Origin: Thiothrix unzii
GTDB taxonomy: Bacteria; Pseudomonadota; Gammaproteobacteria; Thiotrichales; Thiotrichaceae
NCBI RefSeq assembly: GCF_017901175.1
Contig: NZ_CP072793.1
Coordinates: forward strand, 2,356,001-2,420,000
Reading direction: 5' to 3'
DNA: 64,000 nt
Shown: piece by piece, positions 1 through 64,000 of the stretch
Position numbering within the stretch: the stretch's first letter is position 1
Layout: each line of letters starts with the position of its first letter
Translations under genes and position numbers: made by a program
The notes under the pieces: generated by a model
What the model saw: the letters and a program-made list of their open reading frames with translations, nothing else
Databases searched by the model: none
Told to the model about the DNA's origin: nothing

Positions 1-149
1 ACCTCATCATCCTGCATGGCGCGGGTTTCTTCTTTGACGAATTCATAACCTGATTTAGCAGGTTTAGGGGCTTCCGCCATTGCGTAGCCGGACACTGCCA
101 GCAACAATAAACTGCCCACCAACAGGCGCGATAGCGTGCGTGTAATCAT
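1..149 (-). CDS. soxA: SoxA, N-terminal part (runs off left edge)
   Basis: Only the first 49 codons are in the window. They encode a signal peptide (hydrophobic LLVGSLLLLAVSGYAMA, about residues 9-25) followed by a mature start containing SGYEFVKEETRAMQDDE, which matches the usual start of SoxA diheme/monoheme cytochrome c (SGxxFxxxxTRAMQDDD). SoxA pairs with SoxX to form the periplasmic SoxAX enzyme that oxidatively couples thiosulfate to the SoxY carrier. The ATG overlaps the soxX stop codon by four bases (ATGA), so the pair is translationally coupled. The heme motifs lie outside the window. The identification rests on the short N-terminus plus the SoxX neighbour. Confidence 0.85.
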   Translation of the reverse strand, partial: MITRTLSRLLVGSLLLLAVSGYAMAEAPKPAKSGYEFVKEETRAMQDDE

Positions 150-616
150 TTGAGTGTTACCAAGTAAGCGATGACATCTTCCACATCCTGAGCAGCGAGG
201 AAAGTTCTGCCCTCGTAGCCTTTGCCGGGGCGATTAATCAGGCTAGGGTTTCGGTAAAAACCCGGCATAATCGAATTCGGGTTCAAATGGCGCGAATCCA
301 CCACCCGCAAGCGCAATTGCGCCTCCGACAAGCGATTAGCAACACCCGATAACGGTGGAGCAATCGTGCCGTAGGCTTCCACGCCCTTAATCGGCAATTC
401 GTGACAGGCTAAACAATTCCCGCGAGCCGCATCAGCAACGACTTTCTCGCCGCGCGGTGCTTCGCCTTTCAAGCCGCACAATGACGCTGGAATCGAGTAG
501 TTGACCATCTCCCATTTACAATACGCTTCAGGTGGCGGTGGCACACCTTCAGCTTCCGCCGCCAAACTTGGTGTCGTTGTAAATAGCAGGAAAATTAAAG
601 TGGTTACAGTTTTCAT
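146..616 (-). CDS. soxX: SoxX, monoheme cytochrome c of thiosulfate oxidation
   Basis: A 156-residue exported c-type cytochrome. Residues 1-20 form a signal peptide ending at ASLAA-like SLAA. A single heme-binding CxxCH lies at C68-C71-H72 (GNCLACHELP), and M117 in the sequence SIMPGFY is the likely distal heme ligand. The C-terminus (DVEDVIAYLVTLK) is typical of small class I cytochromes. SoxX forms the periplasmic SoxAX heterodimer, which starts the Sox cycle by attaching thiosulfate to SoxY. The next gene, soxA, overlaps by four bases. Two extra cysteines (C33, C47) could form a disulfide. An FNR/ANR-type palindrome lies 34 bases upstream of the start codon, suggesting control by oxygen or redox state. 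Length and motifs fit the family well. Confidence 0.92.
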   Translation of the reverse strand: MKTVTTLIFLLFTTTPSLAAEAEGVPPPPEAYCKWEMVNYSIPASLCGLKGEAPRGEKVVADAARGNCLACHELPIKGVEAYGTIAPPLSGVANRLSEAQLRLRVVDSRHLNPNSIMPGFYRNPSLINRPGKGYEGRTFLAAQDVEDVIAYLVTLK

Positions 617-649
617 AGTGTCATTCTATGCCTCTACACACAAACAAAA

Positions 650-663
650 TTGATTTAAATCAA
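650..663. promoter_or_regulatory. FNR/ANR-type binding palindrome upstream of soxX
   Basis: The sequence TTGATTTAAATCAA is a perfect match to the FNR consensus TTGAT-N4-ATCAA. It is centred about 40 bases upstream of the soxX start codon in the gap between soxX and the convergent MFS gene end. Another partial half-site (ATCATTG) follows about ten bases further upstream. The transcription start is not known, so activation and repression cannot be told apart. Confidence 0.6.
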
Positions 664-728
664 TACAACTTAAATCATTGTCACAGCAGTAAAAATCACC
701 CCTGACTCGCCCAATTTGGCACAAGGAA

Positions 729-1931
729 TCAGACCCAAACTCTACGCTCATCTGCCCGTTTCTGCCACCGATATAACCACATACTGCACCCCAACGTCAG
801 GCTATAAACCAACAACGACCCCACCACAATGCCCAACCAGCCTTCCCACGCCCAAAAGGGCGCAAGCACAAACCCGCCGACACTCGCCCCCATGTAATAA
901 AACACCAAATACAACGACGACGCACTCGCCCGCGCCTGCAACGCATGATTGCTCACCCAACTACTCGCCAGCGAATGCGTCAGGAAAAAACCCAAACTGC
1001 TCACCATAAACCCCCACACAATCGCATACAGGTGCGGAATCAGCGTCAACAACGTACCGCCCATCAACAACACAATCCCCAATCCCATTCCCACAGGCGC
1101 GGAAAAATACTGCGTCACCCGCCCCGACAATGCCGCCGCCAACGTGCCGCTCAAATACGTCAAAAACAGCAAACCCAGCGCGTGCGGCGACAAATAATAC
1201 GGTGCAGCCGCCAATACAAACGTAATGTAACTGTACTGATTCAAGAAAATCATAAAGTTACCGCCCGCAATCAAAAATGCCACCAGCAATACCGGATTAC
1301 GCAAATGCCCGCCCATATCCCGCGCAATGTGTAGCGGATGCAACGGCTTCGGGTGAAAATTCTGCGACTTCGGCAATAGCCACACAAACACCACCAGCAA
1401 CACCGCACTCAGCACCCCCATTGCCCCAAACGCCGCCGCCCAACCGAAATGTTCCCCCACGAAACCACCTACCATGCGCCCCGTCACCCCGCCGAGACTG
1501 TTCGCACTGATATACACCCCCACCGCCAACACCACCGCTTTTCGGGTAAATTCATCGCCCATGTACGCAATCGCAATCGCAGGCAGCCCGCCCAAAAACA
1601 AACCCTGCAACCCGCGCAACACCAACAAACCCGTGTAACTTTCCACCTGCGACAATGCCAATGTCGTCAACACCGCACCCGCCATCGTCACCACCATGAT
1701 CGGTTTACGCCCAATCGCATCCGACAATGGCCCATACACCAACAACGATAAACCCAGCGTCAAAATGGTAATCGTCAAACTCCAACTTGCCTCCAATTCC
1801 GTCAGATGGAATTGTTGCGCCAGTGTCGGCAACAACGACTGCACCACATGCAAATTAGCAAAAATCATCGCCGAACCAAGGCACAACGCCAACGTCGCGG
1901 CACGAAAAGCACGGGTATTCGCTTCAATCAT
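729..1931 (-). CDS. MFS transporter, YnfM-like
   Basis: A 400-residue inner-membrane protein with about twelve hydrophobic segments. The canonical MFS motif A loop between helices 2 and 3 is present (GPLSDAIGRKP, residues 67-77), and the C-terminus is short and basic (RWQKRADERR). Overall sequence style (LHVVQSLLPTLAQQFHLTELEASWSLTITI at the start) resembles the YnfM/DHA1 group of drug or metabolite exporters. The substrate cannot be told from the sequence. The start ATG is preceded by GGAGAT. It is divergent from the J-domain gene, with 87 bases between the starts, and converges on nothing on its left except the soxX regulatory region. Confidence 0.85.
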   Translation of the reverse strand: MIEANTRAFRAATLALCLGSAMIFANLHVVQSLLPTLAQQFHLTELEASWSLTITILTLGLSLLVYGPLSDAIGRKPIMVVTMAGAVLTTLALSQVESYTGLLVLRGLQGLFLGGLPAIAIAYMGDEFTRKAVVLAVGVYISANSLGGVTGRMVGGFVGEHFGWAAAFGAMGVLSAVLLVVFVWLLPKSQNFHPKPLHPLHIARDMGGHLRNPVLLVAFLIAGGNFMIFLNQYSYITFVLAAAPYYLSPHALGLLFLTYLSGTLAAALSGRVTQYFSAPVGMGLGIVLLMGGTLLTLIPHLYAIVWGFMVSSLGFFLTHSLASSWVSNHALQARASASSLYLVFYYMGASVGGFVLAPFWAWEGWLGIVVGSLLVYSLTLGCSMWLYRWQKRADERRVWV

Positions 1932-2018
1932 CGCAATCTCCTGAATTTCTCCACAGCATACTGGAACAAAGCCGCACCTAATGCCACACTAACCGCAAAA
2001 CCCTGTCAGGAAGACTCC

Positions 2019-3161
2019 ATGCCCGCTAAAAAAGTTGTTCATATCAAAACCGCGCCCGCACAAGCCGTATTGTCGCCCGCGCAAAAGAAATTCAACACCC
2101 TGATTAAAAAAATCGACGCACAAAAACAACTGCTTGCAGAATGGCAGGAAACCTTCGAGCGTTGCCGCACCGATGCCGTCGACAAATTAGAACCGTTAAA
2201 ACAAAGCATGAAGGAACAGCAAACGGCAATGGCGCACCTGCTGGATCAGCAATTCACCGCCAATAAATTCACCAAAAACCAACAAGAAAAACTCACGCAC
2301 CTCATCGTGGAACTCTGCGAAGAATTGCTACGCAGTGGCGACAACGACGAATTGAAAGCCATGTATAACAAATACACCGCCAGCGACTACGATACCGAAG
2401 CGGAAGAAGAACAAATGATGGCAAACGAGTTCATGAAATCCATGCTCGAAAGCGAATTCGGTGTAACCTTAGACGACGATGACTTCGACCTGACAAACCC
2501 GCAGGCAACCGCCGAACGCCTCGCCGAAAAGGTCAAACAACGCGAAGCCGAGGCAGAAGCCGCTGCTGCTGTCCTCCCCCAACGCAAAAAATCCGCCAAA
2601 CAACTGGCAAAAGAAGCCAAGGATGCGGAAGAAGCCGCCAATGTCAGCAAATCCATCCAAGCCGTTTACCGCCAACTCACCAGTGCCTTGCACCCCGACC
2701 GCGAGCAAGACCCGGTAGAACGCGAACGCAAAACCGAATTGATGCAACAAGTGACCGTCGCTTACGGCAATAAAGACTTGCTGAAACTGCTGGAATTGCA
2801 GCTCGCGGTTGAGCAAATCGACCAAAGCAAACTCAGCAGCCTGAGTGCCGAACGCCTCAAGCATTACAACAAAGTCCTCAGTGACCAACTGGCTGAATTA
2901 CAAGAAGAAGTCATGCTCAAAGAAGATCAAATCCGCATGATGGTACAGATTCCACCGTTTGAACCGCTTTCACCCAAACGCCTTGCGATGTTACTCAAGC
3001 AAGACCTTCAAACGATGCAGGCCGAGATTAAACGTATCCAGCAAGATCTGCGGCAGTTTAAAGATGTGAAAAATCTTAAAGCATGGTTGAAAAGCTTCCA
3101 GCTACCGGAGCCAGACTTTGGGTTTGCCCCGTTTTTTGATGGATTTCCGCCGTTTCGTTGA
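2019..3161 (+). CDS. J-domain protein with long coiled-coil arms
   Basis: A 380-residue cytoplasmic protein. A J-domain-like segment sits near residues 210-262 and contains the HPD signature (H225-P226-D227 in SALHPDREQDP), so it probably stimulates an Hsp70 ATPase. The J segment is internal: about 200 residues of charged, helix-forming sequence precede it (coiled coil rich in K, E, Q; acidic stretch LDDDDFDL at 150-158), and a second long helical region follows (280-350). The end is aromatic (FGFAPFFDGFPPF). An upstream-extended reading frame exists, but the ATG at 2019 is preceded by AGGAAG and the residues before it look non-coding. The client and Hsp70 partner are unknown. It is not DnaJ: there is no G/F region and no zinc-finger repeat. 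Confidence 0.75.
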   Translation: MPAKKVVHIKTAPAQAVLSPAQKKFNTLIKKIDAQKQLLAEWQETFERCRTDAVDKLEPLKQSMKEQQTAMAHLLDQQFTANKFTKNQQEKLTHLIVELCEELLRSGDNDELKAMYNKYTASDYDTEAEEEQMMANEFMKSMLESEFGVTLDDDDFDLTNPQATAERLAEKVKQREAEAEAAAAVLPQRKKSAKQLAKEAKDAEEAANVSKSIQAVYRQLTSALHPDREQDPVERERKTELMQQVTVAYGNKDLLKLLELQLAVEQIDQSKLSSLSAERLKHYNKVLSDQLAELQEEVMLKEDQIRMMVQIPPFEPLSPKRLAMLLKQDLQTMQAEIKRIQQDLRQFKDVKNLKAWLKSFQLPEPDFGFAPFFDGFPPFR

Positions 3162-3183
3162 TGATAGGCCAGTCATGTCACGC

Positions 3184-3214
3184 TATACTCACTAATAGTA
3201 TTACTCAGGAGTAA
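3184..3214 (+). promoter_or_regulatory. -10 element and palindromic operator of the toxin-antitoxin pair
   Basis: TATACT at 3184-3189 is a good -10 box. The perfect inverted repeat TTACTC-AG-GAGTAA at 3201-3214 overlaps the ribosome-binding site (CAGGAG) six bases before the antitoxin start. Ribbon-helix-helix antitoxins commonly bind such a palindrome in their own promoter, so autoregulation is likely, though inferred. Confidence 0.5.
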
Positions 3215-3219
3215 GCACT

Positions 3220-3480
3220 ATGCAGCGTATTAGTATTACCATAGACAACACACTAAAAGATCAACTGGACAACACCATCCCCAAGGGAGAACGCGCCCGC
3301 TTTGTTGCCGAAGCCATCCAGCAAGCTCTGGAGAACTGGCATCGTCAACAAGCACTCGCCATGTTACAGAACCTCACCCGCTTTAAAGTCGATCACGACT
3401 CGGTTGAAACCTTGCGTCATATTCGTCAAGAACGGGGAGAATATTTGGCAGCAAGGCATCAACCGGAGCCGCAACCGTGA
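3220..3480 (+). CDS. Type II antitoxin, ribbon-helix-helix
   Basis: An 86-residue protein whose first 45 residues fit a ribbon-helix-helix DNA-binding fold: a beta strand (MQRISITIDNTLKDQL), then a helix-turn-helix (RARFVAEAIQQALENW). The charged C-terminal half (residues 46-86) would be the part that wraps the toxin. It overlaps the following PIN gene by three bases (stop TGA inside the GTGA of the toxin start), the standard antitoxin-first arrangement. Antitoxin and operator function follow from family knowledge. No close named family was recognised. Confidence 0.8.
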   Translation: MQRISITIDNTLKDQLDNTIPKGERARFVAEAIQQALENWHRQQALAMLQNLTRFKVDHDSVETLRHIRQERGEYLAARHQPEPQP

Positions 3481-3914
3481 AATCGTTGATCATTGACACC
3501 TCTGTTTTCAACAAGCTGTATTTGGAAGAAGCCGATAGCGAACAGGCGTTAGTGCTCTTTGCTCGCGCCACTAATCGTGAGTTTAATCTGCAAGCACCGG
3601 ATTTATTGTATTTGGAAGTAATCAGCACAGCTAACCACTATCACGTACCGATTGATTTTGTTAGCCAGTTGCTGGATTTTCAAACCCGTCACTTATTGCC
3701 ATTGCGGACACTCACACGGGCGGAAATGAAAAAAGCCATCGAAATCACCCAACAAGGTCATCCACAAAGCGGCTATCCTTCCATTTACGATAGTGTCTTC
3801 CATGCAATGGCCATGTGTAACGATGCCATACTTGTTACGGCAGATAAGCGGCATTACGAGAAGACCAAGCACTTGGGGAATATTATTCAGTTGAAGGATT
3901 GTGAGACGCTATAG
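3477..3914 (+). CDS. PIN-domain toxin (VapC-like ribonuclease)
   Basis: A 145-residue PIN domain. The four acidic residues that coordinate the metal in VapC toxins are all visible: D7 (LIIDTSV), E47 (LLYLEVI), D105 (SIYDSVFHA) and D123 (LVTADKR). The toxin is therefore predicted to be an intact Mg-dependent endoribonuclease, probably cutting tRNA or rRNA when its antitoxin is lost. Translation starts at GTG, coupled to the antitoxin stop codon. The pair lies next to an IS630 insertion and R-M debris, consistent with an accessory patch. The RNA target cannot be predicted. Confidence 0.85.
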   Translation: MKSLIIDTSVFNKLYLEEADSEQALVLFARATNREFNLQAPDLLYLEVISTANHYHVPIDFVSQLLDFQTRHLLPLRTLTRAEMKKAIEITQQGHPQSGYPSIYDSVFHAMAMCNDAILVTADKRHYEKTKHLGNIIQLKDCETL

Positions 3915-3925
3915 TTTCACCGTCT

Positions 3926-3990
3926 TCAATTGCGTTCAGCCTGCTGAAGATCACTGATCATGGTTTCCAATGTGGCAATCATAGTGGGAA
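3926..3990 (-). pseudogene. Probable severed C-terminal end of the IS-interrupted gene
   Basis: If the IS630 element and one copy of its TA target are removed, the frame of the interrupted gene at 5093-5893 continues here for 21 codons (starting IPTMIATLE, ending QQAERN) to a TGA at 3926-3928, only 11 bases past the toxin stop. The open continuation supports one original gene. However, the base composition here is less AT-rich than in the main part, and 21 open codons can occur by chance. Confidence 0.45.
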
Positions 3991-3992
3991 TA

Positions 3993-5097
3993 AGTAACTA
4001 GCTAGAAGTTTCCACGTATAAGATCCTGCTGGTGTAAACTGGTAGTTTGTCACTTAAGAATGTCCGCACCGATGAAATTTGCCCAGCCGATCCCTGAAGA
4101 AATCCGCGTGACCTTGCAGGAAATGTATATGAACCACCCTACATTCCGCTGTCGTCAACGTGCGCAAGCAATTTTGTTGAGTACACGCGGCTTTACCCTT
4201 GCGGAACTGTGGTCAATCTTGGATGTACGGCGCGATGCCATCAGTGAGTGGCTCGACCGCTGGGAACATGAAGGGCTGCTGGGACTTTACGACCGTCCCC
4301 GCTCTGGTTGCCCCCGGATATACACAGAAGCTGAAGTAGCGTTGTTGAAAACCCTAGTGGACGAAGAGCCACGCCAAATCAAGACGGCTCAAACCAAACT
4401 GGCTGATCTAACCCAGAAAGTAGCCAGTACCAGCACCTTGAAACGCCTGTTAAAAAAAAGTTCCACTACCTCTGGAAGCGGATGCGTAACTCATTGAAAG
4501 ATAAACGTGACCCCGTGGCTTTCAAGCGTGAGCAGGAAATTCAAGCATTACTCCACCAGCAAGCGGCGGCTGGCAAGTTGCTTATTTACTACTTCGATGG
4601 TTCAGGTTTTACCACAACTCCTTGCGTCCCTTACGGGTGGCAGAAACGGGGGAAACACGCAGGCTACTCACAGCTCAGAGCAAACGCTTGAATGTCTTGG
4701 GTTTTATGAGCCTAGACAACGATAGTTTTTTCCACACGGTGGAAGGGCGCGTTGACTCACAAGCTGCCATCGCCGCCTTTAATGCCTTTGCTGACCGTTA
4801 TGCCGAAGAATTTGCACAAACAAAAATACCTTGCTTGGTTATTCTGGATAACGCCCCGATACAAACCAGCAAAGCCTTTCTTGGTAAACGTGAAGATTGG
4901 ATGTTGGCGGGAATTTGCTTACATTTTTTGCCAACCTACAGCCCTGAACTCAATCCTATCGAAATACTCTGGCGAAAAATCAAATATGAATGGTTGCCGC
5001 TGGATGCCTATAAAAGCTACAAGGACATGAAGGAACTGGTGTTAGCTATACTGGCTGGCTTTGGCGAAAAATACACGATAACTTTTGGATAATTACT
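3993..5097 (+). mobile_element. IS630-family insertion sequence
   Basis: About 1.1 kb, bounded by imperfect terminal inverted repeats. The left end from 3991 reads TAAGTAACTAGCTAGAAGTT and the complement of the right end reads TAAGTAATTATCCAAAAGTT, 16 of 20 matching. Both ends carry the TA dinucleotide (3991-3992 and 5098-5099), the target duplication used by the IS630-Tc1-mariner superfamily. Inside is a single transposase split over three frames. The element interrupts an AT-rich gene on the opposite strand. Confidence 0.85.
4060..5092 (+). pseudogene. IS630 transposase, split by two frameshifts
   Basis: Three consecutive reading frames together make one IS630-type DDE transposase. The first (from ATG 4060) has the N-terminal helix-turn-helix region (LAELWSILDVRRDAISEWL). 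The second, from about 4458, carries YLWKRMRNSLKDKRDP and the first catalytic Asp in YYFDGSGFT. The third, from about 4670, carries the second Asp in CLVILDNAPI and the catalytic Glu in SPELNPIEILWRKIK. The first switch is a -1 shift at A8 (4452-4459), in frame as A-AAA-AAA, a plausible programmed slippery site. The second -1 shift, around 4670-4682, has no slippery run and is probably a real disabling mutation (or a sequencing error). Confidence 0.85.
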
Positions 5098-5893
5098 TAT
5101 GTTTAATGACTTCACCGGTAGTACTTTCACCGATAATGAAATCCTGATAATTCTTCTCTTTTTTTATAAAAAAACTAATGGCTTTTTTTACACTAACAGG
5201 ATAAATAACCTTTTTTGCTAAAAAACGTGAAAAAGCGATGTATCCATGAGAACTATAAACATCATCCCTTATGTATCTTGCATATATTAAATTATCTGCT
5301 TTAACTTCAAAATCACATTGATCAGATGAGTAGTTAGAAATACTTTCATGAGAATATCTTCCATTATCACAGCACATTACAAAACATGTATTTTTTATTG
5401 ATATAAACTCAATGATCAGCTTTGTTTTTACTTTTATTTCACCATCATTAATAATAATCGCATCAATCTCCTCACCGCCTTCAATGATCTTAATATATTT
5501 ATTACTCTTATCATCATAATATAAATTATGAAACAAGCGAAACTCTTCAAGAACTTCTATTCTTGCAGGTTTTATATCGAAGAAATCTCTATGTATGATT
5601 AAAGGCTTTACTGAATCAAAATCCATGAAATACTCATACTCAATGTATTCCTCCCCATCCTTCTTTGAAACCCAGTAGTCTGGCTTAGACTGCTCTGTAT
5701 AAAAATCAAAGCTATATTTACCTAGTGAAACATGAATTTCATCCCATGGTATAAATGCGCAAGAGAAGCAACCATAAGTATTTTCCTCATGAAATCTTTT
5801 ATCAACGATAGTCCAAGTTTCATTACCCCATTTATTTTCAACAGTATCAATCAAGTCTGTTTGCAGCAAATACTCTAATTCATTCTTCATCAT
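5093..5893 (-). pseudogene. AT-rich unknown gene, 3' end cut by IS630
   Basis: The frame encodes 266 residues, but its last codons and stop (K, TAA) come from the right inverted repeat of the IS630 element. The native end was displaced, and a likely 21-codon remainder is at 3926-3990. The protein is acidic and aromatic (for example YIEYEYFMDFDSVKPLII) with no signal peptide, membrane segment or motif that I recognise. A C-terminal helical part (SVKKAISFFIKKEKNY) is visible. Base composition is far more AT-rich than the neighbours, a sign of transfer. The start MMKNE follows directly on the stop codon of a methyltransferase remnant (TAAATGATG), so it may have been an accessory gene of a restriction-modification or other defence locus. 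The truncated product may still be made. Confidence 0.6.
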
Positions 5894-6034
5894 TTAACCC
5901 CGCTCCACCTGAGCAATATTCTCCCGCGTCAACCCATGCAACCCATAAACCACCGCATTCATCTCCCGCTCTTTCGCCTCAATCACCACCTGTAACTCAT
6001 CCAAATTTTTATCCAGCGTGATAATCTGTTTACG
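5894..6034 (-). pseudogene. C-terminal remnant of a restriction-modification DNA methyltransferase
   Basis: 46 codons ending in TAA, immediately before the ATG of the AT-rich gene. The ending (EMNAVVYGLHGLTRENIAQVE) matches the common tail of Eco57I-like/PglX-like N6-adenine methyltransferases (xxNxLVYxLYGLTxEEIxxVE). Upstream of 6034 the frame soon loses resemblance to anything, so the body of the gene is missing. The family call is from this tail only. Confidence 0.5.
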
Positions 6035-6152
6035 CAAAAAGCATTGGCAGCAAGTGCGGGGGGCGAATCTGCTGTGGTATCACTAAAAATCACTGGGGTT
6101 TCTGTAATCCGTTGCTGTTGCAAGGATTGTAGCACGCAGCACAAGCTGCCCC

Positions 6153-6158
6153 TATAAT
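6153..6158 (+). promoter_or_regulatory. -10 box (TATAAT) for the 6194 gene
   Basis: A consensus TATAAT lies 35 bases before the start codon of the next plus-strand gene, with TTGTAG about 19 bases upstream as a loose -35. AGAGGA at 6181-6186 serves as ribosome-binding site. Confidence 0.45.
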
Positions 6159-6193
6159 GCCGCACAGATTCGTTTTGGAAAGAGGAACCCCCA

Positions 6194-6766
6194 GTGCGCA
6201 TACGCCTGAAAACCAAGTGGAATAAGCAGGAACGTGAAGTTTCGTTAGAAGATACCGTCAGTGTGCTGGCGTTTAATACCTGGAAAATCGGGATGCAGAC
6301 CCTGGTGGAAATCGAGAACGAGAATTTCCAGACCGACACCCAAATGCAGCGAGTGATGATCATGGAAGAAATCATGGCGTTCATGATTCACGTCCTCGAC
6401 CGCATCGCTCACGACGTGCTGAATGATGAAGACCGTGCGGCGATGATCACGATGTTCGCGCTGAAAATCGCGGATCATGTGCAAGATAATGCGCGTGATT
6501 TTGGCGGCCCCGGCGATTACCGCAACCCGTTCATCAACAAGCTCAATCAGCGCATGGAAGATTACGCCGACACCACTTGGGGCAAAGTCGGGCAGGAACC
6601 GGGTTTTTCAATGAGTTTGGCGTTCGGTAATTTCATCGCAGAAGCGGTGGGGCCCCGTGATCGCAAATGGGTGCTGGACTATATCCAGCGCACCCTGATG
6701 CCCGAAGTTCTCAGCACCTACAAAAAAGTCCTGACCCGCTTAGGTATGTTGGAAAGTCAAAAATAA
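6194..6766 (+). CDS. Conserved protein of unknown function (190 aa)
   Basis: Translation starts at GTG with AGAGGA eight bases upstream. The product is soluble and mostly helical, with no signal peptide and no recognised catalytic motif. Features include an acidic helix pair (residues 50-80, MEEIMAFMIHVLDRIAHDVL) and a central loop FGGPGDYRNPF around 103-113. Composition matches the chromosome rather than the AT-rich patch to its left, so it is probably a core gene. It converges on scpA with a 10-base tail overlap. I do not recognise the family and assign no function. Confidence 0.6.
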   Translation: MRIRLKTKWNKQEREVSLEDTVSVLAFNTWKIGMQTLVEIENENFQTDTQMQRVMIMEEIMAFMIHVLDRIAHDVLNDEDRAAMITMFALKIADHVQDNARDFGGPGDYRNPFINKLNQRMEDYADTTWGKVGQEPGFSMSLAFGNFIAEAVGPRDRKWVLDYIQRTLMPEVLSTYKKVLTRLGMLESQK

Positions 6767-7563
6767 TCGCTGCTCGCGGGGCGTATGTAAAATGCCGCAT
6801 ACGCCTCATCGCCTTGCACCGCGTCAATCAGGTGCGCTTTGAGCAATTCCAGCACCGCCATTAACGCCACGACTACGCCGCGCCGCCCCTCCTCAACATT
6901 GAATAAATCCACGAAAGGCACATAACCGCGCTCTTGCAACAAACTCAAAATGTGTGTCATACGCTCACGGATCGACAACTGTTCGCGGCGGATTTGATGA
7001 TGGCTAAACATATCCGCACGCTTCAACACATCCTGAAACGCCAGCAATAATTCTCGTAACGACACTTGCGGCGGCGGGCGCGGAGCTTGCGGAAAATCCG
7101 CTGTGGTATGCGTCACCCAATGCTCACGTTCCAGACGCGGTAAGGTGTCCAGCTCGGCAGCGGCGTGTTTACACTGCTCGTATTCCTGCAACTGGCGCAT
7201 TAATTGCGCACGCGGGTCGTCTTCCTCTTCCACCAATGCGGCTTGGCGCGGCAATAACAAGCGCGATTTGATTTCTGCCAGCATCGCCGCCATCAGCAAA
7301 TATTCCGCCGCCAAATCGAGGTTAAACTCTTTCATCAACTCGACGTAGGCGATGTATTGCTCAGTAATGTGCGCAATCGGGATGTCGCAAACATCGAAGT
7401 TTTGCCGCCGAATCAAATACAGCAGCAAATCCAACGGGCCTTCAAACGCTTCCAGAAATACCGCCAGCGCGTCCGGTGGAATGTATAAATCCTCGGGCAT
7501 GGTGATGACTTTCTCACCACGTACAATCGCCAGTGGTATCTCGGTTTGCGTCCCCTCTCTCAT
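6757..7563 (-). CDS. scpA: Segregation and condensation protein A (kleisin)
   Basis: A 268-residue kleisin subunit of the SMC-ScpAB condensin. The N-terminal kleisin signature FEGPLDLLLYLIRRQ spans residues 40-54 and the conserved LAAEYLLMAAMLAEIKSRLLLP follows. The C-terminal winged-helix part ends with VVALMAVLELLKAHLI. The start ATG overlaps the trpS stop by one base (TGATG), favouring the start at 7563 over an in-frame ATG seven codons upstream. In many Gammaproteobacteria scpB follows scpA. Here the downstream gene is an unrelated convergent one, so ScpB must be elsewhere or absent. Confidence 0.92.
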   Translation of the reverse strand: MREGTQTEIPLAIVRGEKVITMPEDLYIPPDALAVFLEAFEGPLDLLLYLIRRQNFDVCDIPIAHITEQYIAYVELMKEFNLDLAAEYLLMAAMLAEIKSRLLLPRQAALVEEEDDPRAQLMRQLQEYEQCKHAAAELDTLPRLEREHWVTHTTADFPQAPRPPPQVSLRELLLAFQDVLKRADMFSHHQIRREQLSIRERMTHILSLLQERGYVPFVDLFNVEEGRRGVVVALMAVLELLKAHLIDAVQGDEAYAAFYIRPASSDYF

Positions 7564-8783
7564 CACAAATGATGCGTAAAGCACATCGCTTCCATGACAT
7601 CGGCCAAGGTTTCCCGTGCCACTTGACGAGCGGCTTCCGCACCGTCACGTAAAATATCGCGCACCCGCCCACGATCTTCTTCAAAGTCCGCCGCCCGTCG
7701 CTGAATCGGTGCAAGCTCAGTTTGTACCGCTTGGATCACTGGCTGTTTGCACTCAATGCAACCAATACCCGCACTGCGACAACCTTCCTGCACCCATTGC
7801 TTGGTGGTTTCATCGGAGTAAATTTCGTGGAACTGCCATACCGGGCACTTAGCCGGATCACCGGGATCAGTACGGCGGCAACGTGCCGGATCAGTCGGCA
7901 TGGTGCGGATTTTCTTTTCGACGTTTTCCGGTGATTCGCGCAAGGCAATGGTATTGTTGTAGGACTTGGACATTTTCTGCCCATCCAATCCCGGCATTTT
8001 CGAGGCTTTGGTTAACGCGGCTTGCGGTTCAGGCAGGATGATTTTTCCGGAGCCTTCCAAATAACCAAACAAGCGTTCACGATCACCCAACGACAGGTTT
8101 TGCTGTGATTCCAGTAACGCCCGCCCAACTTCCAACGCTTCGCCATCGCCTTTTTCTTGGTATTGGCGGCGCAAATCACGGTACATTTTGGCTTGTTTCT
8201 TGCCCATTTTAGTGGCGGCTTGTTCGGCTTTTTCTTCAAAACCGACTTCGCGCCCGTAAAGGTGGTTGAAACGCCGCGCCACTTCGCGGGTCAGCTCAAT
8301 GTGTGCTACCTGATCTTCACCCACCGGCACACGATCCGCTTTATAGATCAAAATATCCGCCGATTGCAGCAATGGGTAGCCCAAGAAACCGTAAGTCGCT
8401 AAATCGCGCTCTTTGAGTTTTTCCTGCTGATCTTTGTAAGTCGGGACACGTTCCAACCAACCCAGCGGGGTAATCATCGACAATAACAAATGCAATTCCG
8501 CGTGTTCCGGCACGTGCGATTGAGTAAACATCGTTGCCGAACTGGGGCTAATGCCCGCTGCCAGCCAGTCAATCGCCATGTCTTCGACGTGTTGGGAAAT
8601 GCCGTCCGGTTTTTCGTAATGGGTTGTCAGCGCGTGCCAATCGGCAACAAAGAAAAAGCACTCGTAATTAAGCTGCATTTCCACCCAGTTTTTCAGGACA
8701 CCGTGATAATGCCCCAGATGCAACAAACCCGTTGGGCGCATCCCCGAAACGACGCGCTGATTGTGTGAAGGCGTACTACTCAC
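7563..8783 (-). CDS. trpS: Tryptophanyl-tRNA synthetase
   Basis: A 406-residue class I aminoacyl-tRNA synthetase. It has the HxGH signature (H22-L-G-H25) and KMSKS at 270-274 (GLDGQKMSKSYNN). Compared with the roughly 330-residue E. coli enzyme it carries a charged insertion of about 65 residues (around 184-248) before KMSKS. The C-terminal part contains C313-x21-C335-x6-C342-x2-C345, close to the C-x22-C-x6-C-x2-C pattern that binds a [4Fe-4S] cluster in Thermotoga TrpRS, so an Fe-S cluster near the anticodon site is possible. It is coupled to scpA downstream and lies after a site-2 protease gene. Confidence 0.95.
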   Translation of the reverse strand: MSSTPSHNQRVVSGMRPTGLLHLGHYHGVLKNWVEMQLNYECFFFVADWHALTTHYEKPDGISQHVEDMAIDWLAAGISPSSATMFTQSHVPEHAELHLLLSMITPLGWLERVPTYKDQQEKLKERDLATYGFLGYPLLQSADILIYKADRVPVGEDQVAHIELTREVARRFNHLYGREVGFEEKAEQAATKMGKKQAKMYRDLRRQYQEKGDGEALEVGRALLESQQNLSLGDRERLFGYLEGSGKIILPEPQAALTKASKMPGLDGQKMSKSYNNTIALRESPENVEKKIRTMPTDPARCRRTDPGDPAKCPVWQFHEIYSDETTKQWVQEGCRSAGIGCIECKQPVIQAVQTELAPIQRRAADFEEDRGRVRDILRDGAEAARQVARETLADVMEAMCFTHHL

Positions 8784-8827
8784 GCTAATACCTTGTGTTA
8801 TGTGTTTTAACTAAAAATGACAAACAG

Positions 8828-9484
8828 TTACAGGAAAATGTGCCCTAACAATGCGGCTAATGAAGCCACCAACGGCGACATAACTGCACTCAGAACCCCG
8901 AAATACAGCAAGGCCACCACGATAATCATACCGTAAGGCTCCACCTGATCCATCACCCGCGATAGACTCGGTGGCAATACCCCGGACAATACGCGCCCGC
9001 CATCCAGCGGTGGAATCGGTAATAAATTAAACACCAACAACACCAAATTGATTACGACCCCGTTACGGCTCATATCCATGAAACCGCGTGCGATATTCTC
9101 ATCACCAATCCAGCTTGCCGAAAATGATAAGGCCAGCATCCATAAAATCGCCATAATCAGGTTCGCGCCCGGCCCTGCCGCTGCCACCAAAATCATGTCT
9201 TTGCGGTAATTTTTCAAGTTCCGAAAATTCACCGGCACTGGCTTTGCCCAACCAAATAAAAATGGCGCATTTATCAACAATAGCACCGCAGGCACAGCCA
9301 CGGTTCCAATCGGGTCAACGTGTTTAATCGGATTTAACGACAATCGCCCCAGCATTTTTGCGGTACTGTCACCGAGCTTATGCGCCACCCAACCGTGAGC
9401 CACCTCATGCAGGGTAATCGCAAACAGGACAGGAATCGCCCAAGTCGCCAACCCATACATAAAGGTATTCAGATCAAAATCCAT
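8828..9484 (-). CDS. Site-2 protease family (M50) membrane metallopeptidase
   Basis: A 218-residue polytopic membrane protein. The zinc-binding HExxH is H26-E-V-A-H30 in the first helix (TLHEVAHGWVAH), and the third zinc ligand is D161 in the conserved LLPIPPLDGG of a later helix. Membrane segments precede and follow, and there is no PDZ domain, so it belongs to the compact YwhC/rhomboid-neighbour type of M50 proteases and not to RseP. The substrate is unknown. It lies between yciO (2 bases upstream) and trpS, a gene order common in Gammaproteobacteria. Confidence 0.88.
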   Translation of the reverse strand: MDFDLNTFMYGLATWAIPVLFAITLHEVAHGWVAHKLGDSTAKMLGRLSLNPIKHVDPIGTVAVPAVLLLINAPFLFGWAKPVPVNFRNLKNYRKDMILVAAAGPGANLIMAILWMLALSFSASWIGDENIARGFMDMSRNGVVINLVLLVFNLLPIPPLDGGRVLSGVLPPSLSRVMDQVEPYGMIIVVALLYFGVLSAVMSPLVASLAALLGHIFL

Positions 9485-9486
9485 GC

Positions 9487-10113
9487 TTAATGCTCCACTA
9501 GCCAGTCAATACTGCCCTTGCCTTCGCGCAGCACTTGCGGGCGTGCCTCCATCAAATCGACCACCGTAGTGGGTTCATGCCCACAGAAACCGCCGTCAAT
9601 AATCAAATCCACCTGATGTTCCAACGACAAACGGATTTGGTAAGGGTCAATCATCGGCAAATCCTCGCCCGGTAAAATCAGGGTGCTCGACATCAACGGC
9701 TCGTTAAGCTCCTGCAACAAGGTCTGCGTCACAATATGCTCAGGCAAACGTACCCCTACCGTTTTACGTTTGGGGTTTTGCAACCGCCGTGGCACTTCGC
9801 GGGTCGCTTGCAGGATAAAGGTATAAGGCCCCGGTGTTAATGATTTAATCAGACGGTAGTTGATATTATCCACAATCGCGTAAGTGGAAATTTCTGACAA
9901 ATCGCGGCAAATCAGGGTGAAATTGTGCTTATTGTCGACGCGGCGAATGCGCTGAATACGCTCCATTGCTGATTTATTACCCAAGCTACAGCCAATCGCG
10001 TAACTGGAATCGGTTGGAAATACCACAACGCCACCGTCGCGGATGATTTGAACCGCCTGACGTACTAAGCGCACCTGGGGGTTTTCGGGATGAATTTGAA
10101 AATACTGACTCAT
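9487..10113 (-). CDS. yciO: Sua5/YciO/YrdC family protein
   Basis: A 208-residue YrdC-fold protein. Conserved features are the FPTDSSYAIGCSL phosphate/ATP-binding start (residues 32-44), the IQRIRRVDNKHNFTLI segment, the TPGPYTFIL motif and GVRLPEH. This is the YciO branch, related to TsaC/Sua5 that makes threonylcarbamoyl-AMP for tRNA t6A, but the physiological role of YciO itself is less certain. Neighbours (site-2 protease, trpS, scpA) match the usual YciO context. It is divergent from yciB, with 51 bases between starts. Confidence 0.88.
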   Translation of the reverse strand: MSQYFQIHPENPQVRLVRQAVQIIRDGGVVVFPTDSSYAIGCSLGNKSAMERIQRIRRVDNKHNFTLICRDLSEISTYAIVDNINYRLIKSLTPGPYTFILQATREVPRRLQNPKRKTVGVRLPEHIVTQTLLQELNEPLMSSTLILPGEDLPMIDPYQIRLSLEHQVDLIIDGGFCGHEPTTVVDLMEARPQVLREGKGSIDWLVEH

Positions 10114-10164
10114 TGTTCAATTATCGTTTAGAATGGGTGACTTTAACCGATTATACCAATACGT

Positions 10165-10782
10165 ATGAAGTTCCTGTTTGACTTTTTCCCGGTTGCGCTC
10201 TTCTTTATCGTTTACAAGTTCTTTGGTGACTTGCCGCCTACGTGGATTGCCGCCGCCAACCAGCTTCCGCTGATGTCGTTAAATCAAGCTGAACCCAAAG
10301 ATGCCATCTTGCTGGCAACCTTGGTAATTATTCTAGCGACTGTATTGCAGAATGTGCTGTATTTTATCATCCACCGTCGTTTCGAGAAGATGCACCTGAT
10401 TACCCTCGCGGTATTGCTGGTGTTTGGCACGCTCACCTTATTCCTGAAAGACGCGCTGTTTATCAAGTGGAAAGTGAGCATTATCAACTGGGCATTCGCG
10501 CTGGCCTTTATCGGCAGCCTGTACGTCGGCGCACGCAAAACCTTAGCAGAGCGCATGATGGGCAACGCGATTCAAGTGCCTGCGGCGATTTGGGTACAAG
10601 TAAACTGGATGTGGGCAGGTTTCTTTGCATTCGTAGGGGTTGTAAATTTGATTGTTGCCTATAACTTCAGTGAAGATTTCTGGGTTGATTTCAAAATGTT
10701 TGGGGTATTGGGGCTGACCTTCGTGTTTATCATTGCACAAGTGCTGTACCTGCAAAAATACGCCACCAACGACACCGAATAG
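10165..10782 (+). CDS. yciB: Inner-membrane septation protein YciB (IspZ family)
   Basis: A 205-residue inner-membrane protein with five to six hydrophobic helices. The characteristic start MKFLFDFFPVALFFIVYKFF and the central segment KPTFLxxxxxLFIKWKVSIINW-like motif are present (here LFLKDALFIKWKVSIINWAFA). YciB interacts with cell elongation and division proteins and affects envelope integrity in enterobacteria. It is followed after 27 bases by yciI, so they are probably co-transcribed. Confidence 0.92.
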   Translation: MKFLFDFFPVALFFIVYKFFGDLPPTWIAAANQLPLMSLNQAEPKDAILLATLVIILATVLQNVLYFIIHRRFEKMHLITLAVLLVFGTLTLFLKDALFIKWKVSIINWAFALAFIGSLYVGARKTLAERMMGNAIQVPAAIWVQVNWMWAGFFAFVGVVNLIVAYNFSEDFWVDFKMFGVLGLTFVFIIAQVLYLQKYATNDTE

Positions 10783-10809
10783 TTACAAAACGTTAAGGAC
10801 GCTTGGGTT

Positions 10810-11109
10810 ATGTTATATGTCATTATTGGCGAAGATGTTGAAAACAGCTTAGCCGCACGCTTAGCCGCACGCCCGGCACATTTGGAACGGCTGTTTGCGT
10901 TACGCGATGCGGGGCGTTTACTGGTTGCTGGGCCTAATCCAGCGATTGATGCTACCGACCCTGGCGAAGCGGGTTTCAGTGGCAGCGTTATTATTGCCGA
11001 ATTCGACTCGCTGGAAGCCGCTCAAACTTGGGCAGAAGCCGACCCTTACCGGGACGCTGGTGTTTATCAACGAGTTACCGTCAAACCTTTCAAAAAAGTC
11101 TTACCTTAA
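10810..11109 (+). CDS. yciI: YciI-like protein
   Basis: A 99-residue protein nearly collinear with E. coli YciI: start MLYVI, PAHLERL helix, the LLVAGPNPA motif, [26 protein letters not shown], and the end VKPFKK. YciI proteins have a ferredoxin-like fold with a His-Asp pair proposed as an active site (H in RPAHL and D in EADPY), but no physiological reaction is established. It is located between yciB and a secreted parvulin. Confidence 0.92.
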
Positions 11110-11131
11110 ACAATAGAGGAAAACTAAAACA

Positions 11132-12028
11132 ATGCGCATCAAAACTAACAAAATCTTGATCTCTGGGCTGTTGGGTTTTAGCTTAATGGCGAGCAATCTG
11201 CACGCAGAAGACACCAACGTCGCTACCGTCAATGGTCAAGCTATCTCCAAAGAAACCCTGAATACTGTCGTTGAAATGGTCAAGCGTTCGACTCAAGGCG
11301 GCGAAACCATTGACAACAAAACCATTCTGGAAGACCTGATCATTACCGAACTTGCCCGCCAGGAAGCCAACAAATCCGGTTTGGCAGAGCGCGAAGACAT
11401 CAAACAAAAGGTGAAAGATTTCACCGATAAACTGGTGTTGAATGCATGGACACAGGAAAAAGCAGGTTCTTTCAAACATACTGATGATGAACTGAAAGCC
11501 GCTTACGACAAGCAAATTACCGCTGGCGACAAATACGAATACAAAGCACGTCATATCCTGATGAAAACCAAGGAAGAAGCCCAAGGTGTCATCAAGGATT
11601 TGGAAAACAAAGTAGACTTTGCTGACTTGGCGAAAAAATCTTCTGATGGCCCATCAGCGGCGAACGGCGGTGATTTAGGCTGGTTCAAGCCTGCTTCCAT
11701 GGTGAAGCCTTTCGCAGAAGCGGTGGCAGCAATGGAACCGGGCGCGGTAACGAAAGAGCCGGTACAAACTGAATTCGGCTGGCACGTCATCAAATTAGAA
11801 GAACGCCGCGAAGTGAAAGCACCGGAATTCGACAGCGTAAAACCGCAATTACAACGCCAACTGGAGCAGGAAAAAATGCTCAAGTATATGGATGAATTGC
11901 GTGCTAAAGCTGACGTAAAAATCACCCTGCCTGAAGAAAAACCGGCAGAAGCTAAAGCTGATGACAAAAAAGCTGACGCTAAACCGGAAGAGAAAAAGGC
12001 AGAAGAAAAACCTGCTGAGAAGAAATAA
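11132..12028 (+). CDS. Secreted parvulin-type peptidyl-prolyl isomerase
   Basis: A 298-residue periplasmic folding factor. Residues 1-25 are a signal peptide (ending SNLHA). An N-terminal chaperone-like helical region (30-130, with TILEDLIITELARQEA) resembles SurA/PrsA. The rotamase domain spans about 136-225 (KARHILMKTKEEA, FADLAKKSSDGPSAANGGDLGWF, FGWHVIKLEERR). The tail (265-298) is a low-complexity run of K, A, E and P that is probably disordered. It is smaller than SurA (one rotamase domain) and closer to the PpiC/PrsA type. The ribosome-binding site AGAGGA precedes the ATG. It ends five bases before ygfZ. Confidence 0.9.
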   Translation: MRIKTNKILISGLLGFSLMASNLHAEDTNVATVNGQAISKETLNTVVEMVKRSTQGGETIDNKTILEDLIITELARQEANKSGLAEREDIKQKVKDFTDKLVLNAWTQEKAGSFKHTDDELKAAYDKQITAGDKYEYKARHILMKTKEEAQGVIKDLENKVDFADLAKKSSDGPSAANGGDLGWFKPASMVKPFAEAVAAMEPGAVTKEPVQTEFGWHVIKLEERREVKAPEFDSVKPQLQRQLEQEKMLKYMDELRAKADVKITLPEEKPAEAKADDKKADAKPEEKKAEEKPAEKK

Positions 12029-12033
12029 TCGCT

Positions 12034-13062
12034 ATGAAACCAGAATGGAAAGATTTTCTGATTGGTCACGGTGCGGAATTTGCGGGTGATTCACTCGTAT
12101 CCTTCGGCAACCCTGAACGTGAACGCCGTATCCCACCGCAAGGCGCGATTCTGTGTGATCTTTCACACTTTGGTTTAATCAGCGTAAGCGGTGACGATGC
12201 GACGAGTTTTTTGCAAGGTCAATTAACCAACGACATCAAGCAAGTGTCTGAAAGCATGTCGCAGTTCAGTGCTTATTGCACCCCCAAGGGTCGGGCATTG
12301 GCAACGTTTTTCATCACGCAACGCCGGGGTGTTTACTACCTGAGCGTTGCGCGTGATTTACTCGAACCGATGCTGAAACGCTTGCGGATGTATGTGATGC
12401 GCTCCAAAGTCGTGCTGGAAGATGCCAGCACGTCCTTGGTGCATTTTGGTTATGCCGCGCCGGATGGTAATCAACGCTTGCACGATCTGTTTGGCGTTGC
12501 TCCAGCGGCGGCCTACGACACCGTGCAAGTCAATCAATTGACCATTATGCGTCAACCTGCGCCGATTCCGCGTTTCAAGATTTTGGGTGAATTAAGCGAA
12601 GCCAAAAAACTCTGGGAACGCTTGAATGTGAATTCGGCGTGCGTCGGGCGCAGCAGTTGGGAGTATTTCAACGTGCTTTCCGGTGTGCCGATGGTTTCGC
12701 AAGCCAGTACGGAAGCATGGGTTCCGCAAATGCTTAATATGCATTTGACCAATGGAGTCAGCTTTACCAAAGGCTGTTTCCCCGGTCAGGAAATCGTCGC
12801 GCGGTTAAAATATTTGGGTAAAAGCAAACGCCAAATGTACCGAATCGGCATTCCGCATTGCATTAAAGTGCCAGCGGTGGGCGCGTTAATTGCCTCTGCC
12901 AATGACCCGGAAGCCGCCACCGTACTGAATGCGACACTCAACCCCGATGGTGAAGTCGAAGCATTGGTAGTGATGAAGATTGCCGAAGCGGCAACACCGC
13001 TGCATTTCGGTGAATTTAGCGTCAAGGTGCTGGATTTACCTTACGCTCTAGAAGACGCATAA
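12034..13062 (+). CDS. ygfZ: Folate-binding Fe-S maturation protein YgfZ
   Basis: A 342-residue GcvT-fold protein. The YgfZ signature K-G-C-[FY]-x-G-Q-E is at 246-253 (TKGCFPGQEIVAR), and its cysteine is essential in E. coli. The N-terminal part has the matching CDLSHFGLISVSGDDATSFLQGQLTNDI. YgfZ uses tetrahydrofolate to help assemble or repair certain [4Fe-4S] enzymes such as MiaB. It is the last gene of a plus-strand run that begins at yciB and is followed by a hairpin. Confidence 0.92.
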   Translation: MKPEWKDFLIGHGAEFAGDSLVSFGNPERERRIPPQGAILCDLSHFGLISVSGDDATSFLQGQLTNDIKQVSESMSQFSAYCTPKGRALATFFITQRRGVYYLSVARDLLEPMLKRLRMYVMRSKVVLEDASTSLVHFGYAAPDGNQRLHDLFGVAPAAAYDTVQVNQLTIMRQPAPIPRFKILGELSEAKKLWERLNVNSACVGRSSWEYFNVLSGVPMVSQASTEAWVPQMLNMHLTNGVSFTKGCFPGQEIVARLKYLGKSKRQMYRIGIPHCIKVPAVGALIASANDPEAATVLNATLNPDGEVEALVVMKIAEAATPLHFGEFSVKVLDLPYALEDA

Positions 13063-13072
13063 GAAACACCTC

Positions 13073-13107
13073 CACCCAGCCATTCCCTGTTAAGTGATGG
13101 CTGGGTG
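13073..13107. terminator. Hairpin between ygfZ and the aminotransferase gene
   Basis: An 11-base perfect stem (CACCCAGCCAT / ATGGCTGGGTG) lies between two convergent genes, starting 10 bases after the ygfZ stop. There is no strong T-run on either side, so it may act on both strands or mainly protect mRNA ends. Confidence 0.6.
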
Positions 13108-13135
13108 AGGATTTCCTAAACGCATGGACTCGTGT

Positions 13136-14338
13136 TTAAACGGAAGCGATCCGTGCCAGTGCATTTTCTAAGTTTGCCATGCTGGTAGCGAAGGAAATGC
13201 GAATATGTCCTTCCAAACCAAACGCCGAACCCGGCACAACTGCCACGCCGGTTTTATCGAGCAAATAACTCGCTAATTCCGCGTCATTATTTAAGCCTAA
13301 ACGTTTAATCATGCCTTCCACATTCGGGAAGCTGTAGAACGTGCCGTCAGCAGGCAAGCATTCCACCCCATCCATCGCGTTAAACGCTTGCAATACAAAT
13401 GCATGACGCTGTTCAAAAGCTGCCACCATCGTTTGAATGAAGCTTTGATCGCCATCCAGCGCGATTGCTGCTGCGTATTGCGAAATGGAAGTTGGATTAG
13501 AAGTGCTTTGTGACTGCACCATGCTCATTGCTTGGATCAGTTTTTCTGGGCCGCCCGCGTAACCAATCCGCCAGCCAGTCATGGAATAAGCTTTGGAAAC
13601 CCCGTTAAGCACAATGGTGCGCTCGTACAAATCCGGGCAGGCATTGAGAATATTGACGAACTTTCTGCCTTCAAACAACACGTGTTCGTACATATCATCC
13701 GTCGCGATCAACACCTGCGGATGACGACGCAATACTTCGCCCAATGCAGCCAACTCGTCGAAGGTGTACGCCACGCCGGTAGGATTTGACGGGCTATTAA
13801 TCACAAACAAACGGGTTTTAGGGGTAATCGCTGCTTCGAGTTGCGCGGGCGATAACTTGAAATTTTCCGCCTGCCCAGCCGCCACGATTACAGGTGTTCC
13901 ATCTGCCAGCAACACCATATCGGGGTAAGAAACCCAGTACGGCGCGGGAATAATGACTTCATCACCGGCATCCAGCATGGCTTGGCACAAGTTATAAAAA
14001 CTTTGCTTACCACCGCACGACACCAGAATTTGTTTCGCGGTGAAATCCAGACCGTTATCGCGTTTAAACTTGCGGATAATCGCTTGTTTTAACTTCGGCG
14101 TGCCGTCAACGGCGGTATAACGGGTTTCACCTTGTTGGATGGCTTCAATCCCGGCCTGTTTAATGTGATCCGGGGTATCGAAATCGGGTTCACCCGCCCC
14201 AAGACCGATAATGTCGCGACCAGACGCTTTAAGCTGCGCTGCCAGTGCAGTGATTGCCAGTGTAGGTGAAGGTTTGACGCGCCCGACGCGCCCTGAAAGT
14301 TGTATATCCACTGATACTAACCGTATTCGTTTTACCAT
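13136..14338 (-). CDS. aatA: Aspartate aminotransferase, class I fold (subgroup Ib-like)
   Basis: A PLP-dependent transaminase of 400 residues from the ATG at 14338. The Schiff-base lysine is K249 (NGVSKAYSMTGWRIGY), and N185-P-T-G binds PLP. IATDDMYEHVLFEGRKF and the C-terminal GSAFGLEGHIRISFA carry the cofactor and carboxylate (R) contacts. It interconverts aspartate/oxaloacetate and glutamate/2-oxoglutarate, and some members also act on prephenate. The first nine residues (MVKRIRLVS) are atypical. A GTG at 14311, giving a start of VDIQLSGRVGRVKPS, may be the true start. Divergent from the methyltransferase gene. Confidence 0.88.
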   Translation of the reverse strand: MVKRIRLVSVDIQLSGRVGRVKPSPTLAITALAAQLKASGRDIIGLGAGEPDFDTPDHIKQAGIEAIQQGETRYTAVDGTPKLKQAIIRKFKRDNGLDFTAKQILVSCGGKQSFYNLCQAMLDAGDEVIIPAPYWVSYPDMVLLADGTPVIVAAGQAENFKLSPAQLEAAITPKTRLFVINSPSNPTGVAYTFDELAALGEVLRRHPQVLIATDDMYEHVLFEGRKFVNILNACPDLYERTIVLNGVSKAYSMTGWRIGYAGGPEKLIQAMSMVQSQSTSNPTSISQYAAAIALDGDQSFIQTMVAAFEQRHAFVLQAFNAMDGVECLPADGTFYSFPNVEGMIKRLGLNNDAELASYLLDKTGVAVVPGSAFGLEGHIRISFATSMANLENALARIASV

Positions 14339-14464
14339 AAACCCGGCAAGTGCTATTGGCTGCCGGACGTTTGTACCCTATTGCGGTGCGTAATGTTACT
14401 GTAAGATAGCCTCGCACATAAGACAGCAAAGTCAATTTTTCAACGCAATTCTTCAGGTAAGCCC

Positions 14465-15667
14465 ATGAAAACTGCCACGCTTGCTAACGTTGAAGTGTCT
14501 CTGACATGGCGCAGTGCCGTTGCCAGTCACTGTGACCGACTGTTTGTGAGCAACATTGATACAGCGCATGACAGTGTTCCTGCACCACTTTCACAAAAAT
14601 TACTCGACCTAAAAGCGGGTGAAAGCTGCAACGCACAGTTTGCTGCCGGGGAATTAGTGCCAGCGCACGACCCGCTGCGACGGGTGGCATTTCCACGTAC
14701 ACAATTCATCAGCCAGCAACGCCATTTACGCATCGAACCTCGGTTAGGGCGATTTTATCCGCAGGGTTTCGCTTGGCAAGCGTTAAACTGCACGCCAAAT
14801 ACGTTTCAACCTTTTCGCATTATCAATGACACGCGATTGACGCTTGATGGTGATTTAAATCATCCGCTGGCACAGTACCCGCTCACCCTGCACTTACGCG
14901 ATACGCCAGAGCTTGTTAGTCAGCCGCAACGGGCGAATACGCCGCGTGATATAGCGCGTTTAATCACCGAAAATGGCGCGGGAATGCAAACGCCTTACCC
15001 GAAGGTGTCCACGGATTTTTACGCAGATTATCCGTTTGGGCGCGGCGATGAAGCACAAGACGCGCAATTTTATACTAATCCACGTTTAATCAGGCATTTG
15101 GATAGCACTGCGATTGCCCAAGTAACAGCCCTTTACGCCCGCTTATTAACCCCGAATACGCGGGTACTGGATTTAATGAGCAGTTGGGTATCGCATTTGC
15201 CGGAATCTCTAGCCCTCAAGACTGTGACCGGCTTGGGCATGAACGCAGCAGAATTAGCAGCAAACCCGCGCTTAACCAAGCGCGTGGTACATGACCTCAA
15301 CCATCAGCCACAGTTACCGTTTGCGGATGACCAATTTGATGCGGTAATTTGCAGCGTATCAGTGGAATACCTCACCCAACCTTTAGCAGTAATGGAGGAA
15401 TTAGCACGGGTTACGCAAGCAGGTGGCAAAGTCACTATGGTGTTTTCTACGCGCTGGTTTCCAAGTAAAGCGATTAGCCTTTGGGGGGAAATGCACCCGT
15501 TTGAACGCCAAGGCTTAGTGCTGGATTATTTTCTAAAGACGGGGAAACTTAGCGAATTACACACCGAATCGCTCCGAGGTTTACCGCGCCCGAAAACTGA
15601 TCCTCATTACCGCGAAACGTCGGTGTCTGATCCGGTGTTTGCGGTATGGGGAACGGTCGCAGACTAA
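14465..15667 (+). CDS. Class I SAM methyltransferase with an FKBP/SlyD-like N-terminal part
   Basis: A 400-residue protein with two parts. The C-terminal half (about 205-395) is a class I SAM-dependent methyltransferase with motif I RVLDLMSSW at 233-241, the acidic/strand-4 motif LPFADDQFDAVIC at 284-296, and the later GGKVTMVFSTRWFP. The N-terminal half (25-147) contains GRFYPQGF and DLNHPLAQYPLTL (130-142), which resembles the end of a SlyD/FKBP-type domain (D-x-NHPLAG-x-L). The substrate is unknown. Its stop overlaps the convergent recD stop by four bases. The methyltransferase assignment is firm; the N-terminal fold is a weaker pattern match. Confidence 0.75.
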   Translation: MKTATLANVEVSLTWRSAVASHCDRLFVSNIDTAHDSVPAPLSQKLLDLKAGESCNAQFAAGELVPAHDPLRRVAFPRTQFISQQRHLRIEPRLGRFYPQGFAWQALNCTPNTFQPFRIINDTRLTLDGDLNHPLAQYPLTLHLRDTPELVSQPQRANTPRDIARLITENGAGMQTPYPKVSTDFYADYPFGRGDEAQDAQFYTNPRLIRHLDSTAIAQVTALYARLLTPNTRVLDLMSSWVSHLPESLALKTVTGLGMNAAELAANPRLTKRVVHDLNHQPQLPFADDQFDAVICSVSVEYLTQPLAVMEELARVTQAGGKVTMVFSTRWFPSKAISLWGEMHPFERQGLVLDYFLKTGKLSELHTESLRGLPRPKTDPHYRETSVSDPVFAVWGTVAD

Positions 15668-17235
15668 ACAACCGTTAATTTCTCCTGCAAACACGAGGCA
15701 GGCGGCATCACTTGCTGCAATGCGCGTTGCAACGTAGCGCGACTCGCAATCACGTGAATCCCCTGTTTCGCACGGGTCACAGCGGTGTACAGCAATTCGC
15801 GCCCCAGCAACGGTGAATCCTCCACATCCGGCAACAGTAATAGCACGCGGGTAAATTCCGACCCCTGACTTTTATGAATCGTCATCGCCCAAGCAGTTTC
15901 GTGGGCAGGCAAACGAATCGGCGCGACTGCACGAAACTCCCCCGCCTGCTCGGTCGGAAACCACACCCGCAACACGCCTTGCGCATCCGGTAGCGCAATC
16001 CCAATATCGCCGTTAAACAATTCCTGACGGTAATCGTTTTGCGTCACCATCACCGGCCTGCCCACATACCAAGGGCGCAACGCCCCCGCGTGCGTGGGTA
16101 ACAAACGTTGCATCACGTTATCCACCCACGGATTCAAGCCTTCCACACCCAAACGACCTTGGCGCAACGGGGTTAAAATGCGCAAATCGTTAAATGCCTG
16201 AAACACCGCTGTCACATCACCCGCTTGCACTGCTGAAACATACGCTTGCCAGCCATCTTGTAACCACTGCGCTTGCAAACCTTCGCCGCTTTCATCCCAC
16301 GAAACGCTAGGAAATTCCTCTGCGGCTAACACGACCAGCAAACGAGTTTCATCAGCGGCACGAATCGCCTGCGCTAACTGCCCGACCCCATCGCTCTCGC
16401 TGAAACGGTAACTACGCTGCAATACCTGACGATGCGCTTGCAACGCCGGAGCTTCGCACAAATCGCGGAAAATCGACCCGGTTTCCACCGAAGCCAATTG
16501 ATCTTTATCGCCCAATAAAATCAGCCGTGCCGAGGGCGACACCGCCTCAAATAAATGCGTCATTAGGGAAATATCAATCATCGAGGCTTCATCCACGATG
16601 ACTACATCCGCTGGCAATGGGTGTTGCGCATGGTGACGAAACCCCACGCGGTTGGGAATGTAGCCCAGTAAACGGTGCAAAGTACGCGCTTGCGTCGGCA
16701 ACTGTTCGGCAATTTCCACCGGCAATTGTAAACGTTCGCGAGTATCGCGAATCGACTCCAGCATTCGCATCGCCGCTTTACCCGTGGGTGCTGCCAGCAA
16801 AATGCGTTCCGAGCGCACCCCTTGCGCCAGTAAATCCGCCATCAGGCGCGTTACCGTGGTGGTTTTACCCGTACCGGGGCCGCCGGAAATAATCCACAGC
16901 GCGGGAATGCCTGCTACACCTTCCCCTTGTGTCAAACGTTGACGCACCTGCGTCGCCAAACGCTCTTCGTATTGCCAGTAACGGTAAAGCCACGCATGAG
17001 TCGCGTTCACAATAATCGGTTTGTAATCACCCGGTTCACCCACCACATCCGCTTGCAGCGCGGCGGGATCAACACCGGGCAACCCCGCCAACGGTGCGGC
17101 AATCACCCCGTTACGGGTGCGCTCACTGACGTATTTCACCAGCGCACGCAAGCCAGCAACATCCGCCGTACCGCCCAGCCGTTGCAGCAAGGCGGCAAGT
17201 TGCTCATCTAGCGGATGGGTCAGTGCGGGAGTCAA
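15664..17235 (-). CDS. recD: Exodeoxyribonuclease V alpha subunit (RecD)
   Basis: A 523-residue superfamily 1B helicase. Walker A is GGPGTGKT at 118-125 and Walker B is [12 protein letters not shown]. Motif [15 protein letters not shown] and the C-terminal motifs [14 protein letters not shown] and [10 protein letters not shown] are all present. RecD is the fast 5'-3' motor of RecBCD. The protein is about 80 residues shorter than E. coli RecD, mostly before Walker A. The start is a TTG that overlaps the galU stop (TTGA); no ATG occurs earlier in the helicase. Linkage to galU instead of recB/recC is unusual. RecBC must be encoded elsewhere for it to act as exonuclease V. Confidence 0.9.
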
Positions 17236-18143
17236 AGCGTTTTCACGTACTCTTTCAAGAAAGCATTGAAACGACTTCCCAGTTCCGGGTGGCGCGAAGC
17301 GTATTCCACATTCGCCGCCATATAGCCCATTTTGGAACCGCAGTCGTGGCTTTTACCTGTCATGTGGAATGCATTTACTTGGTATTCGCGCATCAGTAAA
17401 CCAATCGCATCGGTCAACTGAATTTCATCACCCGCGCCCAATGGGGTGCGCTTTAACCAGCCCCAAGTATGCGGCGACAATACATAACGCCCAACGACCG
17501 CGAAGTTGGAAGGTGCATCTTCAACATCCGGTTTTTCCACAATCGCGCTTAACGGCACAGATTCACCCGGTTCTAACCCCTGCCCGTTCAAATCAACGAT
17601 ACCGTAAGAAGACACTTTAGCTTGCGGCACGGGTTCGACCATGATCTGGCTGTAGCCGGTTTCGTCGTACAAGGACAACATCGCGGCTAAGTTTTCCTTA
17701 CGCAAATCGCTGCTGTATTCGTTCAAAATCACATCAGGCAACACCACCGCGAAAGGTTCATTCCCCACCACCGGGTAGGCGCACATAATGGCGTGGCCTA
17801 AACCTTTGGCCTGCCCCTGACGCACTTGCATAATGGTAACGTTAGACGGGCAAATGGAACGCACTTCATCCAGCAATTGGCGTTTGACGCGCTTTTCGAG
17901 CATGGTTTCCAGCTCAAAACTGGTGTCAAAGTGGTTTTCAATCGAGTTTTTACTGGAATGGGTAACTAATACGATTTCATTGATACCGGCAGCGACGCAT
18001 TCACTGACGACGTATTGAATCAGCGGTTTATCCACAATAGGCAGCATTTCTTTAGGAATGGCCTTGGTTGCAGGCAACATGCGTGTACCCAAACCAGCCA
18101 CGGGAATAACGGCTTTACGGACTTTATGATTATGGTGACTCAT
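17232..18143 (-). CDS. galU: UTP-glucose-1-phosphate uridylyltransferase
   Basis: A 303-residue nucleotidyltransferase. The N-terminal sugar-nucleotide signature [25 protein letters not shown] is at about residues 10-34, and later come [32 protein letters not shown] and [13 protein letters not shown], all typical of GalU. It makes UDP-glucose for envelope polysaccharide, storage or capsule synthesis. The recD start overlaps its stop codon, so the two genes probably share a transcript. Divergent from der across about 124 bases. Confidence 0.95.
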
Positions 18144-18267
18144 CGAGTGTATCCTTTAGTGTTCCTAGTAGATTGTGCAATGCGCGAAACTGTACCGTAT
18201 TCGCAACTGTTTATCATCATATGCTCATGGTATCCTTCGCCGATTGTTTTCTTGCAGTATACGTCGA

Positions 18268-19689
18268 ATGAAACCTGTTCTTGCCTTAATCGGCCGCCCT
18301 AATGTGGGTAAATCTACCCTTTTTAATCGCCTGACCCGCTCGCGTGACGCGCTGGTAGCAGATTTTCCCGGTTTGACCCGTGACCGTAAATACGGCACTG
18401 GCGACCTTAATGGGCGCAGCTATATGCTGATCGACACTGGCGGTTTAAGCGGTGAAGAAGTCGGCATTGACGAACACATGGCAAAGCAAACCCGCGCAGC
18501 GATGCAAGAAGCCGATGCGATTTTATTCATCGTGGATGGCAGACAAGGTTTAACCGCCGCCGACCAGCAAATTGCGCAAGACATTCGCGTGATGGGCAAG
18601 CCGGTATTCTTGCTGGTCAATAAAATCGACGGTGTGGATGCGGATCAAGCCTCTTCCGAGTTTTATACGCTGGGCTTTACCGAAGTTTTTCAAATTGCGG
18701 CGGTACAAGGGCGCGGTGTCACGGTATTGATGAACACGGTTCTCGATACCTTGGGTGCGGATTTTGATGACGAAGAAGCCGAAGAAGACGATGGCAGTAT
18801 TCGTATTGCCTTCGTAGGTCGCCCGAACGTGGGTAAATCGACCCTGATCAACCGCATTATGGGCGAAGAGCGCGTGATTGCGTTTGACCAACCTGGCACA
18901 ACCCGCGACAGTATTTTCATCCCATTTGAACGTGACGGGCAAAAATACACCCTGATCGACACTGCCGGGGTACGTCGCCGCAGCCGGGTCGATGAAACCA
19001 TCGAAAAATTCAGCATTATCAAAACACTGGATGCGATTCAACGCGCCCACGTCGTGATCATGCTGGTAGATGCGCACGACACCATCGCCGATCAAGACGC
19101 GCACTTACTGGGCTTGGTATTGGATGCGGGCAAAGCCCTCGTGTTGGCGATCAATAAATGGGACGGGCTGGAATCCGACGAACGCGACTGGATCAAGCAA
19201 CAGCTTGAAATCAAACTGCCGTTCCTTGATTTTGCGGAAAAGTATTTCATCTCTGCGCTGCACGGCTCCAACGTCGGCTTGCTGTATACGGCGGTGAAAC
19301 GCGCTTACGATTCCGCCATGCTCAAAGTGCCCACGCCGCGCTTGACGCGCATTCTGGAAATGGCAGTGCAACAACATCAGCCGCCGCTCACTCGCGGGCA
19401 ACGCATTAAATTGCGCTACGCTCACCAAGGTGGCAGCAACCCGTTCCGTATTATTATTCACGGTAATCGCACCGATTACGTGCCAGATATGTATACGCGC
19501 TACCTGACCAACTATTTCCACAAGACCCTCAAACTGGTGGGTAGTCAGGTACGGATTGAATACAAATCGGGTGAAAATCCGTATGAAGGCAAGCGCAATA
19601 CCTTGACCCCACGTCAGGAACACACTAAAAAACGCCAAATGGCGCGAGTACGTGAAATCAAGAAAAGCGAGAAGAAGAAAAAGAAGTAG
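18268..19689 (+). CDS. der: Ribosome biogenesis GTPase Der (EngA)
   Basis: A 473-residue protein with two tandem Era-like G domains, each with its own P loop: [14 protein letters not shown] at residues 9-22 and again [14 protein letters not shown] in the second half. NKID and NKWD (G4) follow in each. The C-terminal KH-like domain contains [18 protein letters not shown], and the tail is very basic (KKSEKKKKK). Der acts in 50S subunit maturation. The start was set at the ATG at 18268 ([12 protein letters not shown]); the 31 upstream codons in frame do not belong to the family. Ends two bases before the convergent TSUP gene. Confidence 0.96.
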
Positions 19690-19691
19690 TC

Positions 19692-20429
19692 TTAATCAAG
19701 CAGCAGTTTCAGTGAAACTAACAGCGACACTGTAACCAACACCGGGCGGATCAAGCGTGTACCGTGCTTGACCGCCATGTGTGAGCCGAGGTAACTACCA
19801 ATCACCTGCCCTACTCCCATCACCAAGCCTGCCAGCCACACGATATGCCCCGACAGCGCGAAAAATAGTAGCGAAGTAATATTACTGGTGAAATTCAGCA
19901 ACTTGGTATTTCCCGTCGCTTTCGGCAAACCGTACCCTAACAATGCCACGTAGCCCATCGTAAAAAATGTACCCGCGCCGGGGCCAAAAAACCCGTCGTA
20001 AAACCCCACCGTAAAACCGACACCCAGCGCAAACGTTAACGGTGACACGGACTGCTGTTGATCCACATCGCTGATTTTCGGCGAAAATAAAAAATACAAC
20101 GCAAACGCCATCAACAACACCGGAATAGCTTTTTCCAGCACGCCCGCATCAATTTGCTGCACCAATAACGTCCCACACACCGCGCCCAAAAAGGTTAATG
20201 CAATGGTTAACTTCTGCCCCTTTACATCCACTAAACCGTGGCGGGTGTAATTGAGCGTAGCGGTAGATGAGCCAAAACTGGCCTGTAATTTATTGGTTGC
20301 CAACGCTTCCAACGGCGTAAAACCCGCCCATAGCAACGCGGGAATAGACAATAAACCGCCACCACCACCGATGGCATCCACCCATCCGGCAATCAGCGCG
20401 ACCACAAACAAAGCTAATAATAATTCCAT
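19692..20429 (-). CDS. TSUP family membrane transporter (TauE/SafE)
   Basis: A 245-residue integral membrane protein with about eight helices in the two-repeat layout of the TauE/SafE family. The first repeat has DAIGGGGGLLSIPALLWAG (around residues 18-36) and the second has GFYDGFFGPGAGTFFTMGYVALLG (around 141-164), the paired glycine-rich motifs of TSUP carriers. Members export sulfite, sulfoacetate or other organic anions. In a sulfur oxidiser sulfite export is possible but not shown. Divergent from NnrS. Confidence 0.88.
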   Translation of the reverse strand: MELLLALFVVALIAGWVDAIGGGGGLLSIPALLWAGFTPLEALATNKLQASFGSSTATLNYTRHGLVDVKGQKLTIALTFLGAVCGTLLVQQIDAGVLEKAIPVLLMAFALYFLFSPKISDVDQQQSVSPLTFALGVGFTVGFYDGFFGPGAGTFFTMGYVALLGYGLPKATGNTKLLNFTSNITSLLFFALSGHIVWLAGLVMGVGQVIGSYLGSHMAVKHGTRLIRPVLVTVSLLVSLKLLLD

Positions 20430-20569
20430 ACCCAGCCTTTATTGGACGAATAAACACCGCTCGTAACCCAAGCACGCCCATAATACCGGGTTTCTTTTAC
20501 GCCGCTTAAAAGAGTTCTGCTAAACTTCGCCCTTACCACCTGAAAATCACTTACTAGACAGGAAGTCAC

Positions 20570-21775
20570 ATGATCATCAACCTCGAAAAACCTTACACTG
20601 GCAAGTACGCGCTTGATCACCTCGGTTTTCGTCCGTTTTTCCTCGCTGCCGGATTATTTGCCATATTAGGCATGGTGTTATGGCTGGGCATCTACCATTT
20701 TAAATGGCTGCTATTACCGAGCAATTACCCTGCAACAGTATGGCATGGGCATGAAATGATTTTCGGCTATGCGGTAGCCGTGGCGGCGGGATTTTTATTG
20801 ACTGCGGTCAAAAACTGGACAAATCGCCCCACCATTAGCCAACAACCACTGCTGATACTCGCCTTGCTATGGTTTTTAGCGCGGGTATTGCCTTTTACCG
20901 GTTTATTGAGTGTGGCTGCGGTGGTGGATACCGCGTTTTTACTGTGGCTGACTTACGAAATGGCGCACCCAATCATCAAAGCCCAGCAATGGAAGCAAAT
21001 GGCTTTGGTAGGCAAAGTGGCGTTGCTGATCCCCGCGAATATCGCGTTTTACCTCGGTTTATTGGGCTATTGGACAGAAGGTGTGCAAGTTGGTTTATAC
21101 GCAGCGTTTTACACCATTCTGGCACTGATTTTTACAATGGGACGGCGCGTCATTCCATTTTTTATTGAGCGTGGTGTCGGCTGCCCGTTTGAAGCGAAAA
21201 ATGATGTATGGGTTGACCGTTTTAGCCTGATTTTATTTTTAGGGTTTGCGGTGGCAGATGTCATCGCAATGGCGTTTGGTCATGCTACCGCGCACTTCCT
21301 CGCCGGTTTGCTGGCATTGGCGCAAGTGCCGTTACACGCCTTCCGCATGGTTGGCTGGTATCACCCGAACTTGTGGGAAAAAACCTTGTTGTGGGTGTTA
21401 TACCTTGCTTATGGTTGGCTGGTTCTGGGCTTTTTCCTGAAGTTTTTAGCCGTCGCAGTCAGTATTTCGCCTTGGATTGCCTTGCACGCTTTCGCAATCG
21501 GTGGCATTGGCATGATGACCATCGGCATGATGGCGCGGGTAGCGTTGGGGCATACCGGACGCAATGTCACGGAACCGCCCACCAGTTTAATTCTGGTGTT
21601 TTTGGTGCTATTTAGCGCGGCTTTTATTCGGGTGTGGAATGTTTGGCTCGTACCGGAATTTTACGGCGAATGGATTCTAACGGCACAACTGCTGTGGATT
21701 ACCGCATTTACCGTGTTTATGTGGCACTATGCACCGATCTTGATTAAGCCGCGTATTGACGGACGCTATGGTTGA
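20570..21775 (+). CDS. NnrS family heme-copper membrane protein
   Basis: A 401-residue protein with about twelve transmembrane helices. The NnrS start pattern is clear: HLGFRPFFLAAGLFA near residue 17 and VWHGHEMIFGYAVAVAAGFLLTAVKNWT at about 58-85. Conserved histidines (HGHE, AFRMVGWYH, RVALGHTGR) are candidate metal ligands. NnrS proteins are linked to resistance to nitrosative stress and to denitrification. The upstream 140-base gap shows no clear NsrR or FNR site. AGGAAG precedes the ATG. Confidence 0.9.
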   Translation: MIINLEKPYTGKYALDHLGFRPFFLAAGLFAILGMVLWLGIYHFKWLLLPSNYPATVWHGHEMIFGYAVAVAAGFLLTAVKNWTNRPTISQQPLLILALLWFLARVLPFTGLLSVAAVVDTAFLLWLTYEMAHPIIKAQQWKQMALVGKVALLIPANIAFYLGLLGYWTEGVQVGLYAAFYTILALIFTMGRRVIPFFIERGVGCPFEAKNDVWVDRFSLILFLGFAVADVIAMAFGHATAHFLAGLLALAQVPLHAFRMVGWYHPNLWEKTLLWVLYLAYGWLVLGFFLKFLAVAVSISPWIALHAFAIGGIGMMTIGMMARVALGHTGRNVTEPPTSLILVFLVLFSAAFIRVWNVWLVPEFYGEWILTAQLLWITAFTVFMWHYAPILIKPRIDGRYG

Positions 21776-21843
21776 ATTTTCATACTGTTTGCACAATCCG
21801 GCAGTAACATAGCCCCACTTGGGAAAAGGACAGGTTCGCACAC

Positions 21844-23061
21844 ATGAACATCAAAAAAATCATCCTGCCACTGCTGGTTATTGCTGTCGGTATCGGTGTT
21901 GGTAAATTCCTCATCGCTACCGGCCCGGAAGCAGAAAAGCAACCGTCCGAAGCCCGCCCTGTGATTGTCGAAGCACAGCCACTGAAACTGCGCGATTATC
22001 AGGTCACGGTCAATGCTTCCGGCATTGTGCAAGCACAAACCCAAACCAATTTAGTCGCAGAAGTCTCCGGCAAAGTGCTGGAAATTTCTGCCGATTTCCA
22101 AGAAGGCGGCTATTTCGACAAAAATGCTACGCTGCTCAAATTGGATGCTTCCAATTACACCAACGCCATTACCATTGCAGAGGGAGATCTAGCCCAAAAG
22201 CAACTCACCCTGCAAGAGCAACAAGCGCAAGCCAAACTCGCGCAACGCGACTGGAATTTACTCGATGGCAATGCTTCCCGCCCCCAAAGTGACTTGGCGG
22301 CGCGTCGCCCGCACATTGCCGCCGCGCAAGCCGCAATCAATGCCGCCGATGCCAAACTTCAGCAGGAAAAACTTAATCTTAACCGCACCCGCATTACCGC
22401 GCCTTACCGTGGACGGGTGCAGGAAAAGCGCGTTGACGTGGGGCAATACGTTACCCCCGGCACAGTGTTGGGCGTGATTTACGCAACGGATGCGGTGGAA
22501 GTGCATTTACCGTTATCGCTGGCACAATACGCTTTGCTCAATATCCCGGAAGCATTTCGCAATAAAGCGGCGGATGCCGCGTTAATGCCCAAAGTCAGCT
22601 TCCGCCCCACGGCTGGCAACCTGCAAGATACTTGGCAAGGGCAAGTGGTGCGCAGCAGTGCCGCGTTGGATGAAAAAAGTCGTCAAATGACCGTCATTGC
22701 CCGCATTGACAACCCTTACGAAGCTCGCGAAGGCGTGAGTGCGCCATTACGCATTGGGCAATACGTGAGTGCCGCCATCCAGGGCAAACTATTCAACAAT
22801 GTGTACGTTTTACCCAGTTCAGCAGTACGCCAAGGCAAAGAAATACTGTTGCTGCAAGATGGCAAAGTCGTGGTTCAACCGATTGAACTGGTGTGGAGCA
22901 CCGAAAGCGAAATGGTGGTACGCAGCGAGGCGGATCTCAACGACAAGCGCGTGATTACCACGCCATTACCGCAGGCTACCGATGGGCAGGCTGTGCAAGT
23001 GGCGGGCGAAAAAAAGCCGCAAGCTAAGCCTGCCGACGCACCGCAGGAGCCAAAACCATGA
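21844..23061 (+). CDS. RND efflux periplasmic adaptor (membrane fusion protein)
   Basis: A 405-residue adaptor. An N-terminal membrane anchor (IILPLLVIAVGIGVGKFLI, 6-24) is followed by a split barrel-sandwich/lipoyl domain (NLVAEVSGKVLEIS and RTRITAPYRGRVQEKRVDVGQYV). Between them lies a helical hairpin rich in A and Q (100-165), then beta-barrel and membrane-proximal domains. The tail is proline and lysine rich. It couples the inner-membrane pump to an outer-membrane channel, which is not encoded here. Its stop overlaps the pump start by four bases (ATGA). Confidence 0.92.
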   Translation: MNIKKIILPLLVIAVGIGVGKFLIATGPEAEKQPSEARPVIVEAQPLKLRDYQVTVNASGIVQAQTQTNLVAEVSGKVLEISADFQEGGYFDKNATLLKLDASNYTNAITIAEGDLAQKQLTLQEQQAQAKLAQRDWNLLDGNASRPQSDLAARRPHIAAAQAAINAADAKLQQEKLNLNRTRITAPYRGRVQEKRVDVGQYVTPGTVLGVIYATDAVEVHLPLSLAQYALLNIPEAFRNKAADAALMPKVSFRPTAGNLQDTWQGQVVRSSAALDEKSRQMTVIARIDNPYEAREGVSAPLRIGQYVSAAIQGKLFNNVYVLPSSAVRQGKEILLLQDGKVVVQPIELVWSTESEMVVRSEADLNDKRVITTPLPQATDGQAVQVAGEKKPQAKPADAPQEPKP

Positions 23062-26000
23062 TCGCTTGGTTCGTCCGCAACCCTGTTGCCGCCAATATCC
23101 TGATGGTGTTTATTATGGTCATGGGGGTGTATTCCACCCTCAAACGCATTCCGTTGGAAGTGTTTCCCGAATTTGAGCTGGATATTGTCAATATTACCGT
23201 CGCCTACCCCGGTGCTACCCCGAAAGAGGTTGAGGAAGGCATTATTGTGCGTGTGGAAGAAGCGATTGCCGACCTGCAAGGCATTACTGAAATCCTCAGT
23301 GACGCGGCGGAAGGTTCAGCACAATTGCGGGTCGAAATCGACAAACAACACGATGTCACCGAACTGGTGAATCAAATCAAAACCCGTGTGGATGGCATTA
23401 CCAACCGCTTACCCGCCGACGCGGAACGCCCGGTGGTAGAACAGCTTACGCGCCGTCGTGAAGTCATTAGCGTAGTACTTGCCAGCAATAAACTGTCTGA
23501 AACCGAATTGCGCCTGCAAGCTGAAAGTGTACGCGATGAAATGCTGCGCCTGCCCGGTATTACCCAAGCGGATTTAGGCGGGGTGCGCCCGTTTGAAATC
23601 AGCATTAGCGTACCGCAAGCGACGTTGCGCGAATACGGCATTACCTTGGATACCGTGGCACAAGCCATTCGTAATGCATCGCGCGATATTCCCGGTGGCA
23701 CGGTGAAAACCACCGGTGGTGACATTTTGGTGCGCAGTTTGGGGCAAGCTTATAAGCAAGACGATTTCGCCAATATCACCGTTATCAGTAGTGCCAACGG
23801 TTCGCGCATCCGGCTGGGCGATATTGCGCATATCAATGATGGCTTTAACGAAGACGAACTGTATTCCGAATACGACGGGCAAAAAGCCGCGTTCATCAAT
23901 GTTTACCGCATTGGTGATCAAAACGCGATTACGCTGGCAAATACCATCAAAGATTTCATTGCGAAACGCAGCGAAAGTTTACCAGCGGGAACGACGCTGG
24001 ATTACTGGCGCGACAATTCCAAAACCATCAAAGCGCGTTTATCCACCCTCACTTCCAGTGCGATACAAAGTGCGATTCTGGTGTTTATTGTATTGACCTT
24101 GTTTTTGCGTATCGACTTAGCTTTTTGGATTATGCTGGGGATTCCAATCAGTTTCCTAGGCGCATTGTGGCTTATGCCAGAACTGGGGGTAACTCTGAAT
24201 CTGGTGAGTATGTTTGCATTTATTTTAGTGCTGGGGATCGTCGTCGATGATGCGATTGTGACCGGTGAAAATATTTACTCACACGTTAAACGCCACGATG
24301 ATCCACTGCGTGCTGCTGTTGAAGGCACACAGGAAATTACCGTACCCGTCACCTTCGGGGTGATGACTACGGTAGCAGCGTTTACGCCACTGCTCATGAT
24401 GGCTGGGGATCGCGGGCCTATTTTTGCACAAATTCCCTTGATCGTTATTCCTGTACTGCTGTTTTCACTGATTGAATCCAAACTGATTCTGCCTGTGCAT
24501 TTACGCCACTTGCACACCCGACGTGACTCTGAAATCGGCGCGTTCACGCGGTTTCAGCGTAAATTTTCACACGGGCTGGAAACCTTTATCGAGCGGGTTT
24601 ACCGCCCATCATTAGACACCGCGCTGAATTGGCGTTACCTCGTCATCAGCGTGTTCATCGCGTTGTTTATTCTGACACTCACTATTCCGATGAGTGGGCG
24701 GATGAAATTCACGTTTTTCCCGCGTGTACAAGGTGAATACGCTACCGGCACGTTGCAAATGCAGGAAGGTACGCCACTCGCCGTGACTACCCGCCACGCC
24801 GAACGCATGAGCAAAGCCGCACAAGAGTTGCAGAAAAAATACATCGAACCCAGCACCGGCGAGAGCATTATTCAACATATTCTGGTAACAGTGGGAGCAA
24901 CTGGCTCATCCGGCAGGCGCGGTGAAAGTGCGGGGAAATCGCATCTTGCCAGCGTTACCTTTGAAATTACCGCCCCCGAACAACGCACACTTACCATTAG
25001 CAGTACCGCATTGACAGGCGAATGGCGCAAGTTAATCGGGCAAATCCCCGGTGCACAGGAAGTCAGCTTCCGTGCAGAAGTCGCGCAGGGCGGCAGCCCG
25101 TTAGCGGTGCAATTACGCGGCAATGACTTCGATGAAATGGCGGCTGTTGCTGATAAAATCAAAGTAAAAATGGCGGAATATGACGGTGTATTCGACATTA
25201 AAAACAGCTTTGAAGGCGGCAAACAGGAAGTGCAATTGCGCATCCGCCCCGAAGCCGAACAACTCGGTTTGACCTTGGGCGCGGTGGGAACCCAAGTGCG
25301 CCATGCTATTTACGGTGCGGAAGCCCAGCGTGTCCAGCGCGATCAATCCGAAGTCAAAGTCATGGTGCGTTACCCCAAAAACGAGCGTTACTCGCTGTCA
25401 GATTTGCAAAATTTGCTGATTCGCACCACCGATGGCGCGGAAATCCCGTTGAGCGAAGTCGCTGACATCACATTAGGACAAGGTGCGCCGAAAATTTCGC
25501 GAGTAAATCGCCAGCGTGTGATCGACATTACCGCCGACGTGGATAAAGGGCGCATCAATATTCCTAAAGTCGTCGCCGACCTCAAAGCTTGGTTGCCGGA
25601 AGCTCTCGCTGCGCATCCGGGAGTTAGTTACGACATGGAAGGTGAGCAAAAAGAACAAAAAGAGTCGATGGGCAGTTTGATCATGGGCTTGGGTTTCGCG
25701 TTGCTGGCCATTTACATTTTGCTGGCGATTCCGCTGCAATCGTATGCGCAACCCTTGGTGGTGATGAGCGTTATTCCGTTTTCCATTATTGGCGCATTGG
25801 GCGGACACGCTTTAATGGGCATGGATTTAAGCATCAGCAGTATGTTTGGCTTGCTGGCATTGTTTGGGGTGGCGGTGAACGACGCGCTGGTGATGGTGGA
25901 TCGCATCAATCAAAAGCTTAAAGAAGGTTTTGCCGTCGCAGAAGCGGTACGCGAGGCGGGCGTAGCGCGTTTCCGCCCTATCCTGCTGACCTCGCTGACC

Positions 26001-26216
26001 ACTTTTGCGGGGATGACACCACTGATTCTGGATAAAACCACACAGGCGCAATTCCTGATTCCAATGGCGGTGACACTGGGATTCGGGATTTTATTTGCGA
26101 CGTTCCTCGCGCTGTATTTAGTGCCTGCGCTTTACCTGATGAAAGCTGATGTGGGCGGGTTATTTGGGCGCGGACATAAAGCGGCGGACGCGCTTAACCC
26201 TGTAAAACCCGTTTAA
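23058..26216 (+). CDS. RND efflux transporter, inner-membrane pump
   Basis: A 1052-residue HAE1-like RND permease. The start [19 protein letters not shown] is the first of about twelve helices. Large periplasmic loops follow helices 1 and 7, and the proton-relay helix 4 carries [15 protein letters not shown]. The C-terminal half repeats this with [17 protein letters not shown]. The substrate is unknown; members of this clade (adaptor plus single pump, no channel gene) export drugs, dyes or lipids. The last 23 bases overlap the convergent aroB end, and the tail past the final helix is short ([15 protein letters not shown]). Confidence 0.93.
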
Positions 26217-27264
26217 GCGCGTCCGGGTCAAAATCAGCCGTAACGATGGATTCACCCAACGATTTCATCAATACCAGTCGTAACGTGCCATCCAGCACTT
26301 TCTTATCCACGGACATGTAACGCGCAAAATCCTCGCCACTCATCTGAGCTGGCGGGTCAACCGGCAAGCGGGCGCGTTGTAAAATATGGCGCACGTAAGC
26401 CACCTCATCCGCACCCAGCCATCCCATTTGCTGCGACATTTGCGCCGCCATTACCATCCCTGTTGCGACCGCCTCACCGTGCAACCATTGCCCATAGCCC
26501 ATGCTGGCTTCAATCGCGTGCCCGAAGGTATGCCCCAAATTGAGCAACGCCCGTTGCCCGGATTCACGCTCATCAGCCGCTACCACTTCCGCTTTGTGTT
26601 CGCACGAGCGATAAATCGCATAGGTCAAGGTTTGCGGGTCACGCGCCAGCAAACCGTCCATGTTTTCATCTAACCAGGTCAAAAACGCCGGGTCACGAAT
26701 CAAACCGTACTTCACCACTTCGGCAATGCCCGCGCTGAGTTCACGATCTGCCAGCGTATTGAGGGTGTCGGTGTCAATCAACACGCATTGCGGCTGGTGA
26801 AACGCCCCAATCATGTTTTTACCCAACGGATGATTAACCCCGGTTTTACCGCCCACCGACGAATCCACCATAGCCAGCAAGGTAGTCGGAATCTGAATAA
26901 AATTCACCCCACGCTGGTAACTCGCTGCCGCATAACCGGTCATATCACCGACAACACCACCACCCAAGGCAATCAAGGTGGTTTTACGATCCGCTTTGTT
27001 TTCGAGCAAATGCGTATAAATCTGGTTCAGCGTATCCAGATTTTTGTATTCTTCCCCATCCGGCAAAATGGCAGCGGAATGCTTTAACCCCGTCAACATC
27101 GCGTCGGTTGTCTGTAAATACAGCGGTGCAACCGTGGTATTGGACACCACCACCGCACTTTTACCGCGAATGTGCGGCGTAACCAGTTCAGGCTGTTGCA
27201 ACAAACCTTGACCAATGTGAATCGGGTAACTGCGCTCGCCAAGATCAAGCTGGAGGGTTTGCAT
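26194..27264 (-). CDS. aroB: 3-dehydroquinate synthase
   Basis: A 356-residue enzyme of the shikimate pathway that cyclises DAHP to 3-dehydroquinate with NAD and a divalent metal. Diagnostic segments are [45 protein letters not shown] and [18 protein letters not shown], which carry NAD and metal ligands (E, H, H). It follows aroK with a 20-base overlap, the standard aroKB order. The 3' end runs 23 bases into the RND pump gene on the other strand. Confidence 0.96.
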
Positions 27265-27787
27265 GGGAAACTTCCTGTAACTGTTTTAGTTTGGTGTAAA
27301 TATCGCGCAAAATAACATTCACTTTCTGCTTACCGGTTGGCACGATTAAATCGGCAACTTCCAGATACAACGGTTCACGCATTTTCAACAAATCGCGTAA
27401 CGTCTGTAACGGGTGACTGGTTTGCATCAACGGACGGCTGCGGTCGTGCTTGATGCGCTGAAACAAATGCTCAGCACTGGCACGTAAATAGATGACGCAA
27501 CCGCCTGCTTTAATGTGCTGGCGGTTGGTTTCACGCAAGACGCTGCCGCCGCCGGTAGCCAACAAAATGTTGGGCATTGCGGTCAATTCGGCAATGATCT
27601 GTTCCTCGCGCTCACGGAAGCCCGCTTCACCTTCGATTTCAAAGATGGTGGGGATACCGACACCAGTACGCTCTTCGATTACCTTATCAGAATCGTAGAA
27701 CGTCAGGTTCAGTCTCCGGGCGAGTTGTCGACCTATGGTGGATTTTCCCGCGCCCATCAGACCCACCAGAATGATGTTGTTTTGCAT
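27245..27787 (-). CDS. aroK: Shikimate kinase
   Basis: A 180-residue P-loop kinase that phosphorylates shikimate at O3. The P loop is [18 protein letters not shown] (residues 9-26). [13 protein letters not shown] binds substrate and Mg, [12 protein letters not shown] is the shikimate loop, and DRSRPLM is the lid. The gene lies between pilQ and aroB, as in many Gammaproteobacteria where aroKB follows pilMNOPQ. Confidence 0.96.
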
Positions 27788-27834
27788 CCGGGATTTATGC
27801 CAGTACCGGGCGCGGGAATCAAGCGGATTATAGC

Positions 27835-30210
27835 TTAAGACTTACCATCGACAATTTTTGGCGTTACAAAGATCAATAACTCACGTTTGTCATTGCTCTT
27901 TTTGTCGGTGCGGAACAAACGTCCTAATACTGGCACATCACCCAACACCGGCACTTTAGTGGTATCACGCAGATTTTCTTCCTCGTGTACTCCACCCAAA
28001 ACCACGGTTTGACCATTTTCAACCAGCACTTTGGTTTGGATTTCGCGGGTATTAATGCTCGGCACTCCGGCAAATACTTGCCCCACGGTGTCTTGGTTAA
28101 CCTTCAAGTCCATTGAAATGTGTTCATCCGGGGTAATTTGTGGCGTTACCTCCATGCTCAACACGGCCTTTTTAAAGGAAACACTGGTTGCACCGCTGGC
28201 GGAAGCTTCTTGATACGGAATCTCCACACCTTGCTCAATAGTCGCCTTGGTTTGGTTAGAGGTCATGACTTTTGGTGTGGAAATGATTTCACCCTTGCTT
28301 TCCGCCTGCAATGCCGACAATTCCAAATCCACCATGAAGTCTTTCGACAATAAAGAGAATCCGAACTTACCAGCCGCACCTGTCACCGGCAAATTGACGC
28401 TCAAACGGTCACTTAAACCCGGAACAGTGATAGGCGTTTTACCCGTTTCATCCGCTGCTGCTTCCGCAATACTGGTGTAGTACTTATCGGAACCGTTCAA
28501 GCTACCGATACCCACGCTGTCTTTATTGATCCATTTTGGAGTTACGCCGAAACGCGCCCCCAACTCTTTACCGAATTCGTCATTGGCGGTCACAATACGC
28601 GATTCGATCAACACTTGCTGCACTGGCACATCCAATGTTTTCACCAAGTCTCGGATGGATTCCACTTGGCTGATGGTATCTTTCACCAACAAGGTATTGG
28701 TACGCTCATCCACGGATACTGTGCCGCGCGGCGATAACAAGGACTGTTTATCGTCGGTTTTACCCTTGTGAATCAAGGCTTCCAGATCGACGGCTTTAGC
28801 AAAATTAATCGCAATGTACTCTGTGACTAACGGCTCCAGCTCTTGCTTGGCTTTCAGGGCTTCCATTTCCTGTTTTTCTTTGCCTTCTAACTCCGGCGCA
28901 GGTGCAACCCAAATAACATTGCCGTTTTCGCGCATTCCTAAGTTTTTGGATTCCAGCACAATATCCAATGCCTGATCCCACGGTACATCTTTCAAACGCA
29001 CTGTGATATTGCCCTGCACGGTATCGCTTACCACAATGTTTTTATTGGTGAAATCGGCTAATAATTGCAGTACCGCCCGCACTTCAATGTCTTGGAAGTT
29101 GAGGGAAAGCTTTTCGCCGGTAAAGTTTTTCTTTTTCTTTTCACCCAAAGCCAATTTCTCAGCCGGGGTTACAACTTTGGCTTTATCAATGAACACGGTG
29201 TATTCATTGCCTTTGCGCTGGGTGCGATGGGTAAAGCCCTCACGCGCGGAAATCATGACACGCGCCCCCATATCACGTTGCGCCACGTCCACTTCCGTTA
29301 CTGGTGTGCCAAAATCCAGCACATCCATGCGTTGTTGCAAATGCTTAGGAACGTCCACATCCATCATCGAGACGGTTACGACATTACCACGCTTATCTTC
29401 GTTAACTTTGGTATCAGCCGATGGTAATTCGAGCACAATACGTGCACCACCCTCTGGCTCACGCCGGAAATCAACCCCACGTAACGCAGCCGGATTAATC
29501 GCCGCCGGAGCAGGCATCGGTGGCGGTGGCGCAACCACGGCAACAGGCGGAACGGCAACCGTTTTAGGGACAACCCGTTCAGCGACCGGAACCACCACCG
29601 GTGCGGGTTTCGCGGCATTATCTGCGGGTGGCACATACCATTTATAATCAGGATCAGCAGACGCTTTTTGCGGCTCAGGTAAAACCACCGCTGGCGGCAG
29701 TTCTGGCACTACACTCGCAGTCGCTTTCCCGGAAGTTGCGAATTTGCCATCGCCACTGGTTTTTGCCCCAGAACGAGTGGGCGCACTTGGTGCAACTTGC
29801 GGGGTACAATTCGGGACGCAATCGCCATCAAACACCATCACAATGGCATTGCCCTGCACTTCCACCGTGTAATTCACCAGTTGCTGCATCCGCACCACAA
29901 CGCGCGTCTTGCCTTTATTGCCTGCGGCTTCCACAGCTTGAATCTGCCCCATATTCACCGTTTTCTGACGGCTGGATGGGCTAACCTCAGTAGCAGGGAA
30001 ATCAAACACCAAGCGTGCCGGATTTTCTAAAATCGTCCCCTTGGGTGGGGTAATCGGTGCGTCAAACTCCAAGCGCACTTCGGTTTTATTCGCCGCCACC
30101 GATTGTGCTGTCACTGCTTGTAACAGGTGTCCAGCCGCCAACGCCACATCAACAGCAGAGGCAGATGACAAAAAGAGTGCCATAGCAACGGCGTGTTTTA
30201 TTGTTTTCAT
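27835..30210 (-). CDS. pilQ: Type IV pilus secretin PilQ
   Basis: A 791-residue outer-membrane secretin through which the type IV pilus passes. The start was set at ATG 30210 (MKTIKHAVAMALFLSSASAVDVALA, a signal peptide); the 24 upstream codons in frame do not fit. Two AMIN-type peptidoglycan-binding regions lie around 35-115 and 250-355, separated by a proline-rich linker. An N0/STN domain follows (KLSLNFQDIEVRAVLQLLADFTNKN), then an N1 domain, and the secretin core ends with VVLGGVHEEENLRDTTKVPVLGDVPVLGRLF. Last gene of pilMNOPQ. Confidence 0.96.
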   Translation of the reverse strand: MKTIKHAVAMALFLSSASAVDVALAAGHLLQAVTAQSVAANKTEVRLEFDAPITPPKGTILENPARLVFDFPATEVSPSSRQKTVNMGQIQAVEAAGNKGKTRVVVRMQQLVNYTVEVQGNAIVMVFDGDCVPNCTPQVAPSAPTRSGAKTSGDGKFATSGKATASVVPELPPAVVLPEPQKASADPDYKWYVPPADNAAKPAPVVVPVAERVVPKTVAVPPVAVVAPPPPMPAPAAINPAALRGVDFRREPEGGARIVLELPSADTKVNEDKRGNVVTVSMMDVDVPKHLQQRMDVLDFGTPVTEVDVAQRDMGARVMISAREGFTHRTQRKGNEYTVFIDKAKVVTPAEKLALGEKKKKNFTGEKLSLNFQDIEVRAVLQLLADFTNKNIVVSDTVQGNITVRLKDVPWDQALDIVLESKNLGMRENGNVIWVAPAPELEGKEKQEMEALKAKQELEPLVTEYIAINFAKAVDLEALIHKGKTDDKQSLLSPRGTVSVDERTNTLLVKDTISQVESIRDLVKTLDVPVQQVLIESRIVTANDEFGKELGARFGVTPKWINKDSVGIGSLNGSDKYYTSIAEAAADETGKTPITVPGLSDRLSVNLPVTGAAGKFGFSLLSKDFMVDLELSALQAESKGEIISTPKVMTSNQTKATIEQGVEIPYQEASASGATSVSFKKAVLSMEVTPQITPDEHISMDLKVNQDTVGQVFAGVPSINTREIQTKVLVENGQTVVLGGVHEEENLRDTTKVPVLGDVPVLGRLFRTDKKSNDKRELLIFVTPKIVDGKS

Positions 30211-30259
30211 TATGTTGCCAATCCTTTTATGTAAGACAGCGCGGAAAAATGTTGTTGCA

Positions 30260-30820
30260 TCATGGTTTATTCTCAACCACATCAGTTAGTGCAATCGCAT
30301 TTTCCTGTTCTTTGTAACCGCCAAAACCGTTTTCGACCAATTCTTGTAAAGCCACGCGCATTTCTTCAACCTTCGTGACTTTACCGTGATTCTTGCCGAG
30401 GTAATTCCCCGCGCGTACCCGATGCACCGCACCGTCCGGGATCCGAATCAAGGCCCACAAATCTTTGCCCTGATACACCGTACCCACCATGCGCAAGCTG
30501 TCCAACGGGAAGCCTTCCAAAAATTCCGGTACACGGTTCGCATCAGGCATCACCACACCCTCTGGTTGCGGGCCTTTATCAGGAGCCAGAATTTTGGAGT
30601 CAAACGGACTAAGGTCATGCCCCGGATAAATAAAACGCACATAGGGCTTCATTTCGGGAATCGGTTCAATCGGGGCGGGTACTCTGGCTTTCACTTCTGC
30701 CATGTAACTACTCAAGTCCGATGTATCATCATTACAACCTGAGAGCGACAATAACAAGCCGACACCCGCTAAAAACTTAATCAACACCGGCAGCCGCGCT
30801 GCACCAGAATAGCTGATCAT
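30260..30820 (-). CDS. pilP: Type IV pilus lipoprotein PilP
   Basis: A 186-residue lipoprotein. The lipobox LLSLSGC (cysteine about residue 29) ends the signal peptide. The C-terminal beta domain has the PilP pattern: LDSLRMVGTVYQGKDLWALIRIPDGAVHRVRAGNYLGKNHGKV. PilP links the PilN-PilO inner-membrane pair to the PilQ secretin. Overlaps pilO by four bases and lies 50 bases before pilQ. Confidence 0.95.
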   Translation of the reverse strand: MISYSGAARLPVLIKFLAGVGLLLSLSGCNDDTSDLSSYMAEVKARVPAPIEPIPEMKPYVRFIYPGHDLSPFDSKILAPDKGPQPEGVVMPDANRVPEFLEGFPLDSLRMVGTVYQGKDLWALIRIPDGAVHRVRAGNYLGKNHGKVTKVEEMRVALQELVENGFGGYKEQENAIALTDVVENKP

Positions 30821-31434
30821 CCGGCTGCGCCTCCCTGTGCTGCGACTGGCTCAACCGCCGTGTCGTCCAAATAACGGTAGGTACGCACCATCGCTTCCAT
30901 CCGCAACATATCCGTATCCGCTTCCGGCTTCAAAGTAATGTCGCTAATGGTCACAATACGTGGCAAACCCGCAATATCGCTCACAAACGTTGCCAGCTCG
31001 CGGTAACTACCCTTAGCAATGATTTTAATCGGCTTTTCAGCGTAGAAATCCATTAATACATCGCCCGTCGGCTCGAATAACTCCAACTCCAAGCCGTTGG
31101 ATAAACCTTTCTCGGAAATATCGAGAATCAGACCCGGAATTTCCACATTGCTAGGTAATTGTTTTAACAAATCCCCAAACACATGTTCCATTTCTGCTAA
31201 CTGTGTTTGGTATAACGGCAATTGACTGGCGCGTTTTTGACGAGTTTCAAAGGTTTGGCGCAATTCTTGTTCTTTTTGCTCAACCACTTCCAGCTCTTCG
31301 ATTTGGCTAACAATCACCAACTTGTAACCCAAAAACAACACCACCCCCATGAGTACTGCCAAGGCCAAACCCTTGACCGACCATGAGACGCTCGATGGGT
31401 CTTCGGCTAGACTGTTAATTTCATTAAGGTTCAT
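30817..31434 (-). CDS. pilO: Type IV pilus inner-membrane protein PilO
   Basis: A 205-residue bitopic membrane protein: a short cytoplasmic N-terminus, a single helix (LALAVLMGVVLFLGYKLVIV, about 24-43), a coiled coil (EELEVVEQKEQELRQTFE) and a periplasmic ferredoxin-like domain. PilO pairs with PilN in the alignment complex between the assembly platform and secretin. Coupled by four-base overlaps to pilN and pilP. Confidence 0.95.
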   Translation of the reverse strand: MNLNEINSLAEDPSSVSWSVKGLALAVLMGVVLFLGYKLVIVSQIEELEVVEQKEQELRQTFETRQKRASQLPLYQTQLAEMEHVFGDLLKQLPSNVEIPGLILDISEKGLSNGLELELFEPTGDVLMDFYAEKPIKIIAKGSYRELATFVSDIAGLPRIVTISDITLKPEADTDMLRMEAMVRTYRYLDDTAVEPVAAQGGAAG

Positions 31435-32033
31435 GAGCCACCCTCCGGTTTTTTCTGGGTTTCAGGCGGTTTACTCGGATCAGCTTGCGTCAATAATTGC
31501 GTCACATCCAGCTTGAAATCACGCAATGCCAAACCGTCATCTTTAGCGGCATTCGTAGAAATAATATTCAGGTTAGATGAGCTTAACCACGGTGATGCAT
31601 CCAGTTGATTCATGTAACTGGAAACCCGCGCGTAAGATTCTGCCTTACCCTCCAACTGCACCAATGTGCCGCGCTGTTGCAGATTCACGAGGTACATGCC
31701 TTTAGGTAACGCATTCACCATATCGTCGAACAAATGCACCACTGCCGGACGAGTACTTTGCAGGTTTTCAATGACTTTCATCCGATCCAGCAACGCTTGG
31801 CGGGTTTTATCCAACGCCTCAATTTGCTTAATCTGTGCATCCAACGCCGCAATTTCGGTTTCCAGCATTTGATTGCGCTCTTGCTGGTAACCCAATGCCG
31901 ATTGCATATAGAAATGCCCCAGCACCACCAAACCCACCGCGCCCAGCAGCGTGGCTCCTAAAACGTTGAAAAATTCTTTCTTTTTAGCTTCGCGTGCTTT
32001 TTCACGCCAAGGTAAGAGGTTTAACCCTGCCAT
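31431..32033 (-). CDS. pilN: Type IV pilus assembly protein PilN
   Basis: A 200-residue bitopic protein. The conserved N-terminal cytoplasmic motif INLLPWR-like (here MAGLNLLPWREKAREAKKKEF) binds PilM. A membrane helix spans about 24-45, then a coiled coil (QIKQIEALDKTRQALLDRMKVIENL) and a periplasmic domain. It follows pilM with a one-base overlap. Function depends on PilM docking, which matters because pilM here carries a frameshift. Confidence 0.95.
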   Translation of the reverse strand: MAGLNLLPWREKAREAKKKEFFNVLGATLLGAVGLVVLGHFYMQSALGYQQERNQMLETEIAALDAQIKQIEALDKTRQALLDRMKVIENLQSTRPAVVHLFDDMVNALPKGMYLVNLQQRGTLVQLEGKAESYARVSSYMNQLDASPWLSSSNLNIISTNAAKDDGLALRDFKLDVTQLLTQADPSKPPETQKKPEGGS

Positions 32034-33086
32034 TAGTCCAACCCTCGCAGCGACAAACCTGCCGCCACCAGCAAGGCTTGCATATCATTGGTAAAACGCA
32101 CTGGGCTAACTCTGGGGCCTAATGCGGTGCGCGTAAACGGATTGACCACGCGCACGGGCATTCCAATAGCTGCCTGAATCTGTTCATCAATCCCGGAAAT
32201 TCGCGCACAACCACCGCAAATCAACACCTGCGCCACACTGTCACGCTGGCTGGAAGCGTAATAAAACTGTAAAAACCGGTGCAATTGACGCACCATATTT
32301 TCTTTAAATGGCTCAAGAATTTCAGAGACGTAATTTTCCGGCAGGTTGCCTTCTTTTTTAGCCAAACCCGCTTCCTGCCAAGACAAACCGTAACGGTGCA
32401 TAATGTCTTCGGTTAATTGTCGACCACCAAAGGATTGCTCACGCGAAAACGTCAAACGGCCTTGTTCAAACACGCTGATGCCCGTCATAGTCGCGCCAAA
32501 ATCAACCACAGCAACGGTATCGTGTTGCACCAGCTCATTGGTTAAGACGCGCAATACTTTTTCTAGGGCATGGGTTTCGGTATCAACAATTTCCACGGTC
32601 AACCCGGCTAATTCCGCCGCCGCGACTCGTACTTCCACGTTTTCGGAGCGGGTTGCAGCTAATAACACATCAACCGCATCAGGCGAATGCGCCGACGGCC
32701 CCAATACTTCAAAGTCGTAATTGACCTCGTTCATGGGGTAAGGAATGTGTTGTTCCGCTTCCATTGCCATTTGCGCTTCCATTTCCGAGGGTGGAATAGA
32801 CGCAGACATGGGTACAATTTTGCTGATAGCCATCGACGTGGGAATCGCCAACGCACAACGCTTCAGGCGCCGTATGACTGTCCCGCAAGGCTTTACGAAT
32901 AGCATCACCAACGGGTTCTGGCTCAATAATATCCTTCTCGTTGGCGGCACCTTCTGGTAAAGGACATACCGCATAACTCTCAACGCGGTAGTCACGCCCT
33001 TTACGGGTCATTTCCACCAATTTGATCGCAGAAGAACTAATGTCCAAACCAAGCAGCGACTCTTTCTGAGAATAAAATGAAAACAC
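32033..33086 (-). pseudogene. pilM: Type IV pilus protein PilM, interrupted by a one-base frameshift
   Basis: PilM is an actin-like cytoplasmic ATPase-fold protein that binds the PilN tail. The N-terminal part (from ATG 33086: SLLGLDISSSAIKLVEM, nucleotide-binding phosphate loop) runs in one frame to about residue 73. From there homology continues in the +1 frame (KRCALAIPTSMAISKIVPM, VVDFGATMTGISVFEQG, VLICGGCARISGIDEQI) to the stop at 32033. Removing one base in GGCGCC at 32866-32871 restores a protein of about 350 residues, the normal PilM length. The rest of the cluster is intact, so a sequencing or assembly error is at least as likely as a true mutation. Confidence 0.85.
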
Positions 33087-33268
33087 AGGCAGCTTCCGGG
33101 TTATTGTTATTATTAATAGTTGTGGGTCGTATTTTTTTAATCCTATTTACCGCACAATGGTAGCGTCGAACCACAAAATAGTCTACTCTGCCACTCTCGG
33201 CGGACACCTTTTCAGACAAACGGAATCTGCGCGGCATCATCAAAACATTCTAGCCAAAAACACAAAAC

Positions 33269-35854
33269 ATGCGCTTCATCGGTAAATTTTTCCAACTCAT
33301 TTTTGGATCCTTTTTTGCACTCCTCACTTTAGGAGCTATTGGGCTGTTCGGCATTTACGCTTATTACACCCCACAATTGCCCCCTGATAGCGAATTGCGC
33401 AAAATTGACATTCATGTTCCGTTACGTATTTATAGCCGCGAAAATCAATTGATTGCCGAATACGGTGAAAAGCGCAGCCGTCCAGTCAAGTTGGATGCGG
33501 TTCCCGAAAAACTTCAGCAAGCATTTCTCGCAATTGAAGACACCCGCTTTTACGATCATAGCGGCGTGGATTTTAAAGGCGTAGCGCGGGCGATATACAG
33601 CATGATCTCCACCGGCTCCACCAGCCAAGGTGCGAGTACCATTACCATGCAGCTCGCACGTAATGCGTTTTTAACTTCCGATAAAACCTTGGATCGCAAA
33701 CTCAAGGAAACCCTGCTGGCGATCCGCATGGAACAGGAACTTGGCAAACGCGAAATCCTTGAGCTTTACCTTAATAAGATTTACCTAGGGAAAAGTGCTT
33801 ACGGGGTCGCTGCTGCTGCCGAAGTGTATTACGGTAAATCGCTGGAAGCACTCACCTTGGCGCAACAGGCCATGATTGCCGGACTCCCCAAAGCACCGTC
33901 GCGTTACAACCCGATTGCGAACCCCGAACGCGCCATGATACGCCGCAATTACATTCTGCAACGGATGCTGGAGCTGAACTTCATCGACCGTGTGGCTTAC
34001 GACGCAGCAGTGCAAGAACCCAATACCGCCACGGTACACCAAACGACGATCGAAACTAGCGCACCGTATTTAGCCGAAATGGTACGTGCGGAAATCGTTA
34101 AACGCTACGGTGAGACCAACGCCTATACCCAAGGCTACCACGTTTACACCACGCTCGATTCGAAGCAACAAGCCAATGCAGAAGAATCGCTGCGTAACGC
34201 CTTGATGGCTTACGATCGTCGCCACGGCTATCGGGGTGCTGAAGATAAACTGGATTTAGGTGAGTTCAAAAGCGAAGAAGAATTACGCGACAAGCTCTCG
34301 ACCTACCCCAAACTTGGCGAGTTGGAAGCCGCACTAGTCTTGCGAGCGGATAGCAAATCAGCAGAATTGCTGGTAGGTGAAACCAAGGCAACGCTGGATT
34401 TAGATGCCGTTAAATGGGCACGTCCGTTTAAAAACTCAGATCAACGCGGTGCTTCCCCTACGCGCGTTAGTGATGCGGTGAAACCGGGTGACATTATCCG
34501 CATTCGCCAAATCGACAAAGACAAAAACACTTGGACACTTTCCCAAGTGCCAACGATTAGCGGTGCACTGGTATCACTTGATCCCAGTGATGGGGCGATT
34601 CGTTCCGTGGTGGGCGGTTTCGATTTCCTGCATTCAAAATTCAATCGCGCTACCCAAGCATCACGCCAACCCGGTTCCAGCTTTAAACCTATTGTCTACG
34701 CTGCGGCACTCACCAAAGGCTTTTCCCCTAACAGTGTTGTCAATGATGCGCCGATTAATATTCCGGGCAGCAACTGGAAACCACAAAACTTTGGTGGACG
34801 CTACATCGGCCCCACCACGTTGGCAGAAGCCCTCGCAAAATCACGCAATCTGGTTTCCATTCGCTTACTACAAAGTATCGGCGTAAATTATGCGATTGAT
34901 TATGCGGTCAAGTTTGGCTTCCCCCGCGCTGACTTACCCCCCAACCTGACATTGGCACTGGGCACGGGCATGACTACGCCGATGGGGATGGCAACCGCTT
35001 ACGCCAGTTTCGCCAACGGTGGTTATAAGGTTGAGCCACATTTCATCACACAAATCAAAGATGGCTCCGGCAATCTCTTGGGTGAAGACAAACCCATTAA
35101 AGTCTGTGGTGACAATGTAGAATCCTGCACCATAACACCGCCCAAAGACAAAGCAGCAGACGCGGCAACTGCTGACGAAAAAACCACGAAAGCAAACGAT
35201 AAAGACAAAACCAAAGACAGCAAAAAGACCACGGAGAAAACCACCGGAACCAAACCGGTATGGGAAACCACTGAACTCACGGGTGAATCAGCCACCGACG
35301 GCGTGCAATACCCAGCAGCGGAACGCATTATCGACAAACGCACCCACTACCAAATTGTTAGTATGTTGCAAGGGGTAACACAATTCGGTACAGCTGCGCG
35401 TGCTAGTCGGGTACTCAATCGCAAAGACATTGCGGGAAAAACCGGAACCACCAACGACCAAAAAGATGCATGGTTCTGCGGCTTCACCCCGAATGTCGTT
35501 ACGGTCACTTGGCTCGGTTTTGATGACATGGCAAAACTCGGCGAAGGCGAAACCGCCACTAACGTAGCCTTACCATTGTGGATTGATTACATGCATCGCG
35601 TCCTGGAAGGTGTGCCATCCAAAGAATGGGAACGCCCGCTCGACTTGAAAGATTCTGATCTTGCTTTACCTGTTGAAGGCGAAGATACAGAAGGTGGTGT
35701 TGCTCCGGCTAATCAAGGTGGTTTCCAATACCAAAATGAACGTGATTTAGCCCCTGCTGCACCGCCGCGCCCCAACCAGCAAGGTAATGCGCCAGCAGCA
35801 CCTGCGCCGCGTCGTGCACCTGAACGGGTCGAAATTCCCGAACAACTGTTCTAA
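33269..35854 (+). CDS. mrcA: Penicillin-binding protein 1A
   Basis: An 861-residue bifunctional peptidoglycan synthase. It has an N-terminal membrane helix (about 10-32), then a family 51 glycosyltransferase domain (AIEDTRFYDHSGVDFKG, GASTITMQLARN, ELYLNKIYLGKSAYGVAAAA). A transpeptidase domain follows, with active Ser470 in SSFKP (SxxK), SRN and the KTGTTND box. The charged K/T-rich loop around 625-670 and a proline/alanine-rich tail are likely disordered. Divergent from pilM, the classic mrcA-pilMNOPQ arrangement. Confidence 0.96.
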   Translation: MRFIGKFFQLIFGSFFALLTLGAIGLFGIYAYYTPQLPPDSELRKIDIHVPLRIYSRENQLIAEYGEKRSRPVKLDAVPEKLQQAFLAIEDTRFYDHSGVDFKGVARAIYSMISTGSTSQGASTITMQLARNAFLTSDKTLDRKLKETLLAIRMEQELGKREILELYLNKIYLGKSAYGVAAAAEVYYGKSLEALTLAQQAMIAGLPKAPSRYNPIANPERAMIRRNYILQRMLELNFIDRVAYDAAVQEPNTATVHQTTIETSAPYLAEMVRAEIVKRYGETNAYTQGYHVYTTLDSKQQANAEESLRNALMAYDRRHGYRGAEDKLDLGEFKSEEELRDKLSTYPKLGELEAALVLRADSKSAELLVGETKATLDLDAVKWARPFKNSDQRGASPTRVSDAVKPGDIIRIRQIDKDKNTWTLSQVPTISGALVSLDPSDGAIRSVVGGFDFLHSKFNRATQASRQPGSSFKPIVYAAALTKGFSPNSVVNDAPINIPGSNWKPQNFGGRYIGPTTLAEALAKSRNLVSIRLLQSIGVNYAIDYAVKFGFPRADLPPNLTLALGTGMTTPMGMATAYASFANGGYKVEPHFITQIKDGSGNLLGEDKPIKVCGDNVESCTITPPKDKAADAATADEKTTKANDKDKTKDSKKTTEKTTGTKPVWETTELTGESATDGVQYPAAERIIDKRTHYQIVSMLQGVTQFGTAARASRVLNRKDIAGKTGTTNDQKDAWFCGFTPNVVTVTWLGFDDMAKLGEGETATNVALPLWIDYMHRVLEGVPSKEWERPLDLKDSDLALPVEGEDTEGGVAPANQGGFQYQNERDLAPAAPPRPNQQGNAPAAPAPRRAPERVEIPEQLF

Positions 35855-36456
35855 TGCGCACACCCAATGAAGAACTCCGCAACCTTGTTGCGGAAGAAGC
35901 GGCTCGTTTGATTTACGAAGAAGGCTTTCGTGATTATCGGCTGGCAAAGTTGCGCGCAGCAGAACAACTGGGCGCATCGACACCCACCGCGCAACCTACT
36001 AATGAAGAAATTGAAACCGCAATTCACGAACGGATTCGCCTGTTTGATGCAGATACGCAACCTAAGTTGCTGCAACAACACCGTGAAGTTGCGTTAGAAG
36101 CGATGGATTTCCTACAAACCTACCACCCCTATCTCACGGGTGCAGCACTCGAAGGCATTACTAGTCCACATTCGGCGGTCACCTTATTGCTGGGCGCGGA
36201 TAGTGCAGAAGAAGTCATGTTCTTTTTGGAAGACCACAAAATACCCTTTCAAACCCATGACCGACGGGTGCGCTTTGGCAGTAAAAAGCCAGAGTATTTT
36301 CCGTTATTGCGCTTTTATGTGGATGAAATTGAAGTGGAGCTGATGATTTTCCCACACAATGACCGCTTTACCCAAGCCCCGATTAGCCCGGTTACTGGTA
36401 AAGCGATGAAACGGGCAGACCGCAAGAAAGTGGCTGCCCTACTTAATCAGGCGTGA
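35854..36456 (+). CDS. Conserved protein of unknown function (200 aa)
   Basis: Its start shares one base with the mrcA stop (TAATG), so it is translationally coupled to PBP1A. The protein is cytoplasmic: an N-terminal helical, charged half (residues 1-80) is followed by a mixed domain containing [25 protein letters not shown] and a beta-rich segment [17 protein letters not shown]. This layout faintly recalls nucleotidyltransferase-like folds, but I cannot name the family. Converges on hemE with a 10-base overlap. Confidence 0.6.
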
Positions 36457-37511
36457 TATTGCCGCCCTAATTCATGCACAGCATCGACCAATACTGCCAC
36501 GTTTTCGGGGTTAATATGCTGGTGAATGCCATGCCCCAGATTAAACACATGCCCAGAGCCTTGACCATAACTCGCTAATATATCAGCGACTTGCTGGCGA
36601 ATGACTTCGGGTGATGCATACAATACGCAAGGATCCATATTGCCTTGCAGTGCGACTTTATCGCCTACACGAGCGCGAGCATCGGCAATATTAATAGTCC
36701 AGTCCAGACCTAAACCATCGCAACCCGTATCCGCCATCGGTTCGAGCCATTGCGCTCCGCCTTTGGTGAATAAAATGACAGGGACTTTACGACCATCATT
36801 TTCACGAGTCACGCCATCGACGATTTTTTGCATATAACGCAATGAAAACTCGCGGTAAGTCGCCGGAGTCAACGAGCCACCCCAAGTATCAAAAATCATT
36901 GCAGCCTGCGCACCAGCGGCAATCTGCGCGTTCAGATAAAGGATAATGCTGTCAGCAAGTTTATCCAGCAACAAATGTAAGGCTTTGGGGTTGTCGTACA
37001 ACATACCCTTCACCTTAGCGAATTCCTTACTGGAACTACCCTCGACCATGTATGTCGCAAGTGTCCAAGGGCTACCGGTAAAACCAATCAATGGAACTCG
37101 CCCATCTAGCTCACGGCGAATGGTACGCACCGCATTCATCACGTACTGCAATTCACCTTCAGGGTCGGGAATACCGATTTTCTCGATGTCCGCCATGCTT
37201 TGCACAGGGTTAGTGAAACGCGGGCCTTCGCCTTCCGCAAAATACAAACCCAAACCCATTGCATCGGGCACGGTCAGAATATCGGAAAACAAAATGGCAG
37301 CATCCAGCGCGTAACGCTCTAAAGGCTGAAGCGTGACTTCACAGGCAAGCTCAGGATTTTTACACAAATCCATAAAGCTACCGGCGCGTGCACGAGTGGC
37401 GCGGTATTCAGGCAGGTAACGCCCTGCTTGACGCATGATCCAAATAGGTGTGGTATCAACGGGCTGTTTCAAGAGCGCACGTAGGAAACGGTCATTTTTG
37501 AGTTCGCTCAT
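36447..37511 (-). CDS. hemE: Uroporphyrinogen decarboxylase
   Basis: A 354-residue TIM-barrel enzyme that removes four acetate carboxyl groups from uroporphyrinogen III to give coproporphyrinogen III for heme synthesis. Signatures are [16 protein letters not shown] (residues 24-39), [18 protein letters not shown] and [16 protein letters not shown]. The start was set at ATG 37511 ([19 protein letters not shown]), which agrees with the family. An in-frame ATG 13 codons upstream is less likely. Confidence 0.96.
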
Positions 37512-37539
37512 ATCAACACCCCTGTAAGCGAAGGAAGGC

Positions 37540-37986
37540 TCAACCACCAAGACGGGCTTTGATTAACCCGCTTAATTTACCCATGTCGGTACGGCCTTGT
37601 ACTTGAGGCTTGAGCCAGTTCATAACTTTGCCCATATCACGCACCGATTCAGCACCACTTAGCTCAATACCTTGCTGAATCAATGCCGCTAAGGCTGCGT
37701 CATCCAATGGTTGCGGTAAATACGCTTGGATAACGCCGATCTCGAAAGCTTCCTGATCCGCCAAATCCATGCGCCCTGCATCGGTATATTGACGAATGGA
37801 TTCACGGCGTTGCTTACCCATTTTATCGAGTACTGCTAAAACCGTGGGTTCATCCAGCTCAGTGCGCGTATCAACCTCTTGCTGCTTAATCGCAGCCAAC
37901 ATCAAACGAATAACCCCCAAACGCGGCTTATCTTGCGCACGCATGGCGGTTTTCATGTCTTCGGTGATACGAGCCTTAAGACTCAT
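37540..37986 (-). CDS. yqeY: GatB/YqeY domain protein
   Basis: A 148-residue helical protein matching stand-alone Yqe[40 protein letters not shown], then [24 protein letters not shown] and [18 protein letters not shown]. The domain resembles the tail of amidotransferase GatB, which contacts tRNA; YqeY's own role is not established. It starts one base inside the rpsU stop (TAATG), the usual rpsU-yqeY pair. dnaG, which often follows, is not here. Confidence 0.93.
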
Positions 37987-38201
37987 TAGTACAGACGCAC
38001 GCGACGGTTCAGGTCACGAGAAATGCGCTTGAGGTTGCGCTTAACAGCAGCCGCACGCATACGCTTACGTACAGAGGTAGGCTTTTCATAGAATTCACGA
38101 GCGCGAACGTCGGCTACAACGCCAGCTTTCTCACAAGTGCGCTTAAAACGGCGCAGGGCAACTTCAAACGGCTCGGTATCACGTACTTTTACACTTGGCA
38201 T
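37986..38201 (-). CDS. rpsU: 30S ribosomal protein S21
   Basis: A 71-residue, highly basic protein matching S21 over its whole length: [28 protein letters not shown], then [21 protein letters not shown]. It sits near the anti-Shine-Dalgarno end of 16S rRNA and influences initiation. First gene of an rpsU-yqeY transcription unit, with hemE downstream on the same strand. Confidence 0.97.
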
Positions 38202-38275
38202 AAAAATCTATCTCAAATCCACAATTGAGTAAAACGCGGGATTATACCGGTCTGACTGATAAATGCAAAAGTGAT

Positions 38276-38695
38276 TCACGCCTTTTCGTCGTTATTGTCA
38301 AGAAACTCGCCGTAAAGGATCAATGAATGCTCAGTAATACGGAAGTTATACTTTTCTGCCAATTCGCGCTGCCGCTGTTCAATGATCTCATCGTAAAATT
38401 CGACCACTTTACCGGTTCTCATGCATACCATGTGATCGTGATGTTTGTCTGAGGCCAATTCAAACACTGCTTGCCCACCTTCAAAGTGATGGCGGCACAC
38501 TAAACCCGCCCCTTCAAATTGGGTCAATACCCGATAAACCGTTGCCAAACCGATTTCTTCATCATTTGCCAACAGCATCTTGTAAATATCTTCTGCACTG
38601 AGGTGACGATCCCGCGCATTACTCAGCAAATCAAGGATTTTTAGGCGCGGTTGCGTGACCTTTAGTCCAGCTCTTTTAATATCCTTCTCTTCCAC
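38276..38695 (-). CDS. fur: Ferric uptake regulator Fur
   Basis: A 139-residue metal-responsive repressor. The N-terminal winged helix has LKVTQPRLKILDLL and LATVYRVLTQFEGAGLV, and the metal site includes HHDH at 85-88. The usual second zinc-binding CxxC is reduced to a single cysteine (C91 in CMRTGK), as in some pseudomonad Fur proteins. It represses iron-uptake genes when Fe(II) is available. Divergent from bamE across 67 bases, a conserved gammaproteobacterial arrangement. Confidence 0.96.
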   Translation of the reverse strand: MEEKDIKRAGLKVTQPRLKILDLLSNARDRHLSAEDIYKMLLANDEEIGLATVYRVLTQFEGAGLVCRHHFEGGQAVFELASDKHHDHMVCMRTGKVVEFYDEIIEQRQRELAEKYNFRITEHSLILYGEFLDNNDEKA

Positions 38696-38762
38696 CCTGC
38701 ACTCTCCGTCGTTAATAGTCTATCATGGTACACATGTTTACTTTGTATGGTTCAAGATTAAC

Positions 38763-39092
38763 ATGATAAAACATCTCATTTCACTCACCTTAGCAAGCGT
38801 CTTGCTCAATGGCTGTAGTTTATACAAAATGGAAATCCAGCAAGGCAATAAAATCACTGCTGAAGAGCTGGCGATGGTGCATCCGGGCATGGGTTCGGAG
38901 CAAGTGCAAGCAATCCTCGGCACACCGTTACTGGTCGATGATTTCCACAAAAATCGTTGGGACTATGTGTTCTACCTGAAAAGACCCAGTGGCGCGATTG
39001 AGCGTAACGGTGTGACAGTATTCTTCCAAAATGGCGTAGTGCGCGAAATTCGCCAAGACCCTCAACCTGAAGCTGCCAACGCCCCAAAATAG
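38763..39092 (+). CDS. bamE: Outer-membrane protein assembly lipoprotein BamE
   Basis: A 109-residue lipoprotein. The signal peptide ends in LLNGC with the lipidated cysteine at C18. The SmpA/OmlA core follows: QQGNKITAEELAMVHPGMGSEQVQAILGTPLL and RWDYVFYLKRPSG. BamE is a subunit of the BAM complex that inserts beta-barrel proteins. The start at 38763 is chosen over an ATG 36 codons upstream that overlaps fur, because only the inner one gives a lipoprotein signal. Confidence 0.95.
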   Translation: MIKHLISLTLASVLLNGCSLYKMEIQQGNKITAEELAMVHPGMGSEQVQAILGTPLLVDDFHKNRWDYVFYLKRPSGAIERNGVTVFFQNGVVREIRQDPQPEAANAPK

Positions 39093-39106
39093 GCGGACAA
39101 GCGCAA

Positions 39107-39355
39107 CTACAGCCACGCCACCAAGTAATATAAATACTGCCCTTCCGATGATTTGGAAGGGCCTAATACGTGCGCGGGAAAGCGTTTAACATCACCTTGT
39201 GCTGCATCAATGGCGGCTTGAGCCGTCGCGTGAACATCCACACAACTGGCAGGAAAACGGTTACGATTAGCCTTGAATTTAGGCATGTAAACCGTGGCAT
39301 ACACCATTTGGGAAATGCCCACACCGGATGGATCCATCGGAACCCTGCCGTGCAT
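39107..39355 (-). CDS. Small conserved protein of unknown function (82 aa)
   Basis: 82 codons whose ATG overlaps the rnfH stop (TGATG), implying translation from the same message as ratA and rnfH. The protein has no signal peptide or membrane helix. It contains a basic stretch (MPKFKANRNRFP), and the C-terminal SEGQYLYYLVAWL looks like a beta strand. I do not recognise a family. The tight coupling is the main argument that it is real. Convergent with bamE, 14 bases apart. Confidence 0.5.
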   Translation of the reverse strand: MHGRVPMDPSGVGISQMVYATVYMPKFKANRNRFPASCVDVHATAQAAIDAAQGDVKRFPAHVLGPSKSSEGQYLYYLVAWL

Positions 39356-39693
39356 CAGTCGGCCTCCGCAGCGTCCGCATCCGTACCGCCGCCCTTTTTC
39401 ATGCGCTTACCATCCGCTTCGCGTTGCTTACGCACCGCTTTAGGATCGGCAATTAACGGGCGATAAATTTCAATACGATCACGATCACGCAAGCTTTCAT
39501 CCAACTTTGTCAGCTTTCCGAAAATACCTGCGTGTAAGGTTTCCAGTGATAATTCGGGGTAACGCCCCAAAATGCCCGAAGCCATAATACCCTCGCGCAC
39601 ACTAGCACCACCAGGCACTTCTGCGGGCAACAGTAACTGTTCATGCGGCAAGGGATAAACGACTTCAATACGCATTGTTTCAGGCTTTTCCAT
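39355..39693 (-). CDS. rnfH: RnfH/RatB family protein
   Basis: A 112-residue beta-grasp (ubiquitin-like) protein: MRIEVVYPLPHEQLLLPAEVPGGASVREGIMASGIL, GKLTKLDESLRDRDRIEIYRPLIADPKAVRKQRE. The family sits next to ratA and near smpB and bamE in many Gammaproteobacteria; the biochemical role is not settled. The start was set at ATG 39693 (MEKPETMRIEVV), overlapping the ratA end by 14 bases. The tail is lysine, glycine and alanine rich. Confidence 0.9.
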   Translation of the reverse strand: MEKPETMRIEVVYPLPHEQLLLPAEVPGGASVREGIMASGILGRYPELSLETLHAGIFGKLTKLDESLRDRDRIEIYRPLIADPKAVRKQREADGKRMKKGGGTDADAAEAD

Positions 39694-40117
39694 AGACACT
39701 TCTCGCCCTCTCAACAAAAGAATCCACTAAAGTATTGGCAACCTGATTAAAGATCGGCCCTACGGCGATGCTCAAAATTTTGTTGGAAAACTCAAAATCC
39801 AAGTCCAAAGACACTTTGCACTTGCCAGCCATTAGCTCATCGAATCGCCAAAAGCCCTGTAAATGCTTGAATGGCCCGTCGACTAAACGCATTTCAATGA
39901 TTTTATTGGCCTGTAAACGGTTGAGTGTAGTGAAACGCTTATTCACCGCACCTTTGGCAATTTCAATACTGGCTTTGACTTGATCACCGTCGCGTTCATG
40001 CTCAACCGCTGTTCTGCACCAAGGCAAAAACTGCGGGTACTGCGGAATATTGTCCACCAACCGATACATTTGCTCTGGACTGTAGGGTACTAACGCGCTG
40101 CGATTGATGTGCGCCAT
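39680..40117 (-). CDS. ratA: RatA-like START-domain protein (coenzyme Q-binding family)
   Basis: A 145-residue single START/SRPBCC domain: NRSALVPYSPEQMYRLVDNIPQYPQFLPWC, then GFWRFDELMAGKCKVSLDLDFEFSNKIL and the C-terminal helix VANTLVDSFVERARSVYG. It resembles E. coli RatA and eukaryotic Coq10, so roles in ribosome association and in quinone handling have both been proposed. The start was set at ATG 40117 (MAHINRSALV); codons upstream of it are not conserved in type. smpB, often divergent from ratA, is not seen here. Confidence 0.9.
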   Translation of the reverse strand: MAHINRSALVPYSPEQMYRLVDNIPQYPQFLPWCRTAVEHERDGDQVKASIEIAKGAVNKRFTTLNRLQANKIIEMRLVDGPFKHLQGFWRFDELMAGKCKVSLDLDFEFSNKILSIAVGPIFNQVANTLVDSFVERARSVYGKA

Positions 40118-40205
40118 GCCGGATCCTGTTGTTCCCGAAAACTGCCAGTATCCCACATCTTTCGCGAAGAATCTGCTGTCAGCAACGCGCTAACGCGGCG
40201 GGTAT

Positions 40206-40718
40206 CTATTGCTGAATCACGATACTACGCGCTAAACGGTCATGCCAACCCTGTGGACGACGCGCATTAACAATTCCCGTCATACCCAAACCAAAGGACA
40301 ATGCCCCCAGCACATACCCTACATAACGCAACAAGCATTGCCAGCCAGTTAACGATTGCAGCGTAGTGGCATCCACAATACGCAATGACAACAACATCTT
40401 ACCGGGGGTTGCATCAAACCAGCACCAGAACCCGACAAAATACAAAAATGGTACACACGCCAGCAATACCAAAATATCGACCAACAATGTCAGTTGATCA
40501 CCCCGATAGGTGTACGCCACCGAAGCATCCATCGCCAGCAGCATTAATAAACTTAACACTCCCAGCAACATCCAATCAAAAGCCATTGCCAACAGACGCA
40601 TTCCTGCTACCGCATAAACTGGCACTGCCCGTGAAAAATACGACGGTCGGGTTACACCCGGTTGATTACCACTGATTACGCCACTGATGTGCGCATCAAC
40701 TACCTCACTACGTTTCAT
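40206..40718 (-). CDS. RDD family membrane protein
   Basis: A 170-residue membrane protein with three or four helices: RLLAMAFDWMLLGVLSLLMLLAM with the R...D pair of the family, LVDILVLLACVPFLYFVGFWCW, then ATPGKMLLSLRIVD (typical TPGK motif) and GWHDRLARSIVI (DRL/WHDR ending). The function is unknown; members have been linked to ion or solute transport. The start was set at ATG 40718, which has AAGGAG nine bases upstream; an extension 21 codons longer lacks one. Confidence 0.85.
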   Translation of the reverse strand: MKRSEVVDAHISGVISGNQPGVTRPSYFSRAVPVYAVAGMRLLAMAFDWMLLGVLSLLMLLAMDASVAYTYRGDQLTLLVDILVLLACVPFLYFVGFWCWFDATPGKMLLSLRIVDATTLQSLTGWQCLLRYVGYVLGALSFGLGMTGIVNARRPQGWHDRLARSIVIQQ

Positions 40719-40784
40719 GTAATGACACTCCTTGTCACACCCAAATAACACTTGCCTTGGAGTATAGACGAAATATGACAAGTG

Positions 40785-41567
40785 TTAGCTTTGATACGCA
40801 GGTAATGTGTACGTAGTTGGCAACCCAAAATGCTCAGGATAATCCACATAAACAAAATACAAACCCGCAGCGGGCGCGGTCATACCAGCGAGAGTACGAT
40901 CACGTTGCGCCAACAACGTTGCAATCCACGTTACCGGACGCTCTGCCGCCCCTACTTTCAACAAGGAACCCACAATATTTCTCACCATGTGGTGCAAAAA
41001 AGCATTCGCAACAATATCCACGTGGATAAAATCCTGCTCACGCGACACCCGTACTTCCATGATTTCACGCACCGCATGACGTGCCTGACACCCAGCCGCA
41101 CGAAAACTCGAAAAATCGTATTCACCGATTAATGCCTGCGCTGCCTGATGCATCGCGTCAGCATCCAGCGGCGCGTATTGCCAATACACTCGGCCTTGCA
41201 AAATCGCAGGGCGAGCCGCCCGATTCAAAATAATGTAACGATACCGCCGGAAACGTGCTGAAAACCGCGCGTGAAAATCGTCGCTTACCGGCTGAATCCA
41301 ACGCATCGCAATCGCATCCGGCAAGTGCGCATTCGTTCCAAACAACCAACCACGCTCAGGGCGCGAGGCCGTGGTTTCAAAATGAATCACTTGCCCCACA
41401 CCGTGCACACCGCTATCGGTACGCCCTGCACACACCACGCTAATCGGTTCCGCCGCTACCTGCGACAAGGCTTGTTCCACGTGTGCCTGTACCGTTGAGC
41501 CGTGGCTCAAACGCTGCCAACCGTAAAACGGAGTTCCATCGTATTCAATACACGCTGCAAATTTCAT
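40785..41567 (-). CDS. truA: tRNA pseudouridine(38-40) synthase TruA
   Basis: A 260-residue pseudouridine synthase. Catalytic D51 is in CAGRTDSGVHGVGQVIHF. The start MKFAACIEYDGTPFYGWQ and the later FLHHMVRNIVGSLLKVG are typical of TruA, which modifies positions 38-40 of the tRNA anticodon arm. The start was set at ATG 41567; 25 upstream codons in frame are not family-like and run into the fimV terminator. Follows fimV on the same strand, as in Pseudomonas. Confidence 0.96.
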   Translation of the reverse strand: MKFAACIEYDGTPFYGWQRLSHGSTVQAHVEQALSQVAAEPISVVCAGRTDSGVHGVGQVIHFETTASRPERGWLFGTNAHLPDAIAMRWIQPVSDDFHARFSARFRRYRYIILNRAARPAILQGRVYWQYAPLDADAMHQAAQALIGEYDFSSFRAAGCQARHAVREIMEVRVSREQDFIHVDIVANAFLHHMVRNIVGSLLKVGAAERPVTWIATLLAQRDRTLAGMTAPAAGLYFVYVDYPEHFGLPTTYTLPAYQS

Positions 41568-41588
41568 GGGTATGGGTTCGTTTAATAC

Positions 41589-41618
41589 ATAAAAAAGGCC
41601 GGATAGACCGGCCTTTAT
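41589..41618 (-). terminator. Rho-independent terminator after fimV
   Basis: On the minus strand the stem AAGGCCGG-TCTA-TCCGGCCTT is followed by a run of T, starting about 20 bases past the fimV stop and ending just before truA. Some read-through into truA is possible. Confidence 0.8.
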
Positions 41619-41638
41619 AACGGGAAAGCGATAAATCC

Positions 41639-44600
41639 TCAACCCGTCTGATGCAACAGTACTTCCGCCTCGCGACGTTGATCGTCATTGCCTTCGACCA
41701 TGACTTCTTCCAGCGTACTACGCGCACCTTCAATATCGCCCATATCCAGATAGGCACGTGCCAAATCCAGTTTGGTACTGATATGCGCCTCGTGCAAGTC
41801 GATTTCATCATCCGGGAAATCAAGGAATGACAACGCATCGTCAATATCACCCAACCAATCTTCATCCGCCCCCGCAGCATCGGCAGCCGCTGGTGCGTAG
41901 AACGTATCTTTTGGCAAAATACGGTTCAGGCTGGAATTATCCAGATGCAAGTTCAGATTAGTTGCCGATGCCGCAAGCGCAGGCTGTGCTGCTGGCGTAT
42001 TAACGACGTTAGCCACAGGCGCAGTCGGCTCATCCAAACCATCGGTGAGGAAATCCAACAAATTGTCGTTATCAACTGGAGTATTCGGCTGTTCCGACAC
42101 GCTTGGCGCAACATTACCCATATCCATATCGAACGGCTGATCGAAGTCCAAATCCAAATCAGGCAGGCTTAAATCATCATGATCAGGCTGTAACGCTGCC
42201 ACTTCCGCCGCTGTTGGCATGACCGCAACCGCTTGCGGTGCAGCAGGACGCTCATCACCTTGCAGCAATTTATCAAGATCAATGTCATCAAAGTCCAGCT
42301 CACCCAGATCCAGATCACCTAAGTCATCCGGCTCCATCATTGACAAAGGTTCTGGCTCAACCACAGCTTGCGGTGCAAGCGTAGACTTAACCTCAAGCGC
42401 GTGACGATCATCCAATAACAAATCGTCGTCAAGGTTTAAATTATCGGCGATGGAATTGTGGCTATTCGTTTCCGCAAAAGCTGCTGAAGCCACCGCTGCT
42501 GCGGCTGCCGCACCCACGGCTCCCACAGCGGCTGCACCACCACTGAAATGGCTGGCGTTTTGATACAGCACATTATCCGGGCTAATTTTACGACCCCATT
42601 CGACAATGCCTTTCCACAAGGTATCTTTGTTACGCCCTTCCAAAGCCACAAACTGCTCGGCTTGACGATCAAATGCCTCGCGGTTATTCGCCACGAAATA
42701 GCATTCCAACAACTTATGGCGGTATTCCAAACGCTCAGGATTGCGTTCAATGCCTTTTTTCAACTCGCTTTCAGCTTGCTGATACAGGCCATAAGCAATA
42801 TAAACATTGGCCTCGGTCAGCAAGTCATCTTCTTCATGCGACTCAGCAGGTTGTGCCTCATGATTACTAGCGTAAACGCTTTGTGTATCGGTTTTCGCCG
42901 GGGTAAGCGCATCACCCCAAGGGCTGCCTTCATCCATGCCAAACACATCAGAATCCGTGTTTGCCGCGAAACGATTACCGGACAAATCCGCATTTGATGC
43001 GTTATTCGTATTGCCCATCAGGCTGAAATCATCGTCCAACACATGATCGACTGGCGGATCCATACCCGCTTTCAAGGTGGTTTTCTTATTACGTTTACCA
43101 CCCGTGCTGCCGTCATCGGTCGTGTTAGCTTTACGTCGCCGTCCCAACAACCACAGCAACAGCAACAAGGCCAATGCACCCGCGCCCAATTGCAGTGCCA
43201 GTGGTGACGTTAACAGCCCCATCAAACCTTCATCGTCTTGCTGATCAGCAAATGCCGGAGGTGGTGTAACCTCAGCATTCATCGGCGGCGGCTCAACCGG
43301 AATGACGTCTGGTGGTGTAATAGAAGCTGCTGGCGGCGTTAATGGCGGCGGAGTCAACGGTGCTGGTGTTGTTACCGGCGGTTGTACATTCGCTGCATCA
43401 TTAGGTTGCGGTGCGGCATCCGCTGGTGGCGTTACTACCGCTGGTGGTGTTGCCGGTTGCTGCGGGTCTGCTGGTGGCGGTGTAACGTTTGCCGCAGGTT
43501 GCTCACCGCGCAATACTGCGTCGCCATCTTTACCGGCAACGTTCGCAAGGTGTGCTTGCAAATCCTTACCTTGATCGGCTTCATTCGGCGCAGGTGCTGG
43601 CGTAGTCGGCGAAACTGCTGCATTGTTGTTGTCGCTAGGCGCACCAGCATCCGCTAACGGATTGGTTTTAATGCCGTTATCTGACAATTGTTTTTGCAAA
43701 CTGGCTAACTGTTCGTTGCGCAAGTCAATCAAACGATTTTTCTTGTTCAACATTGACTCTAAATCACCTACCCGTGATTTAAGTTCTTCATTTTCTTTTT
43801 GGCGAGTTGATAAAGACTCACGCGCTAACGAGAGCTGTTGCTCCATTTCGCTGAGCTTAGCGTTACCCGCAGCGACGGCGGCATCGCTAGGCGCACCCTT
43901 GCCGTCTTTCGCGCCCAATACCTCTAAACGTGCCTGATCAGACTTGTTATTGGCTTGTGCTGGCTCTGCGGCTTTATTCGGCTGCTGATTGGTTTTAGAC
44001 GGCTTGCCATTGTCAGCAACGTTAGTAGCGTTTTGAGGAACCGTGGATTTTGCCAACGTTTGACGGAACTCACGCCATTCGGCATTTTGTTGGCGAATCT
44101 GACGACGCGCCTCTGCCCGCGAGGTTTTACCCACATCAGCAGAAGACGGTGCTTTCAAAGCCACGCCAGAGCGCAAATTATTGATGTTACGGTTAATGAA
44201 CGCACCAGGATTAGCGCGGAACAACGCCACCATCATCTGTTCGTTGCTCACACCCGGTTGCTGCAAGCGCGAAGCAACGCGGAACAAGGTATCACCGGGC
44301 TTGACCCGATAAGTACGATTGCCCGGATTAGCCAGAGCAGCCTGGCGTGGCTGTGCAGGTGCTGCTGCGGTGGCTGCCGCTGGTTGTGACTGCTGCTGAC
44401 GACGTACTGTGCCCGCCGCTTTAGGCTCGGCACGCACACTGGCTTCCCCGCCAGCAACCGTATTACCCGGTTGCAACATGACAGGCGGATCCAACATCAC
44501 GGTATATTCTTTAAGCAACTGCCCCTGAGGCCAACTGACTTCCAGTAAGAAATTGACGAACGGTTCCTGCATTGGTGAATCAGAAGTCACCAAAATAACC

Positions 44601-44869
44601 GGTTTACCGCCTTGAACAGTCGGGGTAAAGCTCAGATTAGCTAAAAAATCAGGACGCGCGACACCGACTCGATTGAATACATCGGGCGAAGCGAGACGCA
44701 CTTGGATTTTACTAGCATCAGCGGGAGCAGCGGCCAATAATTCAATCTTAGCGCGGAGTGGCTGATTCAGGTGAGAACTGGACTCAATGTCCCCCAAACC
44801 TAAAGCGTGGGAGGCCGCAGGATAAGCTCCAGCGATAAATACAGCTAAGCTCAATGCCTGTTTATTCAC
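41639..44869 (-). CDS. fimV: FimV/HubP family polar peptidoglycan-binding protein
   Basis: A 1076-residue protein. From the N-terminus: a signal peptide (ending YPAASHA); the FimV N-terminal domain (LGLGDIESSSHLNQPLRAKIELL); a LysM domain (YRVKPGDTLFRVASRLQQ); a coiled coil (ESLSTRQKENEELKSRVGDLES); a P/A/T-rich linker; a membrane helix (GALALLLLLWLLGRRRK); a long acidic cytoplasmic region; and C-terminal TPR-like helices (DLARAYLDMGDIEGARSTLEEVM). FimV organises the cell pole, type IV pili and twitching. The start was set at GTG 44869 because AAGGGGA lies six bases before it and the signal peptide begins there. Confidence 0.93.
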   Translation of the reverse strand: MNKQALSLAVFIAGAYPAASHALGLGDIESSSHLNQPLRAKIELLAAAPADASKIQVRLASPDVFNRVGVARPDFLANLSFTPTVQGGKPVILVTSDSPMQEPFVNFLLEVSWPQGQLLKEYTVMLDPPVMLQPGNTVAGGEASVRAEPKAAGTVRRQQQSQPAAATAAAPAQPRQAALANPGNRTYRVKPGDTLFRVASRLQQPGVSNEQMMVALFRANPGAFINRNINNLRSGVALKAPSSADVGKTSRAEARRQIRQQNAEWREFRQTLAKSTVPQNATNVADNGKPSKTNQQPNKAAEPAQANNKSDQARLEVLGAKDGKGAPSDAAVAAGNAKLSEMEQQLSLARESLSTRQKENEELKSRVGDLESMLNKKNRLIDLRNEQLASLQKQLSDNGIKTNPLADAGAPSDNNNAAVSPTTPAPAPNEADQGKDLQAHLANVAGKDGDAVLRGEQPAANVTPPPADPQQPATPPAVVTPPADAAPQPNDAANVQPPVTTPAPLTPPPLTPPAASITPPDVIPVEPPPMNAEVTPPPAFADQQDDEGLMGLLTSPLALQLGAGALALLLLLWLLGRRRKANTTDDGSTGGKRNKKTTLKAGMDPPVDHVLDDDFSLMGNTNNASNADLSGNRFAANTDSDVFGMDEGSPWGDALTPAKTDTQSVYASNHEAQPAESHEEDDLLTEANVYIAYGLYQQAESELKKGIERNPERLEYRHKLLECYFVANNREAFDRQAEQFVALEGRNKDTLWKGIVEWGRKISPDNVLYQNASHFSGGAAAVGAVGAAAAAAVASAAFAETNSHNSIADNLNLDDDLLLDDRHALEVKSTLAPQAVVEPEPLSMMEPDDLGDLDLGELDFDDIDLDKLLQGDERPAAPQAVAVMPTAAEVAALQPDHDDLSLPDLDLDFDQPFDMDMGNVAPSVSEQPNTPVDNDNLLDFLTDGLDEPTAPVANVVNTPAAQPALAASATNLNLHLDNSSLNRILPKDTFYAPAAADAAGADEDWLGDIDDALSFLDFPDDEIDLHEAHISTKLDLARAYLDMGDIEGARSTLEEVMVEGNDDQRREAEVLLHQTG

Positions 44870-45104
44870 TGCAATTCCCCTTGTATCGGTACGATAGTGG
44901 TATCCCCGTTTCACCCTGTCTGATCATGTCTTATAAGCCCTTGTTATTCTGGATGAACAGCGATTCTGTTTATTCTTTGTTGAAGATGGAACTATATATC
45001 AGTACGTTATGGCACGCAATCTTGCACCCAGCTCAGCCCCGGACATTGCACAAAAGTACTTCATATCTGGGGCGTATTGTCGTTAACAACGAATTAATTC
45101 CCGC
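44870..45104. other. Intergenic region between fimV and the ASADH-like gene
   Basis: 235 bases with no supported gene. It holds the fimV ribosome-binding site and presumably its promoter, in a stretch more AT-rich than the flanking genes. An open frame of 84 codons on the plus strand has no ribosome-binding site and no protein-like character. Confidence 0.5.
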
Positions 45105-46139
45105 TTAACCAGCATCTTGCCAGTAATTAAGGACTAAAATTTCAGCAATTTGCACAGCATTTAATGCAGCACTACGGCGCACATTATCGGCAACCACCCA
45201 AAAGTTTAGACCCGTCGGATGCGAAATATCAGCGCGAATACGTCCAACATAAATTGAATCGCTATGTACCGCCTCAGTCACAGGGGTGGGCACATCGCCG
45301 AATTTCACGCCATCCATTACCGTTATTGCACTGCTTTGGCGAAGCATCGCTGTTGCTTGTGCCGTGGTTAATGGCTGTGCTAATTCGACATTCACTACCT
45401 CAGAATGCCCGAAAAACACCGGCACACGCACAGTGGTCGGATTAACGGGCATATCCGGTGTATCGAGTATCTTGCGCACTTCCCAAACCATTTTCATTTC
45501 TTCTTGCGTGTAACCGTTATCGAGGAACTCCCCGATTTGTGGCAACAAGTTAAAAGCAATCTGTTTGGGATAAACGACAGACTCTACAGGTCTCGCATTT
45601 AGCAATTGAGCCGTTTGTCGTGCCAACTCATCAACACCTTCCCGACCAACGCCGGAAACGGCCTGATAAGTGGCAATATTTAGGCGCGTAACCGTCGCCG
45701 CATCATGCAATGGCTTTAACGCAATCAGCAATTGGGTCACACCACTACCGGGGTTGGCAATGATGCGCCGCTGGGTGTAACCAGCAATCGCTTGCGGGTT
45801 AACTTCCGGCACAACCAACGGCACATCCGCGTCATAACGAAACGCGGTACTGTCATCAATCACCACGCAACCTGCCGCTACCGCTTGCGGCACGTATTGC
45901 AAGGCTAATGCTTCAGAGGTTGCGAAGAAAACCAACTCAACCTGTGAAAAATCAAAGCCTTTCAGCTCTTCAACATCTAAGCCACTATTGCCAAAATCGA
46001 CATCATGCTCACCGTCGGTTTCGTATTCCAGCGCGTAAACCTTGGCATACGGAAACTTGCGCTTTCCCAACAAGTCGAGAATAGCTTCACCGACCAGCGA
46101 GCCTGCGCCGACAACGGCGATGTTATAAGTCTTAGCCAT
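45105..46139 (-). CDS. Aspartate-semialdehyde dehydrogenase-like protein without catalytic cysteine
   Basis: A 344-residue protein with the ASADH fold: NAD(P)-binding start NIAVVGAGSLVGEAILDLL, VPLVVPEVNP, LKPLHDA, ATYQAVSGVGREGVDELARQ, QIAFNLLPQI, RVPVFFGHSEVVNVEL and WVVADNVRRSAALNAVQIAE. In true ASADH the active site reads NPNCSTxQ. Here it is ANPGSGVTQ, with no cysteine; the only cysteine in the chain is elsewhere (AAGCVVIDDS). It therefore resembles the Usg/PA3116 paralogue, which sits between asd-leuB and fimV in Pseudomonas. It is unlikely to make aspartate semialdehyde and its role is unknown. Two bases after leuB. Confidence 0.85.
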   Translation of the reverse strand: MAKTYNIAVVGAGSLVGEAILDLLGKRKFPYAKVYALEYETDGEHDVDFGNSGLDVEELKGFDFSQVELVFFATSEALALQYVPQAVAAGCVVIDDSTAFRYDADVPLVVPEVNPQAIAGYTQRRIIANPGSGVTQLLIALKPLHDAATVTRLNIATYQAVSGVGREGVDELARQTAQLLNARPVESVVYPKQIAFNLLPQIGEFLDNGYTQEEMKMVWEVRKILDTPDMPVNPTTVRVPVFFGHSEVVNVELAQPLTTAQATAMLRQSSAITVMDGVKFGDVPTPVTEAVHSDSIYVGRIRADISHPTGLNFWVVADNVRRSAALNAVQIAEILVLNYWQDAG

Positions 46140-46141
46140 GA

Positions 46142-47221
46142 TTACCCTTGTAAAGCTGCAACAACCGCGTCGCCCATTTCCGCAGTACCCACCTTGCGGT
46201 CGCCCTCGGTATAAATGTCGCCGGTGCGCACGCCTGATGCCAGCACTGTTTTCACTGCCGCTTCGATGCGCTCAGCCAGTTCTGGACGATTGAGGCTGTA
46301 ACGCAGCAACATTGCCACGGACAGAATGGTTGCCAACGGGTTGGCAATGCCTTTGCCTGCGATGTCAGGTGCTGAACCGTGGATCGGTTCGTACAAGCCG
46401 CACGCAGAAGAATTCAGGGAAGCAGAAGGCAACATGCCGATAGAGCCGGTCAGCATTGCCGCCGCGTCAGACAGCACGTCACCGAACAGGTTGCTGGTCA
46501 CAATCACGTCGAATTGCTTGGGCGCACGTACCAATTGCATCGCGGCGTTATCGACGTACATGTGGCTGAGTTCGACTTCGGGATATTCCTTGCCGACTTT
46601 CTCGACGATTTCGCGCCACAGTTCGCACACTTCCAGCACGTTGGCTTTGTCGACGGAACACAGGCGTTTGTTGCGCTTCATCGCGGTTTCAAAGCCGACG
46701 CGGGCAATGCGCTCGATTTCGGATTCGGTGTACGTCGCGGAGTTGAAGCCTTGGCGTTCACCATTTTCCAGCACGCGGATGCCACGCGGTTGACCGAAGT
46801 AGATGCCGCCGGTCAGTTCACGCACGATCATAATGTCCAAACCTGCCACCACTTCCGGTTTCAGGGTGGAAGCGGATGCCAATTCTTCGTACAGAATCGC
46901 GGGACGCAGGTTGGCAAACAAACCGAGATCAGCGCGGATAGCCAGTAAACCACGTTCGGGGCGCAATGGACGATCCAGCGCGTCGTATTGAGGGCCACCG
47001 ACTGCACCGAGCAAAATCGCATCGGCTTTTTGTGCCAACGCACGGGTGGAATCAGGGTACGGTTGCCCTTCTTTGTCGTAAGCGATACCGCCGATATTGG
47101 CGTATTCCATCTCTACCGACAGATTGCCTTCAGCGGTAAAAACGTTGAGGACTTTAACCGCTTCTGCCACGATTTCCGGGCCAATGCCGTCACCGGGCAA
47201 TACTAAAATTTTGTGTGTCAT
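46142..47221 (-). CDS. leuB: 3-isopropylmalate dehydrogenase
   Basis: A 359-residue NAD-dependent beta-decarboxylating dehydrogenase. Diagnostic segments are [21 protein letters not shown] at the start, [35 protein letters not shown], and [26 protein letters not shown]. It oxidises 3-isopropylmalate to the keto acid that becomes leucine. Transcribed after leuC and leuD in the usual order, with a 28-base gap from leuD. Confidence 0.96.
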
Positions 47222-47249
47222 AACAACCTAACCCAAATAAATCAAAATC

Positions 47250-47885
47250 TTAAAATAACCAAGGTGCTGTTTGCTTACGCTTTGCTTCATACGCCCGAAT
47301 GTCATCAGCATGTTGCAACGTCAGCCCAATATCATCCAAACCGTTCAGCAAACAATACTTGCGGAAGTCGTCAATGCTGAACGCGAACGCTGCGCCACTC
47401 GGCGTGACCACTTGCTGCTCTTCCAGATTCACAGTGAGCTGATAGCCTTCGGTGGCTTGCGCCTCAACGAACAACTGATCAATCACTTCAGCAGGCAAGG
47501 TCAACGGCAGCAAGCCATTCTTAAAGCTGTTGTTGAAGAAAATATCCGCATAACTCGGCGCAATCACTGCCCGAATACCGTAATCCGTCAACGCCCACAC
47601 CGCGTGTTCTCGTGACGATCCGCAGCCGAAATTTTCACGCGCCAGCAATACAGAAGCTCCCGCAAAACGCGGCGCATTCAGCACGAAATCGGGATTCGGG
47701 GTGCGTTTGCTGTGATCCATGCCCGGTTCGCCCGGTTCAAGGTAACGCCAGTCGTCAAACAGCGTGGGGCCAAAACCGGTGCGCTGGATGGATTTCAAAT
47801 ATTGCTTGGGGATAATCGCATCGGTATCGACGTTAGAACGATCCAGCGGGATAACCAAGCCGGTGTGTACAGTAAATTTTTCCAT
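47250..47885 (-). CDS. leuD: 3-isopropylmalate dehydratase small subunit
   Basis: A 211-residue swivel domain. It starts [31 protein letters not shown], contains [15 protein letters not shown] (the substrate-binding loop) and ends [10 protein letters not shown]. With LeuC it isomerises 2- to 3-isopropylmalate. Its first base is shared with the leuC stop. Confidence 0.96.
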
Positions 47886-49288
47886 TAGAGCGTCCTCACA
47901 TCCGCGAAATGTCCGGTGACCGCTGCCGCCGCTGCCATTGCGGGGCTGACCAGATGGGTGCGTCCGCCCTGCCCTTGCCGCCCTTCAAAATTGCGGTTGG
48001 AGGTGGAGGCGCAACGTTCGCCCGGTTCGAGGCGGTCGGCATTCATCGCCAAACACATGGAACAACCCGGCGCACGCCATTCAAAACCGGCTTCGATGAA
48101 GATTTTGTCCAAGCCTTCGCTTTCGGCTTGTTGTTTGACCAAGCCAGAGCCGGGAACGACCATTGCCAGTTTTACATTCGCGGCGACTTTGCGGCCTTTG
48201 GCGATTTCCGCCGCAGCACGTAAATCTTCGATGCGCGAATTGGTGCATGAACCGATGAATACTTTGTCGATTTGCACGTCGGTAATCGGCATATTCGCTT
48301 CTAAGCCCATGTATTTGAGCGCGGCACGGATGCCACTGGCTTTGACGGGATCGGCTTCGTTCGCGGGATCTGGCGTTTTGCCATCGACAGGCAACACCAT
48401 TTCGGGGGATGTTCCCCATGTTACTTGCGGTTGAATACTCGCAGCATCCAGGCGAATCACCCGGTCAAACACCGCGTCAGCATCGGAATGCAGGTCTTGC
48501 CATGCAGCTACCGCTGCTTCCCAATCTTCAGCTTGTGGCGAGTACGGACGGCCTTTGACGTAATTGATGGTGGTGTCATCGACCGCGATCATGCCTGCGC
48601 GTGCGCCGCCTTCGATAGCCATATTGCACACGGTCATGCGCCCTTCCATCGACAAATCATGAATCGCTTCGCCGCCGAATTCGATGGCGTAACCTGTGCC
48701 GCCCGCTGTGCCGATTTCACCAATGATCGCCAGCACGATGTCTTTGGCGGTCACGCCTGCACCGACTTTGCCATCCACGCTGATTAGCATGTTTTTCATC
48801 TTTTTCTGGATGAGGCATTGGGTTGCCATGACGTGTTCGACTTCGGATGTGCCGATACCGTGCGCCAGTGCGCCGAATGCGCCGTGCGTAGATGTATGGG
48901 AATCGCCGCAAACCACGGTCATACCGGGCAAGGTAGCACCCTGCTCAGGGCCGATGACGTGCACGATGCCTTGGCGGATGTCGCCAATGTTGAATTCGGT
49001 AATGCCAAACGTGCGGCAATTCGCATCCAATGTTTCGACTTGCAGACGCGCTACCGGGTCAGTAATACCGTGTTCCAGCCCGATGGTCGGCACATTATGA
49101 TCGGGGACTGCCACCATTGAATTGACGCGCCAAGGTTGGCGGTTAGCCAGACGCAGCCCTTCAAAGGCTTGCGGTGAGGTGACTTCGTGAACCAAGTGCC
49201 GGTCGATGTAGAGTAGAGCCGTGCCGTCGGCTTCTTGCCGCACCACATGCGCATCCCAGACCTTATCGTAGAGCGTTTTGCCTGCCAT
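47885..49288 (-). CDS. leuC: 3-isopropylmalate dehydratase large subunit
   Basis: A 467-residue aconitase-family subunit. The [4Fe-4S] ligands are in [14 protein letters not shown] and [11 protein letters not shown], and [26 protein letters not shown] is the conserved aconitase segment. First gene of a leuCDB block, with an ASADH-like gene after it. The upstream 60 bases hold the promoter but no clear attenuator. Confidence 0.96.
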
Positions 49289-49352
49289 AAATCCCCAAAA
49301 CTGCCGTTGGAAAAGGGCTACATACTACACTTTTTTGCTATGCATCATCCAC

Positions 49353-49383
49353 AAAAAAAGGCCAGCACGTGGCTGGCCTTTTG
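49353..49383. terminator. Rho-independent terminator downstream of the SdrD-B gene
   Basis: The stem GGCCAGC-ACGT-GGCTGGCC is flanked by A7 on the left and TTTT on the right. Reading from the minus strand (the SdrD-B gene) the hairpin ends in seven T, a strong terminator. It sits between that gene and the leuC promoter. Confidence 0.8.
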
Positions 49384-49395
49384 TTTGGTTGTGTT

Positions 49396-49415
49396 CCCTT
49401 CGACTACGCTCAGGG
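49396..49415. repeat. REP-like palindrome CCCTTCGACTACGCTCAGGG
   Basis: This 20-base imperfect palindrome matches the widely dispersed bacterial motif CCCTGAGCGxAGTCGAAGGG. Only one copy was seen in the window. It lies 13 bases after the SdrD-B stop, on the terminator side. Confidence 0.5.
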
Positions 49416-49428
49416 GACGTGGACGCGG

Positions 49429-52400
49429 TTAATCTTCCCGACGACGGCGGAAGAACGCCACAGTTGCCAGCAACATACTCATGATCGCCAAGCCCCACTC
49501 GCTGACGGTTGGGATTTGGACGTGTGGTACAAAGCCACAGTCAACACTGCGGTTGGTATTCGCGTCAGTATCGCCATCATCGGTTGGTTCCGCACCTGCT
49601 TTGAGGGTAAACAAAGCTGTCGAGCCGTCCGCCGCGCAGTTGCTGTCGTCATTAAATGGCTTGTCGTCAACGTCACCCGCATTTTTAGTAACGATATTAT
49701 ACAAGCTCGGCGGGATAGCTACGATGCGGTAATCGCCTTCCGTCAATTTATCAAAGAAGTAGCTACCATCCGGTTTTGTCACCTGCGTGGCTACCAGCTT
49801 ACCGTCTTTATCCAGTAACTTAACAGTCACGCCACCCAAACCCGGATCGCCCGGATCTTGCTTACCGTTACCGTCAAGGTCAACCCACATTTTGTCACCT
49901 ACACCGACCGTTTCCGGTGCAGCAGGTGGCGGCAGAACACCAAAGTCCAGCGTGAGATTAGAACGGTTATCGGCTGTACCCTTACCATCATCACCCGGAT
50001 TACCGCTGGCAGTATCGGCTTCAGCAGTTGGCTCACCTGCGCCCAAGGTAATTACTTTGGTGTTACAAATGCCGTATTGCAGGTCGTCGTCACCATTGTC
50101 GTTTTTATCCACATCCTCGTTCGGATCAAGCTCGTTACCACCGGTACTAGCGGTATAATTTGCCAGCAAACCAGTAGCCGCGAAGTTACCAGAAGCAATA
50201 CATACGCGGTAATCCCCTGCTTCCAAATTGTCGAATACATAGAAGCCATTGACGGTAGTGAGACTAGCAATGTTTTGCGGTGGCTCAGCGGTATTCCACA
50301 ATTCCATACGCACGCCGTCGACTACGGGTTTTTCACCAGCATCCATTTGACCGTTGTTGGCGTTGGCTGCTGTGCCGTTACCGTCGTCAATCCAGACTTT
50401 GTTGCCGAGACTGTGTTTGACTACCGGAGTCGGGGTTGGGTACATGCCGCAGTCAATCGTCAAATTGCCGTTAGCACCATCGCCGTCAACTTCCGGTTCC
50501 TGTCCCGCCATCAGGCTGAACGGTGCAGTACCGCCTAAATCCGCCTCACAATTGCTGTCGGTATTCGAGGCATTCGCATCGACATCACCGCCGGATTTTG
50601 TCAGGGTGTAACCTTCGGCTTGTACCTTAATGATGTATTCGCCTTCTGGCAAACCAGTGAACAAATACTTGCCATCCTCATCTGTGGTTTGTGACGGAAC
50701 AGCCATATCACCGTCGATCACCACAGGCGAACCGTCTTTATTCAGCAGCGTAACTTCCGCGCCTTTCAACGGTAACTCTTCAGGGTCTTGCAGCCCGTCT
50801 TTATCGGTGTCAATCCAGATGTAATCACCGATGTTAACGGTTTTCTTCGGTGGTGGCACAACCCCGAAGTCAATCGAGAGGTTGGAGCTATTATCGGGCG
50901 TAGATTTGCCGTCATCACCATCATTGTTATCAGTAAAGCCAAATTCTTTTAGCGGTTCCTGATCATTCAGTTCGGTCAGATTAGCGCAAATATCGCCCGT
51001 TACATCATCATCACCGTTGTCATCACCGTCGATGCCACGATTATCGTCACCACCGATGTCAGGATTTTCTTTTTGGTTCGCACCGGTACTGGGTAAGTAA
51101 CCTGCCAACTTGCCAGCAGCCGCGAAGTTTTCTGCCAAGAGGCACACTTGGTAACTGCCTGCGTCCAAACCGCTGAAGAGATAACGACCAGATGCATCGG
51201 TTTCAGTTTCATCGACTATTGTGCCGCCGTCATCTTTCAGGATGAGTTTGATGCCGAGAGCTACGCCGACTTCACCCGTATTTGCATCGCCGCTGTTGTT
51301 GGTGTCGATCCAGACGCGGTTGCCGATGCTGTAAGTAGGTGCGACTGTTGGAGCCAAACCGCAGTCTTGGGTCGGATCGTTGTCGGCGTTCGTGTCGCCA
51401 TCGTCAATTTCAGCACCGGCAGCAAGGATGATGCCGCTGATTTTGCCATCAGCGACGGCACAGTTGCTGTCAACTTTGGTATCAGTACCGTCCATAGGCT
51501 TGGTGAAGTCATAACCCGTGGGTTTGCTGACAACAATCTGGTATTCGCCAGCAGGAAGGTTGTCGAATTGGTAGAAACCGTCAACATCGGTAGGTTGTGC
51601 AACCACCGTTACGTCGTTCAGGTCTTTAACGGGGTTGCCGTTCTTATCGGTTAAGGTGACGATAACACCCGCAATGCCCTTTTCACCAGCATCTTGAATA
51701 CCATCTTTATCGGTATCTTCCCAAATGTAGTTGCCGACACTGACAGGTGTTGGAGGCACGACTTGTTTAACCAAACCGCAGTCCTGGGTCGGGTCGTTGT
51801 TGGCGTTATCGTCACCATCGTTGATTTCAGCACCAACAGTGAGGGCGATGCCGCTGATCTTGCCATCAGTAACAGCACAATTGCTGTCAATTTTGGTGTC
51901 AGTACCTTCGTTCACCTTGGTGAAGTCGTAGCCTGCGGGTTTGGTGACTTCGATGAGGTAGTCACCTTCAGGCAGGTTGACGAACTGGTAGTTGCCGTTA
52001 ACGTCAGTTTTTTGTGGGAGAACGTCTGCGTCGTTGATGTCTTTCGCAGTGCTGCCATCAGCTTTTTTGAGAGTAACAGTTACGTCTGCCAGTGGCTTAT
52101 CGGTTGCGCCGCCTTGTTTACCGTCGCCATCAACATCTTCCCAGATGGTGTCACCAACACTGACGGTCGGTGTAGGCAGTTTAACTAAACCGCAGTCTTG
52201 GGTTGGGTCGTTGTTGGCGTTGTCATCGCCGTCGTTGATTTCAGCACCAACACCCAGCGCGAACGCTGCGGTTTTGCCATCAGTGACGGCACAGTTGCTG
52301 TCAATTTTACCGTCAGCACCTTCGTTGGCTTTGGTGAAGTCATAACCAGCAGGCTTGGTGACTTCGATCAGGTAGTCACCTTCAGGCAGGTTGACGAACT

Positions 52401-54141
52401 GATAGTTGCCGTTAACGTCGGTTTTTTGTGGGAGAACGGCTGCGTCGTTGATGTCTTTGGCGATAGTACCATCAGCTTTTTTGAGGGTAACAGTTACGTC
52501 TGCCAGTGGCTTATCGGTTGCGCCGCCTTGTTTACCGTCGCCATCAACGTCTTCCCAGATGGTGTCACCAACACTGACGGTCGGTGTGGGCAGTTTAACT
52601 AAACCGCAGTCTTGGGTTGGGTCGTTGTTGGCGTTGTCGTCACCGTCGTTGATTTCCTCACCAACACCCAGCGCGAACGGTGCGGTTTTGCCATCGGTGA
52701 CCGCGCAATTGCTGTCAATTTTGGTGTCAGTACCTTCGTTCACCTTGGTGAAGTCGTGGCCTGCGGGTTTGGTGACTTCGATGAGGTAGTCACCTTCAGG
52801 CAGGTTGACGAACTGGTAGTTGCCGTTAACGTCAGTTTTTTGTGGGAGAACGTCTGCGTCGTTGATGTCTTTCGCAGTGCTGCCATCAGCTTTTTTGAGA
52901 GTAACAGTTACGTCTGCCAGTGGCTTATCGGTTGCGCCGCCTTGTTTACCGTCGCCATCAACATCTTCCCAGATGGTGTCACCAACACTGACGGTCGGTG
53001 TAGGCAGTTTAACTAAACCGCAGTCTTGGGTTGGGTCGTTGTTGGCGTTGTCATCGCCGTCGTTGATTTCAGCACCAACACCCAGCGCGAACGCTGCGGT
53101 TTTGCCATCAGTGACGGCACAGTTGCTGTCAATTTTACCGTCAGCACCTTCGTTGGCTTTGGTGAAGTCATAACCAGCAGGCTTGGTGACTTCGATCAGG
53201 TAGTCACCTTCAGGCAGGTTGACGAACTGATAGTTGCCGTTAACGTCGGTTTTTTGTGGGAGAACGGCTGCGTCGTTGATGTCTTTGGCGATAGTACCAT
53301 CAGCTTTTTTGAGGGTAACAGTTACGTCTGCCAGTGGCTTATCGGTTGCGCCGCCTTGTTTACCGTCGCCATCAACGTCTTCCCAGATGGTGTCACCAAC
53401 ACTGACGGTCGGCGGTGGGGGAAGTGTAACACCAAAATCTACAGTCAAATTCGAGCGATTATCCGGTGTACCCTGACCATCATCACCGTCAGTTATACCA
53501 GTAAAGCCAAGCTCATCCTCTGGCTCATTATCACCCAACGCTATCGCACTAGCGCAAATAATACCACCGACATTATCTTCGCCGTTATCAAGACCATCCA
53601 CGATGTTGTTTGGATCAGCAGTCTGCTTCGCGCCATCGCTGGGTAAATAGCCCTCCAGTTTACCACCAGCCGCGAAGTTTTCTGCAAGGATACATACTTG
53701 GTAATTACCTGCTGCCAAACCACTAAACAGGTAACGACCATCCGCATCGGTTTCAGTCGGGCTGCCTACTTGCGTACCTGCACCGTTTTTCAGAATAAGT
53801 TTAACGCCAGCACCCGCACCAACCTCGCCAGTGGTGGCATCACCACTATTGTCTGTGTCAATCCACACGCGGTTGCCGATGCTGTAAGTAGGAGTCGCCT
53901 CAATCGTCACCGGAGCGCAGGATTCGTCATTTTCCAGTGTTTTAGGAATGGCGTTAAACCCCGCCAATAACTCTGCCTCGGTTTTATTACTCGGCGTAGA
54001 GTTAACGTCTTGTTCATTAGCTTTGCTCACTTGAGCGCAGTTGGTAACAACGTCTGCTGCCCACGTTTGATTCATCGCGGACAAGACACCGACCGCACAA
54101 AAGGTCAGCAATAGAGGTTTCATACCTGTCATTTTTTTCAT
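49429..54141 (-). CDS. Large secreted SdrD-B repeat protein with IPTLxxWG C-terminal sorting signal
   Basis: A 1570-residue exported protein. Residues 1-29 form a signal peptide. About ten Cna-B/SdrD-B-like beta domains follow, each starting like SxGDxIWxDxDxDG and ending with a YxFxxLPxGxY strand. Domains 2-5 (residues about 245-797) are near-identical 138-residue units. Aspartate-rich turns suggest Ca binding. The C-terminus reads IPTVSEWGLAIMSMLLATVAFFRRRRED: an IPTxxEWG motif, a membrane helix and a basic tail, the layout of IPTLxxWG-CTERM proteins that are processed by exosortase XrtH. The protein is probably surface-anchored or released into the matrix. It lies 126 bases after the DUF11 gene and may be in the same operon. 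Confidence 0.88.
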   Translation of the reverse strand: MKKMTGMKPLLLTFCAVGVLSAMNQTWAADVVTNCAQVSKANEQDVNSTPSNKTEAELLAGFNAIPKTLENDESCAPVTIEATPTYSIGNRVWIDTDNSGDATTGEVGAGAGVKLILKNGAGTQVGSPTETDADGRYLFSGLAAGNYQVCILAENFAAGGKLEGYLPSDGAKQTADPNNIVDGLDNGEDNVGGIICASAIALGDNEPEDELGFTGITDGDDGQGTPDNRSNLTVDFGVTLPPPPTVSVGDTIWEDVDGDGKQGGATDKPLADVTVTLKKADGTIAKDINDAAVLPQKTDVNGNYQFVNLPEGDYLIEVTKPAGYDFTKANEGADGKIDSNCAVTDGKTAAFALGVGAEINDGDDNANNDPTQDCGLVKLPTPTVSVGDTIWEDVDGDGKQGGATDKPLADVTVTLKKADGSTAKDINDADVLPQKTDVNGNYQFVNLPEGDYLIEVTKPAGHDFTKVNEGTDTKIDSNCAVTDGKTAPFALGVGEEINDGDDNANNDPTQDCGLVKLPTPTVSVGDTIWEDVDGDGKQGGATDKPLADVTVTLKKADGTIAKDINDAAVLPQKTDVNGNYQFVNLPEGDYLIEVTKPAGYDFTKANEGADGKIDSNCAVTDGKTAAFALGVGAEINDGDDNANNDPTQDCGLVKLPTPTVSVGDTIWEDVDGDGKQGGATDKPLADVTVTLKKADGSTAKDINDADVLPQKTDVNGNYQFVNLPEGDYLIEVTKPAGYDFTKVNEGTDTKIDSNCAVTDGKISGIALTVGAEINDGDDNANNDPTQDCGLVKQVVPPTPVSVGNYIWEDTDKDGIQDAGEKGIAGVIVTLTDKNGNPVKDLNDVTVVAQPTDVDGFYQFDNLPAGEYQIVVSKPTGYDFTKPMDGTDTKVDSNCAVADGKISGIILAAGAEIDDGDTNADNDPTQDCGLAPTVAPTYSIGNRVWIDTNNSGDANTGEVGVALGIKLILKDDGGTIVDETETDASGRYLFSGLDAGSYQVCLLAENFAAAGKLAGYLPSTGANQKENPDIGGDDNRGIDGDDNGDDDVTGDICANLTELNDQEPLKEFGFTDNNDGDDGKSTPDNSSNLSIDFGVVPPPKKTVNIGDYIWIDTDKDGLQDPEELPLKGAEVTLLNKDGSPVVIDGDMAVPSQTTDEDGKYLFTGLPEGEYIIKVQAEGYTLTKSGGDVDANASNTDSNCEADLGGTAPFSLMAGQEPEVDGDGANGNLTIDCGMYPTPTPVVKHSLGNKVWIDDGNGTAANANNGQMDAGEKPVVDGVRMELWNTAEPPQNIASLTTVNGFYVFDNLEAGDYRVCIASGNFAATGLLANYTASTGGNELDPNEDVDKNDNGDDDLQYGICNTKVITLGAGEPTAEADTASGNPGDDGKGTADNRSNLTLDFGVLPPPAAPETVGVGDKMWVDLDGNGKQDPGDPGLGGVTVKLLDKDGKLVATQVTKPDGSYFFDKLTEGDYRIVAIPPSLYNIVTKNAGDVDDKPFNDDSNCAADGSTALFTLKAGAEPTDDGDTDANTNRSVDCGFVPHVQIPTVSEWGLAIMSMLLATVAFFRRRRED
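51753..53411 (-). repeat. Four tandem 414-bp repeats with an 828-bp higher-order duplication
   Basis: Within the SdrD-B gene, four units of exactly 414 bases (138 codons) are head to tail. Units 1 and 3 resemble each other more than units 2 and 4, and the segment 51886-52583 matches 52714-53411 nearly base for base (one difference noticed), so a two-unit block was recently duplicated. The array is prone to slippage and to collapse in assemblies. Confidence 0.85.
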
Positions 54142-54267
54142 TATGGTGGATCTCTTATTTTTTAGTTATTGCACCACGCCAACGCGCTCAACGCCGACAA
54201 TGCTTTAATCGGCTTAACCCTACCACAGGTCATGATAGGGCTGTATTAATTCCCGAAGAACGGTTTG

Positions 54268-54606
54268 TTAATTTATAACAGCGATAATTTTCAGGCTTTT
54301 TTGTTGGCCTGCCGCTAAATCGCCCACCACCCAAACACCCGTGGCATGGGTGTATTGGCCTGCTGGTTCATCGTCACTGATGTAGCTCAGACCCGTCGGC
54401 AGCAAGTCGGTAATGCTGACTGCTGTTGCCACCGCATCACCTTTGTTGGCGGCGACAATGGTGTATTCCACGGTGTCATTGCTAACTACGCGGGTTTTAT
54501 CCACGTTTTTGGTAACTTCCACGTCGGCGGCAGCGTGCGCGAAACCAGCCCCGCATAAGAGCAGCACACCCATGCATCCAATGATGCCTTGACGGTATTG
54601 TTTCAT
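54268..54606 (-). CDS. Stand-alone secreted DUF11 domain protein (112 aa)
   Basis: A signal peptide (residues 1-26, ending GFAHAAA) plus one DUF11 immunoglobulin-like domain: ADVEVTKNVDKTRVVSNDTVEYTIVAANKGD, AVSITDLLPTGLSYISDD, WVVGDLAAGQQKSLKIIAVIN. DUF11 domains normally occur as repeats inside large surface proteins, so a free one is uncommon. Very similar DUF11 domains end the two FGE-like proteins upstream. Its start overlaps the chitinase stop by four bases (ATGA), so the two are made together. The role is unknown; a subunit or cap of a surface structure is possible. Confidence 0.8.
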   Translation of the reverse strand: MKQYRQGIIGCMGVLLLCGAGFAHAAADVEVTKNVDKTRVVSNDTVEYTIVAANKGDAVATAVSITDLLPTGLSYISDDEPAGQYTHATGVWVVGDLAAGQQKSLKIIAVIN

Positions 54607-55802
54607 TGAGGGGTTGCTCCTGTGGCTAAAGCATTACGAATGCTGTGCATGATTTCACGGCGTTTGCTGCCGGTTTTTGCGGCGCGGTAATCCAGTTGTA
54701 AATGCCAGATCATTGCGCCACCAAGCTGCATTTTTTTCACGTATTGGATTTTCTCTGCCACAGCACGTGGATCATTAAACGATACGAATTGATCATCCGC
54801 ATCATTTTCCGCATCAATGCTGAGGTAGCCCATTTTCGCCACATCATCCCAACGGTATTGGCTTTGCTGATAGCGGTTATCCATCAATTGCGCATAACTT
54901 TCCAGCGGAGTTCCGGTTGTCCATTCCTGCGGTACGCTCGTCCATGTTTGAAACGGTGCGGTTGCGCCCCCGGTAGCTGTGCCACTACCGCCTTTCCAGA
55001 TGCGGATTTCAAAACTCATCCCTAAGCCCAATTTATCGCGGGGCACGCCCGCATCCAGCAATTGCTTGATGTAACCGTCCACCGATGACACTTTACCGCC
55101 GGTACTGGGGTAAGTTTTACCGCCGTCATACAAGGCCGCGTCATGCCAAGTAATGGCTTCGTTATGGGTTGCCATGTTGTAAAACATGATATTGATCTGA
55201 TCAATTTTGGTGTGTAAATGCGATAGCACGGTCTTGGCGCGGTAATCCGCAGCGACTGCCAATAACGGTGGACGCTGCAACAATGCCGAGGTCTTTTGCT
55301 GCATAGCCGTGTGCAACGCATTGATAAACAGCTCGTAATCCGCATTAGCGGTTTGCCCCCACGAGACAATCGGCTCAAGGTCAATATCCAAACCGTCGTA
55401 ACCCTCATCCAAACGCGCCAAAAGACTATCAATCAAAGCTTGACGCTTGAGCGGATCTGCTAATACGGGCTTGTGGATATTTTCCCACGCCACCACGCTG
55501 AACAATATCGGACGGTTTTTACTGTGCGCCAACGCTATCGCTTTTTGACGTTTGGTCGCGCCGATGCTGTTACCTGTATCCGTTAATGTTCCTGTACTGG
55601 GGTTAATTTCCGAAGCAAAGTGCACCACGTGAGTGAGCATTTCCCAATCGGCATCATCCATGTAAGCGGCATTACCCGCTCCGTCTTGGGTATAACCGGG
55701 CAAATAACCCGTTACCCAGGGCGCAGCAGCAATAGCAGGGCTTGCCCACGTTAACCAGCATAACCCGGCAAGGGCGCACGCTTTCATCCAAGGTGTTTTC
55801 AT
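54603..55802 (-). CDS. Secreted GH18 family glycoside hydrolase (chitinase-like)
   Basis: A 399-residue exported enzyme: signal peptide 1-26, then a TIM barrel of the GH18 type. The catalytic DxxDxDxE is D136-G-L-D-I-D-L-E143, so E143 is the acid. The strand-6 motif usually read as MxYD is MFYNM here, with Asn in place of Asp. A late conserved Trp is present (GAMIWHLQLD). There is no carbohydrate-binding module. Its one-base overlap with the 1169-aa gene before it and four-base overlap with the DUF11 gene after it suggest it works on a polymer of the same surface structure. The substrate (chitin, peptidoglycan-like or sheath glucosaminoglycan) is unknown. Confidence 0.88.
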   Translation of the reverse strand: MKTPWMKACALAGLCWLTWASPAIAAAPWVTGYLPGYTQDGAGNAAYMDDADWEMLTHVVHFASEINPSTGTLTDTGNSIGATKRQKAIALAHSKNRPILFSVVAWENIHKPVLADPLKRQALIDSLLARLDEGYDGLDIDLEPIVSWGQTANADYELFINALHTAMQQKTSALLQRPPLLAVAADYRAKTVLSHLHTKIDQINIMFYNMATHNEAITWHDAALYDGGKTYPSTGGKVSSVDGYIKQLLDAGVPRDKLGLGMSFEIRIWKGGSGTATGGATAPFQTWTSVPQEWTTGTPLESYAQLMDNRYQQSQYRWDDVAKMGYLSIDAENDADDQFVSFNDPRAVAEKIQYVKKMQLGGAMIWHLQLDYRAAKTGSKRREIMHSIRNALATGATPQ

Positions 55803-58800
55803 TAGTCAGCCCTCACCGTGATTTTTAATTTAACCGGAACGCCATTGGCAACTTTGCCAACCAGCCAGATACCGCTGGTTGCGTCGTAACTGCCGCGTTC
55901 GGCTTGGCTGCTCACGTAACTTAATCCCGCTGGCAGCAGATCTTTCACCTGTACATCATTGGCATCATCCGGGCCTTTATTCGTCAAAGTCAGGGTGTAA
56001 ACCAAGGTGTCACCACGCTTGATAGTATTCACACTGGCGGTTTTGACCAATTCCAAGTCGATTTGAGGCGGGGTCGCGCAGTTCGCACCCAAAGATACAC
56101 CGTCTTCATCATTGCCCGGATTTTGATCTGTACCGGTTAAGGCAGATACCTTGGCTTTATTGGTCACAGTTGCACACGTTGGCGGTGGTGCGGAACACGG
56201 TGCGGGTGGCGTCAATGCGACATTATTCAACTGACAGGCGGCTTTATTACTATCCGTCAGCGTGGCATTCACCGCACCACCACTGATTAGAAAGTTACCG
56301 TAAGTACCCGCTTCCACCCCATAAGGCACGTCTTGCACCGCCAATGTACCCGCCTGAATATCGTAGGTGGGGGCAACAAACGTGCCGGAGGTGTTGATGC
56401 GGAAACCAAACGTATCATCCGCCGTACTGCTCGTACCGTTGCTGTAGCATTGTGTTGTTACCGTCGGCGCATTGATCGTGCAATTCCCTTCCAATGGATT
56501 CAACACACTGACCGACACCGAACTATCACCAACAATCGTGACCGAAGCAGGAGTAATCACCGCCGTGCCATAGCTGTAACCTGCTGGCGGTGCTGGCTGC
56601 GTTGGTTCTGTCACAGTACAGGTTGTACCGTGGGGAATATTGCTGATGGTTTTGTTTTCAGCCGCTTTAATTAGCACATCCTGATCAAAGCTGTTATCTG
56701 AACAGTCTACGTGCAAGGTGTAATCAGGGCTGGTAAATCCAGCGGGCTGCCCACTTACCGATTTACCCAACTGCAAACTACCCTGCTTTAGGGTTAATGG
56801 ATTAGTCACCGTCACCGCAACGGTTGTGCCCGTACTAATAGTCTGCTCACCACTGGGCGTAATAACAGGCGTGCCATAATCATAACCTGCGGGTGCGGCT
56901 GGCACGGTTGGCTCTGTCACAGTACACGTCGTGCCAGTCGGAATACTGTTAATGGTTGCAGTAGCACCATCAGCAACCGTCAATGTCTGGTCGAAACTAT
57001 CCACGGAACAATCCACCACCACCGAAAAATCAGGGCTGGTGAAACTGGCGGGCTTACCCGTTACCGCTTTCGTGACACTCAATGAACCCGTCGGCGCGGC
57101 GGTAACACTCAACGGTGTTGACCCTGAACACGTTTGCCCCGCGACCGTGGTACTAGCTGTTACCGTTGCATTTCCGGTTGCACTGGGTGTGCCAGATACC
57201 ACACCCGTTCCCGCATTAACGTTCATTCCTGTGGGTAATCCGGCAGTGCTCCATGTATAAGTGTATGGCCCTCCGCTACTGGCATTCGCTGACGGACTCG
57301 CATTGTAAGCCACACCCACCGTGCCATTCGGTAACGGATTCGGGGTGACGGTAATCGTCGGGCAACTCACCGAATTAAGTGGGTTTGTTACCACTATTTC
57401 TGTTGTCGTATTCGCCACAATCGTCTGCGCACCACTCGGCGCAATCGCAGGTGTGCCGTATTCGTAGCCTGCGGGTGCGGTTGGTAATGGCGTAGTTTCC
57501 GTCACACTACACGTCGTACCCGCAGGAATCCCGGTAATGTCGCGTGTTGCACCATGCGCTAACGTAAAGTTTTGATCGAAAGTGTTATTCGAGCAATCTA
57601 CCGCTATATTGAAATCAGGGCTGGTAAATCCTGCCGGAGGATTCGTCACCGTTTTGCGCACCCGTAACGTACCTGTCGGCGAACAACTACCCGTATCGCT
57701 CACCGTCGCCGTGCGTGTACAACTGCTACTAGTCGCGTCTGTCGCGGTCAGGGTGTAAACCGTACCATTGCCTGCCGAACCATTTTGTAACCGAAAATTC
57801 GTTGCTGCTCCATAACTACCAGAAGTTGGGGTCAGTACCCCACTGTTATTGGCCGATAAGTTGTAGGTCGCGGCAACGCCTGTTCCTGATAAATTCAAGC
57901 TAAAGGTACGGTAATCATCGGCGGCTGTTCCGGCTGTTCCATTGTTATTACAAGCAGATGTGACTGTGAAACTATTGATGGAACAAGCCGCTTGCAAAGG
58001 ATTCGTAACGGTAACAGCTACCGTTGTCGCATTCCCTACCGTAACGGATGCCGGGCTATAAACCGGTGTACCGTAAGTGTAACCTGCTGGCGCACCTGAG
58101 GGTGCTGCCTCACTGACCGTACAGGAAGTCCCTTGCGGAATGAAATCTGAAGTGTAGGTTTGATTGTGCCGAAGTACGAACGTCTTATCGTATAACGTGC
58201 CTGTACAATCTAACGTAATGGTGAAGTTTCTCGTACTATCCGTACCCCCAGTCACCTGTTTGGTGACACTAACCCTGCCTGATGGCTGGGTAACGCCCAT
58301 CCATACACGGTAGCCAATACTCAAGTAACGCCGACTAGCATCCAAGCTCTGACGTACTGTCTTATGTGAGTCAGACAGATTGCTAAATGCCGATGCACCA
58401 CGCAGAATGGTTGTTGCTGTATCACCGGGATTCAGGGTGGTTTCGTGCCGGTTTCCCCCAAAGTCATAAATTCCCCAAGGATTGCCAGTTTCCTGACCGA
58501 CTTGAGCATAAAGCCCACCTTCACCATGCCCAAACACCCCCGTTAATGCACCACCAACAGAACCATTACTGGAACTATAATGCATCCCACTGTTTGGATC
58601 AGAAACTGCCAATGGAGGAGTAGAACTTCCTAACGGATAATTATTGTAAGTATTGGTAGTCCCTGTTCTTCGGTACATGGCTTTGTAAAGCTCATCTTCC
58701 AAAGGTAAGCGCGGCCCCGGATAAGCACCATTGAAAGAGGCAATTGGCCAGTTACCTTTTGGCCCGCCATTATTAGTAAATGTAAAGGCCCCAGAGTCAA

Positions 58801-59311
58801 TGCTACCCGTTGCCATCCAGTTCAGATAACGTGCAACGTTATTTAGCGATCGCCAATCAACAGGAAGCTTTGCTGCATCCGATGCGCTGAGGCTCATACC
58901 ATTTTGGTTAAACGACGTTACTTGCCAACTACCACCTGAATAGGCAAAAGGCGAATAACACCAAGGGTTATCACAATCTGAATGATTAGGATCCATCGGC
59001 CCTAAACCTAGGTCATTAGACCCTGTCACACCGATGTCATTCAAAAAATCAACCCAGTCTTGCACCGTAATCTGAGTCGCGCTCACCATATAGGAGTAAG
59101 ACACCCCACCATACCCCGTCGAATCATCAGCATTACCCGGATTATCGACCACCACAAAATTATTGGCATATGAAGGTGTTGGAACACCCGATGGCGGCGT
59201 ATACGAAGCAGCATTCCCATCGCGGACTGCCGTCAATACCGAACCCAAAAATAGCAATAAAAAGCCTATTTTTATTACGCGTCTGAATTCAAACTCTAAT
59301 TGTTTTAACAA
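55802..59311 (-). CDS. Secreted FGE-like/DUF5979/DUF11 multidomain protein (1169 aa)
   Basis: Starts at TTG 59311, eight bases after GAGGGG. Residues 1-35 are a signal peptide. A formylglycine-generating-enzyme-like (SUMF1) domain spans about 60-340 (TQITVQDWVDFLN, PRLPLEDELYKAMY, GNPWGIYDFGGNRHET, TILRGASAF, GYRVWMG). The two catalytic cysteines expected near its end are absent; a C113-x4-C118 pair lies elsewhere. Four DUF5979-like domains follow (345-438, 548-645, 742-839, 843-940), with an Ig-like putative He_PIG domain at 650-735. An unnamed cysteine-containing module occurs twice (about 441-545 and 942-1040). The protein ends in a DUF11 domain (1083-1165). No C-terminal anchor is visible. 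Confidence 0.85.
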   Translation of the reverse strand: MLKQLEFEFRRVIKIGFLLLFLGSVLTAVRDGNAASYTPPSGVPTPSYANNFVVVDNPGNADDSTGYGGVSYSYMVSATQITVQDWVDFLNDIGVTGSNDLGLGPMDPNHSDCDNPWCYSPFAYSGGSWQVTSFNQNGMSLSASDAAKLPVDWRSLNNVARYLNWMATGSIDSGAFTFTNNGGPKGNWPIASFNGAYPGPRLPLEDELYKAMYRRTGTTNTYNNYPLGSSTPPLAVSDPNSGMHYSSSNGSVGGALTGVFGHGEGGLYAQVGQETGNPWGIYDFGGNRHETTLNPGDTATTILRGASAFSNLSDSHKTVRQSLDASRRYLSIGYRVWMGVTQPSGRVSVTKQVTGGTDSTRNFTITLDCTGTLYDKTFVLRHNQTYTSDFIPQGTSCTVSEAAPSGAPAGYTYGTPVYSPASVTVGNATTVAVTVTNPLQAACSINSFTVTSACNNNGTAGTAADDYRTFSLNLSGTGVAATYNLSANNSGVLTPTSGSYGAATNFRLQNGSAGNGTVYTLTATDATSSSCTRTATVSDTGSCSPTGTLRVRKTVTNPPAGFTSPDFNIAVDCSNNTFDQNFTLAHGATRDITGIPAGTTCSVTETTPLPTAPAGYEYGTPAIAPSGAQTIVANTTTEIVVTNPLNSVSCPTITVTPNPLPNGTVGVAYNASPSANASSGGPYTYTWSTAGLPTGMNVNAGTGVVSGTPSATGNATVTASTTVAGQTCSGSTPLSVTAAPTGSLSVTKAVTGKPASFTSPDFSVVVDCSVDSFDQTLTVADGATATINSIPTGTTCTVTEPTVPAAPAGYDYGTPVITPSGEQTISTGTTVAVTVTNPLTLKQGSLQLGKSVSGQPAGFTSPDYTLHVDCSDNSFDQDVLIKAAENKTISNIPHGTTCTVTEPTQPAPPAGYSYGTAVITPASVTIVGDSSVSVSVLNPLEGNCTINAPTVTTQCYSNGTSSTADDTFGFRINTSGTFVAPTYDIQAGTLAVQDVPYGVEAGTYGNFLISGGAVNATLTDSNKAACQLNNVALTPPAPCSAPPPTCATVTNKAKVSALTGTDQNPGNDEDGVSLGANCATPPQIDLELVKTASVNTIKRGDTLVYTLTLTNKGPDDANDVQVKDLLPAGLSYVSSQAERGSYDATSGIWLVGKVANGVPVKLKITVRAD

Positions 59312-59348
59312 AGCGATTACCCCTCTAATAACGCCGCCACTATTTTTA

Positions 59349-60920
59349 TTAATCGACTGTCACATCAATCGTCAACGTCACCACATCATCTTTTGCTAAC
59401 GCCCCGACAGTCCAGCCCCCTGTATTCTTGTCATACGCACCCTTAAGTGTCGCATGAGTACTATACGTAACCCCGGCTGGCAACTGATCCGTTACCTCCA
59501 CACCCGTCGCTGCTCCCGGCCCTTTGTTAGTCAGCGTAATGGTGTAACGCACGGTATCACCTGATACGACATTCGGCTTATCTGCTACTTTGGTGATTTC
59601 CAAATCGACATTCTGTGCGGCGACTGGCTGCAACGTGTTAGTAACGGTAACGATTTTCGGATTATTTTCTTCAATCGTCACCGTTTGCCCCGGTGCGTAT
59701 TGCGCCGCGCTGTAGGTAAATCCTGTTGGAGCCGTTGGTGTAACTTCGGTCACTGTACACTGTGTTCCCACAGGCATGGCATCGGATTCATAGGTTTCAT
59801 TGTGTTTAACAAGGATGCCATTTTTGTCGAAATTATTATCCGTACAATCCAGATTGAAGCTGAATGATTGCGTATCTGTGCCGTTTGCCACCACTTTTTT
59901 GATATGTAACACCCCAGAAGGTGCGGAAACCCCCATCCACACCCGATAACCGATACTCACATAGCGGTTGCCTGCCGCTAAAGTATCGCGAAAATCATAC
60001 TTTGATGCAGACACCGCTCCAAATGCCGCTGCGCCACGTAAAATGGTCGTGGTGGGTGCACTAGGCTCTAAGGTGGTTTCATGGCGATTGCCCGCCGTAT
60101 CACGCACTTCCCACGGGTTGCCAGTTTCTTGCCCCACTTGTGCATAGTGCTTAGTGCCACCATAACCCGGAATCAATGCGCCACCCGCATTACTGTTATG
60201 AATACCACTGGCATCAATTCCAGCCAATACTGGCGTACCATCTCCCTGTACGTTATTAGTGGGATAATCGTTATACGCTTGCTTTGCCTTATCCCAGAAC
60301 ATAGCCTTATATAACTCGTCTTCCAACGGCAAACGTGGCCCAGGATAGTTCGCATCAAAACTGGTAATGGTCGCGTTGCCAGAGGTCGTGTCACTGAAGG
60401 TAAAAGCCCCTTGGTTAATATTCCCGGTCGCCAACCAGTTCATGTAGCGAGCCACCATATTCAAAGACAACCAATCAATCGGTAATTTCGCCGCTTCTGC
60501 CGCTGACATCGCCATACCATCTTCGTTAAACGGTGTCACACTCCAAGTACCGCCACTGTGGGTGTACGCCGCAAAACAGAAGTCATTGCCGCAACTTGCC
60601 CCAATCGGTCCAAACCCCATCGAATTACCCGGGTCAACAGCATTCAGGAACGCCACCCAGTCGCCCACGGTAATTTGCGTCTGACTGACGCGGTACTTAT
60701 ACCCCACACCACCATAGTTACCTACACGGTTATCATCAGGATTACCTGCATCATCAATCACCACAAAACTATCGGCAAATGACGGTTTTGGCACACCAGC
60801 AGGCAAGGTCATAGAATCAAGTGCATACGCGGACGAACTGCCCACAAACAGCATTGCCGCACACACACCGATAGCGAAGGATGAGCGTTGCAACGCCTGT
60901 GATTGGTTGATCGTTTTCAT
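59349..60920 (-). CDS. Secreted FGE-like/DUF5979/DUF11 protein (523 aa)
   Basis: A smaller paralogue of the next gene. It has a signal peptide 1-34, an FGE-like domain at about 60-330 with the same signatures (TQITVGDWVAFLN, PRLPLEDELYKAMF, GNPWEVRDTAGNRHETT, TILRGAAAF, GYRVWMGV), one DUF5979-like domain (336-430) and a C-terminal DUF11 domain (438-521). The catalytic cysteines of true FGE are missing, while C110-x4-C115 matches the paralogue's C-x4-C. First gene of the five-gene minus-strand group, 37 bases before the paralogue. AGGGG lies six bases before the ATG. The 220 bases upstream hold the likely promoter. Confidence 0.85.
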   Translation of the reverse strand: MKTINQSQALQRSSFAIGVCAAMLFVGSSSAYALDSMTLPAGVPKPSFADSFVVIDDAGNPDDNRVGNYGGVGYKYRVSQTQITVGDWVAFLNAVDPGNSMGFGPIGASCGNDFCFAAYTHSGGTWSVTPFNEDGMAMSAAEAAKLPIDWLSLNMVARYMNWLATGNINQGAFTFSDTTSGNATITSFDANYPGPRLPLEDELYKAMFWDKAKQAYNDYPTNNVQGDGTPVLAGIDASGIHNSNAGGALIPGYGGTKHYAQVGQETGNPWEVRDTAGNRHETTLEPSAPTTTILRGAAAFGAVSASKYDFRDTLAAGNRYVSIGYRVWMGVSAPSGVLHIKKVVANGTDTQSFSFNLDCTDNNFDKNGILVKHNETYESDAMPVGTQCTVTEVTPTAPTGFTYSAAQYAPGQTVTIEENNPKIVTVTNTLQPVAAQNVDLEITKVADKPNVVSGDTVRYTITLTNKGPGAATGVEVTDQLPAGVTYSTHATLKGAYDKNTGGWTVGALAKDDVVTLTIDVTVD

Positions 60921-61140
60921 TAGCAGCCCCTATTTCATCAGATACTTTGTAAATTTTTATGCCATTTTTATGATTTCATTAGAGAAATCTATTGGCTATT
61001 AGCATGGTAGCATTTTACTCAACACAGCCCAACCGAAACCAGAAGAACGGTAATTCCTCCTGCAAACGTTGCAGAATGCGCCACTTGCACGTTATCTTGC
61101 ATCCCCATAACAACGACATTTTGAAAGAGGAGGATGCCCC

Positions 61141-64000
61141 ATGTTGCAAGCTATACGCACTTACGGGTTGATGGTTTTTATTGCTGCCTTACTGATTAGT
61201 TCCCTCCTCCAAGTATGGACGGGGAAACCTGTGGCTATTTTATTAGTCACCCTAGCTTTTGCCGTATTCAGTGCGGTGAACTATCAGCGCGCGTCCTGCA
61301 CACAAGCCGATTGGCAGACAGTGCGTCGCCCCCCTGATTTGTGGCTCACGATCTTAGGTAAAGGGGTATTCTGGGGCATTACGCTAACCTTGCTTATGCT
61401 GCAAGAACAAATCTGGCCTTGGCTGGGTTTTGTGTTCTTTTTTGTCTTCATCAGTTGGCGGATGGCGGCACTGCCACAAACGCACATTGAAACAGGGCTG
61501 ATTCCTGTCGGCGCGTTAGGTGTCATGGGCAGTGTTCTCGCCTTGGGACTGCCGCTTTCTACTACGGTATACGTTGGCATCATGAGCTTGTTAGGTGCTA
61601 TGGGTGCTTTATTCATTATGCCGTTGCAAGCCCTGTTGACTTACCTCGCCACCCCGGAGCATCAAACCAAAGCCAGCCGCATTGATGTGCTGACCCAAAC
61701 CCTGATCATGTTGCTGTTTACCAGTAGCTGCGCATTATTGCTGTGGTTAGGGCTAGACACGCCTGTATTACTGACGGCGTTAAGTTTAGTCACCGTGATG
61801 GGCACGTTGTATACCATTTACCAAATGCCGCAATCGTTGCTGCGCTATGTGTTTAGTCGCCTATTTCATGCGCGTTACCGCTTGAAAGTCTTGGGGTTTG
61901 AACACCTGCCTGCATCCGGCGGGGTGTTATTGCTGGGCAATCACATCAGTTTCATTGACTGGGCATTGGTGCAAATGGCAAGCCCGCGCCAACTGCATTT
62001 CGTGATCGAAAAAGGCTATTACGAACGTTGGTATTTAAAAGGTTTCCTCAACTGGTTCGGTGTCATTCCCATCAGCAGCGGGGCAAGTGCGGATTCGCTG
62101 GAAAAAGTCACGGAAATGCTCAAAGCGGGCGAGGTGGTGTGTTTATTCCCCGAAGGCACGATTAGCCGCACCGGACAGTTGTCCGAATTCAAACGCGGTT
62201 ATGAGAAAGCGGTGAAAGGCACGGGCGCGGTGATTGTGCCGTTTTACCTGCACGGTTTGTGGGGCAGCCGCTTTTCGCGTTCCAGCGGCTTTTTGCGCGA
62301 AAATCGCCAGTCGGGTTTCAAGCGTGACATTGTGGTGTCGTTTGGCAAAGCCTTGCCGGAAACCATTCCTGCGCATGAATTGAAACAGAAGGTGTTTGAT
62401 TTGTCGTTTGCGTCGTGGGAAGCGTATTCGCACCTGATCGACCCGATTCCGGTTAACTGGCTGCGGGCGGCAAAACGCATGAGTTTCCGTATGGCGGCGG
62501 CGGATGTGATCGGCGAACCGTTGAGCCATCACCGTTTTATGACGGCGGTGTTTCGCTTTGCGGTGCTGATTAAAAAGCTTAGCCCGGAACAAAATATCGG
62601 CTTGCTATTACCCACCAGCTCGGGTGGGGCGATTGCGAATATGGCGGTGCTGACGCTGGGTAAAACCATTGTGAATCTGAATTTTACCGCCAGCAGCGAA
62701 TCGATCCATAGCGCGGCGCAGCAGGCGGGCTTGCAACGGGTTTACACCTCCAAACGTTTTCTGGATAAGCTGAAAGAACGTGGAATTGATATTCCGGCGA
62801 TATTGCCCGACACCCCGTTAACGTTTTTGGAAGATTTGAAAGCGGAAATCCCCAAACACCAATTGCTGACGACGCTGTTGATGGTGATGTTATTGCCAAC
62901 CCGCGTGTTGCAGTGGCTGTACATTCCGAAAATTGATTTGGATACGACGGCGGCGATTCTGTTTTCCAGCGGTAGCGAAGGTGCGCCCAAGGGCATTGAG
63001 CTTTCCCATCGCAATCTGGCGGTAAATGCGCGGCAGGTGGCAGATGCGTTGAATACGCTGGATAACGATGTGATCATGGGGACATTGCCGACGTTCCACG
63101 CTTTTGGTTTGCTGGCGAGTACCCTGATGCCGTTGTCGGAAGGCATTCCGATTGTGTGCCACCCCGACCCGACCGATGCGGTGAATATCGCCAAAGGTGT
63201 GGCGCGTTATGAGGCAACCTTACTGTTTGGGACGGGGACGTTTTTGCGTTTGTATGCGAAAAATTCGCGCGTGCATCCACTAATGTTCCAATCCTTACGC
63301 TACGTGGTGGCAGGGGCGGAAAAGCTTGCGCCGGAAGTCCGCCGCCTGTTCCTCGACCGTTTCGGCAAGAAATTGCTGGAAGGTTATGGCGCAACCGAAA
63401 CCTCACCCGTTGCCAGCGTGAATTTGCCGGATCAACTCGATACGCGCTATTGGAAAGTACAGGCGGCTAATCGCGAAGGCACTGTGGGTTTGCCATTGCC
63501 GGGGACGAGTTTCCGCATTGTTGACCCGAATACGCTGGAAACTTTGCCGACGGGTGCGGATGGCTTAATCCTGATCGGTGGCCCGCAAGTCATGAAAGGT
63601 TATTTGAATGCGCCGGAAAAAACCGCGCAAGCGATTGCCGAACTCGACGGGCAACGCTGGTACAAAACTGGCGACAAGGGGCATGTGGATGAAGACGGCT
63701 TCCTGACCATTGTTGACCGCTATTCACGCTTTGCCAAACTCGGCGGGGAAATGGTGAGCTTGACTGCCGTTGAACAGCAAGTGCGGCAAATTTTGGGCGA
63801 TGCGGAACTGGAATTGGTCGCGGTCAATTTGCCCGATGATAAGAAGGGCGAAAAGATCGTGTTACTGATGGCGGGCGCGTATGACGAAGCGGCGGTGAAA
63901 CGTAAGCTATTAGAAGGCGGGATGAATTCATTGGCGATTCCATCAACGATTCGCAGTCTGGCGGAGATTCCGAAGTTGGGGAGTGGCAAGACGGACTTTG
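61141..64000 (+). CDS. aas: Bifunctional 1-acyltransferase / acyl-ACP synthetase (Aas-like), runs off right edge
   Basis: An open frame of 953 codons continues past the window. The N-terminal 220 residues are membrane segments (about six or seven helices). A PlsC-type acyltransferase follows, with NHxxxxD in GNHISFIDWALV and FPEGTISRTG. A C-terminal ANL/AMP-binding domain has the P loop SSGSEGAPKGIELSHRNL, GYGATETSPVASVN and WYKTGDKGHVDEDG. This is the Aas order, re-acylating lysophospholipids with acyl-ACP. The N-terminal membrane part is too short for a complete 12-helix LplT-type transporter. Strong ribosome-binding site AGAGGAGG. Divergent from the FGE-like gene. Confidence 0.85.
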   Translation, partial: MLQAIRTYGLMVFIAALLISSLLQVWTGKPVAILLVTLAFAVFSAVNYQRASCTQADWQTVRRPPDLWLTILGKGVFWGITLTLLMLQEQIWPWLGFVFFFVFISWRMAALPQTHIETGLIPVGALGVMGSVLALGLPLSTTVYVGIMSLLGAMGALFIMPLQALLTYLATPEHQTKASRIDVLTQTLIMLLFTSSCALLLWLGLDTPVLLTALSLVTVMGTLYTIYQMPQSLLRYVFSRLFHARYRLKVLGFEHLPASGGVLLLGNHISFIDWALVQMASPRQLHFVIEKGYYERWYLKGFLNWFGVIPISSGASADSLEKVTEMLKAGEVVCLFPEGTISRTGQLSEFKRGYEKAVKGTGAVIVPFYLHGLWGSRFSRSSGFLRENRQSGFKRDIVVSFGKALPETIPAHELKQKVFDLSFASWEAYSHLIDPIPVNWLRAAKRMSFRMAAADVIGEPLSHHRFMTAVFRFAVLIKKLSPEQNIGLLLPTSSGGAIANMAVLTLGKTIVNLNFTASSESIHSAAQQAGLQRVYTSKRFLDKLKERGIDIPAILPDTPLTFLEDLKAEIPKHQLLTTLLMVMLLPTRVLQWLYIPKIDLDTTAAILFSSGSEGAPKGIELSHRNLAVNARQVADALNTLDNDVIMGTLPTFHAFGLLASTLMPLSEGIPIVCHPDPTDAVNIAKGVARYEATLLFGTGTFLRLYAKNSRVHPLMFQSLRYVVAGAEKLAPEVRRLFLDRFGKKLLEGYGATETSPVASVNLPDQLDTRYWKVQAANREGTVGLPLPGTSFRIVDPNTLETLPTGADGLILIGGPQVMKGYLNAPEKTAQAIAELDGQRWYKTGDKGHVDEDGFLTIVDRYSRFAKLGGEMVSLTAVEQQVRQILGDAELELVAVNLPDDKKGEKIVLLMAGAYDEAAVKRKLLEGGMNSLAIPSTIRSLAEIPKLGSGKTDF

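Follow-up and report, generated by a model that had tools for sequence, protein, structure and literature searches.

Five consecutive minus-strand genes in the window analysed here, a 64,000-nucleotide stretch of Thiothrix unzii DNA, encode exported proteins, which raises the question of what these proteins build and what holds them together. The initial annotation had proposed a surface or matrix assembly system in which a GH18 enzyme trims the polymer to which the other products attach. An assembly system is well supported by our analysis, which adds a candidate joining device, a DUF11 domain split between proteins; the GH18 and FGE-like genes lie outside its core.

Domains of the five exported proteins

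The coordinates and strand of all five open reading frames (ORFs) were confirmed (Table 1), and the domains and overlaps originally assigned to them hold, with one shared base at 55802 between the 1169-aa and GH18 genes and four at 54603–54606 between the GH18 and 112-aa genes; the set proportions that the initial annotation read from these overlaps are conjectural. A signal-peptide-like segment was recognized by eye at the start of all five proteins. The cluster is flanked by leuC–leuD–leuB–asd–fimV on one side and by an acyltransferase/AMP-ligase gene on the other.

Pfam places DUF11 at the extreme C terminus of three of the proteins (E 9.3e-25 for the 523-aa, 3e-24 for the 1169-aa and 2.6e-23 for the 112-aa protein). 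The matches score 82.9–87.6 bits against a curated cut-off of 24.6, and they cover positions 1–84 only of the 114 in the model. DUF5979 is found in one stretch in one FGE-like protein and in four in the other. The FGE-like matches are weak (28.6 and 26.3 bits; cut-off, 23.3), and by eye the C-terminal part of these regions contains no Cys; formylglycine-generating enzymes have catalytic Cys residues. The 399-aa protein matches GH18 with E 1.2e-39, and its DGLDIDLE sequence fits DxxDxDxE, the catalytic motif of that family. The giant contains SdrD_B in 10 stretches as well as IPTL-CTERM, and NCBIfam agrees with Pfam on both DUF11 and IPTL. XrtH, the matching sorting enzyme, is encoded once in the genome (E 1.7e-60), which has four IPTL-CTERM matches. 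The giant, a presumed XrtH substrate, fits the XrtH/IPTL-CTERM system, carrying the domain in a genome that encodes XrtH.

Table 1. Coordinates in the window of the five genes and of the segments discussed in the text
Feature	Position	Strand
523-aa exported protein with FGE-like domain and DUF5979; truncated DUF11 at C terminus (acceptor only, candidate tip)	59349..60920	-
Acceptor half of 523-aa protein: DUF11 model positions 1-84 of 114, then stop	59352..59606	-
1169-aa exported protein (TTG start): FGE-like, DUF5979 x4, He_PIG, donor-like segment, C-terminal truncated DUF11	55802..59311	-
Donor-like segment (VTNKAKV...) of 1169-aa protein, directly before its own acceptor	56096..56179	-
Acceptor half of 1169-aa protein: DUF11 model positions 1-84 of 114, then stop	55805..56059	-
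GH18 enzyme, 399 aa, exported, DGLDIDLE motif; outside conserved core	54603..55802	-
112-aa protein: signal peptide and bare acceptor half	54268..54606	-
1570-aa SdrD-B giant: N-terminal donor half after the signal peptide, then SdrD-B repeats and IPTL-CTERM	49429..54141	-
Donor half of giant (missing DUF11 end, residues 30-80), Asn34 = predicted bond partner	53902..54054	-
IPTL-CTERM sorting signal of giant, presumed XrtH substrate	49438..49515	-

Truncated DUF11 domains and their missing strands

The three DUF11 copies in the window all stop at the same strand, at model position 83–84 of 114. A crystal structure of a DUF11 domain (PDB 9IFR) is described in PMC12617251, which renames the domain CLIPPER. 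According to that paper, the domain contains an isopeptide bond between Lys715 and Asn806, with Asp748 as the catalytic residue, and the bond is described as lying within one chain. In an alignment with 9IFR, the 112-aa protein has Lys33 opposite the Lys and Asp67 opposite an Asp, whose position differs by one residue from the published number when the Lys is taken as 715. A Foldseek search with the model of the truncated domain likewise returned 9ifr as its best match (E 4.4e-4). The truncated copies, hereafter acceptors, have both the Lys that forms the bond and the catalytic Asp; missing from them are the final two strands, on which the partner Asn is located.

DUF11 was found, among the matches listed, in all 16 genomes of the genus. 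In the T. unzii genome (G000), which has 32 matches, 12 aligned acceptors end alike, with two extra residues on the last. Among 797 ORFs, drawn from loci of this genome and of the genus that had been picked for DUF11 or GH18, DUF11 breaks off at the truncation point, at the C terminus, in 72 copies in 72 proteins; another 25 copies are internal. The search model for this count was built from the 12 truncated copies and therefore does not define the tail. With the Pfam model, the C-terminal copies span positions 1 to 85/87, the stop often falling just within the match, and the internal copies extend to about 100–114. Fourteen of the internal copies sit in linkers of about 500 aa, and a tail of the form N-x-A-E-I...DSTP...EDD follows every one of them; the Lys–Asn spacing is 91–95 in 12 of these complete copies and 91 in 9IFR. 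Two other internal copies (L024 and L075) keep the tail and lack the Lys, the Asp and the Asn, and the remaining nine are partial or weak matches. A complete DUF11 domain holds its partner Asn in its own chain; for the truncated copies, this Asn is found on a second protein, hereafter the donor.

A domain that stands strictly at the C terminus of many unrelated large exported proteins, and that also exists as a bare 112-aa copy, might serve as an export or sorting tag for a secretion machine, as do the C-terminal domains of type IX cargo. We consider this improbable, given that the acceptors retain the isopeptide residues, that neighbouring proteins carry the missing piece and that the same linkers also have a complete DUF11 domain.

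The giant has the missing DUF11 end at its mature N terminus, directly after the signal peptide. A profile of 15 internal tails matches the N termini of all 14 linkers (E ≤ 1.1), 11 of which outscore every one of 7970 shuffled proteins; none of the giants is matched by this profile. A second profile, made from the 14 linker N termini, finds seven giants at E < 1e-4, including that of the window (2.5e-17) and its counterpart in G003 (3.8e-17), and two further giants weakly. It also retrieves the internal tails, with a best E of 4.9e-4 versus 0.18 for the best shuffle. Six short-form giant N termini are missed by this linker-donor model and were collected by a pattern already requiring Asn-Cys. 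In total, the pattern search yielded 29 N-terminal donors, from 14 linkers and 15 giants. All 29 have the Asn, a Cys, a Val and another Cys in common, Asn-Cys and Val being required by the pattern itself. By eye, the donor Asn follows within a few residues of an [AST]-x-A type cleavage site, and a simple A-x-A rule fits part of the donors only.

The two pieces were also scored as one joined sequence. Appending the N terminus of the giant to the 112-aa acceptor extends the Pfam DUF11 match from position 83 to 107 and raises its score from 84.2 to 90.6 bits; control fusions to another N terminus and to the reversed donor score 85.2 and 86.5 bits, respectively. Three more acceptor/donor pairs reach positions 107–113. 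With a mostly viral DUF11 model (15 complete domains, 11 of them viral; the viral scans gave two distinct contigs, used as alignment rows only), donors gain more on average than 632 control segments on three acceptors (p = 8e-4, 2e-7 and 6e-21), and the best of the controls outscore all 40 donors. At the level of sequence, the locus has what characterizes a donor-strand fibre, an incomplete Ig-like domain and a matching N-terminal donor.

The two halves could instead be relics of gene fission, with a DUF11 protein split into leftovers that do not bind each other, or with read-through of the stop; in the window, the giant does lie in frame with the 112-aa gene, 126 bases away. This explanation is very unlikely. 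Five in-frame stops separate the two genes, each product has its own signal peptide and the split is seen again in many other proteins. Moreover, the gap in G003 is 125 bases, and therefore the frame is not kept. A single split or frameshifted gene was rejected on the basis of the stops, the frame shift in G003 and the two signal peptides.

Because the domain is split between proteins, the isopeptide bond is predicted to be intermolecular. Alternatively, the halves might dock non-covalently by strand complementation, with no bond formed in trans. The sequence evidence for the split holds irrespective of the bond, and PMC12617251 mentions DUF11 domains from which the bond is missing. Docking alone, however, has no need of the residues that are conserved: Lys is present in 71 of the 72 acceptors, Asp in 70 with Glu in the other two, and Asn in all donors found. 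We therefore judge non-covalent docking to be rather unlikely.

Several observations weigh against the proposed pairing in trans. The donor was seen in the acceptor groove in neither of two AlphaFold2 models, which, being based on alignments without suitable donor rows, are weak tests. In the first, comprising an acceptor, the intergenic read-through as a tether and a donor, the acceptor has pLDDT values of mostly 90–97, and the donor is helical, of low pLDDT and not placed on the acceptor. In the second, of the 1169-aa C terminus, the acceptor is folded and the donor forms two short strands with pLDDT of about 37–52. The G000 genome encodes at least 12 acceptors versus two clear N-terminal donors, and in genus g6 the IPTL proteins next to truncated acceptors have no donor at the N terminus (L153 and L158; fragmented assemblies). 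Finally, the 1169-aa protein and several other own-genome proteins have a donor-like piece before the acceptor within one chain, which could act within that chain. In the 1169-aa protein this segment gives weak profile matches (E 0.45 with the tail model and 0.16 with the linker-donor model) and was otherwise recognized by eye.

Gene order and distribution among relatives

Three types of protein recur in the genus, usually in this order: acceptor-only proteins, the linker of about 500 aa with both halves, and a donor-only IPTL giant. Acceptors and linkers lie 5′ of a complete giant in 13 of the 14 loci with such neighbours, the exception being L017, in which an acceptor is 3′ of the giant. The giant adjoins leuC, or is one or two short ORFs away from it, in G000, G003, G001, G010, G015, G009 and G041, and this recurrent position identifies the window locus as the conserved locus of the genus. 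Here, the FGE-like, GH18 and bare-DUF11 genes stand in the place of the linker.

The exact five-gene set is present in one of the 15 other genus genomes, G003, where it likewise lies between leuC and the acyltransferase gene. Conservation of the gene set, which the initial annotation had put forward as a check, thus holds genus-wide for the split-DUF11 core, and in 2 of the 16 species for the set as a whole. A relative of the GH18 enzyme is encoded in 15 of the 16 genus genomes, and in 18 of the 19 such loci opened (14 other genomes) DUF11 is not beside it, G003 being the sole case. Among 35 loci scanned, which were mostly DUF11 loci of relatives, FGE-like and GH18 genes were found in the own-genome locus only, with G003 in addition; a contig scan with GH18 gave one Massilia locus, at an uninformative 26% identity. 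A layer formed by all five products, with GH18 as trimmer of an attached polymer, would agree with the co-location and overlap of the genes and with a GH18 motif that is intact by eye. We give this idea very little weight, since GH18 and FGE-like genes are found in the DUF11 locus of only 2 of the 16 species, which removes both from the core.

The distribution of the donor is wider than that of the exact gene set. Each of the 16 genus genomes gave a donor match, 15 having contributed rows to the model, and so did six of nine genomes of the sister genus g5, where no genome had contributed any; in the other 38 of the 63 family genomes searched, the donor model had no match, and a search at the level of the order covered these same 63. 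XrtH is encoded in all 22 donor-bearing genomes versus 36 of the 63 family genomes. Among 369 genomes of the class, the donor model matched six, two of them from the same family and four others. In G162, from an unrelated family, four tails inside a DUF11-repeat protein match the 29-donor model (best E 5e-6), the match in G400 reads as the end of a complete DUF11 domain, and G100 and G305 are the remaining two class genomes with a match. A plasmid search with the linker returned eight records that match at the DUF11 end only, none covering 80%.

A divergent version of the same split design is present elsewhere in the class. This second design consists of proteins of about 345 aa with an N-terminal I-x-N-x-A-x-I-x-Y motif and a C-terminal truncated DUF11 domain ending in ...TATVN or similar, and it was seen in further genera of the family as well as in 15 loci opened from other class families. 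All five examples that were aligned keep the N-terminal Asn together with the C-terminal Lys and Asp. The genes adjoin one for a protein of about 1550 aa that has a like-reading N terminus and, on a weak Porin_4 match, is possibly a barrel of the outer membrane. A class search for this design matched 42 of 369 genomes, many via the DUF11 part only. Nine control loci from family genomes without donors were also examined. In four proteins from three of these loci (two in L193, one each in L194 and L201), the last DUF11 domain keeps its tail and is followed by an apparent sorting signal. In L196 and L197, the protein finishes with an Ig-like domain that is truncated, as in the second design; in L195 DUF11 is internal, and in the other three control loci the match is irrelevant or cut.

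Proposed assembly and relation to known systems

Taken together, we think it probable that the proteins of the locus are joined covalently into a surface chain, through a split, self-ligating DUF11/CLIPPER pair. An acceptor protein would end in the domain without its last two strands, and signal-peptide removal, along the presumed export route, would leave a donor protein starting with those strands. The two would combine in trans by donor-strand complementation, with the donated hairpin bringing its Asn next to the acceptor Lys and beside the acceptor Asp, after which an intermolecular isopeptide bond would form spontaneously. Acceptor-only proteins, FGE-like here and mostly other large exported proteins in relatives, would serve as tips. 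Proteins with both halves would extend the chain (the linker of about 500 aa in relatives, perhaps the 1169-aa protein here), and the donor-only IPTL giant, processed by XrtH, would anchor it.

A broader proposal, to which we assign slightly less than an even chance, is that a self-ligating split Ig domain yields covalent mixed-subunit surface chains without sortase or usher, with many alternative tips, one linker and one exosortase-anchored base, and that the divergent version, found across further families of the class, ends in a presumed outer-membrane barrel protein. If true, bacteria would have evolved a SpyTag/SpyCatcher-like split-isopeptide trick and would use it to lock different surface proteins together in a single chain; for Gram-negative fibres, this would be a new principle of assembly. 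The C-terminal DUF11 copies would acquire a function across the genus, and the pairs would offer ready natural tags and catchers, with XrtH giants as bases.

In chaperone–usher pili and other donor-strand fibres, an incomplete Ig-like fold is completed by the N-terminal extension of the next subunit. The system described here shares the incomplete fold and the N-terminal donor from another protein; it differs in that two strands are donated and the isopeptide residues are retained. With XrtH/IPTL-CTERM proteins it shares the IPTL signal of the giant and the XrtH of the genome, whereas joining by a split domain lies outside their definition. Literature searches among open-licence papers found none on a split DUF11 domain; other DUF11 papers concern F-ENA anchors and a grappling-hook protein. 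Compared with CLIPPER (PF01345; 9IFR), the acceptor fold, the Lys and Asp, and an Asn in the missing piece at equal spacing are the same, but the strands bearing the Asn are on another protein here, and the bond is intrachain in the published work. Engineered split isopeptide domains such as SpyTag/SpyCatcher, which derive from CnaB-type domains, likewise have a catcher with the Lys and catalytic acid and a tag that supplies the partner residue; the present pair is natural and of DUF11 type, and a hairpin of two strands bearing a pair of Cys residues serves as its donor. Sporesilk fibres are described in PMC12617251 as having an intermolecular isopeptide bond that is natural and autocatalytic (Remaut et al. 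2025). The bond predicted here would be of the same kind, although in sporesilk it is formed by an alpha-helical hairpin fold, on spores.

Acceptor genes beyond the window locus

The T. unzii genome carries further genes for acceptors, the proteins ending in a truncated DUF11 (see table). The L018 gene looks to have been broken by an insertion bearing a transposase. In another genus of the family, IPTL-CTERM proteins adjoin truncated DUF11 acceptors at two loci (L153 and L158); these IPTL proteins begin VDHGDAP and lack the N-terminal donor.

Coordinates of features by locus
Feature	Locus:positions	Genome	Details
Four tandem acceptor genes	L019:3089-14055	T. unzii	873, 1010, 875, 808 aa; SdrD-B and DUF11 ends
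Acceptor gene	L018:4395-7418	T. unzii	halves separated by two ORFs (145 and 156 aa)
Third FGE-like/DUF5979 protein, with its 1220-aa neighbour	L016:5439-13804		1567 aa; no DUF11 end
Divergent gene set	L022:9379-18041	T. unzii	

The third FGE-like/DUF5979 protein

This protein is encoded within a cluster of pilin-like genes, where a 1220-aa neighbour resembles it at the C-terminus, and the cluster is perhaps linked to a type IV pilus.

Divergent and complete domain designs

A gene set of the same logic, more divergent than the split DUF11, was observed at L149-L151, L159 and L163-L177 as well as in T. unzii, and occurs in other families of the class. It combines an N-terminal N-x-A hairpin with a C-terminal truncated Ig-like domain and adjoins a protein of ~1550 aa that may be an outer-membrane barrel. 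Separately, one protein on a contig from the IMG/VR viral collection (L140) contains about a dozen complete DUF11 repeats, across which Lys, Asp and Asn are mostly retained.
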